A stretch of 40,084 bases of DNA from Iphinoe sp. HA4291-MV1 (GTDB lineage Bacteria > Cyanobacteriota > Cyanobacteriia > Cyanobacteriales > Nostocaceae). Under the pieces are notes generated by a model, which saw only the letters and a program-made list of their open reading frames with translations, made no database searches and was not told where the DNA came from. Location: contig JAHHHH010000071.1 in assembly GCA_019359415.1 (NCBI GenBank), positions 1 to 40,084 on the forward strand, read 5' to 3'. This document shows positions 1 through 40,084 of the stretch, one piece after another; the first letter of the stretch is position 1, and each line of letters begins with the position of its first letter. Position numbers and translations under genes: made by a program.

Positions 1-2
1 TG

Positions 3-89
3 GTTCGAGATTATGAATTACTACCTGAAACATCGGAGACTTTTATTTATATTGCCATGATCCGTATCATGGTGAGGCGTTTAGCATAA
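3..89 (+). mobile_element. 3' end of an IS5-family transposase gene (partial, cut by window edge)
   Basis: The first bases read, in the third frame, as the last 28 codons of a transposase ending in TAA. The visible residues include DYELLPETSE followed by a tail ending MVRRLA. This is the familiar C-terminus of IS5-family (IS1031/IS427-like) DDE transposases, where a conserved Glu sits in a YELLPETSE-type segment. The rest of the element lies left of the window, so its integrity cannot be judged. The putative IS terminus follows about 15-35 bp downstream. Confidence 0.8.
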
Positions 90-103
90 TTTTTGACCTC
101 TAA

Positions 104-123
104 AAACTTTTCAAACAACCTCT
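104..123 (+). repeat. Putative right terminal inverted repeat of the IS5-type element
   Basis: The segment ends in TTTTCAAACAACCTCT. Its reverse complement, AGAGGTTGTTTGAAAA, is the kind of outer end seen on cyanobacterial IS5-family elements. It lies just after the transposase stop, and the next gene starts in mid-frame immediately beyond it. The left end is outside the window, so the repeat pairing and target duplication cannot be checked. Confidence 0.55.
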
Positions 124-429
124 AAGACTTGCGGTAGATATTTTGACGAATATAAAGTTTCTGATTTAACGGGAAATCGTAAAGGTAATGGTTTGCGTTG
201 TGTTCTCCGTGTAGGAGAAAAAAATACCACTTGGTTTGGCAATGGTAATTGGAACAATTCAACTTATTCCCACTTGGGGACTCGTTCCTCCAAAGGTTAC
301 GGTGCTGGTGACATTTGTGGTTCTACTTTTGGTTCAATTTGCAACAGATTTGGCTTTGGGTCATTAACGTTAAGTCCAGTTTCTGGCGGGTTTAATGTCA
401 TTGGTGCTTGGAGTGAAAAGTGGCGCTAA
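124..429 (+). pseudogene. 3' remnant of a Gly/Asn-rich protein gene cut by the IS element
   Basis: An open frame without its own start runs from the IS end to TAA at 427-429, about 101 codons. The encoded piece begins KTCGRYFDEYKV and continues through a Gly/Asn/Ser/Tyr-rich tail ending WSEKWR. The only start-like codon is an internal TTG at 193. The frame stays open right up to the putative IS end, so the simplest reading is that the element inserted into a longer gene and this is its 3' part. I do not recognise the family. Composition suggests a repetitive, possibly secreted or phage-structural protein, but that is a guess. Confidence 0.5.
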
Positions 430-589
430 TCAGTAATGTGTATTAGACCACTAAAGAACAATTTCACTTTGGCTGACTTTTTTATGTCTTGTTGTAATTA
501 CTAGGAGTTGCATGATAATGATCATCGAATAGGAGGGGTTGAGGCGAGCGACGCTCGCCTCAACCCCTCCCCCTCTAGAAGCGCACAGT
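430..589. other. Intergenic spacer with a short inverted repeat
   Basis: This separates the convergent gene remnant and the pentapeptide gene. It contains a short imperfect hairpin at about 530-575, where 'aggaggggttgaggcgagcg' faces 'cgctcgcctcaacccctcc'. This GC-rich palindrome lies just beyond the stop of the minus-strand gene and could act as a bidirectional transcript end, but no T-run follows it. Confidence 0.4.
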
Positions 590-2743
590 TTACTCAGCTT
601 CTTGCCAACCTTCAATAATTGCTATCAAAACGTTAACGAGTGGGTTGTCAACTGCTTCTTTAAATGCTTCCTTACCCCCAGACTTGAGCGCACTAATCAC
701 CCGTGCTTTCAGCGTTGGATTATTCCTGATTTCATCAGCAGCCTTAGCTACAATTACTGTCTCAGTTTCAGTGGGGTTAGTTTCTTTCAGTTGCTTGAGT
801 AACTGCTGAATTTCTGCTGCGGCTTCTACCAAATTCTGTTGCTGAGCTTCATTAATAGTTCCAGCAATTTTTTCAGCGTGGACTTCTCCCTTATTCACGC
901 CAATACCAAAGGTACCACCACTTTGGTTAATGGTGTCTCCTCCAGTCTTAATAGTTTCCACAATAGATTCTCCTTTAATAATTAAGTCTTTGTGAGTGTT
1001 GATGTATTCTATATATGTGACATTAACAGACGAAGTTTCATCCGTTTTATTAGAAGCAATTTCTGCAAGTCTGTTCTCGACAAGTTCATCCACCGATGGT
1101 AACGGCTTCGGAGAGGATGAAATGATTTTCAAATTTTCATCATATCTGGAGTAATAGTCCTCTTTAAATCTATCAGGTTCGACATTTTCAGAAAGCTTAA
1201 CCTTAATAAAAACCCTATCACCCCTTTTACCTATAGCTACAATATCTAGAGGTTCGTCGTAATCTCTAGATATCTTTTTCAAAACTGTTAGAGCTAACCG
1301 AGGATTAATATCTTTGCTATGATAAATATCTATTGTGTCTAAAATGTACTTTGCGAAAAGAACAAAACCATCTTCTTTGAATTTACCTCTAGGTGGCATT
1401 TGGTCGCGTTTATCTCCATCAAGCCACTTTAAATAAACATAATCACAAATGATTCTATCAAGCTTAGTTCCTTTAGAAATTGTCCAATCTTGAATACAGC
1501 TTCCAGTTAAGCAAGCACCTCTTAAATTGGCTCTTTCAAGATTTGTTCGTACAAGTATAGTTCTCGATAAGTTAGCATTTGATAAATTCGCTTGGTAGAA
1601 ATCGGCATCAATAAAACTAGCATTTTCTAAGTTCGCTTCACGCAAATTAAGACCACGTAAATCGAGGCGATCAAAATTTTTGTTTTCTCCTTTTCCTGTA
1701 ATGACCAATTGCCGTACTTGTACATTCTGGAGATAAGTTTTTCCGGGGCGAACAGAATCAAGTTTCTTAGTTTTATGGAAACAGGTACGAGTGAGAATAG
1801 CTTCTCGAAAATCGGTATTTTTAAGTGTTGCTCCGATGAAATCAGCATCCATTAAATTGGCATCTCGAAAGCTTGTACCTCTTGCAGCAAAGGCAACAGC
1901 AACCTTGCGAACCAAAGTATACTTCTCATCACAAGCTTTAGCACGCCAACCAATATAACCACCCAGAAATGTCATAGCCAAAGCCACAATCCCAATCACG
2001 GCTCCATCCCAAGGGCCCATCCCCAATGTAACCAAAATTGCGGCTATAGCTTGGTTTTTATTAATAGTTCCATTTTCAATAAGAGCTATAACAAAGGTCG
2101 CAATCAAAGTTAGAGTTGCAACCATAGCTCCCGTTATAATTAGAGCTATAGTCCCAGCTAAAGCTCCAGCTATAACCTCAGCCACGACCACTGCAAAGGC
2201 TAAAATCAAAGCCCCAACCAAAGCAAGAGTTACAGCAAAAAAAATGCAGAGCATCCCACTGATAAACCCAACCCAGGTCGTTGTCAGAAAGGACATACCC
2301 GCAATCCCAGTTACAACTATAGACAAACCCCAGATTATAATCCCAGCAAAGCATACAGTAAAAGATACAACCCAAAACCTTAAAGCTGATTCCAGACCCC
2401 AGCGAATAGTGACGATAACAAAGGTTGCAATTAGCACCAAGGGGATTAGAAATATAAAGAAATTAGTCTTGTCAATCAACAAGCTACGTAACAATGCTGT
2501 TACACCACCAGCGTTTACCGAAACCAGTCCTGATAGCACTGATAGAAGTAATGAAAACATTAGTAGGCTAATTGCCCAACGGCGTTGCAGCCCCGCTTTG
2601 ACATGACTAAAATTTGCACCTCTCAAGTTAGCGTTGCTGAAATCTGCTCCTTGTATATTTGCACGACTAAAATTTGCACCCTCAAGGTTTTGACCTTTAA
2701 AAGAGCGACCACGGAGATTTTGTCCTGAGAAGTCTTGGGGCAT
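590..2743 (-). CDS. Membrane pentapeptide-repeat protein with C-terminal adaptor-like module
   Basis: 717 residues. Residues about 5-48 are pentapeptide repeats (A(N/D)xxx units such as GANFSRANIQ). Residues about 50-290 are a long run of hydrophobic, Ala/Ile/Val-rich membrane segments. A second, longer pentapeptide block follows at about 290-440 (LREANLENASFIDADFYQA region). Then come a soluble alpha/beta stretch, a Gly/Asn-rich linker (GGDTINQSGGTFGIG), and a helical C-terminus of about 80 residues starting near EAAAEIQQLLKQL and ending EGWQEAE. That last module clearly matches the stand-alone 125-residue protein at 36741-37118. Family knowledge: such pentapeptide membrane proteins are common in cyanobacteria and have no settled function. 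I infer that the membrane part is a sensor or anchor and the tail an interaction domain. The ATG at 2743 gives a proper first pentapeptide block. The gene is intact. Confidence 0.85.
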   Translation of the reverse strand: MPQDFSGQNLRGRSFKGQNLEGANFSRANIQGADFSNANLRGANFSHVKAGLQRRWAISLLMFSLLLSVLSGLVSVNAGGVTALLRSLLIDKTNFFIFLIPLVLIATFVIVTIRWGLESALRFWVVSFTVCFAGIIIWGLSIVVTGIAGMSFLTTTWVGFISGMLCIFFAVTLALVGALILAFAVVVAEVIAGALAGTIALIITGAMVATLTLIATFVIALIENGTINKNQAIAAILVTLGMGPWDGAVIGIVALAMTFLGGYIGWRAKACDEKYTLVRKVAVAFAARGTSFRDANLMDADFIGATLKNTDFREAILTRTCFHKTKKLDSVRPGKTYLQNVQVRQLVITGKGENKNFDRLDLRGLNLREANLENASFIDADFYQANLSNANLSRTILVRTNLERANLRGACLTGSCIQDWTISKGTKLDRIICDYVYLKWLDGDKRDQMPPRGKFKEDGFVLFAKYILDTIDIYHSKDINPRLALTVLKKISRDYDEPLDIVAIGKRGDRVFIKVKLSENVEPDRFKEDYYSRYDENLKIISSSPKPLPSVDELVENRLAEIASNKTDETSSVNVTYIEYINTHKDLIIKGESIVETIKTGGDTINQSGGTFGIGVNKGEVHAEKIAGTINEAQQQNLVEAAAEIQQLLKQLKETNPTETETVIVAKAADEIRNNPTLKARVISALKSGGKEAFKEAVDNPLVNVLIAIIEGWQEAE

Positions 2744-2924
2744 ATTTGGAAGCGGAAGAAGGGCTTAATTTTAAATACAGGAACAGGACGAAAGTTTCCC
2801 GAATTTTCCACCTCAAATTCCAGGCTCACACTAACTAGCAGTTCTGCTTCAATGTTAGAGCATGTTTGGAGTGCGTTTAAAGACTTGAGCAATTATACAG
2901 GCAGGTGATCACACCCTCTGCTTG

Positions 2925-3000
2925 AGTACTAACGGTTGAGTTAACCGTTAGTACTGTTTCTATGTCAGGGGAGGATTCCACCAGAGTACTAACGGTTGAG
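2925..3000. repeat. 76-bp block duplicated from within a coding region (other copy 5391-5467)
   Basis: The block has GTACTAACGGTT, its inverted partner AACCGTTAGTAC, a spacer containing CTGTTTCTRTGTCAGG, and another GTACTAACGGTTGAG. The same arrangement occurs at 5391-5467, where it encodes a Ser/Thr/Val-rich linker. The copies differ at roughly ten positions. Here it is non-coding. Confidence 0.8.
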
Positions 3001-3139
3001 GGGTGGTTCAGGGCAAACGCCAGCGCATCAACAAGAGCAGTTTATTATCAATAAACTGCTAATTAATCGCATTAAGCGCAGCTTATTGACTTGGTACTAA
3101 GTTTTGATTATTACTGCTCTATACTCAGATGAGAAATAA

Positions 3140-3202
3140 GCGATCGCTTCCAGCGGGCGCTCTGCGCCATCGCCCTTCCCAGGTGCGCTCCGCGCAATCG
3201 CT
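3140..3202. repeat. HIP1-associated small dispersed repeat
   Basis: A GCGATCGC octamer at 3140-3147 is followed by short GC-rich palindromes separated by ATCGCCC and CAATCGC remnants. This looks like successive small insertions into HIP1-like sites. The same style of repeat is seen at 6214-6240, near 6790-6830 and near 17925-17945. Confidence 0.6.
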
Positions 3203-3328
3203 ATTTCTCCGATTATTTTGATTCGCAACATAAGCTTCGCTTTTTGTCAATGTATTTTTGTAAAATTTAGATGCGTTTGCCCTGATAACTGGTCTACTTG
3301 CAATAAAGGTTTTGTTGCAAAACCACTC

Positions 3329-3655
3329 TTATTCGGTGGTTGCGGACTGATAGATAAAACGCAGTTCAGAAAGAGTATTCACTGTTTTTAACCCAGAGGC
3401 GATCTGCCTTAATTGTTCCACATCTTTAATTTGTGAAATTTCTGGCAACAAACTTAACCCCTCAGAGCCAAATTTTAATTCCAACACCAGCTCAAGACTT
3501 TCCAGCAGCACCTGTCTCATCTGATTTTGGCTTTGCTCGATTCCTTTTTGAATTCCAATTCTCTCAACACTCGTGATGTACGACATACGTCTATCTTCCT
3601 CATACTGACTGACTTCCTACCAAAACTCTTGTTCTAACTTTAAGGGTAAACTCAT
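3329..3655 (-). pseudogene. Remnant of an Rpn/PD-(D/E)XK-type nuclease gene (C-terminal part)
   Basis: The stretch that reads well is the C-terminal tail typical of cyanobacterial Rpn-like (transposase_31/DUF4351-type) nucleases: MSYITSVERIGIQKGIEQ followed by a helical Leu/Glu-rich end. The same frame extends upstream as KLEQEFW, a stop, then EVSQYEEDRR. An in-frame TAG (3617-3619) therefore stands where these proteins normally have Gln. The catalytic PD-(D/E)XK domain is missing: upstream DNA is already the truncated kinase gene. From family knowledge the intact protein would be about 250-300 residues. This copy has no nuclease core and is almost certainly dead. An 85-codon tail from the ATG at 3586 could still be translated. 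Confidence 0.75.
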
Positions 3656-3660
3656 TAACT

Positions 3661-4245
3661 TTATCTAACTTTATTTGGCATATAGCCAGGGGTACCAATA
3701 GCAATCGTAGAGCTAACTTGACCTTGAGTATTAACTGCTAAACTTCCAATCTCTTTGACTGCACCAAAGTCAATCAGAACAATTTTTCTATCTGTTCGGC
3801 GACGTATTAAATTTTGAGGCTTAATATCACGGTGGATGATACGTTGCTGATGGACAAATGCCAATGCTTCCAAAATTTCCTGCAACCGTTTTACGACTTC
3901 TTCTTCTCCAAAACGCTTGCCAGGAGTCAGTTCTTGACTAAAATTATGCCCATCAATAAATTCTTGAACTAAATAGAATTCTCCATTTTCTTCAAAATGG
4001 GCGAAAAGCTGTGGAATTTGACCGTGCTGACCTAATCGGTAAAAGACTTGTGCTTCCTTATCAAATAATTTTCTGGCAATGGATAAAGTGGCTGAATCAG
4101 AGCTTATCGGTTTCAGGTGTTTTACCACACACGGGGGATTGCTGGGCAAATCTCTATCTTGCGCCAAGTAAGTAACAGAAAATCCTCCGTGTCCCAATAG
4201 TCGGATAATTTTGTAGCGACCATGCCAGATTGTTCTTTCGAGCAT
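3661..4245 (-). pseudogene. Ser/Thr protein kinase, truncated after the activation segment
   Basis: 194 residues with an excellent Hanks-type N-lobe. It has a glycine loop (GHGGFSVTY), a lysine strand (CVVKHLK), a catalytic loop (HRDIKPQNL), a metal-binding DFG (IDFGAVKE) and an activation-segment end (GTPGYMP). The next residues should be a Ser/Pro-Glu-Gln and about 100 more residues of C-lobe. Instead the frame reads NKVR and stops. The downstream DNA is a nuclease gene remnant, so a deletion apparently joined the 5' half of the kinase to the 3' part of that gene. The junction carries a short tandem repeat (ATAAAGTTAG/ATAAAGTTAA). All nucleotide-binding motifs are present, but the missing helices make activity unlikely. 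Cyanobacterial relatives normally continue into a sensor or repeat domain. Confidence 0.8.
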
Positions 4246-4408
4246 AAGGCTGAGGTGAACGTATTCTATACAGAAGATATAACAAATTTACTTCTTGTTT
4301 TGCTTGTGCTTTTGGAAAATATCACTAATCTTAAACCTGTAGGCACAATGCCTACAAGGGTATAAAAGTCTGATACTGCTGTTTTAGATCAAATTCCCGT
4401 AAAGATTG
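4246..4408. other. Short spacer with a small hairpin
   Basis: The spacer between the kinase remnant and the GIY-YIG gene contains an inverted repeat, TGTAGGCA / TGCCTACA, near 4338-4358. This is a common cyanobacterial intergenic palindrome. No gene or clear promoter was identified. Confidence 0.4.
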
Positions 4409-5044
4409 TTACAATTTTACTCCCAACACCCCTAAAATCTCCCGAACTAGTGCTTTCTCTTGCTCTAGCCGTTGAATCTGCGTAACTTTGCGTTTGGGGA
4501 TGTACTTGGTACTTTTGGTTAGGCGATCGCCTTTAGTCCAAAACTCATACTGATAGTAAGCTTCATGGTAGTCCTTACCGTTTTTAGTAACAGTGCGCCA
4601 GTAGATACAGCCGCTTCCATCCCCCTTAGCTCGCCGTGTGTTCAGAAGCGGTTTGTAAGCGCTTATCGATTGATTTTCCAGTAACGGCAATAATGAAATA
4701 TCGTCGCATTGAAGCCAAGCAATACAAACATTACCCAACTTTTTGAATTCCTGAAATAGATTATGATTAGACCATCTACTATTGAGATTAACTGTTGAAC
4801 CAATGTAGAAAATTTGGTTGTTTTCAGCGATAGCAAAGTAGATAGCTGAGCATTTGGGTAAACTGATATCTTGCACCATTCTCAACAAGACCCAAAAAAC
4901 CGGGTTTCTGAACCAGAAATTAAGGTTTCTACGAGCAAGCATTCTCAAGAAACCCGGTTTTTAACTCAGGTGCAAGATCTGAGGTAAAGCTTTTTTCCAA
5001 GCTAACGGTAAAGACGGAAGCTTGAGTGGGTCTATAATATTCAT
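4409..5044 (-). pseudogene. GIY-YIG endonuclease-like gene split by a palindromic insertion
   Basis: The body carries a GIY-YIG domain: SAIYFAI and FYIGST form the two hallmark strands, and LNSRWSNH follows at the expected distance. After it comes a C-terminal module of about 70 residues (GDGSGCIYWRTVTKNGK onward) that is also found at the end of the 5161-6672 protein. The original N-terminus lies upstream as MNIIDPLKLPSLPLAWKKAL (ATG at 5044). It reads perfectly into LPKCSAIYF once a 120-bp element (4863-4982) flanked by a TTTACC duplication is removed. The element keeps frame but brings a TAA. Translation could restart at the ATG at 4948, inside the element, or at 4879, at its edge. Either would give a nuclease lacking only the first 20 or so native residues, so 'dead' is not certain. 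The family cuts DNA in mobile-element or repair contexts. The role here is unknown. Confidence 0.8.
4863..4982. mobile_element. 120-bp palindromic miniature element inside the GIY-YIG gene
   Basis: The outer arms are ATCTTGCACC (4868-4877) and its inverse GGTGCAAGAT (4969-4978). The inner arms are AAAAACCGGGTTTCT (4895-4909) and its perfect inverse (4948-4962). The insertion is flanked by GGTAAA at 4857-4862 and 4983-4988, a likely target duplication. Removing it restores a continuous GIY-YIG reading frame. The inner arms share the GAAACCCGGTTTCT core with the element at 24359-24448, so the two may be related. Confidence 0.75.
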
Positions 5045-5160
5045 TGTTAGCCTGAGCCTTAAATCTAGCAGGTTGACCAGCCCCAGAATATTTCAGCATT
5101 GATGAGGCTCTGTGTTTATTTTACTAGAAAAAATGCGTTTTAAGCCTTTTATATAATGCA

Positions 5161-6672
5161 TTACAGCGTTTTTCCTAGTAATTTTAAAACCTCTATAATT
5201 GGCACTTTAGCTTCTTCTAATTCCTGTATGGTTTTAATAAGTTGCTTAGGAATATAAGCGGTTTTAGAAATTACTTTTTCACCTTGATGTATTTGCCAAT
5301 CATACCAAGCTTGCTTGTACTGCTTGCCGTTCTTCTTAGTAATAGTCCGCCACTGAATTCTACCTGTCCCCTCTCCCCGGCTTCTGCGTTTAGTACTAAC
5401 GGTTGAGTGAACCATTAGTACTGTTTCTGTGTCAGGAGGGGATTCTACTGGAGTACTAACGGTTGAGCCCTCGTTGAAGGACTGCACCCAGCCGCAGAAA
5501 CCGCAACCATCAGCCAGGTTTAGCAAGGGCTGCTCACAGCTAGGACAGCAAACTTTGGAGGTAGAGGACGCGGCGAATTGCGATCGCTCCCTGGAGGGGA
5601 CAGACTGAACGGGCGTAGAGGTCGTTGCATTCTCGGCGCTTTGGTGTGTAGTGACGCATTCCGGGGTAATTGGGAGCTGAATTTGTTGCCCACCAGCCAT
5701 CAATATTTCTTCCACCCAGCCAACGGGGAATCCCATCATCCATCCTGGCACTGCTGGGTGTAACTTGTCCCCCTTGCTGATAAATTTCCTCAATGACTGC
5801 TCCAATCTGGTCGCCCCAGCTGGTCGGCATCTTGTAGAACCTTTGGCGTAAGTGGTTGGGGTAGGCAATGATGAAAAGCCTTTTTCTTTCGTGCGGCGCT
5901 CCGAGTTCCTTTGCTGATATGATTTGTGGATCGTCCCAACAATATTCGACCATTCGGAGTCCTCCAAGAACTGCTCGAAGTCCTCGGCTGATAACCCCCG
6001 CAGGATTTTCGATGATGACGAAGCTGGGGTTGCTGTCGGCGATGCATCGCAGGGCTTCAAACCAAAGGGCTGACTCTGGGTGGTTGAGTCCGGTTCGCAG
6101 TCCGGCGTTACTTGTCCCGACACAAGGAAATCCGCAGCTAATAAGGTCAAATTCTCCAGTTCTGGGGGAAAAGTCTCTAATGTCGCTGTGGATGGGGATG
6201 TCAGGGTAATGCGATCTGCTGAAAGCAGCAGCGCTTCGCTATCGCAGGACGGCTTGAGCGTCAGCGTCAAGCTCGACAAATTGCTTGGTTGTAATGTCTC
6301 CAGAGGCGATTCTGATTCCTTCCTCAAATCCGCCGATTCCTGCAAAGAGGCTAAGGTGTCTGAGGGATTGGGGCATAATTCCAGGCAATCGTTACTGAGT
6401 GTGACTGTGTGCGGCTCGTAGTTCTGAGACTCGTTGAACAAAACCGAGGTCTCTGAACCGTTGACGGCTTCGACTGTCCCCATATTGCAAAGTAGGTAAC
6501 TTTTGCGCCAAGGAAGTTCTGCGTCAATTTTTACGCGGACGCGCTCTCCAACTTTCCACATAGAAGGAAATGCGCTACCGTCCTCCCAGGCTGGATCTAC
6601 TCCGCCGTCCCAATCGCGTTTATGCTTACGCCTGGGCTTGCTGTACTGCTCAACATCAAAAAGTTGTGTCAC
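5161..6672 (-). CDS. Large accessory protein with Zn-ribbon and shared C-terminal module, overlapping a methyltransferase frame
   Basis: I favour a GTG start at 6672 (VTQLFDVEQYSK), behind an AGGGGG ribosome site, giving about 503 residues. An ATG at 6753 would add 27 residues read through a short repeat. From the new start: residues about 40-80 are a small beta-rich KOW-like segment (WKVGERVRVKIDAE, GTVEAV). A Ser/Thr/Pro-rich middle follows. Next is LPTPTTYAKGSTRCRPAG followed by WMMGFPVGW, which recalls the tail of DNA methyltransferases. Then comes a CxxC...CxxC ribbon (CPSCEQPLLN, CGFCGW). The end is a module of about 70 residues (GEGTGRIQWRTITKKNGKQY to the end) also present in the GIY-YIG gene. 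The middle is read in the +1 frame relative to a C5 methyltransferase gene. I infer a DNA-modification-associated protein. Its function is not known. Confidence 0.6.
   Translation of the reverse strand: MTQLFDVEQYSKPRRKHKRDWDGGVDPAWEDGSAFPSMWKVGERVRVKIDAELPWRKSYLLCNMGTVEAVNGSETSVLFNESQNYEPHTVTLSNDCLELCPNPSDTLASLQESADLRKESESPLETLQPSNLSSLTLTLKPSCDSEALLLSADRITLTSPSTATLETFPPELENLTLLAADFLVSGQVTPDCEPDSTTQSQPFGLKPCDASPTATPASSSSKILRGLSAEDFEQFLEDSEWSNIVGTIHKSYQQRNSERRTKEKGFSSLPTPTTYAKGSTRCRPAGATRLEQSLRKFISKGDKLHPAVPGWMMGFPVGWVEEILMAGGQQIQLPITPECVTTHQSAENATTSTPVQSVPSRERSQFAASSTSKVCCPSCEQPLLNLADGCGFCGWVQSFNEGSTVSTPVESPPDTETVLMVHSTVSTKRRSRGEGTGRIQWRTITKKNGKQYKQAWYDWQIHQGEKVISKTAYIPKQLIKTIQELEEAKVPIIEVLKLLGKTL
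5540..6376 (-). pseudogene. C5-cytosine DNA methyltransferase encoded in an overlapping frame, one internal TAG
   Basis: Reading the minus strand from ATG 6376 in the frame one base off the larger gene gives MPQSLRHLSLFAGIGGFEEG. Its LFAGIGGF is motif I of C5 methyltransferases, the AdoMet site. Further on come LISCGFPCVGTSNAG (motif IV, catalytic PC), FVIIENPAG (motif VI), GAPHERKRLFIIA (motif VIII) and ARSVCPLQGAIAIRRVLYL (motif X-like end). The frame stops at 5540, about 278 codons. A single TAG (6239-6241) interrupts it inside a 27-bp insertion at 6214-6240. Without the insertion the text reads AVLRSHYPDIPIHSDIRD, exactly as expected. The protein is therefore probably inactive today unless the stop is read through. 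Family knowledge: such enzymes methylate cytosine in DNA and often accompany mobile elements. It is nested wholly inside the 5161-6672 gene. Confidence 0.8.
6214..6240. repeat. 27-bp small dispersed repeat inserted in a HIP1 site
   Basis: Removing ATCTGCTGAAAG...GCGCTTCGCT (27 bp) joins GCG to ATCGC, recreating the HIP1 octamer GCGATCGC. The insert contains the palindromic core CTGCTGAAAGCAGCAG. Because 27 is divisible by three, both overlapping frames stay in phase. Only the methyltransferase frame gains a stop. Confidence 0.75.
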
Positions 6673-6689
6673 GGAACTGCACCCCCTTG

Positions 6690-6725
6690 CTTGTTCCAAC
6701 AGTGAACAGTGAACAGTGAACAGTT
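6690..6725. repeat. Short tandem repeat (GTGAACA heptamers)
   Basis: Three to four consecutive copies of CAGTGAA lie between the Cys-rich gene and its downstream neighbour. This is the Nostoc-type short tandemly repeated repetitive sequence that is also seen at 20656-20755 and 24529-24564. Confidence 0.75.
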
Positions 6726-7376
6726 TTAACTTCTCAATAAGTTTTCCCCGCAAGGGTGATGCTCCTTCTGGGAGCCACCCAAAGGGCGATTGCCTGTATG
6801 CGCAGCGTGCGCTTTGCGCTCAGGGCAGACTTCTGGCGGCGTATCGCTTTCAGGCACGGGAGTGTCAAACCTCTCCTTGCAAGCGGCTACAAACTCCTTT
6901 TCTTCCTCAGTGAGGGGTTCACTTCCCCATCCATCAAGCGCTGCAGCATGGAGCTGCTGGGCTAGCATTTCTTCAGCGGGGGTGCGATCGCGTTGCCGCA
7001 AACTCTTTGCAGTGACAAACTCCTTGATACGCTTTTGAATTTCTAAGTGAGTTTCTGAGAATCCATTTAGAATGGTTTGTTGCCAGTCTTCACGGGAAAA
7101 TTGATCTAATTTGGCACAGGTACTAGCCGTAAAGCGCTGGTCATAATTGGGGTTGCTTCTTATTATTCCTCCAGCTGAGCACTGGGGGTTTTGACAAACC
7201 ACGGATTTATCGCGGTGGTGGTCATAATCTGGAATGACTAACCGAATCAGGTGAAGCTGGACTTTTCCTGTATCTTGGCAGCAGAAGCACTTCCACGTTG
7301 GTTGCCAAACTTCTTCTGCCTCTGGTTTTTCCCGTTCTGGGCGAATGGGTTCGCGGGGTAATTGCGGGAAATTCAT
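6726..7376 (-). CDS. Cys-rich accessory protein of unknown function
   Basis: About 216 residues from the ATG at 7376, which overlaps the stop of the upstream gene (ATGA overlap). Translational coupling is therefore likely. A GTG two codons upstream is also possible. The N-terminal third has CFCCQDTGKV and, about 30 residues later, CQNPQC. This resembles a zinc-binding ribbon or DnaJ-like Cys cluster. The middle is charged and helical (EIQKRIKEFV, EKEFVAACKERF). The last 30 or so residues (CPERKAHAAHTGNRPLGG) are read through a GC-rich dispersed repeat at 6770-6830, so the native C-terminus may have been replaced. I recognise the arrangement with winged-helix-type proteins from cyanobacterial plasmid-like or phage-like islands, but no precise family. 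A helper in replication or DNA handling is only a guess. Confidence 0.7.
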   Translation of the reverse strand: MNFPQLPREPIRPEREKPEAEEVWQPTWKCFCCQDTGKVQLHLIRLVIPDYDHHRDKSVVCQNPQCSAGGIIRSNPNYDQRFTASTCAKLDQFSREDWQQTILNGFSETHLEIQKRIKEFVTAKSLRQRDRTPAEEMLAQQLHAAALDGWGSEPLTEEEKEFVAACKERFDTPVPESDTPPEVCPERKAHAAHTGNRPLGGSQKEHHPCGENLLRS

Positions 7377-8344
7377 AAGCACACTCCTTCAAAAGCATTG
7401 ACTGCAAATGCCCAGTCATAGAACAAATTACGTTCTTCACGTTCGGCTTCGTTCTCGTGTACCCACTCATAACCGCGTTCAAAAGCTTCCCAGATCCATT
7501 CATTGAAACGAGGGTCTTTGTGCCAATCGTGTCCAGTTGCGCCTTTCTTCTTTACTTGGCGACCTGCAGAGGATTTTAAAAATTTCTGCCACCAATTGTC
7601 CAGGTCTTCGGGTTTACTAAGGAACCTTTCTAAACTGATAATTTCCTTCCCTGGCTCTCCGTTCTTGGCGGTTATCTTTCTCCATTCGTCCCTGACAAAT
7701 TTTTCAAAATTCTCTCTCTCCGCTTTTGAGAGTTCTGAGAGAGATTTGAAAAGGTTTGAATAGATTTGATTGTTTTGAGGAGCGCTGGAATCTGGATTTG
7801 GTAGGGGTTCTGGGCTTTGTGGAGAGCTTAAATAAGCGCTATCGGGGCTTAAATAAGCGCTATCGGGGCTTAAATAAGCGCTATCGGGGCTTAAATAAGC
7901 GCTATCGGAGCTTAAATAAGCGGAAGCTTTATCAGTACTAGGTTTGGGGCTGTTTTTTGGTGATTTGGACTTTGATAAATGTTCTGCCTCAGCTTTGGCT
8001 CTAGCAGCTGTCAGGTTATGCCCCTGCAATGTTACAGTTCGATATTCGTAAAGCCCTAGCTTGCGAAGTTTTCTTAAATCCTTTTCGACTGTGTCTGGCG
8101 AACTTCCTACAGCCACAGCTATTTCAGCAATTGTTGGTAAATCATGATATTTCACTTCGCCGCCTGGAGTGTAGTCTGCAAACGGGTCAACAAGCATCAG
8201 GTAAAGCCAAAGACGACACTGGCTACCAGTTAACTTATTGGTAATAACTACAGCAGCGTCTTGCTTAGAAATCATGAAATACCCTTGCACTTTTGATTCC
8301 TCAAATTCTTGTGGACGGCGGATGCTGCGTATTTTAGTTGTCAT
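7373..8344 (-). CDS. Winged-helix-like accessory protein with SAYLSPD heptapeptide repeats
   Basis: I choose the ATG at 8344 (MTTKIRSIRRPQEF) behind GGGGAGGTG. The longer frame to 8401 is read through the end of the IscB element. About 323 residues. Residues about 20-110 (FMISKQDAAVVITNKL, TIAEIAVAVGSSPDTVEKDL, RKLGLYEYR) look like a winged helix-turn-helix of the type seen in plasmid and phage replication proteins of cyanobacteria. Then come a charged linker, five copies of a heptapeptide (SAYLS(P/S)D), and a helical C-terminal domain rich in Trp/Glu (DNWWQKFLKSS, FNEWIWEAFERGYEW). It is translationally coupled to the Cys-rich gene. The IscB element sits directly upstream and has probably replaced the original promoter region. 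A DNA-binding role is inferred from the N-terminal domain. Confidence 0.75.
   Translation of the reverse strand: MTTKIRSIRRPQEFEESKVQGYFMISKQDAAVVITNKLTGSQCRLWLYLMLVDPFADYTPGGEVKYHDLPTIAEIAVAVGSSPDTVEKDLRKLRKLGLYEYRTVTLQGHNLTAARAKAEAEHLSKSKSPKNSPKPSTDKASAYLSSDSAYLSPDSAYLSPDSAYLSPDSAYLSSPQSPEPLPNPDSSAPQNNQIYSNLFKSLSELSKAERENFEKFVRDEWRKITAKNGEPGKEIISLERFLSKPEDLDNWWQKFLKSSAGRQVKKKGATGHDWHKDPRFNEWIWEAFERGYEWVHENEAEREERNLFYDWAFAVNAFEGVCL
7826..7922. repeat. 21-bp direct repeats, about 4.6 copies, in coding sequence
   Basis: Units of GCTTAAATAAGCGCTATCGG plus one base start at 7826, 7847, 7868, 7889 and 7910. Each contains a GCTTAAATAAGC palindrome and, on the other strand, encodes one heptapeptide. 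Near-identity at the DNA level suggests either recent expansion or selection on the DNA itself, as in replication iterons. Confidence 0.85.
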
Positions 8345-8451
8345 AACTACCGCACCTCCCCAGAAGTCACCGCACACCTCGCGCCGTGGAAGCCCCTGCA
8401 TTCATGCATGGGGGTAAGGCGCGGGCGATTTTAATCGCCGTCAGAATTGTT

Positions 8452-9963
8452 TCAAAATGCATAACTGTACCCATCTTTTTTATGAATTGGCGAACAATAT
8501 TTATAGCTAATACCTGCTACTCTTCCCGATGATGTAGCGATATCAAAACTACCTGTGGCACGACACAAAACACGCCCTAAATATTCGCCGACTTTTTTAC
8601 CATTAGCGACCATAGCTTTAACAATATCTCCAGTGCTAAATCCGTAATGAATCTGTTTATTTGAACGATGACGAGTAGGAAAACCGAATTTATTAATACC
8701 AGCCATCTGTCTAGTACCATGACCATTTGCAGTTATCAACAAAGGCTTAATACCTTTGATATTAAGAATCGGTGTTGACGTACCAACACAAGCTGCATCA
8801 AGCCAATGAGTTTTCTCTAGATTCTGTTGGCTACGATTAAACTTTGTTAATCCACCAGAACCAGTTTCTACTGGTAATCCAGTTGCTTTTAGAATTCTCA
8901 AAAGTGCAAATCTAGTCGTGTTTACTGCTGCTGCATCTGCCAATGGTTTTTTAGCTTGTTTCAAGATTATTTCCAACTTTGAAGGGGCTTTTTTGAGAAA
9001 ATCTTTAATATCTTTAGTACCTTTCTTTGTGTTGCATTTTTCGCAACTTAGTGTGAGATTTGTAATTGAGTTAGAGCCTCCTTTCGCTCTTGGATGGATG
9101 TGTTCTATCTGGAATGGGACATCTTTAACACCACAGTAGGCGCATTGTCTACCCCATTTTTCTAATAGATATTCTCTTGTTTCGTAACCAGCCAAGGTTC
9201 CTTGTTGATATTCCTTGCCTTGAATATCAGAATTACGCATCAACTGCATATCAAAGCGTACTAATTCCTGACTAATAGCTTTGATTGGCGCAAATTTACA
9301 CAACTTCTCAACCCAAGTTTTGATATTCTCAATCCTGCTTTGCAAACTTGGTGCTAACGAGGTCTTACACGTTGGCGTAGCCTCTCCGACAGGAGAAGAA
9401 AATGGGGCAGCACCGAAGTTGCCACAACGCGGGGAACCCGCGCAAGGCACTTCTCGCTTACTAGAACGAGTAACCGACTCCGTCCCTTGCGCGTCTCCGT
9501 TGGCGTAGCCTCTCCGGCAGGAGAAGGAGACTGACGAATTAACAAAAACAAAGCCTGCCCCATTTTCTAGGGGACAAATGCGTAACCATCCCTCTGGACG
9601 GGTTCTATTCAAAAATCTCGGTTGCCTGTAACGAGTTTTTCTAGCACGTCTACTCCGTCTTAATTGTCTTCTAGAAGTTAAAGCATTTCTGATTGCAAAA
9701 CCTCTATGCTTTAACTCAGCAGCAAATACAACCTCGCCAGTTGAATCGTTAACTAGTGCGATTCCTGTATGTTTTGCGCCAGGATCAATCTTTAATCTGA
9801 GTGCTGATACAGGAGAGTCCTGACGAGCTTCTTTAAGAATTAAAGTGAATGGAAAACGTCGATAAACTGCTGCTTTTTTGTTTCTTAATAATTGCCTAGC
9901 CTGTGCGCTATGTATTGGGTCTAATGGTCTTTTTTCTGAATCTAAAACAAATACTTTGGACAT
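8452..9963 (-). CDS. iscB: IscB RNA-guided nuclease with an in-frame repeat insertion
   Basis: 503 residues with the full IscB layout. There is an N-terminal PLMP-type domain (residues 1-50), RuvC-I with Asp60 (LRLKIDPG), an Arg-rich bridge helix (100-117, RRQLRRSRRARK), RuvC-II with Glu233 (ISQELVRFD) and an HNH domain. The HNH has CxxC at 274/277, the His-containing IEHIHP at 286-291 and CEKC at 307-310. RuvC-III (HWLDAAC, Asp389) and a target-adjacent-motif-interacting tail (GFSTGDIVKAMV, ATGSFDIAT) follow. All catalytic residues I can identify are present. IscB uses an omega-RNA encoded upstream to cut DNA. The oddity is residues about 128-203: a Ser/Arg/Cys-rich stretch encoded by nested palindromic repeats. 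Without it GWL would join APSLQSRIENI, the usual sequence. ATG 9963 follows a GGAGGGA ribosome site. Activity with this insertion is uncertain. Confidence 0.9.
   Translation of the reverse strand: MSKVFVLDSEKRPLDPIHSAQARQLLRNKKAAVYRRFPFTLILKEARQDSPVSALRLKIDPGAKHTGIALVNDSTGEVVFAAELKHRGFAIRNALTSRRQLRRSRRARKTRYRQPRFLNRTRPEGWLRICPLENGAGFVFVNSSVSFSCRRGYANGDAQGTESVTRSSKREVPCAGSPRCGNFGAAPFSSPVGEATPTCKTSLAPSLQSRIENIKTWVEKLCKFAPIKAISQELVRFDMQLMRNSDIQGKEYQQGTLAGYETREYLLEKWGRQCAYCGVKDVPFQIEHIHPRAKGGSNSITNLTLSCEKCNTKKGTKDIKDFLKKAPSKLEIILKQAKKPLADAAAVNTTRFALLRILKATGLPVETGSGGLTKFNRSQQNLEKTHWLDAACVGTSTPILNIKGIKPLLITANGHGTRQMAGINKFGFPTRHRSNKQIHYGFSTGDIVKAMVANGKKVGEYLGRVLCRATGSFDIATSSGRVAGISYKYCSPIHKKDGYSYAF
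9355..9582. repeat. Nested dispersed-repeat insertion (about 228 bp) inside iscB
   Basis: The segment interrupts the conserved IscB sequence between the bridge helix and RuvC-II without shifting the frame. It contains two direct copies of CGTTGGCGTAGCCTCTCCG followed by RCAGGAGAAG (9370-9398, 9498-9526). It also has inverted arms GAAAATGGGGCAG (9398-9410) and CTGCCCCATTTTC (9555-9567), and a GC hairpin CGCGGGGAACCCGCG near 9427-9441. The GGCGTAGCCTCTCC motif is a well-known Nostocales dispersed repeat. Confidence 0.85.
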
Positions 9964-10255
9964 AAGTCCCTCCTTGCGGGTAATGTTAGCTTCGCTAATG
10001 TTTAAGGTCGGTACTATCCAAACTGCACTGACTTAACCCTTGTACATCTGTTTAACAGTTTGGTTCTAGAGCAGGGAACTAGCTACGCATTCCCTGGTAG
10101 GTCTTTAACTCTTGCCTTAAACGTAGTGAGCCACTGCGTTGCGGGGGTTCCCCCCGTTGTAGCAAGTGGCGAACCCGTGAGGGTCAATTAAGACTTAAGC
10201 TGGTCATATGGGCTTTTTCAAGCCCCGCCCTTTAGGGCTGGGGTTTATGACGGTA
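9964..10255 (-). ncRNA. Putative omega-RNA of the IscB element
   Basis: The roughly 290 bp between the element's left hairpin and the iscB start has no gene and is rich in paired segments. Reading the minus strand these are CAGCCCTAAAGGGCGGGGC, GACCCTCACGGGTTC, GCCACTTGCTACAACGGGG with its partner, CAGGGAATGCGTAGCTAGTT(CCCTG), ACTGTTAAACAGATGTACAA, and TTAGCGAAGCTAA directly before the ribosome site. Known biology places the IscB guide RNA exactly here, upstream of the gene, with the guide at its 5' end reaching into flanking DNA. By that rule the guide would derive from the bases just beyond about 10245 (minus strand ...GTTGGAATTACCGTCAT). The exact 5' end and guide cannot be set by eye. Confidence 0.65.
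10130..10170. repeat. 41-bp hairpin repeat embedded in the omega-RNA region
   Basis: The segment GCCACTGCGTTGCGGGGG..CCCCCGTTGTAGCAAGTGGC is an almost perfect hairpin. A near-identical copy lies in an intergenic repeat at 32451-32491, where it is clearly an insertion. This suggests that the omega-RNA hairpin here is an acquired dispersed repeat. Confidence 0.7.
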
Positions 10256-10386
10256 ATTCCAACGAGCGGGCTGGTGCTTGAGCCAAAGCCAGTTTTGCGC
10301 TCGTCAGAACGCCCAAGCTCTATACACGTTTTGACCCATTCGTCATGCCGCAAAGGGTAGAATTTTCCTACATTTTTTTCTGTCAT
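10204..10386 (-). pseudogene. 5' remnant of a winged-helix-type accessory gene, cut by the IscB element
   Basis: The frame starts at ATG 10386 with MTEKNVGKFYPLRHDEWVKT, then CIEL. This is the characteristic opening of cyanobacterial plasmid/phage winged-helix proteins (FYxLxHxEWxKAC type). After about 25 residues the sequence stops resembling the family. The last third (SPLVGITVINPSPKGRGLKK) is simply the left end of the IscB element. No continuation is seen on the other side of the element, where the gene at 7373-8344 has its own different start. A deletion may have accompanied the insertion. A real 60-residue protein is possible but unlikely. Confidence 0.5.
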
Positions 10387-10409
10387 AATTTCACTCGCTA
10401 TTATGTTTC

Positions 10410-10432
10410 CCCCAACAACAGTTGGGGTTTTT
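10410..10432 (+). terminator. Possible intrinsic terminator on the plus strand
   Basis: A perfect 7-bp stem CCCCAAC / GTTGGGG with loop AACA is followed directly by TTTTT. It would stop plus-strand transcripts about 100 bp before the XRE gene, insulating that gene from read-through. No plus-strand gene lies close upstream. On the minus strand the hairpin sits just ahead of the 10386 start and lacks a T-run. Confidence 0.5.
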
Positions 10433-10486
10433 CCTGTACACTAATATTTATGAGCGTTTATCAACCTATTAGTTTTAGACGATTAG

Positions 10487-10523
10487 TCTAGTAGTTTGAT
10501 TTAAAGATTATACAACTACTAGA
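10487..10523. promoter_or_regulatory. Inverted-repeat operator upstream of the XRE regulator
   Basis: TCTAGTAGTT (10487-10496) and AACTACTAGA (10514-10523) form a perfect 10-bp inverted repeat with a 17-bp AT-rich spacer containing GATTATACA, a plausible -10 region. The repeat ends 16 bp before the start codon. Autoregulation by the adjacent XRE protein is the obvious inference. Confidence 0.6.
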
Positions 10524-10539
10524 TGGATTTCGGAGACAA

Positions 10540-10923
10540 ATGTTTATGCAGGTTCACCAGCTTTTCAAGCAAGCTCAGGATAGGTATGGAATTCGGGGAA
10601 AGGAACTGGCAAAGCTGGCTGGAATCAGTGCCAATCATTTATCTGAATTTCGTATGGGGAAAGCGTGGGTTAGTCCAGAAGTTTTCGTGGCACTGCTGGA
10701 GGCAATGGACTCCTTAGCCCCTGGTTCAAGGCTTTACTTCTGCCAGTTACTAGCGCAAGAACCCGTAAAAAAAGTTGAAATGGAGCCAAAACTGGTAGAA
10801 CTGATTGAACTCGCTGATGATGACGAAATGGAAGCCGCGATGATAGCGATTGGGCGAAAGTGGAAGCGATCGCGCTTGAGTCATAGGCATACTGAGGATA
10901 TTGATAATGCGATTGCGGTATGA
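10540..10923 (+). CDS. XRE-family helix-turn-helix regulator
   Basis: 127 residues. Residues about 5-65 form a Cro/C1-type helix-turn-helix (GIRGKELAKLAGISANHLSE, then FRMGKAWVSPEVFVALLEAM). This is the lambda-repressor-like fold in which the 'ISANHLSEF' helix reads DNA. The C-terminal half is acidic (IELADDDEMEAAMIAIGR), then basic, and may serve dimerisation. The start at 10540 follows GGAG at a good distance; MQ two codons later is also possible. It is divergent from the accessory block (7373-10386) and has a perfect inverted repeat just upstream. It therefore probably represses itself and perhaps the neighbouring operon, as regulators of plasmid-like or phage-like islands do. Confidence 0.85.
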   Translation: MFMQVHQLFKQAQDRYGIRGKELAKLAGISANHLSEFRMGKAWVSPEVFVALLEAMDSLAPGSRLYFCQLLAQEPVKKVEMEPKLVELIELADDDEMEAAMIAIGRKWKRSRLSHRHTEDIDNAIAV

Positions 10924-11008
10924 GCGTTAAAAGTCTCCAGGAGTAATGCCAATGTGATTTTTTGCACATATTGTACTTCCTAGTTAAGCATAGCGATCGC
11001 TAATCTAA

Positions 11009-14000
11009 CTACTCAGCTTCACCAATAAAAATGAATGCAGCCCAGTCACTCGGATTAGGATATTTCTTTCTAGTTTCCAACATCGCTTGTCTTAATGCAC
11101 GCGCTTTATCAGGATTGTTTCGTAATTGACGATAAAATTCCGGCATCAGAAACGCTGTAGATTCATCTGGTACTTGCCACAAAGATGCGACAATACTGGG
11201 AGTACCAGCGCTGATGAACGCACGTGGCAAACCAATCACGCCATCTCCAGTGATGCGTCCCCAGCCAGTATCGCAAGCACTCAAGACAACTAACTCGGCA
11301 TTTAATTTTAACTTTAAAACTTCATTGGCGCTGAGTAAACCATCATCTTTACCAGAAGGAGCGAGTGCTACTACTCCTGGTATTCCTGGCTCATCTATAT
11401 TATCAAGTAAACCGTGAGTCGCCAGGTGAATGATTTTTGCTCTGGATATTTGTTGTTGAACAGCAGCTTTGGTTGCTCCTTTACCCACGAGCGGTTGAGT
11501 GTTGAAAAGTCCAGCAATAATATTCGCTTCTGTTTCTGCGTGGGGTAAGGGCTTGAGTTGTTCTGGTGGTTCTCCAATTTTAGGAGAAACTTTGGGCATG
11601 GTGGGATTACCGACAATTAAGACTGAGTTTGCTTGAGCAGTTTGCTGTAATTTCAGTCGTTTTTGGTGAGTGAGTTCAAGTACTTGAATGGAGGGAGCAA
11701 TTAATATAGTATGATTTTCAATCAAGAATTTCTCATTCTCGTCTTGCAGAGCAGCGAAAGGAATTAAGAATAGGGATTCATGGGGGATGAAGATAACACG
11801 GGAGTCAGGATTGGTTGGTAGTTCAGTTGCAATGGGTTGAATTAGTAACTTGTACATTTGCTTGAGACAACTGTTACCCCGACAGCCGAGAGGAAGAGGA
11901 CGTACTTTCTCTGTCGTCTCTAATGGAAATGCGTTATCTGTTGTTGTTTTGAGGGTAGAACGAGTTTCGCGAACCAAGTTTGTAATGACATTATTTGCCA
12001 CGCCGCGCCCTTCAGCTAAAGTTGCAGCAGCAGTGCGTGTATCCTTTGCGATATTGCCTAACTTGGTTTCCTTGATGTCAACTTTGTGGAAGGTAATTGT
12101 GCCAGTTGGTTTGATAACCCAAATATATAAGTCATCCCAAGCAATTGAGTATTCAACCAGAGTGGCGTTTTGTTGTTTGGCAATCTGTTGAATTCGGTTA
12201 ATATTAGGTGGAGCAGATGAAGATTGTTGACGGGCTGCAAGTAACTCTGCAAAAGCTCGTGCTCTACCACGTTCGGCGATTTCCAGAGCTTGTGTTATTT
12301 GATTTTGAGCAATCAGGGCTTGTTGCAGCAGGCGGTAGGTACGAGCTTGGGTTTCAAAGATGGAGACTTTGAATGTGTCGTTATCGCCTAAGCTCGCTCG
12401 TATGGATTCCTCGACTGCGATTGCGTGACGGAGGTGTATTTCGGCGGCTTTTGGGTTGCCAGAATTGAGCAGGGCATATCCCAGATTGTTTAGAGATTGC
12501 CCCTCACTTTGTTTATCACCGATAGCTCTGGCGATTGACAACCACTGCTGCTGGTACTGTATCGCCTGTTTGTAGTCTCCGAGTGAGTAGTAAGCAATTC
12601 CCAGATTGCCCAGAGATTGCCCCTCACCAAGTTTATCACCGAGAGCCCTGGAGATTGACAAACTCTGCTGCTGGTACTGTATCGCCTGTTTGTAGTCTCC
12701 GAGTGATTTGTAAGCAATTCCCAGATTACCCAGAGATTGCCCCTCACCAAGTTTATCACCGATAGCTCTGGCGATTGACAAACGTTGCTGCTGGTACTGT
12801 ATCGCCTGTTTGTAGTCTCCGAGTGAGTAGTAAGCTACTCCCAGATTGCCCAGAGATGCCCCCTCACCTTGTTTATCACCGATAGCCCTTTTGATTGACA
12901 AACTCTGCTGCTGGTACTGTATCGCCTGTTTGTAGTCTCCGAGTGAGTAGTAAGCATTTCCCAGATTGCCCAGAGATTTCCCCTCACTTTGTTTATCACC
13001 GATAGCTCTGGCGATTGACAAACTCTGCTGCTGGTACTGTATCGCCAGTTTGTAGTCTCCGAGTGAAAAGTAAGCACCTCCCAGATTGCCCAGAGATTGC
13101 CCCTCACCAAGTTTATCACCGAGAGCCCTGGAGATTGACAAACTCTGCTGCTGGTACTGTATCGCCAGTTTGTAGTCTCCGAGTGATAAGTAAGCATTTC
13201 CCAGATTGCCCAGAGAATTCCCCTCACCAAGTTTATCACCGAGAGCCCTTTTGATTGACAAACTCTGCTGCTGGTACTGTATTGCCTGTTTGTAGTCTCC
13301 GAGTGAGTAGTAAGCATTTCCCAGATTGTTCAGAGACGCCCCCTCACCTTGTTTATCACCGAGAGCCCTAGCGATTACCAAACTCTGCTGCTGGTACTGT
13401 ATCGCCAGTTTGTAGTCTCCGAGTGAGCGGTAAGCAATTCCCAGATTGTTCAGAGACGCCCCCTCACCTTGTTTATCACCGATAGCTCTGGCGATTGACA
13501 AACTCTGCTGCTGGTACTGTATCGCCTGTTTGTAGTCTCCGAGTGAGTCGTAAGCAAGTCCCAGATTGCCCAGAGATTGCCCCTCACCAAGTTTATCACC
13601 GATCGCTCTGGCGATTGACAAACTCTGCTGCTGGTACTGTATTGCCTGTTTGTAGTCTCCGAGTGAGTCGTAAGCAAGTCCCAGATTGCCCAGAGATTGC
13701 CCCTCACCAAGTTTATCACCGATCGCTCTTTTGATTGACAAACTTTGCTGCTGGTACTGTATCGCCTGTTTGTAGTCTCCGAGTGAGCGGTAAGCAATTC
13801 CCAGATTGCCCAGAGCTTTCCCCTCACCTTTTCTATCTTTGATGCTTTGGTAAATCTTCAATGCTTGTTGGTAAGAACGCAACGCTGCTTGAAACTGGCT
13901 AGTCTTAAACTGTTGGTTACCTTGCTCAAAGAATCTGTCTGCTTCTTCTTTGAGGGAGTTTGTGCTTTGAGCGAATACCCGCATTGACACAGACAGCACT

Positions 14001-14086
14001 CCTGTAGAGATGAATGGTGCTGTGCTACTGGCGAACAGTGCTATCAGGATAGCGAAGCTACTGCTTTTTAGGTGCATAGTTGTCAA
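11009..14086 (-). CDS. Secreted TPR-CHAT protease-like protein, copy 1 (11 TPRs)
   Basis: 1025 residues. The N-terminus (LKSSSFAILIALFASSTAPF ... VFAQ) is a signal peptide with likely cleavage after FAQ at residue 40, so the protein acts outside the cytoplasmic membrane. Residues 91-530 are eleven 40-residue tetratricopeptide units (SLGNLGxAYxSLGDYKQAIQ). A degenerate unit and a helical linker follow. The C-terminal CHAT domain (caspase-like, clan CD) has the catalytic pair His891 (IHLATHG) and Cys938 (LSACDTG), with the usual GDGVIGLPRAFISAG and ASLWQV segments. CHAT domains are proteases or their pseudo-enzyme relatives, used in regulated proteolysis and cell death. It is the last gene of the minus-strand cluster and closely parallels the copies at 14237 and 20956. 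Substrate unknown. LKxxFxQQGNxQFxxSQFxxA linkers are also conserved between copies. Confidence 0.9.
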   Translation of the reverse strand: MTTMHLKSSSFAILIALFASSTAPFISTGVLSVSMRVFAQSTNSLKEEADRFFEQGNQQFKTSQFQAALRSYQQALKIYQSIKDRKGEGKALGNLGIAYRSLGDYKQAIQYQQQSLSIKRAIGDKLGEGQSLGNLGLAYDSLGDYKQAIQYQQQSLSIARAIGDKLGEGQSLGNLGLAYDSLGDYKQAIQYQQQSLSIARAIGDKQGEGASLNNLGIAYRSLGDYKLAIQYQQQSLVIARALGDKQGEGASLNNLGNAYYSLGDYKQAIQYQQQSLSIKRALGDKLGEGNSLGNLGNAYLSLGDYKLAIQYQQQSLSISRALGDKLGEGQSLGNLGGAYFSLGDYKLAIQYQQQSLSIARAIGDKQSEGKSLGNLGNAYYSLGDYKQAIQYQQQSLSIKRAIGDKQGEGASLGNLGVAYYSLGDYKQAIQYQQQRLSIARAIGDKLGEGQSLGNLGIAYKSLGDYKQAIQYQQQSLSISRALGDKLGEGQSLGNLGIAYYSLGDYKQAIQYQQQWLSIARAIGDKQSEGQSLNNLGYALLNSGNPKAAEIHLRHAIAVEESIRASLGDNDTFKVSIFETQARTYRLLQQALIAQNQITQALEIAERGRARAFAELLAARQQSSSAPPNINRIQQIAKQQNATLVEYSIAWDDLYIWVIKPTGTITFHKVDIKETKLGNIAKDTRTAAATLAEGRGVANNVITNLVRETRSTLKTTTDNAFPLETTEKVRPLPLGCRGNSCLKQMYKLLIQPIATELPTNPDSRVIFIPHESLFLIPFAALQDENEKFLIENHTILIAPSIQVLELTHQKRLKLQQTAQANSVLIVGNPTMPKVSPKIGEPPEQLKPLPHAETEANIIAGLFNTQPLVGKGATKAAVQQQISRAKIIHLATHGLLDNIDEPGIPGVVALAPSGKDDGLLSANEVLKLKLNAELVVLSACDTGWGRITGDGVIGLPRAFISAGTPSIVASLWQVPDESTAFLMPEFYRQLRNNPDKARALRQAMLETRKKYPNPSDWAAFIFIGEAE
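12497..13816. repeat. Eleven tandem 120-bp repeats encoding TPRs (copy 1)
   Basis: The DNA repeats exactly every 120 bp, with units such as CTGCTGCTGGTACTGTATCG and TTTGTAGTCTCCGAGTGAG nearly invariant. Variation is confined to a few codons per unit (YxSLGDYK, SI(K/A/S)RA). Such homogeneity at DNA level indicates recent expansion or continuing conversion. Confidence 0.9.
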
Positions 14087-14165
14087 CCGGGATTGTGTCG
14101 AATGAGCCTACCCACTTTCTAAAGATACCTCGGTTTTTCAACAAGTTGCTATGGTGATTGTAACT
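14087..14165 (-). promoter_or_regulatory. Leader region duplicated upstream of TPR-CHAT copies 1 and 3
   Basis: About 78 bp upstream of the start are virtually identical to 24028-24105 (AACAAGTTGCTATGG, GATACCTCGG, ACCCACTTTC). Similarity fades abruptly beyond. This leader probably carries the promoter and untranslated region and was duplicated together with the gene. I cannot assign -10/-35 boxes with confidence. Copy 2 (start 16819) has a different upstream region. Confidence 0.55.
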
Positions 14166-14236
14166 TTAAGGGCTTGTTAAATTTCCTAAATGAGCGTAAA
14201 TTTCTGTCAGCAGCGCAACTATCTGCAAAATCTGCA

Positions 14237-16819
14237 TTACTGTGCTTCACCAATAAAAATGAATGCTGCCCAGTCACTTGGATTAGGATATTTCTTTCTA
14301 GTTTCCAACATCGCTTGTCTTAATGCACGCGCTTTATCAGGATTATTTCGTAATTGACGATAAAATTCCGGCATCAGAAACGCTGTAGATTCATCTGGTA
14401 CTTGCCACAAAGATGCGACAATACTGGGAGTACCAGCGCTGATGAACGCACGTGGCAAACCAATCACGCCATCTCCAGTGATGCGTCCCCAGCCAGTATC
14501 GCAAGCACTCAAGACAACTAACTCGGCATTTAACTTTAACTTTAAAACTTCATTGGCGCTGAGTAAACCATCATCTTTACCAGAAGGAGCGAGTGCTACT
14601 ACCCCTGGTATTCCTGGCTCATCTATATTATCGAGTAAACCGTGAGTCGCCAGGTGAATGAATCTTGCTCTGGATATTTGTTGTTGAACAGCAGCTTTGG
14701 TTGCTCCTTTACCCACGAGCGGTTGAGTGTTGAAAAGCCCAGCAATGATTTTCGCTTCTGTTTCTGCGTGGGGTAAGGGCTTGAGTGGTTCTGGTGGTTC
14801 TCCAATTTTAGGAGAAACCTTGGGCATGGTGGGATTACCGACAATTAAGACTGAGTTTGCTTGAGCAGTTTGCTGTAATTTCAGTCGTTTTTGGTGAGTG
14901 AGTTCAAGTACTTGAATGGAGGGAGCAATTAATATAGTATGATTTTCAATCAAGAATTTCTCATTCTGGTCTTGCAGAGCAGCGAAAGGAATTAAGAATA
15001 GGGATTCATGGGGGATGAAGATAACACGGGAGTCAGGATTGGTTGGTAGTTCGGTTGCAATGGGTTGAATTAGTAACTTGTACATTTGCTTGAGACAACT
15101 GTTACCCCGACAGCCGAGAGGACGTACTGTCTGTGTCGTCTCTAATGGAAATGCGTTATCTGTTGTTGTTTTGAGGGTAGAACGAGTCTGGCGAACTAAG
15201 CCATTAATCACATTATTTGCCACGCCGCGCCCTTCAGCTACAGTTGCAGCAGCAGTGCGTGTATCCTCTGCGACGCTGCCCAACTTGGTTTCCTTGATGT
15301 CAACTTTGTGGAAGGTAATTTTGCCAGTTGGTTTGATAACCCAAATATATAAGTCATTCAAAGCAATTGAATATTCAATCAGAGTGGCGTTTTGTTGTTT
15401 GGCAATCTGTTGGATTTGTTCAATATTAGGTGGAGCAGATGAAGATTGTTGACGGGCTGCAAGTAACTCTGCAAAAGCTCGTGTTCTACCAAGTTCTGCA
15501 ATTTCTAGAGCTTGCGTTGTTTGATTTTGAGCAATCAGGGCTTGTTGCAGCAGGCGGTAGGAATTAGCTTGGGTTTCAAAAATGGAGACTTTGAATGCGT
15601 CGTTATCGCCTAAGCTCGCTCGTAGGGATTCCCGGACAGCAATTGCGTTGCGAAGGTTTGTTTCGGCGGCTTTTGGGTTGTTAGAATCGAGCAGGGTAGC
15701 TCCCAGATTGTTTAGAGATTTCCCCTCACCTTGTTTATCACCGATAGCCCTGGCGATTGTCAACCACTGCTGCTGGTACTGTATCGCCTGTTTGTAGTCA
15801 CCGAGTGAGGAGTAAGCATTTCCCAGATTGCCCAGAGATGCCCCCTCACCAAGTTTATCACCGAGAGCCCTTAGGATTACCAAACTCTGCTGATGGTACT
15901 GTATCGCCTGTTTGTAGTCTCCGAGTGAGTAGTAAGCAATTCCCAGATTGCCCAGAGATTGCCCCTCACCTTGTTTATCACCGAGAGCCCTGGAGATTGC
16001 CAAACTTTGCTGCTGGTACTGTATCGCCTGTTTGTAGTCTCCGAGTGAGTCGTAAGCAAGTCCCAGATTGCCTAGAGATGCCCCCTCACTTTGTTTATTA
16101 CCGATAGCTCTGGCGATTGACAAACTCTGCTGCTGGTACTGTATTGCCTGTTTGTAGTCACCGAGTGATAAGTAAGCAATTCCCAGATTGTTCAGAGATT
16201 GCCCCTCACCTTGTTTATCACCGAGAGCCCTGGAGATTGACAAACTTTGCTGCTGGTACTGTATCGCCAGTTTGTAGTCTCCGAGTGAGTAGTAAGCTAC
16301 TCCCAGATTGTTTAGAGATGCCCCCTCACCTTGTTTATCACCGATAGCTCTGGCGATTGACAAACTTTGCTGCTGGTACTGTATCGCCTGTTTGTAGTCA
16401 CCGAGTGAGTCGTAAGCAATTCCCAGACTGCCCAGAGCATTCCCCTCACCTTGTTTATCACCGATAGCTCTGGCGATTGCCAAACTCTGCTGATAGTACT
16501 GTATCGCCTGTTTGTAGTCACCGAGTGATTTGTAAGCTACTCCCAGATTGCCTAGAGCTTTCCCCTCACCTTTTCTATCTTTGATGCTTTGGTAAATCTG
16601 CAACGCTTGCTGGTAAGAATGCAACGCTGCTTGAAACTGGCTAGTATCAAACTGCTTGTTGCCTTGCTCAAAGAATCTGTCTGCTTCTTCTTTGAGGGAG
16701 TTTGTGCTTTGAGCGAATACCCGCATTGACACAGACAGCACTCCTGTAGAGATGAATGGTGCTGTGCTACTGGCGAACAGTGCTATCAATGTTGCAAGGC
16801 TAATGCTTCTCAACTGCAT
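14237..16819 (-). CDS. Secreted TPR-CHAT protease-like protein, copy 2 (7 TPRs)
   Basis: 860 residues with the same plan as its neighbours: a signal peptide ending VFAQ (residue 37), seven 40-residue TPRs (88-367), a linker, and a CHAT domain with His726 (IHLATHG) and Cys773 (LSACDTG). Its length differs from copies 1 and 3 by almost exactly four repeat units, so repeat-number change accounts for nearly all the difference. The last 290 or so codons are almost identical to copy 1, while the first 10 residues (MQLRSISLAT) and upstream DNA differ. It lies 133 bp downstream of the DUF928 gene on the same strand and is probably co-transcribed with it. The copies may act on the same target with different TPR-determined partners. 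Confidence 0.9.
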   Translation of the reverse strand: MQLRSISLATLIALFASSTAPFISTGVLSVSMRVFAQSTNSLKEEADRFFEQGNKQFDTSQFQAALHSYQQALQIYQSIKDRKGEGKALGNLGVAYKSLGDYKQAIQYYQQSLAIARAIGDKQGEGNALGSLGIAYDSLGDYKQAIQYQQQSLSIARAIGDKQGEGASLNNLGVAYYSLGDYKLAIQYQQQSLSISRALGDKQGEGQSLNNLGIAYLSLGDYKQAIQYQQQSLSIARAIGNKQSEGASLGNLGLAYDSLGDYKQAIQYQQQSLAISRALGDKQGEGQSLGNLGIAYYSLGDYKQAIQYHQQSLVILRALGDKLGEGASLGNLGNAYSSLGDYKQAIQYQQQWLTIARAIGDKQGEGKSLNNLGATLLDSNNPKAAETNLRNAIAVRESLRASLGDNDAFKVSIFETQANSYRLLQQALIAQNQTTQALEIAELGRTRAFAELLAARQQSSSAPPNIEQIQQIAKQQNATLIEYSIALNDLYIWVIKPTGKITFHKVDIKETKLGSVAEDTRTAAATVAEGRGVANNVINGLVRQTRSTLKTTTDNAFPLETTQTVRPLGCRGNSCLKQMYKLLIQPIATELPTNPDSRVIFIPHESLFLIPFAALQDQNEKFLIENHTILIAPSIQVLELTHQKRLKLQQTAQANSVLIVGNPTMPKVSPKIGEPPEPLKPLPHAETEAKIIAGLFNTQPLVGKGATKAAVQQQISRARFIHLATHGLLDNIDEPGIPGVVALAPSGKDDGLLSANEVLKLKLNAELVVLSACDTGWGRITGDGVIGLPRAFISAGTPSIVASLWQVPDESTAFLMPEFYRQLRNNPDKARALRQAMLETRKKYPNPSDWAAFIFIGEAQ
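15719..16558. repeat. Seven tandem 120-bp repeats encoding TPRs (copy 2)
   Basis: Same 120-bp unit as in the neighbouring genes, with small differences (for example GTAGTCACCGAG in some units). Unit boundaries coincide with the protein repeat. Confidence 0.9.
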
Positions 16820-16952
16820 ATTTTCCTGTTTTTCTAATTTCTGCTGTTGTTTTCATGCCAAGTTGCGTTCTGTTGTAGTTTGCGGTTAGGGGAGATTGCT
16901 TCCCTCCACTGCGTTTCGGTCGCAATGACGTGTTACGTTTCATTTAGTTGCT

Positions 16953-17756
16953 CTACTTCTCATCAGTGCGGGTAGGAAGGGAATAAGGCGTCCAAGTCTG
17001 TGGAGCATTTTTAGGTAAACCCATTAATTGCAAGACGTTAGCCCAATCTGTCTTTACTTGTATATCCTGTGGATTGCTGCTTTGAAGTTCAGCTAGAGCA
17101 GTCAGTGTTTCGTACCACAGTTTGGCGTCAGTATAGACAGAGACGCGCTCTTTTGGTGATGTTGTTTTCAACTGAGTGCTTAAGGCTGAACTCACAGGAA
17201 TGCGCTGTAATCTCCCGTTGACAATTGCATCAGCAGCACGATTCTCTTGATTGCAGATTGCAGAAAAAACCCAACGGTACTCGTTACCTTCTTTCAGGGC
17301 GGGTATTGTTTTTGGTAGTTGAAGGTTAATAATTCCTGGTTGCTGTTTGAGCCGAAAGGTTGCAGAATAAACTTCTTTGTCTTGGCTGTCGAGAAGAACG
17401 AACTCTGTATTCAAGCGAGAAACAGACAAGTCGGGAATATAAAACCAAAAGGTAGGACGTTCACTGATTGTTTGTTCAACGAAAGGAATTCCTTTCTCAG
17501 TTGAGGGTACTAAAGCTACAATTTGTTGATTTAAATTAGAACAGCGTCCCCGTACTGCTCCTCCTCGCTGAACACCCTTAACGACTCCGCCTGGGCGAGC
17601 GCCAAAGAAAAAACGTTTTATTTTTTCAGTCAAATTCGGGCTGCGTTGTGATTGTTGTGCTTGAGCAGATGGTAAGCTTTGCAGCGAATGAGCCAATATT
17701 AAGCTTAGAAGACAAGCAAGAGTTACTTTTTGAGTCGTTGATATATATCGGTTCAT
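16953..17756 (-). CDS. DUF928 family secreted protein
   Basis: 267 residues. A signal peptide covers residues 1-34 (hydrophobic LACLLSLILAHSL, cleavage after AQA). The rest matches the cyanobacterial DUF928 family as I know it: a basic RGG-type segment with a conserved Cys (VRGRCSNL), LVPSTEKG, the motif FWFYIPDL, a beta-rich middle, EYRWVFSAICN, then a helical C-terminus with KLWYETLTALAEL. DUF928 proteins are exported and of unknown function, and they often lie next to CHAT and CHASE2 genes. Here the gene sits between a CHASE2 sensor (129 bp upstream) and TPR-CHAT copy 2 on the same strand, which supports a role in one extracytoplasmic system. Partner or substrate of the secreted CHAT proteins is an inference. 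Confidence 0.85.
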   Translation of the reverse strand: MNRYISTTQKVTLACLLSLILAHSLQSLPSAQAQQSQRSPNLTEKIKRFFFGARPGGVVKGVQRGGAVRGRCSNLNQQIVALVPSTEKGIPFVEQTISERPTFWFYIPDLSVSRLNTEFVLLDSQDKEVYSATFRLKQQPGIINLQLPKTIPALKEGNEYRWVFSAICNQENRAADAIVNGRLQRIPVSSALSTQLKTTSPKERVSVYTDAKLWYETLTALAELQSSNPQDIQVKTDWANVLQLMGLPKNAPQTWTPYSLPTRTDEK

Positions 17757-17885
17757 TGGTTATTGTTTATTTTATTACTTAATACATGCTCTGTTTGGGC
17801 GATCGCGGAAAAGTTGTTTATATTTATTACCTTTAACAGCAAGAAGGCTCACACTGTACCTGTACTCAGATGGGTGTTGGGTAGT

Positions 17886-19547
17886 TCACTTATACATATT
17901 CTGTTGGGGCGATGATGCAAGCGTCCGCCGGGAGGGCGATCGCCCAAAAAAAGAAATAATATATATGACTACAGAACTCGTACCGATGAGAGCTAATGCA
18001 GGTGGGATGAGTGGTATCCAAACACTGGCAACTGCGAAACTTAGCCAACAGGTAATGTATAATACTGAAAGTCCACAACCTATGGCTATGACTAGGGGCT
18101 TGAATGGACGCCAGTAGCAAGCTAAGACGCCACCTATCAAAGACCAACTCCAAATCCAAAGAATTTCTCCGCCTTGTGACCAAACAGACAAGAGTGGTCG
18201 TTTATTAAGTACAGTACTGAGAATTTGACTTATCATGTGCGCATGTACCATGACACCGCTGAGTGTACCATAAGGTGTAGACCAATGGTCAGGAGGTCCT
18301 TGTTGCTCGGCGTAACTACCTATTAAGATAATCTTGTCGCGCACATCCTCATCTTTGAAGTTATTATTTAAAATTTCTTCCAGTGTTAACTCTTGGGCAA
18401 CTTTGCCAGAACTTGTGGCGCGATAATTTAATAAGACTTGGAAGCCAGAAGCGTCTACGTCTTGATAACCTCCAGCAAATGGTTGCAGTTGAGGGAAGAC
18501 GACGCCTCCCAATTGCAGATTATTTCTAGACTTGAGGGGGTTTTGATAGTTAGTGTTTTTTCCCAACTCCTGTTCTAAATAACGACGCGCTAGCATGAAG
18601 CTGAAAGATTCTTGTGTGCTACACTTAGCTCCTGATACCGAATCTTGAACCATAAGATGGCGACGTATAGTATCATCTGTGTCTGAGACGAAATCACTAA
18701 AACTAATATTTTTTGGAGATACTTCCTTTGGTGGGGCTACTTCTTTTTGTGGATTCCCTTGCGCGTCGATTGTGGGTACTTTGCAGACGGTAATAATGTT
18801 GTTTTGTCTTAGTCGTTTTAATAAACCTGGTATATTGGAGTCAGCAGAAAAGGGACGATATAAATCTATTCCAATGAGTCTTGGTTTGTGTTGCTCCAGC
18901 TTTTCTAGCAAACGGTTAAGAGAAGGGTCTGGCAATGAGCCTCCTTTCTCTCCTCTTGTATCTTGTGCTAGGATATCTTCATCTGTAATTTTAACTATCA
19001 GCAGGCGTTTATCGATACCTTCATCAGGTCGCAGTTGGATGAAGTGGTCAAAGGTTTTCAATTCTAACCATTCTAATACACCAAAAAAGCGCAGTCCTAT
19101 CAGTGCAACTGTGACTGTGAGACTTGCTGTGAGCACTGTTTTGAGGTTACTTCTCAGCCAAGAAGTTGGGGAGGATGGAGGAGGGGGGAACGGAGCAGGG
19201 GGCGGAGATGAGAAAGAGCTATTTGAGTTTAGTTCTGGGTTGCGATTAGGGTTGAGTTTGTAGATAATGGCATTTAATTGAGGTGCGTATCCTCCTTCTT
19301 TAAAAGCAAGTTTCAGTTCTTCACAAAGTTTATAAGCAGAGTTTTCTAATTTTCTTGTTTGTAATAAGTCAATCAGTTCTACTGCGAAGTCGTTTGGGGA
19401 AGACGTTGAGATAGCATTCAGTTCTCCTGGGTTGATTCCTATTTCTATGCACAATGCTCTGCGTTTGTCGGGTGCTGCGCGTCCGCTTATTTGTAAAAGT
19501 TTTCTGAGAGTTTCTATATCTGAATTATCTAGGTTTTCTAAGGACAT
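17886..19547 (-). CDS. CHASE2 membrane sensor with N-terminal effector-associated-type domain
   Basis: 553 residues. Residues about 5-100 are a helical domain (NSDIETLRKLL, GINPGEL, DFAVELIDLL) shared with the C-terminus of the CHAT protease upstream. A proline-rich linker follows (SPPPAPFPPPPSS). A membrane helix (VLTASLTVTVALIGLRFFG) leads into a CHASE2 extracytoplasmic domain: LELKTFDHFIQLRP, KITDEDI, RLIGIDLYRPF, IILIGSYAEQQGPPDHWSTP, and the MVHAHMISQIL motif. Two to three membrane helices close the protein, ending in the cytoplasm. CHASE2 normally senses signals for kinases or cyclases. Here no enzymatic output domain is attached. I infer that the N-terminal domain recruits the CHAT protease bearing the matching domain. 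It is the second gene of the trio, 145 bp after the protease gene. Confidence 0.88.
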   Translation of the reverse strand: MSLENLDNSDIETLRKLLQISGRAAPDKRRALCIEIGINPGELNAISTSSPNDFAVELIDLLQTRKLENSAYKLCEELKLAFKEGGYAPQLNAIIYKLNPNRNPELNSNSSFSSPPPAPFPPPPSSPTSWLRSNLKTVLTASLTVTVALIGLRFFGVLEWLELKTFDHFIQLRPDEGIDKRLLIVKITDEDILAQDTRGEKGGSLPDPSLNRLLEKLEQHKPRLIGIDLYRPFSADSNIPGLLKRLRQNNIITVCKVPTIDAQGNPQKEVAPPKEVSPKNISFSDFVSDTDDTIRRHLMVQDSVSGAKCSTQESFSFMLARRYLEQELGKNTNYQNPLKSRNNLQLGGVVFPQLQPFAGGYQDVDASGFQVLLNYRATSSGKVAQELTLEEILNNNFKDEDVRDKIILIGSYAEQQGPPDHWSTPYGTLSGVMVHAHMISQILSTVLNKRPLLSVWSQGGEILWIWSWSLIGGVLACYWRPFKPLVIAIGCGLSVLYITCWLSFAVASVWIPLIPPALALIGTSSVVIYIISFFGRSPSRRTLASSPQQNMYK

Positions 19548-19692
19548 ATGATTTTTTTTCTATTTATTTTCACAAACTCAAGCTACTAATATTAATTCTT
19601 TGTAACGATACGCTGAATAATTACACTCCGTTTCCGGCGTCCCTTTTTAGCAACTACGGTGTACACATCTCGCTCAGAACCTCACCCTCGCT

Positions 19693-20637
19693 TTAGGGAT
19701 TGAGTTTAGTTAGAATTGCTTCTAACTTAGAACTGTATCCTCCTCCTTTGAAGTCTGATTCTAGTTTTTTACACAGTTTACAAGTTGTTGTTTGTAATTT
19801 TCTTTTTTGTAATAAATCAATAAGTTCTACGGCAAAGTCGTTTTCGGGAAGTACCCATATAGAACTCAGTTCTCCTGGGTTGATGCCAATTTCTAGACAT
19901 AATGCTCTGCGTCTTTCTGAGGCTGCGCGTCCGCTTAGTTGTAAAAGTTCTCGCAAGGTTTCTATGTCGGAATCGTTGAGTTCTTGTTTGATTTCAACTG
20001 GAGGATTGATTTGTGAATTGATTTGTGAATTGACTGGTGATGGGGATTTGTCTAATGTGTTATTCTTAGCTAGAATGGGAATCTCTCCTTGAGAAAGGTC
20101 TTCTAGTTGAATGGCAACTAAACCTTCGTCGAAAGCTCTTTGAAATATATCTATATTATCTGGATTTATATTATCTGGAGTCTCATAACCTAAAGCGTCA
20201 TAAAAACCTTGAGCGAATGCGATCGCTGGTTTATCTTTAATCTCCTGATTCATGCCAATTGTATAATGAATGTATTGGCTGATGGCTTTGGCTGATTTGG
20301 CTGAATGGCAGGCGTTGAGTAGGACGCAGTTTACGTAAGCGGCGTGCAATTTGAAGAGTTGGGCTAAGCCTTCTGGTGGGACAGGTTTGTTGTTTCCTCC
20401 ATCATCTTCCAGGACTAAGCTACCATCTTCTAACCCGTGTCCGCAGAAGTGGACAATTTGAGGACGTTCTTCGGCGATGGCACGACGAATGTCTTGAGGG
20501 CGTACAGCAGTTCTCATCCGAATTTCAAACATGTCTCGTCTGACGGCTCGTCGGATGGCTTCTTCTATTTCGCGGATTTCTTTATCTAAGCGTAAGCCGT
20601 GGGGAATGGCTGTTAGGATGAGTACTTTTTGTGGCAT
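19693..20637 (-). CDS. CHAT protease with C-terminal effector-associated-type domain
   Basis: 314 residues, no signal peptide, so cytoplasmic. Residues 1-190 are a compact CHAT domain: KVLILTA start, RPQIVHFCGHG with His67, VNCVLLNACHS with Cys110, and AIAFAQGFYDALG. The caspase-like dyad is intact. A low-complexity linker (SPVNSQINSQINPP) precedes residues about 220-314, a helical domain that aligns almost without gaps with the N-terminus of the CHASE2 protein next door (both have SDIETLR, SGRAA, GINPGEL, DFAVELIDLLQ, KLNP). Such effector-associated domains are known from cyanobacterial and other conflict systems as homotypic couplers between sensor and effector. I infer signalling from CHASE2 to this protease at the membrane. 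It is the first gene of the trio. Its promoter probably lies in the repeat-rich 319-bp gap upstream. Confidence 0.88.
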   Translation of the reverse strand: MPQKVLILTAIPHGLRLDKEIREIEEAIRRAVRRDMFEIRMRTAVRPQDIRRAIAEERPQIVHFCGHGLEDGSLVLEDDGGNNKPVPPEGLAQLFKLHAAYVNCVLLNACHSAKSAKAISQYIHYTIGMNQEIKDKPAIAFAQGFYDALGYETPDNINPDNIDIFQRAFDEGLVAIQLEDLSQGEIPILAKNNTLDKSPSPVNSQINSQINPPVEIKQELNDSDIETLRELLQLSGRAASERRRALCLEIGINPGELSSIWVLPENDFAVELIDLLQKRKLQTTTCKLCKKLESDFKGGGYSSKLEAILTKLNP

Positions 20638-20655
20638 TGGCTAGACTCTTGTTAT

Positions 20656-20755
20656 ATCAGTGAACAGTGAACAGTGAACAGTTATCAATGAACAGTTATC
20701 AATGAACAGTTATCAATGAACAGTTATCAATGAACAGTTATCAATGAACAGTGAA
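20656..20755. repeat. Short tandem repeats (GTGAACA / TTATCAATGAACAG)
   Basis: Three heptamer copies of CAGTGAA are followed by at least five 14-bp units of TTATCAATGAACAG, ending in GTGAAC. This is a Nostoc-type short tandem repeat block located just upstream of the CHAT protease gene. Confidence 0.85.
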
Positions 20756-20756
20756 C

Positions 20757-20850
20757 GGGAGCATTCCAAATGTGCGAATTGCCCCTCAGACTGGAAGTCT
20801 GGGGCTATACAAACCAAGTCCGCCTGCGCGGACTACTCCTTTTAAGGTAT
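20757..20850. repeat. Dispersed intergenic repeats upstream of the CHAT gene
   Basis: The block begins with GGGAGCATTCCAAATGT, also found at 33271. It continues with the palindromic CAGACTGGAAGTCTG, GGGGCTATACAAACCAAGTC and the hairpin GTCCGCCTGCGCGGAC. A relative of the last two occurs at 25990-26035. These are typical cyanobacterial intergenic repeats and give no gene. Confidence 0.6.
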
Positions 20851-20955
20851 AAGAATTATCTATAATGATTTACTCCTCTTTCTGTGTCCTCTGTTCCTCT
20901 GCGGTTAAAAACAAGTGTTCTTGCTGATAAGTGATAACTGTTAACTGTTAAATGA

Positions 20956-23900
20956 CTACTCAGCTTCACCAATGAAAATGAATGCAGCCCAGTCACTGGG
21001 ATTAGGATATTTCTTTCTAGTTTCCAACATCGCTTGTCTTAATGCACGCGCTTTATCAGGATTATTTCGTAATTGACGATAAAATTCTGGCATCAGAAGT
21101 GACGTAGATTCATCTGGTACTTGCCACAAAGATGCGACAATACTGGGAGTACCAGCGCTGATGAACGCACGTGGCAAACCAATCACGCCATCTCCAGTGA
21201 TGCGTCCCCATCCAGTATCGCAAGCACTCAAGACAACTAACTCGGCATTTAACTTTAACTTTAAAACTTCATTGGCGCTGAGTAAACCATCATCTTTACC
21301 AGAAGGAGCGAGTGCTACTACTCCTGGTATTCCTGGCTCGTCTATATTATCGAGTAAACCGTGGGTAGCCAGGTGAATGAATCTTGCTCTGGATATTTGT
21401 TGTTGAACAGCAGCTTTGGTTGCTCCTTTACCCACGAGCGGTTGAGTGTTGAAAAGTCCAGCAATCATTTTCGCTTCCGTTTCTGCATGGGGTAAGGGCT
21501 TGAGTTGTTCTGGTGGTTCTCCAATTTTAGGAGAAACCTTGGGCATGGTGGGATTACCGACAATTAAGACTGAGTTTGCTTGAGCAGTTTGCTGTAATTT
21601 CAGTCGTTTTTGGTGAGTGAGTTCAAGTACTTGAATGGAGGGAGCAATTAATATAGTATGATTTTCAATCAAGAATTTCTCATTCTCGTCTTGCAGAGCA
21701 GCGAAAGGAATTAAGAATAGGGATTCATGGGGGATGAAGATAACACGGGAGTCAGGATTGGTTGGTAGTTCAGTTGCAATGGGTTGAATTAGTAACTTGT
21801 ACATTTGCTTGAGACAACTGTTACCCCGACAGCCGGGAGGACGTACTTTCTCTGTTATATCTGGTGGGGATATGTTATCAGTTGTTGTTTTGAGGGTAGA
21901 ACGAGTTTCGCGAACCAAGTTTGTAATGACATTATTTGCCACACCGCGCCCTTCCGCCAAAGTTGCAGCAGCAGCGCGTGTATCCTCTGCGATATTGTCT
22001 AACTTGGTTTCCTTGATGTCAACTTTGTGGAAGGTAATTTTGCCAGTTGGTTTGATAACCCAAATATATAAATCATCCCAAGCAATTGAATATTCAACCA
22101 GAGTGGCGTTTTGTTGTTTGGCAATTTGTTGGATTCGCTCAAGATTAGGTGGAGCAGATGAAGATTGTTGACGCGCTGCAAGTAACTCTGCAAAAGCTCG
22201 TGCTCTACCAAGTTCGGCAATTTCTAGAGCTTGCGTTGTTTGATTTTGAGCAATGAGGGCTTGTTGCAGCAGGCGGTAGGAATTAGCTTGGGTTTCAAAA
22301 ATGGAGACTTTGAATGCGTCGTTATCGCCTAAGCTCGCTCGCATGGATTCCCAGACTGCAATTGCCTTGCGGAGGTTTGTTTCGGCGGCTTTTGGGTTGT
22401 TAGAATTGAGCAGGGCAAATCCTAGATTGTTTAGAGATTGCCCCTCACCAAGTTTATCACCGATAGCTCTGGCGATTGACAAACTCTGCTGCTGGTACTG
22501 TATCGCCTGTTTGTAGTCTCCGAGTGAGCGGTAAGCAATTCCCAGATTGCCCAGAGATGCCCCCTCACCAAGTTTATCACCGATCGCCCTTTTGATTGAC
22601 AAACTTTGCTGCTGGTACTGTATCGCCTGTTTGTAGTCTCCGAGTGAGTAGTAAGCAAGTCCCAGATTGCCCAGAGCTTTCCCCTCACTTTGTTTATCAC
22701 CGAGAGCCCTGGCGATTGACAAACTCTGCTGCTGGTACTGTATCGCCTGTTTGTAGTCTCCGAGTGAGAAGTAAACATTTCCCAGATTGTTTAGAGATTG
22801 CCCCTCACCAAGTTTATCACCGATAGCTCTGGCGATTGACAAATGTTGCTGATGGTACTGTATCGCCTGTTTGTAGTCTCCGAGTGAGCGGTAAGCAATT
22901 CCCAGATTGCCCAGAGATTGCCCCTCACCTTGTTTATCACCGATCGCCCTTTTGATTGACAAACTCTGCTGCTGGTACTGTATCGCCTGTTTGTAGTCTC
23001 CGAGTGAGCCGTAAGCAAGTCCCAGATTGTTTAGAGAATTCCCCTCGCCTTGTTTATCACCGAGAGCCCTGGCGATTACCAAACTCAGCTGCTGGTACTG
23101 TATCGCCTGTTTATAGTCTCCGAGTGAGTCGTAAGCAGCTCCCAGATTGCCCAGAGATTTCCCCTCACTTTGTTTATCACCGAGAGTCCTAAAGATTGAC
23201 AAACTCAGCTGCTGGTACTGTATCGCCTGTTTGTAATCTCCGAGTGAGTAGTAAGCAAGTCCCAGATTGCCCAGAGAATTCCCCTCACCAAGTTTATCAC
23301 CGATAGCTCTGGCGATTGACAACCACTGCTGCTGGTACTGTATCGCCTGTTTGTAGTCTCCGAGTGAGTAGTAAGCTACTCCCAGATTGCCCAGAGCATT
23401 CCCCTCACTTTGTTTATCACCGATAGCTCTGGCGATTGACAAACTCTGCTGCTGGTACTGTATCGCCTGTTTGTAGTCTCCGAGTGAGCGGTAAGCTACT
23501 CCCAGATTGCCCAGAGATTGCCCCTCACCTTGTTTATCACCGATAGCTCTGGCGATTGACAAACTCTGCTGCTGGTACTGTATCGCCTGTTTGTAGTCTC
23601 CGAGTGAGCCGTAAGCAAGTCCCAGATTGTTTAGAGACGCCCCCTCACCTTGTTTATCACCGATAGCTCTTTTGATTGACAAACTTTGCTGCTGGTACTG
23701 TATCGCCTGTTTGTAGTCTCCGAGTGAGTCGTAAGCAAGTCCCAGATTGCCCAGAGATTGCCCCTCACCTTTTCTATCTTTGATGCTTTGGTAAATCTTC
23801 AATGCTTGTTGGTAAGAATGCAACGCTGCTTGAAACTGGCTAGTCTTAAACTGTTGGTTACCTTGCTTTATCAGCTTATCTGCTTCTTCTTTGAGGGAGT

Positions 23901-24027
23901 TTGTGCTTTGAGCGAATACCCGCATTGACACAGACAGCACTCCTGTAGAGATGAATGGTGCTGTGCTGCTGGCGAACAGTGCTATCAGGATGGCGAAGCT
24001 ACTGCTTTTTAGGTGCATAGTTGTCAA
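20956..24027 (-). CDS. Secreted TPR-CHAT protease-like protein, copy 3 (11 TPRs)
   Basis: 1023 residues: signal peptide (cleavage near VFAQ, residue 40), eleven 40-residue TPRs (91-530), linker, and a CHAT domain with His889 (IHLATHG) and Cys936 (LSACDTG). Its first 48 or so residues and upstream leader are the same as in copy 1. The repeat array is arranged differently: unit order and variants such as QQLSLSIFRTL occur only here. It is the first gene of the minus-strand cluster, followed after a repeat-filled gap by the CHAT/CHASE2/DUF928 trio. The variation is concentrated in the putative binding helices of the TPRs while the protease domain is conserved, so the copies may share catalysis but differ in partner recognition. 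Confidence 0.9.
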   Translation of the reverse strand: MTTMHLKSSSFAILIALFASSTAPFISTGVLSVSMRVFAQSTNSLKEEADKLIKQGNQQFKTSQFQAALHSYQQALKIYQSIKDRKGEGQSLGNLGLAYDSLGDYKQAIQYQQQSLSIKRAIGDKQGEGASLNNLGLAYGSLGDYKQAIQYQQQSLSIARAIGDKQGEGQSLGNLGVAYRSLGDYKQAIQYQQQSLSIARAIGDKQSEGNALGNLGVAYYSLGDYKQAIQYQQQWLSIARAIGDKLGEGNSLGNLGLAYYSLGDYKQAIQYQQLSLSIFRTLGDKQSEGKSLGNLGAAYDSLGDYKQAIQYQQLSLVIARALGDKQGEGNSLNNLGLAYGSLGDYKQAIQYQQQSLSIKRAIGDKQGEGQSLGNLGIAYRSLGDYKQAIQYHQQHLSIARAIGDKLGEGQSLNNLGNVYFSLGDYKQAIQYQQQSLSIARALGDKQSEGKALGNLGLAYYSLGDYKQAIQYQQQSLSIKRAIGDKLGEGASLGNLGIAYRSLGDYKQAIQYQQQSLSIARAIGDKLGEGQSLNNLGFALLNSNNPKAAETNLRKAIAVWESMRASLGDNDAFKVSIFETQANSYRLLQQALIAQNQTTQALEIAELGRARAFAELLAARQQSSSAPPNLERIQQIAKQQNATLVEYSIAWDDLYIWVIKPTGKITFHKVDIKETKLDNIAEDTRAAAATLAEGRGVANNVITNLVRETRSTLKTTTDNISPPDITEKVRPPGCRGNSCLKQMYKLLIQPIATELPTNPDSRVIFIPHESLFLIPFAALQDENEKFLIENHTILIAPSIQVLELTHQKRLKLQQTAQANSVLIVGNPTMPKVSPKIGEPPEQLKPLPHAETEAKMIAGLFNTQPLVGKGATKAAVQQQISRARFIHLATHGLLDNIDEPGIPGVVALAPSGKDDGLLSANEVLKLKLNAELVVLSACDTGWGRITGDGVIGLPRAFISAGTPSIVASLWQVPDESTSLLMPEFYRQLRNNPDKARALRQAMLETRKKYPNPSDWAAFIFIGEAE
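22438..23757. repeat. Eleven tandem 120-bp repeats encoding TPRs (copy 3)
   Basis: Same unit and phase as at 12497-13816. Unit-by-unit order of variants differs from copy 1, indicating reshuffling rather than simple duplication of the whole array. Confidence 0.9.
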
Positions 24028-24105
24028 CCGGGATTGTGTCGAATGAGCCTACCCACTTTCTAAAGATACCTCGGTTTTTCAACAAGTTGCTATGGCAATC
24101 TAATT
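24028..24105 (-). promoter_or_regulatory. Leader region of TPR-CHAT copy 3, matching copy 1
   Basis: Nearly identical to 14087-14165, with the similarity ending abruptly after TTGCTATGG. It is likely to contain the promoter and leader of the first gene of the cluster. Confidence 0.55.
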
Positions 24106-24558
24106 CTAAGGGTTTGTTAAGTTTTTTGTTGGTTTAATACCAAGTTGCACTCTGTCGTATTACCTCGTCAGGGGAGATTGCTTCCTTTGCCCCTACCCCG
24201 TGGTTTATTTACTTGAAAAGTGCTGTATTTATCAGTTATAGGAATCCGGTTTGATTTCTGAACTAACTCGTAGGGGGAGGGAACGCTTAACTCTTAACAG
24301 GGAACTCTTAAGAAGGAATAAAGGTGCACCTAGCTGAGCAAAAATCAAATAGGAATCCAATACTGCTCGGTTAAGAATAGTTGAGGTGCCAGAAACCCGG
24401 TTTCTTAAAGAAACCGGGTTTCTAATTTTTGCTTATCCGAGCAGTATTGAATAGGAATCCTATATCAGTTATCAGTTATCAGTTATTAATTTCATCCCCA
24501 GAGTTTAAGTTCCCCACCATATACCCTTGCTGACTGTTCACTGTTCACTGTTCACTGT
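24106..24558. other. Gene-free stretch with a MITE and short tandem repeats
   Basis: No gene is evident. The stretch holds the 90-bp palindromic element at 24359-24448, TTATCAG repeats at 24463-24487, and GTTCACT heptamers at 24535-24563 that run up to the end of the portal gene. Confidence 0.6.
24359..24448. mobile_element. 90-bp MITE-like element with terminal inverted and flanking direct repeats
   Basis: Perfect 12-bp terminal inverted repeats AATACTGCTCGG (24359-24370) and CCGAGCAGTATT (24437-24448) enclose a strong central hairpin AGAAACCCGGTTTCTT / AGAAACCGGGTTTCT (24391-24422). AATAGGAATCC occurs on both sides (24348-24358 and 24450-24460), which looks like an 11-bp target duplication. 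The hairpin core resembles that of the element at 4863-4982. Confidence 0.8.
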
Positions 24559-25863
24559 TCACTGATTCAAAGCTTGCACTCTAAACTCTTCTTTGGACAG
24601 TGCCGACAGTCCTAAGTCTTCTCGCAATTTATTCACTGCTTCTAAATCTTTAGTACTAATAATACCATTGCTCATTGCCAATGATAAGCTGAGAACTCTA
24701 GCATTAGCGGCGGTTGGATCTAGTTCTTTTTCTACTTTGAATTCGCCTAAATTTTGCTCGAACTGATTCCCAAAGTTTGTGATGAGTAGAGGACGGACGA
24801 CTTTTTCTAAAATCTCATCTCTAAAATTAGTAATAATTGCCTCAATTTGTGAATCCAAAATGAGGCGATGCCCTTCATTAATTCCGCCGTTTCCGATTCC
24901 TGATGCTGTATCGTCGAAGATGGTTGATGGCACTCCGTAGGAGTAGAATATCATTTTTTGATAATATTGTAGAGCTAAGTTAAAGAATTTTTCTCCGGCG
25001 TTTGCTGGTATTGAAAAAACTTTATTTTTTATATCAGTTCCAAAGACACTACCGTTTTCTGCGTTTTGTGCAGCGGCGACGGCGGCGAAAATGGCGTTTT
25101 GGGTTTTGGTGGAACCGTCTGGTTCTTTGATTGGTTGTCCTTGTGAATCTAAGAGTGCTACTGTTTTATCACTAGGTGCTTGGACGACTAATAATCCTGT
25201 TGCTTGTCGTTGTCCTGCTGTTGTCCATTGTTTGAATAAGACTTGTCTTGCTTGATAAAATGGGTAGGCTCTTGTTGCTTGGGGGTCGCCTCTTGGATCT
25301 TCTGGTTCATCAATACTAGGATTGTAGATGTGTATGAGTTTTTGGTATGGGATAGCGAATGGTGTTTTGAGAGAACTTTTGTAGATGATTCTGTCTACTC
25401 GTCCTTGAATTCCTGCAAAGTTGTAGCGCAGGGGATTGAGAATATTGATTGTTTTTAATCGCCATTCTTTCTGGTTGGCTGTCCAGACAATTTCAGCACA
25501 GGAACATCCTAGGGAGTAAGCCTGTTTAATCATTTTTCCGACTATGCTGGAGAGACTACCTTTCATGCTTTCAAAGTTTGACCGAACCCAATTTTGAATT
25601 GTCATTTTACCGTTTGGTGTAGGGTAGGTTTGTGTGTCGCTGTGGTAGTAATCTCCAAATTCTGTTAATGCTCTGAGTGCTGTTATCCCGATGGCTACGC
25701 GGTTGATGGGACAACGTTTGAGCATTTTTGCTAAATCTTCTAGAGTGTAGTCTTCTTTGTAAGTGAGTTCTTGTACAAATGTTGTGAAAAGTTCGTCTAT
25801 TTCTGCGGCTAGTTGGCTTTGCATTAGCCTGGGAGAGGTTTGGTAGGTTAGGTTGTTCGTCAT
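24559..25863 (-). CDS. Phage portal protein, Mu gp29/DUF935-like
   Basis: About 434 residues from the ATG at 25863 (MTNNLTYQTSPRLMQSQLAA). A start at 25932 would add 23 hydrophobic residues unlike the family. Recognisable features of DUF935-type portals are an N-terminal helical region, CPINRVAIGITALRAL, a middle beta-rich part with a WVRSNFESMKGSLSS helix and KLIHIYNPSIDEPEDPRG, then YGVPSTIFDD, GGINEGHRLILDSQIEAIIT and a C-terminal acidic helix. Portals form the dodecameric ring through which DNA enters the capsid. It is transcribed opposite to all other head genes and separated from them by a three-gene cassette, which is unusual because portal, protease and capsid are normally contiguous. 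It overlaps a GTTCACT repeat at its 3' end. Confidence 0.8.
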   Translation of the reverse strand: MTNNLTYQTSPRLMQSQLAAEIDELFTTFVQELTYKEDYTLEDLAKMLKRCPINRVAIGITALRALTEFGDYYHSDTQTYPTPNGKMTIQNWVRSNFESMKGSLSSIVGKMIKQAYSLGCSCAEIVWTANQKEWRLKTINILNPLRYNFAGIQGRVDRIIYKSSLKTPFAIPYQKLIHIYNPSIDEPEDPRGDPQATRAYPFYQARQVLFKQWTTAGQRQATGLLVVQAPSDKTVALLDSQGQPIKEPDGSTKTQNAIFAAVAAAQNAENGSVFGTDIKNKVFSIPANAGEKFFNLALQYYQKMIFYSYGVPSTIFDDTASGIGNGGINEGHRLILDSQIEAIITNFRDEILEKVVRPLLITNFGNQFEQNLGEFKVEKELDPTAANARVLSLSLAMSNGIISTKDLEAVNKLREDLGLSALSKEEFRVQALNQ

Positions 25864-25932
25864 TTTTTTGATATGATTTTTGAATAAAAATATAAGTTGT
25901 TGATAAAGTCTGCAAACTTTATTAATTCCCAT

Positions 25933-26161
25933 GTGGGATGTTTACCATGCTATTTTGGGGGCATCCTTACGAGCAAATCGCCCACACCCTAGAAGGGTAA
26001 GGCTATACGAACAAAGCCTGCCTCCGCAGGCTATGTATCAATACGGTTCAGTTAAGGATTGTTTTTGGAGATTTCACACGGCAAGAGACGTTGCATGCAA
26101 CGTCTCTACAAAGGTTATCGTTCTTGCAAATTATCTTATCTCAACCATATTGGGCTATGTA
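25933..26161. repeat. Dispersed repeats between portal and RHH gene
   Basis: Contains CACCCTAGAAGGGTA and GGCTATACGAACAAAGCC, a hairpin GCCTGCCTCCGCAGGC, and AGACGTTGCATGCAACGTCT (perfect 20-bp palindrome near 26089-26108). GGCTATGTATCAATACGGTTCA occurs in part twice (26029 and 26153), bracketing the region as a direct repeat. No gene is seen. Confidence 0.65.
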
Positions 26162-26437
26162 TCAATACGGTTCAATTATTGGTTCATCTCCTGGTTGAGG
26201 TGATTCACCACTAGAACGACTCATAATCCGGTTGAAAGCAGCAAAGTCAGCTTGTGCTTGACGTTCAACAAAAAATTGAGATGTTTTCAATGCTGAGATT
26301 TTCTCTGCTACAGCGGTGGCGATAAATTGATTGACACTGACACCATCTTGTGCTGCTAGACGTTCAACTTCTGTTTTAAGAGAGCGTGGTAGCCGCAAGG
26401 CGTAATTTGCTGTGGTGTTTTTCATTGTCTTCCTCAT
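26162..26437 (-). CDS. HicB-like/ribbon-helix-helix antitoxin-type protein
   Basis: 91 residues (87 if the ATG at 26425, preceded by AGGA, is used). The body YALRLPRSLKTEVERLAAQD, then GVSVNQFIATAVAEKISAL, is a ribbon-helix-helix of the CopG/HicB type. The first strand binds operator DNA as a dimer, and the helices follow. A tail with RQAQADFAAFNRIMSRS and an acidic, Pro-rich end follows. Such proteins are annotated as HicB-family antitoxins when paired with a toxin. No HicA-like partner is visible, but two small genes lie directly upstream on the same strand (26502 and 26954) and may form a cassette with it. Confidence 0.75.
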   Translation of the reverse strand: MRKTMKNTTANYALRLPRSLKTEVERLAAQDGVSVNQFIATAVAEKISALKTSQFFVERQAQADFAAFNRIMSRSSGESPQPGDEPIIEPY

Positions 26438-26501
26438 GAGTGAACTTTTCTGATTGCTTCTCCTTTTGAGTGATTAACTGCACACTGATTAACAAGCTGA
26501 C

Positions 26502-26858
26502 CTAGATTGATTCTGACAGCAATCCAGACATATTTAAAACACGTTGTGACCACAAGCTAACTTCAGCTTGAACTTGGTTTAAAGCTGTGGTGTCAGACCA
26601 AATTTTTTCCCAGTTAAATTGCCAATGTGTTAAAGTACGTCCTAATTCTACTAACTCTGCGGCTTGGTCAATATCCATTTGGGATGCAGTCCACTCAATA
26701 AAATATTTACTTTCTCTGATGAGGCTGACTACGAAATCTGGGTGTGTTGAATTATCAGAAAAAGAGTTAATTCTAGCTAAGTTTGCAGCTAAATGACCTA
26801 AGCGAGTGGGGATGTTATCTTGCAGGAAGCGTTCGTGTTTTTTAGTCCAGTCGGTCAT
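26502..26858 (-). CDS. Small protein of unknown function between DUF5674 and RHH genes
   Basis: 118 residues, mainly helical, with Trp-rich patches: MTDWTKKHERFLQDN, LGHLAANLARINSF, FIEWTASQMDIDQAAELVEL, HWQFNWEKIW. No signal peptide or membrane segment. I do not recognise a family with confidence. It is 64 bp upstream of the RHH gene and 95 bp downstream of the DUF5674 gene, all on the minus strand. A three-gene unit is likely, and the context suggests a toxin-antitoxin-like or regulatory role, which remains inference. Confidence 0.7.
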   Translation of the reverse strand: MTDWTKKHERFLQDNIPTRLGHLAANLARINSFSDNSTHPDFVVSLIRESKYFIEWTASQMDIDQAAELVELGRTLTHWQFNWEKIWSDTTALNQVQAEVSLWSQRVLNMSGLLSESI

Positions 26859-26953
26859 ATAGCACTCCTATTTGATTTATGAACTAACCGTGGAGGCAGG
26901 CAATAGGCAATAGGCAACAGGCAGTAGATTTGTTTATGACTCATTTAGGACTG

Positions 26954-27286
26954 CTATACGTTACCTAGCAACTCTGTAATAATTTGGCTAACCTGTTCTC
27001 TAATCGTAGCGTCCAAAATTTCCATTGAACGATTCTGGCGGGGGCGAATATTGATTAAAGAGTCATAGGTGATTTTTTGGTTAACTCTCATGAAGTTTGC
27101 ACCCCAGATATTGACTTGTCTGCTACCGTCACTTAATAACACCTGTTCACAGTCAAAATGCATTTCGCCACCTCCTGCAAGGATACGATATTCGATATCA
27201 ACGGCAAGTTTTATATAAAATTTATGCTCTTCAAGCATCTGTTCTATTTGTTCTGGGGTGGCACGATTACGTATTATAAGAATCAA
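26954..27286 (-). CDS. DUF5674 family protein
   Basis: 110 residues. The sequence shows the family's hallmark segments as I know them: YIKLAVDIEYRILAGGGEMH, then FDCEQVLLSDGS, WGANF and a C-terminal INIRPRQNRSMEI. DUF5674 proteins are small, found in cyanobacteria and other bacteria, commonly in two- or three-gene cassettes with predicted antitoxins; the biochemical role is unknown. The start at 27286 is an ATG with no strong ribosome site. It is the first gene of the minus-strand cassette that splits the portal gene from the rest of the phage head genes. Confidence 0.8.
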   Translation of the reverse strand: MILIIRNRATPEQIEQMLEEHKFYIKLAVDIEYRILAGGGEMHFDCEQVLLSDGSRQVNIWGANFMRVNQKITYDSLINIRPRQNRSMEILDATIREQVSQIITELLGNV

Positions 27287-27497
27287 TTGTTTTTACTGTT
27301 GTTTTGATTAGGGAATTAAGAGTGAAATCTTCCTATTTTTATTATTTTACAGCGATTTTCAGATAAATAGACCACGCTGTAGGGAGGAGTATCCCAATGC
27401 ATGCAAAAACACCTAGCGAATAGAATTCGCACACAAGCAAAGTCCGCAAGACAAGGACTAATTATAGCTTGCTAGTTACGGCTTTGTTTATAAGCCT
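27287..27497. repeat. Spacer with dispersed repeats before the protease gene
   Basis: Contains the Nostoc-type repeat CTAGCGAATAGAATTCGC and AAAGTCCGC..GGACTAATTATAG (27412-27470). The region is shared upstream of two divergent transcription units and should hold both promoters, but none is clear by eye. Confidence 0.5.
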
Positions 27498-28442
27498 TTG
27501 GCAGTGTCTCCTGAAACTGGAACTAAAAAACCGCTTACTGCATGTGGGAATTCTTGTAATTGTTTATATGCATGTTTTAAGAGGATGCCTGTTGCTTGTT
27601 TTGATTCTTTTAGTACTTTGCTTGGGCAAGAGGACAATAATCTTGAGTACCAAGATGGTTTGGTGAAAAATGCTCTTATTTTAATTGAGGGACGACATAC
27701 TGACCGAAATGGCAATACGCATACTTTTACGGCTGATGACATCCGAGAAATTGCTGAAAATACTAATTCTATTTTAGCAAAGGGTCAGGAAGTTCCTTTG
27801 ATTTTTGACCATGCTAAACAGTTGTATTTGAATGGTGAAATTAAAAAGTTTGGTGAGGTTTTACCTTGTTTAGAAAGTCGTGTGGTGGAAGAGAAGGATT
27901 TGCCTAAACCAGGGATGAGTGATTTGCTGGGTAAGATGGCGATTTTTGGGAAGGTGCGTGTTGTTTCTAGGGTTGATGATGTACGTAAGGGGTTGATTAG
28001 GCTTTTGTCTCCTGGGATTGATTTGGTGAATCGGCGGTTGTTTGAGTTGAGTGCGGTTTTGTTTCCAGCTATTCATGGTCCTGCTTTATTTTCTCAGTTT
28101 TCTGCGACTGATTATGCGGAAGCTAAGCAGCAGATGAATGCGAATTACAAGCTGATGGAACAGGCGCGAGATTGTCTTGATGTTCTGTTTTCTGTTTTGC
28201 GTTCTGTGGATGCGTCTGGTAACAGTAATGCAGATATGTTGCGGCGTAAGGCTTTTGATGATTTTGTTGCTGATTTGGGGGGATTGTTGGGGTTGACTGT
28301 TTCGGATATGTTACCAGTGACGCCGCTGTCTCCTTATTCTCCTTCTGTTGATTATTCGGATAATTCTGATACCGCAGATTTTAAGCTTAAGACTAGAAGG
28401 AGGTCAACTTCCTGTGGGGAAATTCAAAATTGCAACCGCTGA
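27498..28442 (+). CDS. Phage head maturation protease / scaffold-type protein (Mu I-like)
   Basis: Up to 314 residues. TTG at 27498 is the furthest start, but the ATG at 27585 (MPVACFDSF) is also possible and removes a Cys-rich leader. The core has ILIEGRHTDRNGNTHTF and TADDIREIAENTNSIL, then the candidate catalytic His in VPLIFDHAKQ, a GKMAIFGKVRVVS strand, the candidate catalytic Ser in RLLSPGIDLV, and FELSAVLFPAIHG. This matches the layout of Mu gpI-like serine prohead proteases. The C-terminal 100 residues are helical (YAEAKQQMNANYKLMEQA) and may form the scaffold part that is cleaved during maturation. It is the first plus-strand gene of the head module. Confidence 0.7.
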   Translation: MAVSPETGTKKPLTACGNSCNCLYACFKRMPVACFDSFSTLLGQEDNNLEYQDGLVKNALILIEGRHTDRNGNTHTFTADDIREIAENTNSILAKGQEVPLIFDHAKQLYLNGEIKKFGEVLPCLESRVVEEKDLPKPGMSDLLGKMAIFGKVRVVSRVDDVRKGLIRLLSPGIDLVNRRLFELSAVLFPAIHGPALFSQFSATDYAEAKQQMNANYKLMEQARDCLDVLFSVLRSVDASGNSNADMLRRKAFDDFVADLGGLLGLTVSDMLPVTPLSPYSPSVDYSDNSDTADFKLKTRRRSTSCGEIQNCNR

Positions 28443-28495
28443 TGTACGCGGATGCACGCAGATAGAAGAGAAAATTATTTTTTTTTGAACTTTGA

Positions 28496-29296
28496 ATGAG
28501 CGAATTGTCTATGAGGGGTTTGCGTCGGGGGTATTTTCGGGTTGTGAATGGGAAGCCTGTGTTTGTTCGTCCGGGGTTTTCTGGTGGTAGGGTTGGTTTG
28601 AATTTTTTTAAAAAAAGAGGTGATGCAAGTATGGAGCAGATGACGTTGGAGGGGATTAAACAGGAGTTTGCGACTTCTCCAGGTTTTGAGGAGGTGGCGC
28701 AACTTGATGGAGCTTATGTTGCGTTTCGTAAAGTTGTGCGATCGCTCCTTCTAGAAGAAGAGTCACAGCAGAAGTCAACGGAGGTTATTGAAGCTTCTAT
28801 TGCTGATGGATGGGAAGAGTTTACTCAGAAGGCTTTGAAGATTTTTCATTTGAGTTTGGAGGGTTTGAAGGTTGAGGAGCCTTGTGAGTCTCAGTCTTCT
28901 GAGATGAGTGTTGATTTTCAGTTGCGTGCTGAGTTTGCTCGGATGAAGGAGGAGCAAGAGACTGCTAAGAGAATTCTTCGGTTGGAGCGGTATGCAGATC
29001 GTTTGCTTGAGCAGCATGTTCTGACTCCGGTGGAGAGGAAGTCTTTGTTGTTTTGTGCTGAGATTGGCGATGATGTTATTGCTGCTTTTTCTCAGTTTTC
29101 TGAGTCACAGGGTTTGTCGTTGGCTGATTATTTAAATCATGTTGAGTTTTGTCTTGGCTGGCGAGAAAAGTCTGGCGCTTCTGGTGTCTGGGCTTTCTTT
29201 TCTCAGATGGCGGAGGAACCTATTGATGTGACGACTTCTGGTAATGAGGCTAGTTTGTTTGTGCAGGAGTATCGTAGTCGTAATGGGTATGAGTGA
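28496..29296 (+). CDS. Phage head-module protein, possible scaffold
   Basis: The long frame has 266 residues, but a second start at 28631 (MEQMTLEGIKQEF) follows a far better ribosome site (AGAGGTGAT). The shorter form of 221 residues may be the main product. The N-terminal extension (GYFRVVNGKPVFVRPGFSGG) looks like a small separate motif often seen at the front of phage head proteins. The body is acidic, helical and Gln/Glu-rich (EEQETAKRILRLERYADRLL), as expected for an internal scaffold. It lies between protease and decoration genes. Function inferred from position and composition only. Confidence 0.55.
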   Translation: MSELSMRGLRRGYFRVVNGKPVFVRPGFSGGRVGLNFFKKRGDASMEQMTLEGIKQEFATSPGFEEVAQLDGAYVAFRKVVRSLLLEEESQQKSTEVIEASIADGWEEFTQKALKIFHLSLEGLKVEEPCESQSSEMSVDFQLRAEFARMKEEQETAKRILRLERYADRLLEQHVLTPVERKSLLFCAEIGDDVIAAFSQFSESQGLSLADYLNHVEFCLGWREKSGASGVWAFFSQMAEEPIDVTTSGNEASLFVQEYRSRNGYE

Positions 29297-29330
29297 GAAG
29301 GCAGAGGGCAATGGGCAAGGGGGTTAAGGA

Positions 29331-29515
29331 AGCGTGTTGCATTCATGCGTGTTACCTCACCCCGCCCTATCGGGCATCCCTCTCCTTGAAGGAGAGGGAA
29401 AGATTTTAGCAACGCTAAGAGGGTGAGGTGAAAAGCGCGTTGCATCCATACGTGTTACCTCACCCCGCCCTTCGGGCACCCCTCTCCTTAATAAGGAGAG
29501 GGGAACTGGATAGGC
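29331..29515. repeat. Two tandem copies of a CCTCACCCCGCCC repeat
   Basis: Each unit runs TACCTCACCCCGCCC, a short GGGC palindrome, and TCTCCTT-AAGGAGAGGG. The units start near 29350 and 29455. A third copy with an insertion lies at 32420-32512. These are cyanobacterial intergenic repeats and fill the spacer before the decoration gene. Confidence 0.75.
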
Positions 29516-29564
29516 TCTGTTAATGCACGGTGGTTTGTAAGATGTACTGAATGAGGAGGTATAA

Positions 29565-30506
29565 ATGTATTCACACAAGCTTTACCGATTTGAGAAGCCG
29601 ATTCTTTACAATAATGTCAATACTGAGAGTTTGTATGGTGCGACGATTCGTCCTGAGAAGGTTGCTTATATTGCACCGTTGGGACGACGGATTCTTGCTG
29701 GCTCGTTTTTGGCTGCGGGGGAACGTTTGCTTCCGAGAGCTAGGATTATTAGTCCTTACTTTACTGATAGCAATTATGTTATCGTTTCAAATCCAGCGGT
29801 TTTTCAGGCTGGGGATGTGTTGAAGGTGATTGGTACGCCGAGTTCGACTCCGTTGGAAGAGGCGGCGGCTGTGTTGCAAGGAACTGCTGCTACTTTTGGA
29901 ACTGTGGTGAGTGTTGATGCTGCTTCTCGGATTCAGATAACTACGGTGATTCCTGATTCTGTGGCTGTGGGAAATGTTTTTGTTTTGTCGGTTGAGGAGG
30001 TTTCTATCAGTTATGTTGCGACTGCTGCGACTGTGAAGAATGTTGTGGAAGGGTTGAAGGCGGTTTTTGACGGTGTTTGGGGACGCTCTGATGGACGCAG
30101 AGAAATTCGTGCAGATATCACTGTTGGTGGGGATGGTTTGATTTTTACTTCTTTTGAGCCGGGTGAGATTTTTGTGGTGAAGGGTATGGTGGCTCAAGGG
30201 ATTGCTGACAGTACAGGGACTTTGAATATTGAAGTGACTCAGCCTGTTGGTGCTCTTAATATAACTCCTGTTGATGGCAATGGTGATTATCCTATTGGTA
30301 CTAAGATAGGGACTATTACTGATGTTCCTCTTGGTGTGATTGGTAATGAGTATCTGCTGACTGATGAGGATGGTATTGATTACGAGAGGAGTGTCTCTGC
30401 TTACAATAAGGCAGCGGTATTTACTAAGTCGTTGCCTTATCTGGATGGGGCTATTGTGCAGCAGTTACCGGGATTATCGTTTATGCCTGTGTATGACAGG
30501 GAATAG
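29565..30506 (+). CDS. Probable phage head decoration protein
   Basis: 313 residues, start ATG after GAGGAGGTATAA (a strong ribosome site). The protein is beta-rich and Val/Thr/Gly-rich throughout. It includes GRRILAGSFLAAGERLLPRA, SNPAVFQAGDVLKVIG, SYVATAATVKNVVEGLKAVF and GTKIGTITDVPLGVIGNEYL. A position directly before a gpE-type capsid gene, together with the 'make available for display' type beta composition, fits a lambda gpD-like decoration or head-stabilising protein, although it is longer than gpD. No signal peptide. The assignment rests mainly on position and composition. Confidence 0.6.
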   Translation: MYSHKLYRFEKPILYNNVNTESLYGATIRPEKVAYIAPLGRRILAGSFLAAGERLLPRARIISPYFTDSNYVIVSNPAVFQAGDVLKVIGTPSSTPLEEAAAVLQGTAATFGTVVSVDAASRIQITTVIPDSVAVGNVFVLSVEEVSISYVATAATVKNVVEGLKAVFDGVWGRSDGRREIRADITVGGDGLIFTSFEPGEIFVVKGMVAQGIADSTGTLNIEVTQPVGALNITPVDGNGDYPIGTKIGTITDVPLGVIGNEYLLTDEDGIDYERSVSAYNKAAVFTKSLPYLDGAIVQQLPGLSFMPVYDRE

Positions 30507-30560
30507 GGAATGGGGAATTGGGCATCGGGCAATGGGCATTGGGCATCGGGCAATGGGCAT
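30501..30560. repeat. Short tandem repeats of GGGCATYGGGCAA type
   Basis: Overlaps the end of the decoration gene and continues with alternating TGGGCATCGGGCAATGGGCA units, another cyanobacterial short tandem repeat. Confidence 0.75.
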
Positions 30561-30604
30561 TGATAACTGTTAGTTTGAGTTGGTGTTAGGAGGATATTGT
30601 CAAG

Positions 30605-31726
30605 ATGTCTATTGCTAAGTTTTTAAATTCTTCTAGGGTAAAGACGAAGTTAGATGCGGTTGTTGATAATACTAATGCTTTTTTGGTTGACCCGAATAAA
30701 GAGGATTTTTTGAAGCGTGAGGGGAAGCGTTCTGATCCAAAGTTGTTGGACCAGTATAAAATTATGGATGAGTACTTCTCGATTCGTACAAGTGATGATT
30801 TTCGGATGTTGGAGTACTTGTTTGAAAGAAATATGGCGATCGCATCTGTTATTGCTAATGGTCAGGAGATTCCCCAAACTCGGATGGGTCGTTTGATTAA
30901 GGTTGAGGGGGAGATGGGGAAGATTGCGATTTCTCACGTTTTTGGAGAGGAAGATGAGATTCGGATGATGGAACTCTCTAAAATGCAGGGGATGCCTAAG
31001 AATTTTGTTGATATGCTGATTCGGGGTGTTGATGGTTTGCAACCTCGTGTGATTAAGACTGCGAATGTGTTGACTTGGCAGTGTGTGACTCAAGGTTTTG
31101 TTGATTATACTGATACTCGCTCGAATACTGCGGTGAGATTGCGTTATCAAACTTATCCTGAGTTGTTTCCAGCGCCACTTACGGATGCAGCGGTTTGGAC
31201 TGATTTTGAGAATGCGAATGGGATTCGTGATTTAAGGGACCATGCTAGGGCTTTTTATAATTTGAATGGTTTCTATCCTGATGAAACTGTGATGTCTCAA
31301 GAGTTGGCTGATGATTTGATGAGTCAGTCTTCAACTCGTGACCATGCTCTTGCTCTTGGTTTGATTACTAATGTACCTGGGGCGACTGTGCAGACGATTG
31401 TGGATGAGATGATTCTCAACAAAATTGCTGAACGGTTGAAGTTTCCAAAGATTAGGATTTATGATGCTCAGTATGAAATTGAGGTTGCACCTGGTCAAAC
31501 TGTGCGGGGGCGTTATCTTCCAAGTCATACTTATGCTTTCTTGACTAGCGGTATGGGTGAGCGTTTGTTTGGTCCTACTTTGGAGGGTAAGGGGAAGCCG
31601 GGAATTTTTGTGATGACTGATGAGGTTTTGAAGTCTTCTCCTCCGGAGTCTCGTTCTTATGCGGTGGCGAGGATGATTCCGTTTGTTCCTCAGCCGAAGC
31701 TTTTGGGCGCAAGGAAGGTGAAGTGA
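30605..31726 (+). CDS. Phage major capsid protein, gpE family
   Basis: 373 residues, ATG after TAGGAGGATAT. The protein has the feel of lambda gpE-like (Phage_cap_E, HK97 fold) capsids: an N-terminal charged arm, QEIPQTRMGRLIKVEGEMGK, FVDYTDTRSNTAVRLRY followed by a Pro-rich turn, ALGLITNVPGATVQTIVDEM, and a C-terminal domain with YLPSHTYAFLTSGMGERLFG followed by ...PGIFVMTDEVLK and PRMIPFVPQP-like end. It would form the capsid shell. It lies between the decoration gene and a HhH gene. Full length and uninterrupted, so assembly competence is plausible. Confidence 0.75.
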   Translation: MSIAKFLNSSRVKTKLDAVVDNTNAFLVDPNKEDFLKREGKRSDPKLLDQYKIMDEYFSIRTSDDFRMLEYLFERNMAIASVIANGQEIPQTRMGRLIKVEGEMGKIAISHVFGEEDEIRMMELSKMQGMPKNFVDMLIRGVDGLQPRVIKTANVLTWQCVTQGFVDYTDTRSNTAVRLRYQTYPELFPAPLTDAAVWTDFENANGIRDLRDHARAFYNLNGFYPDETVMSQELADDLMSQSSTRDHALALGLITNVPGATVQTIVDEMILNKIAERLKFPKIRIYDAQYEIEVAPGQTVRGRYLPSHTYAFLTSGMGERLFGPTLEGKGKPGIFVMTDEVLKSSPPESRSYAVARMIPFVPQPKLLGARKVK

Positions 31727-31799
31727 AGAAAGAAAGGCATCTATGCTGAGGGCAGAAGGCAGAAGGGAAGAGGGTTTTGGCTAATTTAACAATGATTAT

Positions 31800-32282
31800 A
31801 TGATTGATCCAAGTAAGCCTGTGCGGCTTTTAAAGCACGTTTCTTATGGGACTGATTTTTATCAGCCGAGGGAATACCAGCCGGGTGAGTTACCTGCGGC
31901 TTTGTTGATTTCGGGAGTTGTTAGTCAAGTTGAGAGTAGGGGTGAGATAGCGATGCTCTCTCTGGGAGCCTTACCTGGCGCGATCGCTCCCATTGTCAGT
32001 TATAAAGATGCGGTTCCTGTGCAGGAGATGACTATGACTCCTCAAGAGCCTGCTGCGACTGCTTTGGCGTTTGGGCCTCCCTCGCTACCTGTACGACTGC
32101 AGGTGAATCAAGCTACTATTGATGAACTGTCTAAGTTGCCTGGTGTGGGTACTGCTACTGCTATGAAGCTAATTGCTGAGAGGGATAAGGGAGCTTTTAC
32201 TAGTTTGCAAGATTTGAGCGATCGCATTTCTTTACCGCGTGGTAAGTGGGAGGATTTGCGGGCGAATTTGTTGTTTGATTGA
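31800..32282 (+). CDS. Small head-module protein with C-terminal helix-hairpin-helix domain
   Basis: 160 residues. The N-terminal 70 are beta-type (VRLLKHVSYGTDFYQPREYQ, then PGELPAALL) and resemble small phage head-completion or connector proteins. Then comes a Pro/Ala linker and residues about 100-158 with a ComEA-like helix-hairpin-helix: VNQATIDELSKLPGVGTATA, MKLIAERDKGAF, ...LPRGKWEDLRANL. HhH motifs bind DNA backbones non-specifically. It sits between the capsid and terminase genes. A connector that touches packaged DNA is a reasonable inference. The combination is uncommon, but it may be typical for cyanobacterial relatives. Confidence 0.65.
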   Translation: MIDPSKPVRLLKHVSYGTDFYQPREYQPGELPAALLISGVVSQVESRGEIAMLSLGALPGAIAPIVSYKDAVPVQEMTMTPQEPAATALAFGPPSLPVRLQVNQATIDELSKLPGVGTATAMKLIAERDKGAFTSLQDLSDRISLPRGKWEDLRANLLFD

Positions 32283-32660
32283 GTGCGAGTCGCACGAGTT
32301 TTGCGTTGCATGTTTACGGGAGAAGGGTTTCCTCCGCTTTTGCAAAGTGGGCGTTGCAAAGAAAACTTTAGTATAAGAAAACTTTAGTATTTATACGCAC
32401 GTTACGTTCATACGTATCAACCTCACCCCGCCCTAACGGGCACCCCTCACGCCAGGTGCTACAACGGGGGAAACCCCCGCAACGCACTGGCTCTCCTTAT
32501 TAAGGAGAGGGGATTGGAATGAGGTAATTGAGCCGTAATTTGATATTTAGGTGTGTGTGCGTAAAACGCAAAGTGCTTTTCATTAATTTTCATTAATGAA
32601 GTTGTGCAACGTCTAAAGTTAAAATAGGCAATATAAATTTAATTATATTATATTATCAAA
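32283..32660. other. 378-bp spacer with intergenic repeats
   Basis: No gene was found. It carries the third CCTCACCCCGCCC repeat (32420-32512), interrupted by the 41-bp hairpin, and CTTTTCATTAATTTTCATTAATG, a short AT-rich repeat near 32574-32597. An AT-rich stretch TTATATTATATTATC lies just before the small terminase start. Confidence 0.6.
32449..32492. repeat. 41-bp hairpin inserted into an intergenic repeat
   Basis: GCCAGGTGCTACAACGGGGG and AACCCCCGCAACGCACTGGC interrupt CACCCCTC/TCTCCTT, which is continuous in the copies at 29331-29515. It is a near-copy, in inverse orientation, of 10130-10170 in the omega-RNA region. Confidence 0.8.
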
Positions 32661-33263
32661 ATGTCGAAGAAAGGTAATCCGCATGGGTTGACCGATTTGC
32701 AGATTAAATTTTGTCAGGAGTTTGTCAAAGATTTAAATGCAACTCGTGCATATCTGAGAGCAGGGTATAAAGTTAACACTTCTGATGCGGCTGGTGCTAA
32801 TGCGGCACGATTGCTAGCAAATGATAGGATTCAAGCATATTTGGGGGAAATAGCTAACCTTTCTGAAGTCAGTATTATTGCTGAGGTTGTTAAGATTGCT
32901 TTTACTAAAATTACTGATGTTCTTGAGTATGATGGCACGAATTTAAAAATTAAGCCTTCGCGAGAGTGGAGTAGTCATGCGAAATCTGCGGTGAAGAGTA
33001 TTACTGTGACTGAAACGGAGGTGAAGGGGAAACGCACTGTTGTGACTCAAATTACTATGCATGATAAGTTGGCTGCTTTGGAAAAGTTGATGCGTAAGTT
33101 TAAGCTTTATCCGAAGGAGGTTCCTTTGCTTGATGCTGTGCAGTTGCTATTAACAGAAGGTGTTGCTACGTCGGAACAAGCTCTGATTATTAGTGAAGGA
33201 ATTCGTCAAATTGAAGAGAGTTTAAGTATTTTTCCTTCGGTAAGTAAAATGCTTGAAAATTAG
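32661..33263 (+). CDS. terS: Terminase small subunit
   Basis: 200 residues. The start MSKKGNPHGLTDLQIKFCQE, then FVKDLNATRAYLRAGY is the standard opening of Terminase_2-type small subunits, with a helix-turn-helix for recognising the packaging site (AARLLANDRIQAYLGE). The middle (ITMHDKLAALEKLMRKFKLY) matches the family's oligomerisation helices. The C-terminus is a helical extension. It lies after the capsid genes, whereas most tailed phages place it before the portal. It is followed after 177 bp by the large subunit. DNA recognition is by analogy. Confidence 0.85.
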   Translation: MSKKGNPHGLTDLQIKFCQEFVKDLNATRAYLRAGYKVNTSDAAGANAARLLANDRIQAYLGEIANLSEVSIIAEVVKIAFTKITDVLEYDGTNLKIKPSREWSSHAKSAVKSITVTETEVKGKRTVVTQITMHDKLAALEKLMRKFKLYPKEVPLLDAVQLLLTEGVATSEQALIISEGIRQIEESLSIFPSVSKMLEN

Positions 33264-33270
33264 GCAGAGT

Positions 33271-33326
33271 GGGAGCATTCCAAATGTTTAAATTGCCGGG
33301 AGCATCCCATTTTTGTAAATTGCCCT
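33271..33326. repeat. Two copies of GGGAGCATYCC repeat between terminase genes
   Basis: GGGAGCATTCCAAATGTTTA..ATTGCC is followed by GGGAGCATCCCATTTTTGTA..ATTGCCC. A third copy is at 20757. This is a common cyanobacterial intergenic repeat. Confidence 0.8.
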
Positions 33327-33440
33327 TCACTCCTTCAAAAATGAAATAGGACTGCTATATGTATGAAGCTCACATAGAGATAATAAAATGAGGGGCTTGA
33401 AACTCTTCTTTAATCAACCTAATTCACTTTTGATAAAACA

Positions 33441-35054
33441 ATGGGATTGAAAGCATTAAAAAAATCTGCGTCTGTTTATCAAGAAGTTTATTTGACGAGT
33501 CGTGTTGACTTTTCTAAATATGCTTTTGACTCTGTTGGTTTTATTGAGAAGGAGTTGGGAGAAAGTTTAACTGAGGAACAAAAGTGTATTGCTAATTCGG
33601 TTGTTTGTAATAGAGAGACGAATGTTCAGGCGAGTCATTCGGTTGGGAAGTCGCATCTGAGCGCGAGAATTGTTTTATGGTGGATTTGTTGTAAGGGAGA
33701 AGGAGCTTTTGCTATTTCTACTGCTCCAACGAAAAGGCAGGTTCATCAGATATTATGGGGAGAGTTGAGAAAGATTTATGACCGCCATAGGGAGAAGATT
33801 GGTGGTGAAAGGGGTGAGACTTTTATACGGTTACCTGGTAATGCGAGGGCGATTGGTTTTACTTCAAGACATACTTCGTCGGATTCGTTTCAAGGGTTAC
33901 ATGAACGTAGTTTGTTGATTGTGATTGATGAGTCGAGTGGGGTTTCGGAGGAGATTGATGCGGGTGCTCAAGCGTGTGTGACTTCTGCGGAGAATAGATT
34001 ATTAAGGGTGGGAAATCCTATCAGAAATAATACAGCGTTTCATCGTGCTTGTTTGCGTTCTGCTATTCGTATTCCTTCATGGTCGCATCCTAATGTTTCT
34101 TGGGCGTATGAGTTATGTTCTGATGGAATTCATCGTTTGAAGAGTGAGGTTCGCTCGTGGATTCTTGATGAGAATGGGGAGGTGAAACCGGAGGAGGAAT
34201 GGTTAAGTGAGTACCGTTCTAAAATTCCGGGTGCTGTTTCTGTGCGCTGGATTGAGGAGGCGAGAACGAATTATGGGGAAAGTTCTTTATTTTGGCAAAC
34301 TCGTGTAGAAGCGCAGTTCCCGACGGATGATTCTGATGGTATTATTCCTAAGTCATGGCTTTTGCAAGCTCGCGAGCGCTATGATGCTAACCCGCAATAT
34401 TGGGATGATTTGGCGAAGGGTGATATCTGGCGGCTGGGTTTGGATGTTGGGGATGGACAAGATAATCACGCTTTGGCGATTTGGCGTGGACCTGTGTTAT
34501 ATGATGTACAGATACATGCGACGGTGGGCGATCGCATGGATACTATAAGAGCTGCTGAGATTGCTGTGGCTGTTATCCGGCGGTTGGGTGGTGATTATAG
34601 GATTGCTGTTGATAATACTGGAGTGGGTGCGGGGACGTTGGCAAGTTTGCTTGCAAGTGGGATGATGAATGCAAGTGGTTGCCGTTTTGGCGATGGGGCT
34701 GATGACCGTTCTTTGTTTTTGAATCGGAAGTCTCAGTTGTATTGGGAGTTTCGTGAGGGGTTGAGGATGGGGAAAGTGGCGATCGCTCCTTTGGGTGAGA
34801 AGGAAGATTATATTTTTCAGGATTGTACCGCGACTCGTTATAGTATCAATACGAAAGACCAGATTTGTTGTGAGGCGAAGGAGAAGACAAGGGCGCGGTT
34901 GAAGCGGAGTCCGGATGCGGAGGCGGTTGTGATTGCTTTGGAGAATTCGATGCACTTAAGTGCTGTGTGTTCTCATGTTGTTGGTGCGGATGGGTTGGAG
35001 TTAGGGAGTGTTGGTGAGGTGGCTTTGTTGCATCAGCTTTTTGATGGGGGTTGA
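33441..35054 (+). CDS. terL: Terminase large subunit
   Basis: 537 residues. ATPase: Walker A-type loop at 64-71 (ASHSVGKS) and Walker B with catalytic Glu at 158-164 (LLIVIDES), followed by the coupling region (TSAENRLLRVGNP). RNase H-like nuclease: LGLDVGDGQDNHALAIWRG with Asp335, and AVDNTGVGAG with Asp391. A helical C-terminus (RLKRSPDAEAVVIAL) carries the third acidic cluster. The protein would translocate DNA into the capsid and cut it. All core residues are present and there is no frameshift. The packaging pair is therefore likely functional even though the module lacks tail genes. Confidence 0.85.
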   Translation: MGLKALKKSASVYQEVYLTSRVDFSKYAFDSVGFIEKELGESLTEEQKCIANSVVCNRETNVQASHSVGKSHLSARIVLWWICCKGEGAFAISTAPTKRQVHQILWGELRKIYDRHREKIGGERGETFIRLPGNARAIGFTSRHTSSDSFQGLHERSLLIVIDESSGVSEEIDAGAQACVTSAENRLLRVGNPIRNNTAFHRACLRSAIRIPSWSHPNVSWAYELCSDGIHRLKSEVRSWILDENGEVKPEEEWLSEYRSKIPGAVSVRWIEEARTNYGESSLFWQTRVEAQFPTDDSDGIIPKSWLLQARERYDANPQYWDDLAKGDIWRLGLDVGDGQDNHALAIWRGPVLYDVQIHATVGDRMDTIRAAEIAVAVIRRLGGDYRIAVDNTGVGAGTLASLLASGMMNASGCRFGDGADDRSLFLNRKSQLYWEFREGLRMGKVAIAPLGEKEDYIFQDCTATRYSINTKDQICCEAKEKTRARLKRSPDAEAVVIALENSMHLSAVCSHVVGADGLELGSVGEVALLHQLFDGG

Positions 35055-35335
35055 GAAGCGGGTTAGGGAAAGTATGTTGGAAGTCAGTGTTGTTTACTTG
35101 TGAGGAACCCCGTAAAGACAGAAGGCTTGCGTCAAATGGGTTTTTACTCTTGACTGCATCTTGAAGCGTCCAAAGTTTGTCTCTGCTTAGTGATTTTACT
35201 GCTATTTAAGACTCAAAGATTTTCAACACTTTAACAGACTGCAATATGATGTAATATAAAGCAATATAATTTGTAGTCTTTTTCAGTGAAAATACTCTTT
35301 GACACTTAAATAATTCAATCTATAGCTCATCTATA
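35055..35335. other. Spacer between terminase and FHA genes
   Basis: 281 bp without a gene. It becomes AT-rich towards the end (GCAATATGATGTAATATAAAGCAATATAATTTG), which probably contains the promoter of the FHA gene; TTTGACACTTAAATAATTC near 35298 could be part of it. Confidence 0.4.
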
Positions 35336-36601
35336 ATGATTAATCTCAACCTATTCTGGGAGCAAGAGGGAAGAAGCTGGACTCTCCAGCCTAACCGTGA
35401 GTACTTTGTAGGCAGTGATTTGAATTGTGAGATTCCTTTGACTAATGTGGGTGTCGATAGTCAACATCTCAAGTTCAGCTTTGATCCAATCAACAATGTG
35501 TGGTATGTCCATAATTTAAGTGTTAATGGTATTTTTATCAATAATCAACGGATTACAAATTACCCAATTGGAACTCAAACACGCATTCTGGTTACTAATC
35601 TTGTTAATCTAGTAGCTACACCGGAAACTAGCAATACGACTACAGTTCAACAACCACAAGCTCAACAACTACAAGCTAGCACTTGGACTGCACCTATGTC
35701 AGCTACTTCAAATATAGTAACTGGCACAGGTAATATACAAAGAGCAACAATAGTAAACAACATACAAGAAATAACAATAGAAAAATTTATAAACAGAGGT
35801 TTTTTTGATAGAGAGCATCCGGAAGAATTAAGAGGTTATTTTTTAAGAGGTTTTAGTATCTCTAATAATCAAGATGTTGATTGGGAAAATCAATCGAAAC
35901 TTACACAAGTCAGGCATGATTTATATGAAGAAATCTATAAGACATTAGTAGATTTTAAAAAGCATGACAGCTATCTCGAAGAAAAACTATATTTTAGAAT
36001 TGTCAAATATATAGACTATAAATATCAAATATCCGATAGAGAGAGACTATATATAGAAATTGTGTTAGATACAATAAGAAATACAAAGATTAGTACTCTG
36101 TGTAGATTTTTTATTAATGGAAATAATTTGTATATTGCCGCTGATTCTTATGCTTTAGGAAGGCTAAAAAAAAGAAATTTGATATTTCAGACAATTATTT
36201 TATTAATATTAATCCCCTCATTACCCGGTCTCTTTGCTTTCTTTATTGTTCCTGGTATTATAGCTTTGTGGTACTTGTATTCTGTTTGGATTAAGTTTAT
36301 TAGAACTTTATTCCAAGGTGAATCATTTATGTATGCGCTCAGAATAAATTTTCAAAATAAAATAAGTAATAATTCTTTTGATTTAGATGATACTTCTATA
36401 TTTTTAAAAAGTTTGTTCCCCTTAATTATTGAATCTTTAAAAAAAATATTAAAGAAACATAATATGTTAAGTAAACAACTTGAAGAATACTTAGAGGAAA
36501 TAAGTAAAAATATTGGTGGTCAAACAATTAATATTGATACAGGAGGGGGTGGAATTTTTGGCTCGATATTTGGAAGTGCAAACAGCAAAGTTAATAATTA
36601 G
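35336..36601 (+). CDS. FHA-domain membrane protein with Gly-rich tail
   Basis: 421 residues. Residues about 10-95 are an FHA phosphopeptide-binding domain: FVGSDLNCEIPL, then SQHLKFSF and the downstream NGIFINNQRI. A Gln/Thr linker follows (about 100-130). A helical soluble segment (YKTLVDFKKHDSYLEEKLYF) leads to a long hydrophobic stretch at about 285-325 (TIILLILIPSLPGLFAFFIV, then PGIIALWYLY) that is two membrane helices. The C-terminus is charged, then Gly/Ile-rich: GGQTINIDTGGGGIFGSIFG. The low GC content differs from the phage genes before it. It is probably the first gene of the right-hand signalling group. FHA implies reading of Thr phosphorylation, for which a kinase would be needed; the only kinase in the window is truncated. 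Confidence 0.75.
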   Translation: MINLNLFWEQEGRSWTLQPNREYFVGSDLNCEIPLTNVGVDSQHLKFSFDPINNVWYVHNLSVNGIFINNQRITNYPIGTQTRILVTNLVNLVATPETSNTTTVQQPQAQQLQASTWTAPMSATSNIVTGTGNIQRATIVNNIQEITIEKFINRGFFDREHPEELRGYFLRGFSISNNQDVDWENQSKLTQVRHDLYEEIYKTLVDFKKHDSYLEEKLYFRIVKYIDYKYQISDRERLYIEIVLDTIRNTKISTLCRFFINGNNLYIAADSYALGRLKKRNLIFQTIILLILIPSLPGLFAFFIVPGIIALWYLYSVWIKFIRTLFQGESFMYALRINFQNKISNNSFDLDDTSIFLKSLFPLIIESLKKILKKHNMLSKQLEEYLEEISKNIGGQTINIDTGGGGIFGSIFGSANSKVNN

Positions 36602-36740
36602 CTTTGAGTATACAGTAGAATTCAGGAGTCAGGAGTCATAAGTAAAAAGGTCTTTCTGTCTGGTTTTTAGACCTTACTCTTTGTACTTCACGCACGAACA
36701 ATGTGCTGTAACCTAGAAATTAGAGTGGAGATTCAATCTT

Positions 36741-37118
36741 ATGGAACCAAATATAAGAATAAATACTGATGGAGGTTCTTTTGAAGGTAACATTGTCGGG
36801 GGAAAGCAAAATCAAATTAGTAACTATAAATATATATCTCAGGAGAAACAAACCCTTGCTCAAGCCGCTGCTGAGATTCAGTTGCTACTTGAACAGTTGG
36901 ACAAAACTTACTCCACTGACACCACTGCTGGCAAGATGACAGTAGCAACCGAAGCCATAAAGCATATTGAGAGTAACCCCAATTTAAGAGCACGGATACT
37001 CAGTGCGTTGAAGGTAGGTGGTGTGAAAGCATTCGAGCAATTCCTCAGTCATCCCGCAGCTAGTTTTGTTATTGGTGCATTGGAAGATTGGCAAAAAACT
37101 AATGGAGGGGCAGATTAG
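36741..37118 (+). CDS. Adaptor-like protein matching the pentapeptide protein C-terminus
   Basis: 125 residues. A Gly/Asn-rich start (IRINTDGGSFEGNIVGG) is followed by a helical part (AQAAAEIQLLLEQLDK, NPNLRARILSALKVGG, VIGALEDWQK). The helical part aligns with the last 80 residues of the pentapeptide protein at 590-2743 (EAAAEIQQLLKQL, NPTLKARVISALKSGG, IAIIEGWQ). This module occurs as a tail in several cyanobacterial membrane proteins as I know them. As a free-standing protein next to FHA and NB-ARC genes it looks like an adaptor or assembly partner. The function is unknown. ATG with GTGGAG nine bases upstream supports the start. Confidence 0.7.
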   Translation: MEPNIRINTDGGSFEGNIVGGKQNQISNYKYISQEKQTLAQAAAEIQLLLEQLDKTYSTDTTAGKMTVATEAIKHIESNPNLRARILSALKVGGVKAFEQFLSHPAASFVIGALEDWQKTNGGAD

Positions 37119-37272
37119 CTGAAAAGGAAGGACATGATATGACTCGTAATCATGTAAGATTTCAATAAACTTAAGAATCCGGAAAGTCGTACGGAAAGTT
37201 TGTATCTTACTCTGTTACTACTAAATTTATGAGCTAGCCTTATGACGGAACCTCTAACGTTGGTTGTCCCTT

Positions 37273-37389
37273 TTAAAAGACACAGGCTATATTGATAACA
37301 AAGCGTTTAACAGTATCTATGAAGATGCTGAAGAGATAGCCAAAATTCTTTTCTCAATCCTCAAGAAAACTAGAATCTCTGATAACTGA
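37273..37389 (+). pseudogene. C-terminal remnant of a four-helix-bundle (S23-type) protein gene
   Basis: A frame without start reads LKDTGYIDNKAFNSIYEDAE, then EIAKILFSILKKTRI and a TGA. This is the usual last helix pair of the small four-helix-bundle proteins related to 23S rRNA intervening-sequence proteins. The upstream helices are absent. The stop codon lies within the TAACTGATAACTG repeat. Confidence 0.55.
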
Positions 37390-37445
37390 TAACTGATAAC
37401 TGGTAACTGATAACTGGTAACTGATAACTGATAACTGATAACTGT
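37380..37445. repeat. Short tandem repeats of GATAACT
   Basis: About nine heptamer units of TGATAAC/TGGTAAC lie directly ahead of the NB-ARC start codon. They occupy the position of the ribosome site, so no good Shine-Dalgarno is visible. Repeat-number change there could alter translation. Confidence 0.75.
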
Positions 37446-37446
37446 T

Positions 37447-39999
37447 ATGACTAGCAACCCAGAACCAAATATTCAGCAGCAAGCAGAAAATTCAACGCTT
37501 TCTGGTGGAATGCAAGCGATTCAAGGTGACAATAATATTCAACTTCAAGGAGATAGTAAATTAGTTATACAAAAAATCCTTGAGAATGTTCAGGCTGGCG
37601 GGAATATAACAGTAGGAGACATTCAACAGATTTACCAAATTGTTATCAATTTGAGTAAGATTCCTAAACCAACGGGTTTTCCCCAAAACATTCCCTCCAG
37701 TAGCACAGATAAGTTTGTCGGACGATCGCGGGAATTAGAACGCCTCCACCAACAGTTACAACGAAATCATGAAGTCGTCATTGCTGCTGTTGAAGGTATG
37801 GGGGGAGTTGGGAAAACAGAATTAGCAATCCAGTACTCACTGCTACACTTACAGTTGGACACTTACCCAGGCGGGATTTGCTGGCTACGCGCAAGAGAAG
37901 AAGATATTAGTTTGCAGATAATACAATTTGCGAGAATAAATTTGGGCTTGCAGCCGCCAGAAGATTTGGAGTTACCAGAGCGGGTACGCTGGTGTTGGCA
38001 GCGTTGGCACCAAGGAAACACGCTTGTGGTTGTGGATGATGTGAAAAATTACAGTCAGATAAAACCATTACTACCACCACAACCATCCCAGTTTAAAGTA
38101 CTCATTACCACACGACTCAAGTTAGATTTAGCTGGTTCTCTGTTTTTGGAAGTTTTGCAGGAAAAAGATGCACTCTTATTATTGACTCAATTGGTTGGAG
38201 AAGAAAAGGTCACCCAAGAAGCGATAAAAGCAAAAGAACTCGTTCAGCGTTTAGGTTACTTACCTCTGGCATTGCAATTAGTCGGGCGGTATGTGAAAAA
38301 GCGTAAGATATCTTTGACTGAAATGCTGCGACGCTTGGAGGAAAAAGGGCTAGGGCATCCTTCTTTAATAGTGAATGAAAATGACCCCACTTGGACTCTC
38401 AATATCAAACGTGGAGTTGCAGCTGCTTTTGAATTGAGTTGGGAAGAATTAAGTGAGTCTGCGCAAGAGTTAGGTTGTTTACTAAGTTTATTTGCTTTGG
38501 CTCCTATTCTTTGGTTACTGGTGGAAGGTGCTGCTGCTGAGAAAGACGCAGAAGAACTGGAAGATGCCAGAGTAGAATTAGAAAACTTGCACTTGCTTAC
38601 GGGCGAAGATACTTATCTGTTACATCAGTTAATTCGCGAGTTTCTGAGAAACAAGCAAAAGAACTTAGCTTCAGGCGACTCGCAGAAGTCTAGTTTTTGC
38701 CAAGCAATGGTAGAAGTGGCGAAAGATATTCCTGATACACCTACTCACAAAGAAATCACAACCTTAACTCCTGCTATCCCACATTTAGCAGAAGTGGCAC
38801 AAAATCTGATTGATACAGTCAGTGATGAAAATTTAATTTCGGCTTTTGCTGGCTTGGGTAAATTTTATTATGGACAGGGTTTGTATGCGCTGGCTCAACC
38901 GTGGTTAGAGGAATGTGTATCAGTCGTCCAATCCCGTTTGGGAGAAGAACACCTCGATGTCGCCACCAGTTACAACAACTTGGCATCACTCTACGAATCC
39001 CAAGGACGGTACACTGATGCAGAACCACTCTACATCAAAGCTTTGGAACTATACCAACGCCTGCTGGGAGATGAGCACCCGGATGTCGCCACCAGTTACA
39101 GCGGCTTGGCAGAACTCTACCATTCCCAAGGACGGTACACTGAAGCTGAACCACTTCTTCTCAAAGCATTGGAACTCAGACAACGCCTGCTAGGAGATGA
39201 GCACCCGCATGTCGCCACCAGTTACAACAACTTGGCATCACTCTACGAATCCCAAGGACGGTACACTGATGCTGAACCACTCTACATCAAAGCATTGCAA
39301 CTAAGCCAACGCCTGCTGGGAAATGAGCACCCTTATGTCGCCTTCAGTTACAACAACTTGGCAGAACTCTACCGTTCTCAAGGACGGTACACTGAAGCTG
39401 AACCACTCTACATCAAAGCATTGCAACTAAGCCAACGCCTGCTAGGAGATGAGCACCCTCATGTCGCCACCAGTTACAACAACTTGGCTGGGCTCTACTC
39501 ATCCCTTGGACGGTACACTGAAGCTGAACCACTCTTCATCAAAGCATTGCAACTAAGCCAACGCCTGCTCTTAGATGAACATCCCGATGTCGCCTCCAGT
39601 TACAACAACTTGGCAATGCTCTACTATTTCCAAGGACGGTACACTGATGCAGAACCACTCTACATCAAAGCTTTGGAACTAAGGCGACGCCTGCTCTTAG
39701 ATGAACATCCCGATGTCGCCTCCAGTTACAACAACTTGGCAATGCTCTACTATTCCCAAGGACGGTACACTGAAGCTGAACCACTCTTCATCAAAGCTTT
39801 GGAACTAAACCAACGCCTGCTGGGAGAAGAGCATCCCGATGTCGCCACCAGTTACAACAATTTGGGATTACTCTACAAATCCCAAGGACGGTACACTGAA
39901 GCTGAACCACTCTTCATCAAAGCTTTGGAACTAAGGCAACGCCTGCTCTTAGATGAACATAGAACTTACGCATTGACAATCAAGACAAAAAGTGCGTAA
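37447..39999 (+). CDS. NB-ARC STAND NTPase with kinesin-light-chain-type TPRs
   Basis: 850 residues. An Asn/Gln/Gly-rich N-terminus (TLSGGMQAIQGDNNIQLQGD) and helices come first, then the boundary IPKPTGFPQNIP...FVGR. The NB-ARC core has Walker A at 117-124 (GMGGVGKT), Walker B at 192-198 (TLVVVDD), VLITTR and the LGYLPLALQL motif, followed by a winged helix (LLHQLIREFL). Residues about 498-833 are eight 42-residue TPRs (GDEHPDVATSYNNLASLYES type). STAND NTPases are inactive until the repeats sense a ligand, then oligomerise; many bacterial ones are antiphage NLR-like proteins. The gene ends abruptly, LLDEHRTYALTIKTKSA, within a 36-bp palindromic insertion. The C-terminus is therefore non-native, and a longer repeat array or an end domain may be lost. 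No effector domain is fused. Confidence 0.9.
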   Translation: MTSNPEPNIQQQAENSTLSGGMQAIQGDNNIQLQGDSKLVIQKILENVQAGGNITVGDIQQIYQIVINLSKIPKPTGFPQNIPSSSTDKFVGRSRELERLHQQLQRNHEVVIAAVEGMGGVGKTELAIQYSLLHLQLDTYPGGICWLRAREEDISLQIIQFARINLGLQPPEDLELPERVRWCWQRWHQGNTLVVVDDVKNYSQIKPLLPPQPSQFKVLITTRLKLDLAGSLFLEVLQEKDALLLLTQLVGEEKVTQEAIKAKELVQRLGYLPLALQLVGRYVKKRKISLTEMLRRLEEKGLGHPSLIVNENDPTWTLNIKRGVAAAFELSWEELSESAQELGCLLSLFALAPILWLLVEGAAAEKDAEELEDARVELENLHLLTGEDTYLLHQLIREFLRNKQKNLASGDSQKSSFCQAMVEVAKDIPDTPTHKEITTLTPAIPHLAEVAQNLIDTVSDENLISAFAGLGKFYYGQGLYALAQPWLEECVSVVQSRLGEEHLDVATSYNNLASLYESQGRYTDAEPLYIKALELYQRLLGDEHPDVATSYSGLAELYHSQGRYTEAEPLLLKALELRQRLLGDEHPHVATSYNNLASLYESQGRYTDAEPLYIKALQLSQRLLGNEHPYVAFSYNNLAELYRSQGRYTEAEPLYIKALQLSQRLLGDEHPHVATSYNNLAGLYSSLGRYTEAEPLFIKALQLSQRLLLDEHPDVASSYNNLAMLYYFQGRYTDAEPLYIKALELRRRLLLDEHPDVASSYNNLAMLYYSQGRYTEAEPLFIKALELNQRLLGEEHPDVATSYNNLGLLYKSQGRYTEAEPLFIKALELRQRLLLDEHRTYALTIKTKSA
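38938..39945. repeat. Eight tandem 126-bp repeats encoding TPRs
   Basis: Units such as CAAGGACGGTACACTGA and GTTACAACAACTTGGC recur every 126 bp with few changes, as in other cyanobacterial NB-ARC-TPR genes. The homogeneity implies recent expansion. Confidence 0.9.
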
Positions 40000-40000
40000 G
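39965..40000. repeat. 36-bp palindromic insertion at the 3' end of the NB-ARC gene
   Basis: CTTACGCA (39965-39972) and its perfect inverse TGCGTAAG (39993-40000) enclose 20 bp. It starts directly after the LLDEH repeat beginning and supplies the stop codon TAA (39997-39999). This CTTACGCA..TGCGTAAG type is known as a common cyanobacterial end motif. Confidence 0.7.
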
Positions 40001-40084
40001 GAGAATTCAGAAAAAAACTAGCGATCGCTATTTACCAGAGGCGTGAAAAACAGATAATTTACTTGTTTGTGTTTAGGGTTCGGA

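Follow-up and report, generated by a model that had tools for sequence, protein, structure and literature searches.

The minus strand of the window, a 40,084-nucleotide stretch of contig JAHHHH010000071.1 from the cyanobacterium Iphinoe sp. HA4291-MV1, carries two long frames on the same DNA which together probably encode a two-polypeptide cytosine-5 (m5C) DNA methyltransferase of the M.EcoHK31I kind, with separately translated overlapping frames and the frame of one subunit (beta) engulfing that of the other (alpha). Both frames are conserved among relatives and both are under selection, the methyltransferase motifs are partitioned between them, and the alpha frame of the window itself is interrupted. 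As judged from these sequence features, alpha (frame B) would form the catalytic domain, including cofactor binding, with motifs I-VIII and the helix of motif X, and beta (frame A, in the +1 frame) would supply the recognition stretch and motif IX. Beta would be translated separately and not via frameshifting, both polypeptides would be needed, and beta would join alpha to give the enzyme that methylates DNA.

Layout of the two frames and the interrupted alpha

An earlier note on this DNA, made from the sequence alone, had described the minus-strand frame 5161-6672 as open throughout, and this is the case: frame A runs from a GTG at 6672 to a TAA at 5163-5161, and the ORF listing extends its start to a TTG at 6753. 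Frame A is +1 relative to frame B, and the features of the locus are the following.

6672..5161, minus strand: ORF of frame A (the beta frame), 503 aa from the GTG at 6672, with no stop across the whole overlap
6380..6672, minus strand: N-terminal module of frame A, which precedes the alpha start and shares 77% and 80% identity with the relatives L005 and L006
6376..5540, minus strand: frame B, the m5C-methyltransferase alpha, with motifs I, IV, VI and VIII and an X-like one; a TAG interrupts it in the window
6349-6329, minus strand: alpha motif I, LFAGIGG
6243-6211, minus strand: 33-nt repeat in alpha, which brings the frame-B TAG and no stop in frame A
6133-6122, minus strand: alpha motif IV, GFPC, whose Cys is the catalytic one
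6010-5996, minus strand: alpha motif VI, ENPAG
5899-5879, minus strand: alpha motif VIII, APHERKR
5868-5839, minus strand: beta (frame A), LPTPTTYAKG, start of the recognition-like stretch
5742-5716, minus strand: beta (frame A), WMMGFPVGW, motif-IX-like, with a weak hhalign placement on motif IX
5614-5594, minus strand: alpha motif X-like, ARSVCPL, degenerate
5488..5547, minus strand: beta, CxxC...CxxC stretch located where alpha stops and resembling a zinc ribbon by eye
5164..5400, minus strand: beta C-terminal domain, common to the adjoining GIY-YIG ORF and other plasmid proteins

Frame B has motifs I, IV (with PC), VI (with EN) and VIII of the m5C DNA methyltransferases in this order, together with the HhaI-like fold of the large domain, the copy in the window being TAG-interrupted. 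With the stop read through, frame B was matched by Pfam DNA_methylase (8.8e-27). The alpha profile match to M.HhaI stops just past motif VIII, and the alpha frames of the group showed no motif IX and no confident recognition domain of their own. Motif X is degenerate in the window clade, being without GN (ARSVCPL, GRAVTP), and reads GNAVVP, GNGQVP or GNAIVP in three phage relatives. No strong ribosome site was seen by eye at the alpha ATG, 6376.

A methyltransferase-tail-like stretch had been reported in the larger frame, and it was indeed located there: LPTPTTYAKG and WMMGFPVGW lie in frame A, and LPTPT and WMMGFPVGW sit where a one-frame enzyme has its recognition domain and motif IX. Since frame A carries the piece that is missing from frame B, the two frames look like the halves of one enzyme. 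Comparison of beta with one-frame enzymes by hhalign gave a weak match (probability 8.1, E 0.0042), which falls on motif IX. The PHROG profile phrog_1008, 'DNA methyltransferase' by its family label only, represents frame A and matched it in the window (1.3e-7) and in the five other loci tested (6/6); it was too insensitive for the cyanobacterial form, matching 2 of 194 genomes. No Pfam or NCBIfam family matched frame A above cut-off, and a search of the PDB with the beta core profile returned no methyltransferase and chance-level matches only. The beta core alone was predicted with no confident fold (pLDDT 56.8, pTM 0.24), too weak for a fold search.

The methyltransferase motifs assigned by the earlier note to 5540-6376 are in place, but the stretch is not a single open frame, as a TAG at 6241-6239 in frame B had been overlooked. 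After this stop there is no in-frame ATG, GTG or TTG until 5953, which is past motifs IV and VI. The TAG lies within a 27-nt insert (9 codons with respect to L005 and L006, from which it is absent), and the insert is contained in the 33-nt repeat, found in three exact copies in the genome, that of the window included. Frame A stays open across the insert. Because the repeat interrupts alpha, no activity is expected from this copy, which is probably inactive while frame A persists. In L186 a repeat similar-looking in translation likewise brings a TAG into alpha and leaves frame A open, and, given the interruptions in the window and L186, beta may serve a purpose independent of alpha. A different insert, of about 10 codons, occurs in the N-terminal part of frame A in L006. 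The genome of the window also has a second, short-type alpha/beta pair with an uninterrupted alpha, on contig C79 at about 42193-42741 (L003).

Conservation of the frames and selection along the gene

At the DNA level the two closest plasmid relatives, from Scytonema HK-05 and NIES-4073, are 86.4% and 84.7% identical across 69% of the query, and both are without the insert. Both frames were found in the same register in plasmids of Scytonema, Nostoc, Dolichospermum, Anabaena PCC 7122 and Synechocystis PCC 6714, in two further Nostoc/Trichormus plasmids, and in Nodularia phage kac65v151, Synechococcus phage S-H1, Salmonella phage S9-5 and Bacteroides phage BKO1-TP3. In these four phages and the two Nostoc/Trichormus plasmids, one frame holds motifs I-VIII together with motif X, which may be degenerate. 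The +1 frame has an LPTPT-like stretch and after it, in five cases out of six, an EWMMGFPxGW-like motif; the Nodularia phage has only EWIMGT. Annotation in the records that were read mostly gives frame B, with frame A given in Anabaena PCC 7122 and Synechocystis pSYLB.

Four scans of viral_contigs contributed 152 loci (20, 80, 0 and 52), the scan with the Trichormus alpha finding no relative. Among 171 viral, plasmid and phage loci, a profile search called the alpha ORF in 166; the five without a call were L001-L004, which are the window genome's own matches and were not scanned, and phiCbK (L015), which was left out for having no alpha. Motif VIII could be placed in 162 loci, and in these the pattern of motif IX was present in the +1 frame in 126 (strict) or 140 (loose), in the +2 frame in 0 or 1, and in the alpha frame in 2 or 7; the loose pattern was absent from +1 in 22. 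A single frame joining the two, which had also been envisaged for homologs, was thus seen by the strict pattern only in the viral genes L163 and L167. L163 is a natural joined form, its motifs I-VIII running in frame into LPTPT and motif IX, with motif X in another frame. In L022 and L023 the LPTP segments of the beta frame are repeated, which looks like a duplication of the recognition stretch.

Stops in the alternative frames were counted in 112 non-redundant loci, drawn from 148 loci with all marks, and compared with the expectation from synonymous codon shuffles within each alpha. In the +1 frame the stops seen/expected were 162/166 in I-IV, 31/149 in IV-VI, 2/163 in VI-VIII, 6/189 from VIII to the DG mark and 124/102 from DG to X; beta thus opens around motif IV and closes before motif X. 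The corresponding values for the +2 frame were 526/471, 221/243, 285/284, 752/853 and 228/237. As a control, 30 one-frame loci were taken as the best full-length Pfam methyltransferase matches, one per genome (30 of the 60 genomes searched); 29 of them had the loose motif IX pattern in frame 0, five had it in +1, and 28 had motif X in frame 0. No comparable depletion was found in them, neither in +1 (105/91, 47/56, 113/110 and 273/255) nor in +2 (209/239, 130/125, 128/128 and 425/506). The +2 shortfall in VIII-DG, common to the test set (752/853) and the controls (425/506), indicates that the shuffle model is imperfect there, and is small with respect to the +1 depletion. As for a conserved start codon of beta near motif IV, no single start is claimed: +1 ATG counts are in modest excess of the synonymous expectation at some positions (36 vs 25.3, 27 vs 19.6 and 12 vs 6.0) and below it at others (15 vs 25.2 and 3 vs 13.4).

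Codon-position changes were compared in a wide set of 155 pairs from 124 loci. Third positions of alpha change 2.7 times as much as first positions in I-IV and 1.5 times in VI-VIII, the ratio falling slightly below 1 in VIII-DG, where the mean identity was 0.575 for frame A and 0.603 for alpha, and frame A was the higher in 63 of the 155 pairs. For the window clade seven disjoint pairs were used, the window being in none of them and positions being set from motif IV. Third/first position substitutions in alpha were 139/54 in I-IV, 100/34 in IV-VI, 44/42 in VI-VIII and 91/133 in VIII-X, while substitutions at frame-A positions 1/2/3 were 204/159/225 upstream of alpha and 402/335/693 downstream of it. 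When the window was compared with L005/L006, frame A was 0.89/0.94 identical in VIII-X and 0.75/0.78 in I-IV, against 0.77/0.80 and 0.88/0.91 for frame B. These rates and identities show that, along the gene, selection in the window clade shifts from alpha to beta; over motifs I-VI the clade's frame A is kept open without an amino-acid constraint of its own. In the N-terminal module of frame A third positions are the fastest with respect to L005/L006, and identity to L007 is 22% only.

Overprinting, as proposed in the earlier note, is thereby borne out with regard to selection on both frames, by the stop depletion and the codon-position rates, while its two separate proteins give way to the halves of one enzyme described above. 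Homologs that keep only one frame, with stops scattered in the other, are not what the depletion and the rates disclosed.

Known systems and alternative readings

Lee, Kam and Shaw reportedly found in 1995 that the smaller ORF of M.EcoHK31I lies inside the larger one in another frame. Compared with this system by description and not by sequence, the locus of the window differs in that frame A is not wholly inside alpha, as the small frame of M.EcoHK31I reportedly is inside the large one, but extends past it at both ends, and in that the frame with motif IX carries extra modules. According to PMC3404938, M.EcoHK31I (YGGCCR) has motifs I-VIII, X and the predicted recognition domain in the larger polypeptide and only motif IX in the smaller. 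The window shares with it the placing of motif IX in a different frame from I-VIII, for which profile support is weak, and of motif X, degenerate in the window clade, in the same frame as I-VIII. In VIII-X, the window clade is more constrained in beta, whereas the recognition domain of M.EcoHK31I is predicted in the larger subunit (PMC3404938). The two polypeptides of M.AquI have motifs I-VIII in the larger and IX and X together in the small subunit (PMC3404938); this is not the split found here, the X-like motif being in the alpha frame. Mycobacterium phage Toaka gp83/gp82 has the M.AquI-like layout, with a 101-nt overlap and motifs IX and X in the second frame. The C-terminal fragments of M.SssI complement best when they start between motif VIII and the recognition domain (PMC3404938).

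Nested m5C methyltransferase frames are already in print, so that the engulfing layout is a variation on a known arrangement. For 5093-group streptococcal phages, PMC5601072 describes two m5C methyltransferase frames that overlap totally; it also refers to comparable cases in a pneumococcal phage and in a conjugative transposon, which from the paper's reference list is Tn5252. Streptococcus phages MM1 and P0091 have an inner +1 frame without motif IX and an outer frame with both IX and X, which is not the arrangement of the window; theirs is a neighbouring kind, alike in having two methyltransferase frames overlapping on the same DNA. The inner +1 frames of the streptococcal phage loci L260 and L261 overlap IV-VIII and have a different tail without IX, so that enzymes in which IX and X share a frame can be overlapped by a +1 frame as well. 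No description of the engulfing layout in cyanobacteria was found in the excerpts of open-licence PubMed Central literature, which is weak evidence of absence. Few long overlapping prokaryotic genes are fully established according to the abstract of PMC9927249.

One alternative holds frame A to be real but independent, for instance a plasmid DNA-binding or regulatory protein unneeded for methylation, with only a shallow likeness to motif IX. The gain of N- and C-terminal modules by frame A (in L010 one matches phrog_3193), its remaining open in the window and in L186 despite their broken alpha, and the inner +1 frames without IX of MM1 and P0091, whose alpha has IX and X in one frame, are all in line with it. 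We nevertheless regard it as unlikely, because the alpha of the group has neither IX nor a confident recognition domain, the presence of IX in +1 and its absence from alpha go together, and the same partition has a precedent in M.EcoHK31I (PMC3404938).

A ribosomal frameshift, with alpha read through motif VIII and then +1 into frame A to give one fused enzyme, would suit the strict motif IX in the alpha frame of L163 and L167 and the existence of the joined form in L163. It is, however, quite improbable: a frameshift at motif VIII needs no open +1 frame upstream, and it is the depletion of +1 stops upstream of this motif, from IV on, that disfavours it; moreover motif X stays in the alpha frame, and frame A of the clade is conserved upstream of the alpha start.

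Codon bias can keep alternative frames open, and conserved motifs leave conserved shadows in them. Despite this general tendency, there is very little chance that frame A is such an open frame or shadow of the alpha motifs, as a depletion of such size was given neither by the synonymous shuffles nor by the +2 frame nor by the 30 one-frame enzymes, and the codon-position rates reverse in VIII-X. That both frames are the debris of a frameshifted, dying methyltransferase, as the TAG in the window alpha might suggest, is scarcely credible, since plasmid and phage relatives keep both frames at the same offset and under selection.

On the preferred reading of a two-polypeptide methyltransferase, two structural domains of one enzyme are apparently overprinted in phages and plasmids, where annotations mostly show one frame, and for many m5C methyltransferases of phages the annotation may cover just one half of the enzyme. 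Tests of overprinting would become direct, as a mutation silent in one frame alters the other, and the pairs would be natural split enzymes, the kind used for targeted methylation.

The engulfing variant and its neighbourhood

A search with the frame-A core profile found 56 places in 45 of 388 genomes of the order, and 30 of these places were fetched. All 30 had an alpha match, though an interrupted one in the window and in L186, and a few of the matches are partial; in four (L181-L184) one stop lies inside the matched stretch, and frame A of L181 ends before motif IX. Together with 20 loci from genome_contigs they make 50 cyanobacterial loci, duplicates between the two sources being kept and the distance to motif I being taken from the ORF start for some loci without motif positions. 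Frame A runs past the alpha stop in 37 of them, including the window, and ends inside alpha in 12; L186 could not be placed because its alpha is broken. Of 100 non-redundant viral loci, 94 have a +1 ORF that stops within alpha, and in 76 of these it also begins after motif I. In the remaining six, every one of which came from the scan that used the cyanobacterial alpha alignment, it runs past alpha.

Openness of frame A was then compared in two sets of relatives. The close set consists of 15 relatives with at least 55% alpha identity to L005, near-duplicates having been removed by word overlap; the window is absent from it, L005 and L202 are both kept, and L173 was fetched by the frame-A search, the others by alpha or DNA. 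Frame A is open in all 15 across I-IV (3.9 expected), IV-VIII (1.8 expected) and VIII-X (4.7 expected). In the distant set of 31 relatives, from which two more were dropped for having no motif IV match, frame-A stops seen/expected were 36/39 in I-IV, 4/65 in IV-VIII and 0/33 in VIII-X; I-IV was open in 19 of the 31 against 10.0 expected, which makes this a mixed group. An open frame A through the whole of alpha is thus a mark of the window clade and some others.

In the likely history proposed here, the recognition part of a one-frame ancestor would have come to be produced from an internal start in the +1 frame, and beta would later have grown at both ends in cyanobacterial plasmids. Beta ends inside alpha in most viral relatives and some cyanobacteria; in the window clade the beta frame runs through all of alpha and engulfs it, having gained N- and C-terminal modules. 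It is conceivable, and we put it forward only tentatively, that the recognition subunit overgrew its catalytic partner, with one long polypeptide read across the whole catalytic gene in the alternative frame, and that the fused modules give it a function which may outlive catalysis, as in the genome of the window.

The neighbourhood of the pair appears partly conserved in plasmid 4 of Scytonema NIES-4073, as deduced from the gene two upstream of the pair (window 7373-8401), whose C-terminal 144 residues are 76% identical to the counterpart there; the Synechocystis counterpart is only faintly alike. The ORF at 8452-9963 has RRXRR and HNH domains and is presumably IscB-like. On the other side, the GIY-YIG ORF at 4409-4948 has a C-terminal domain 41% identical over about 79 aa to that of frame A, and a short protein-kinase ORF at 3661-4245 covers only positions 1-166 of the 263 in the kinase domain model and is perhaps truncated.
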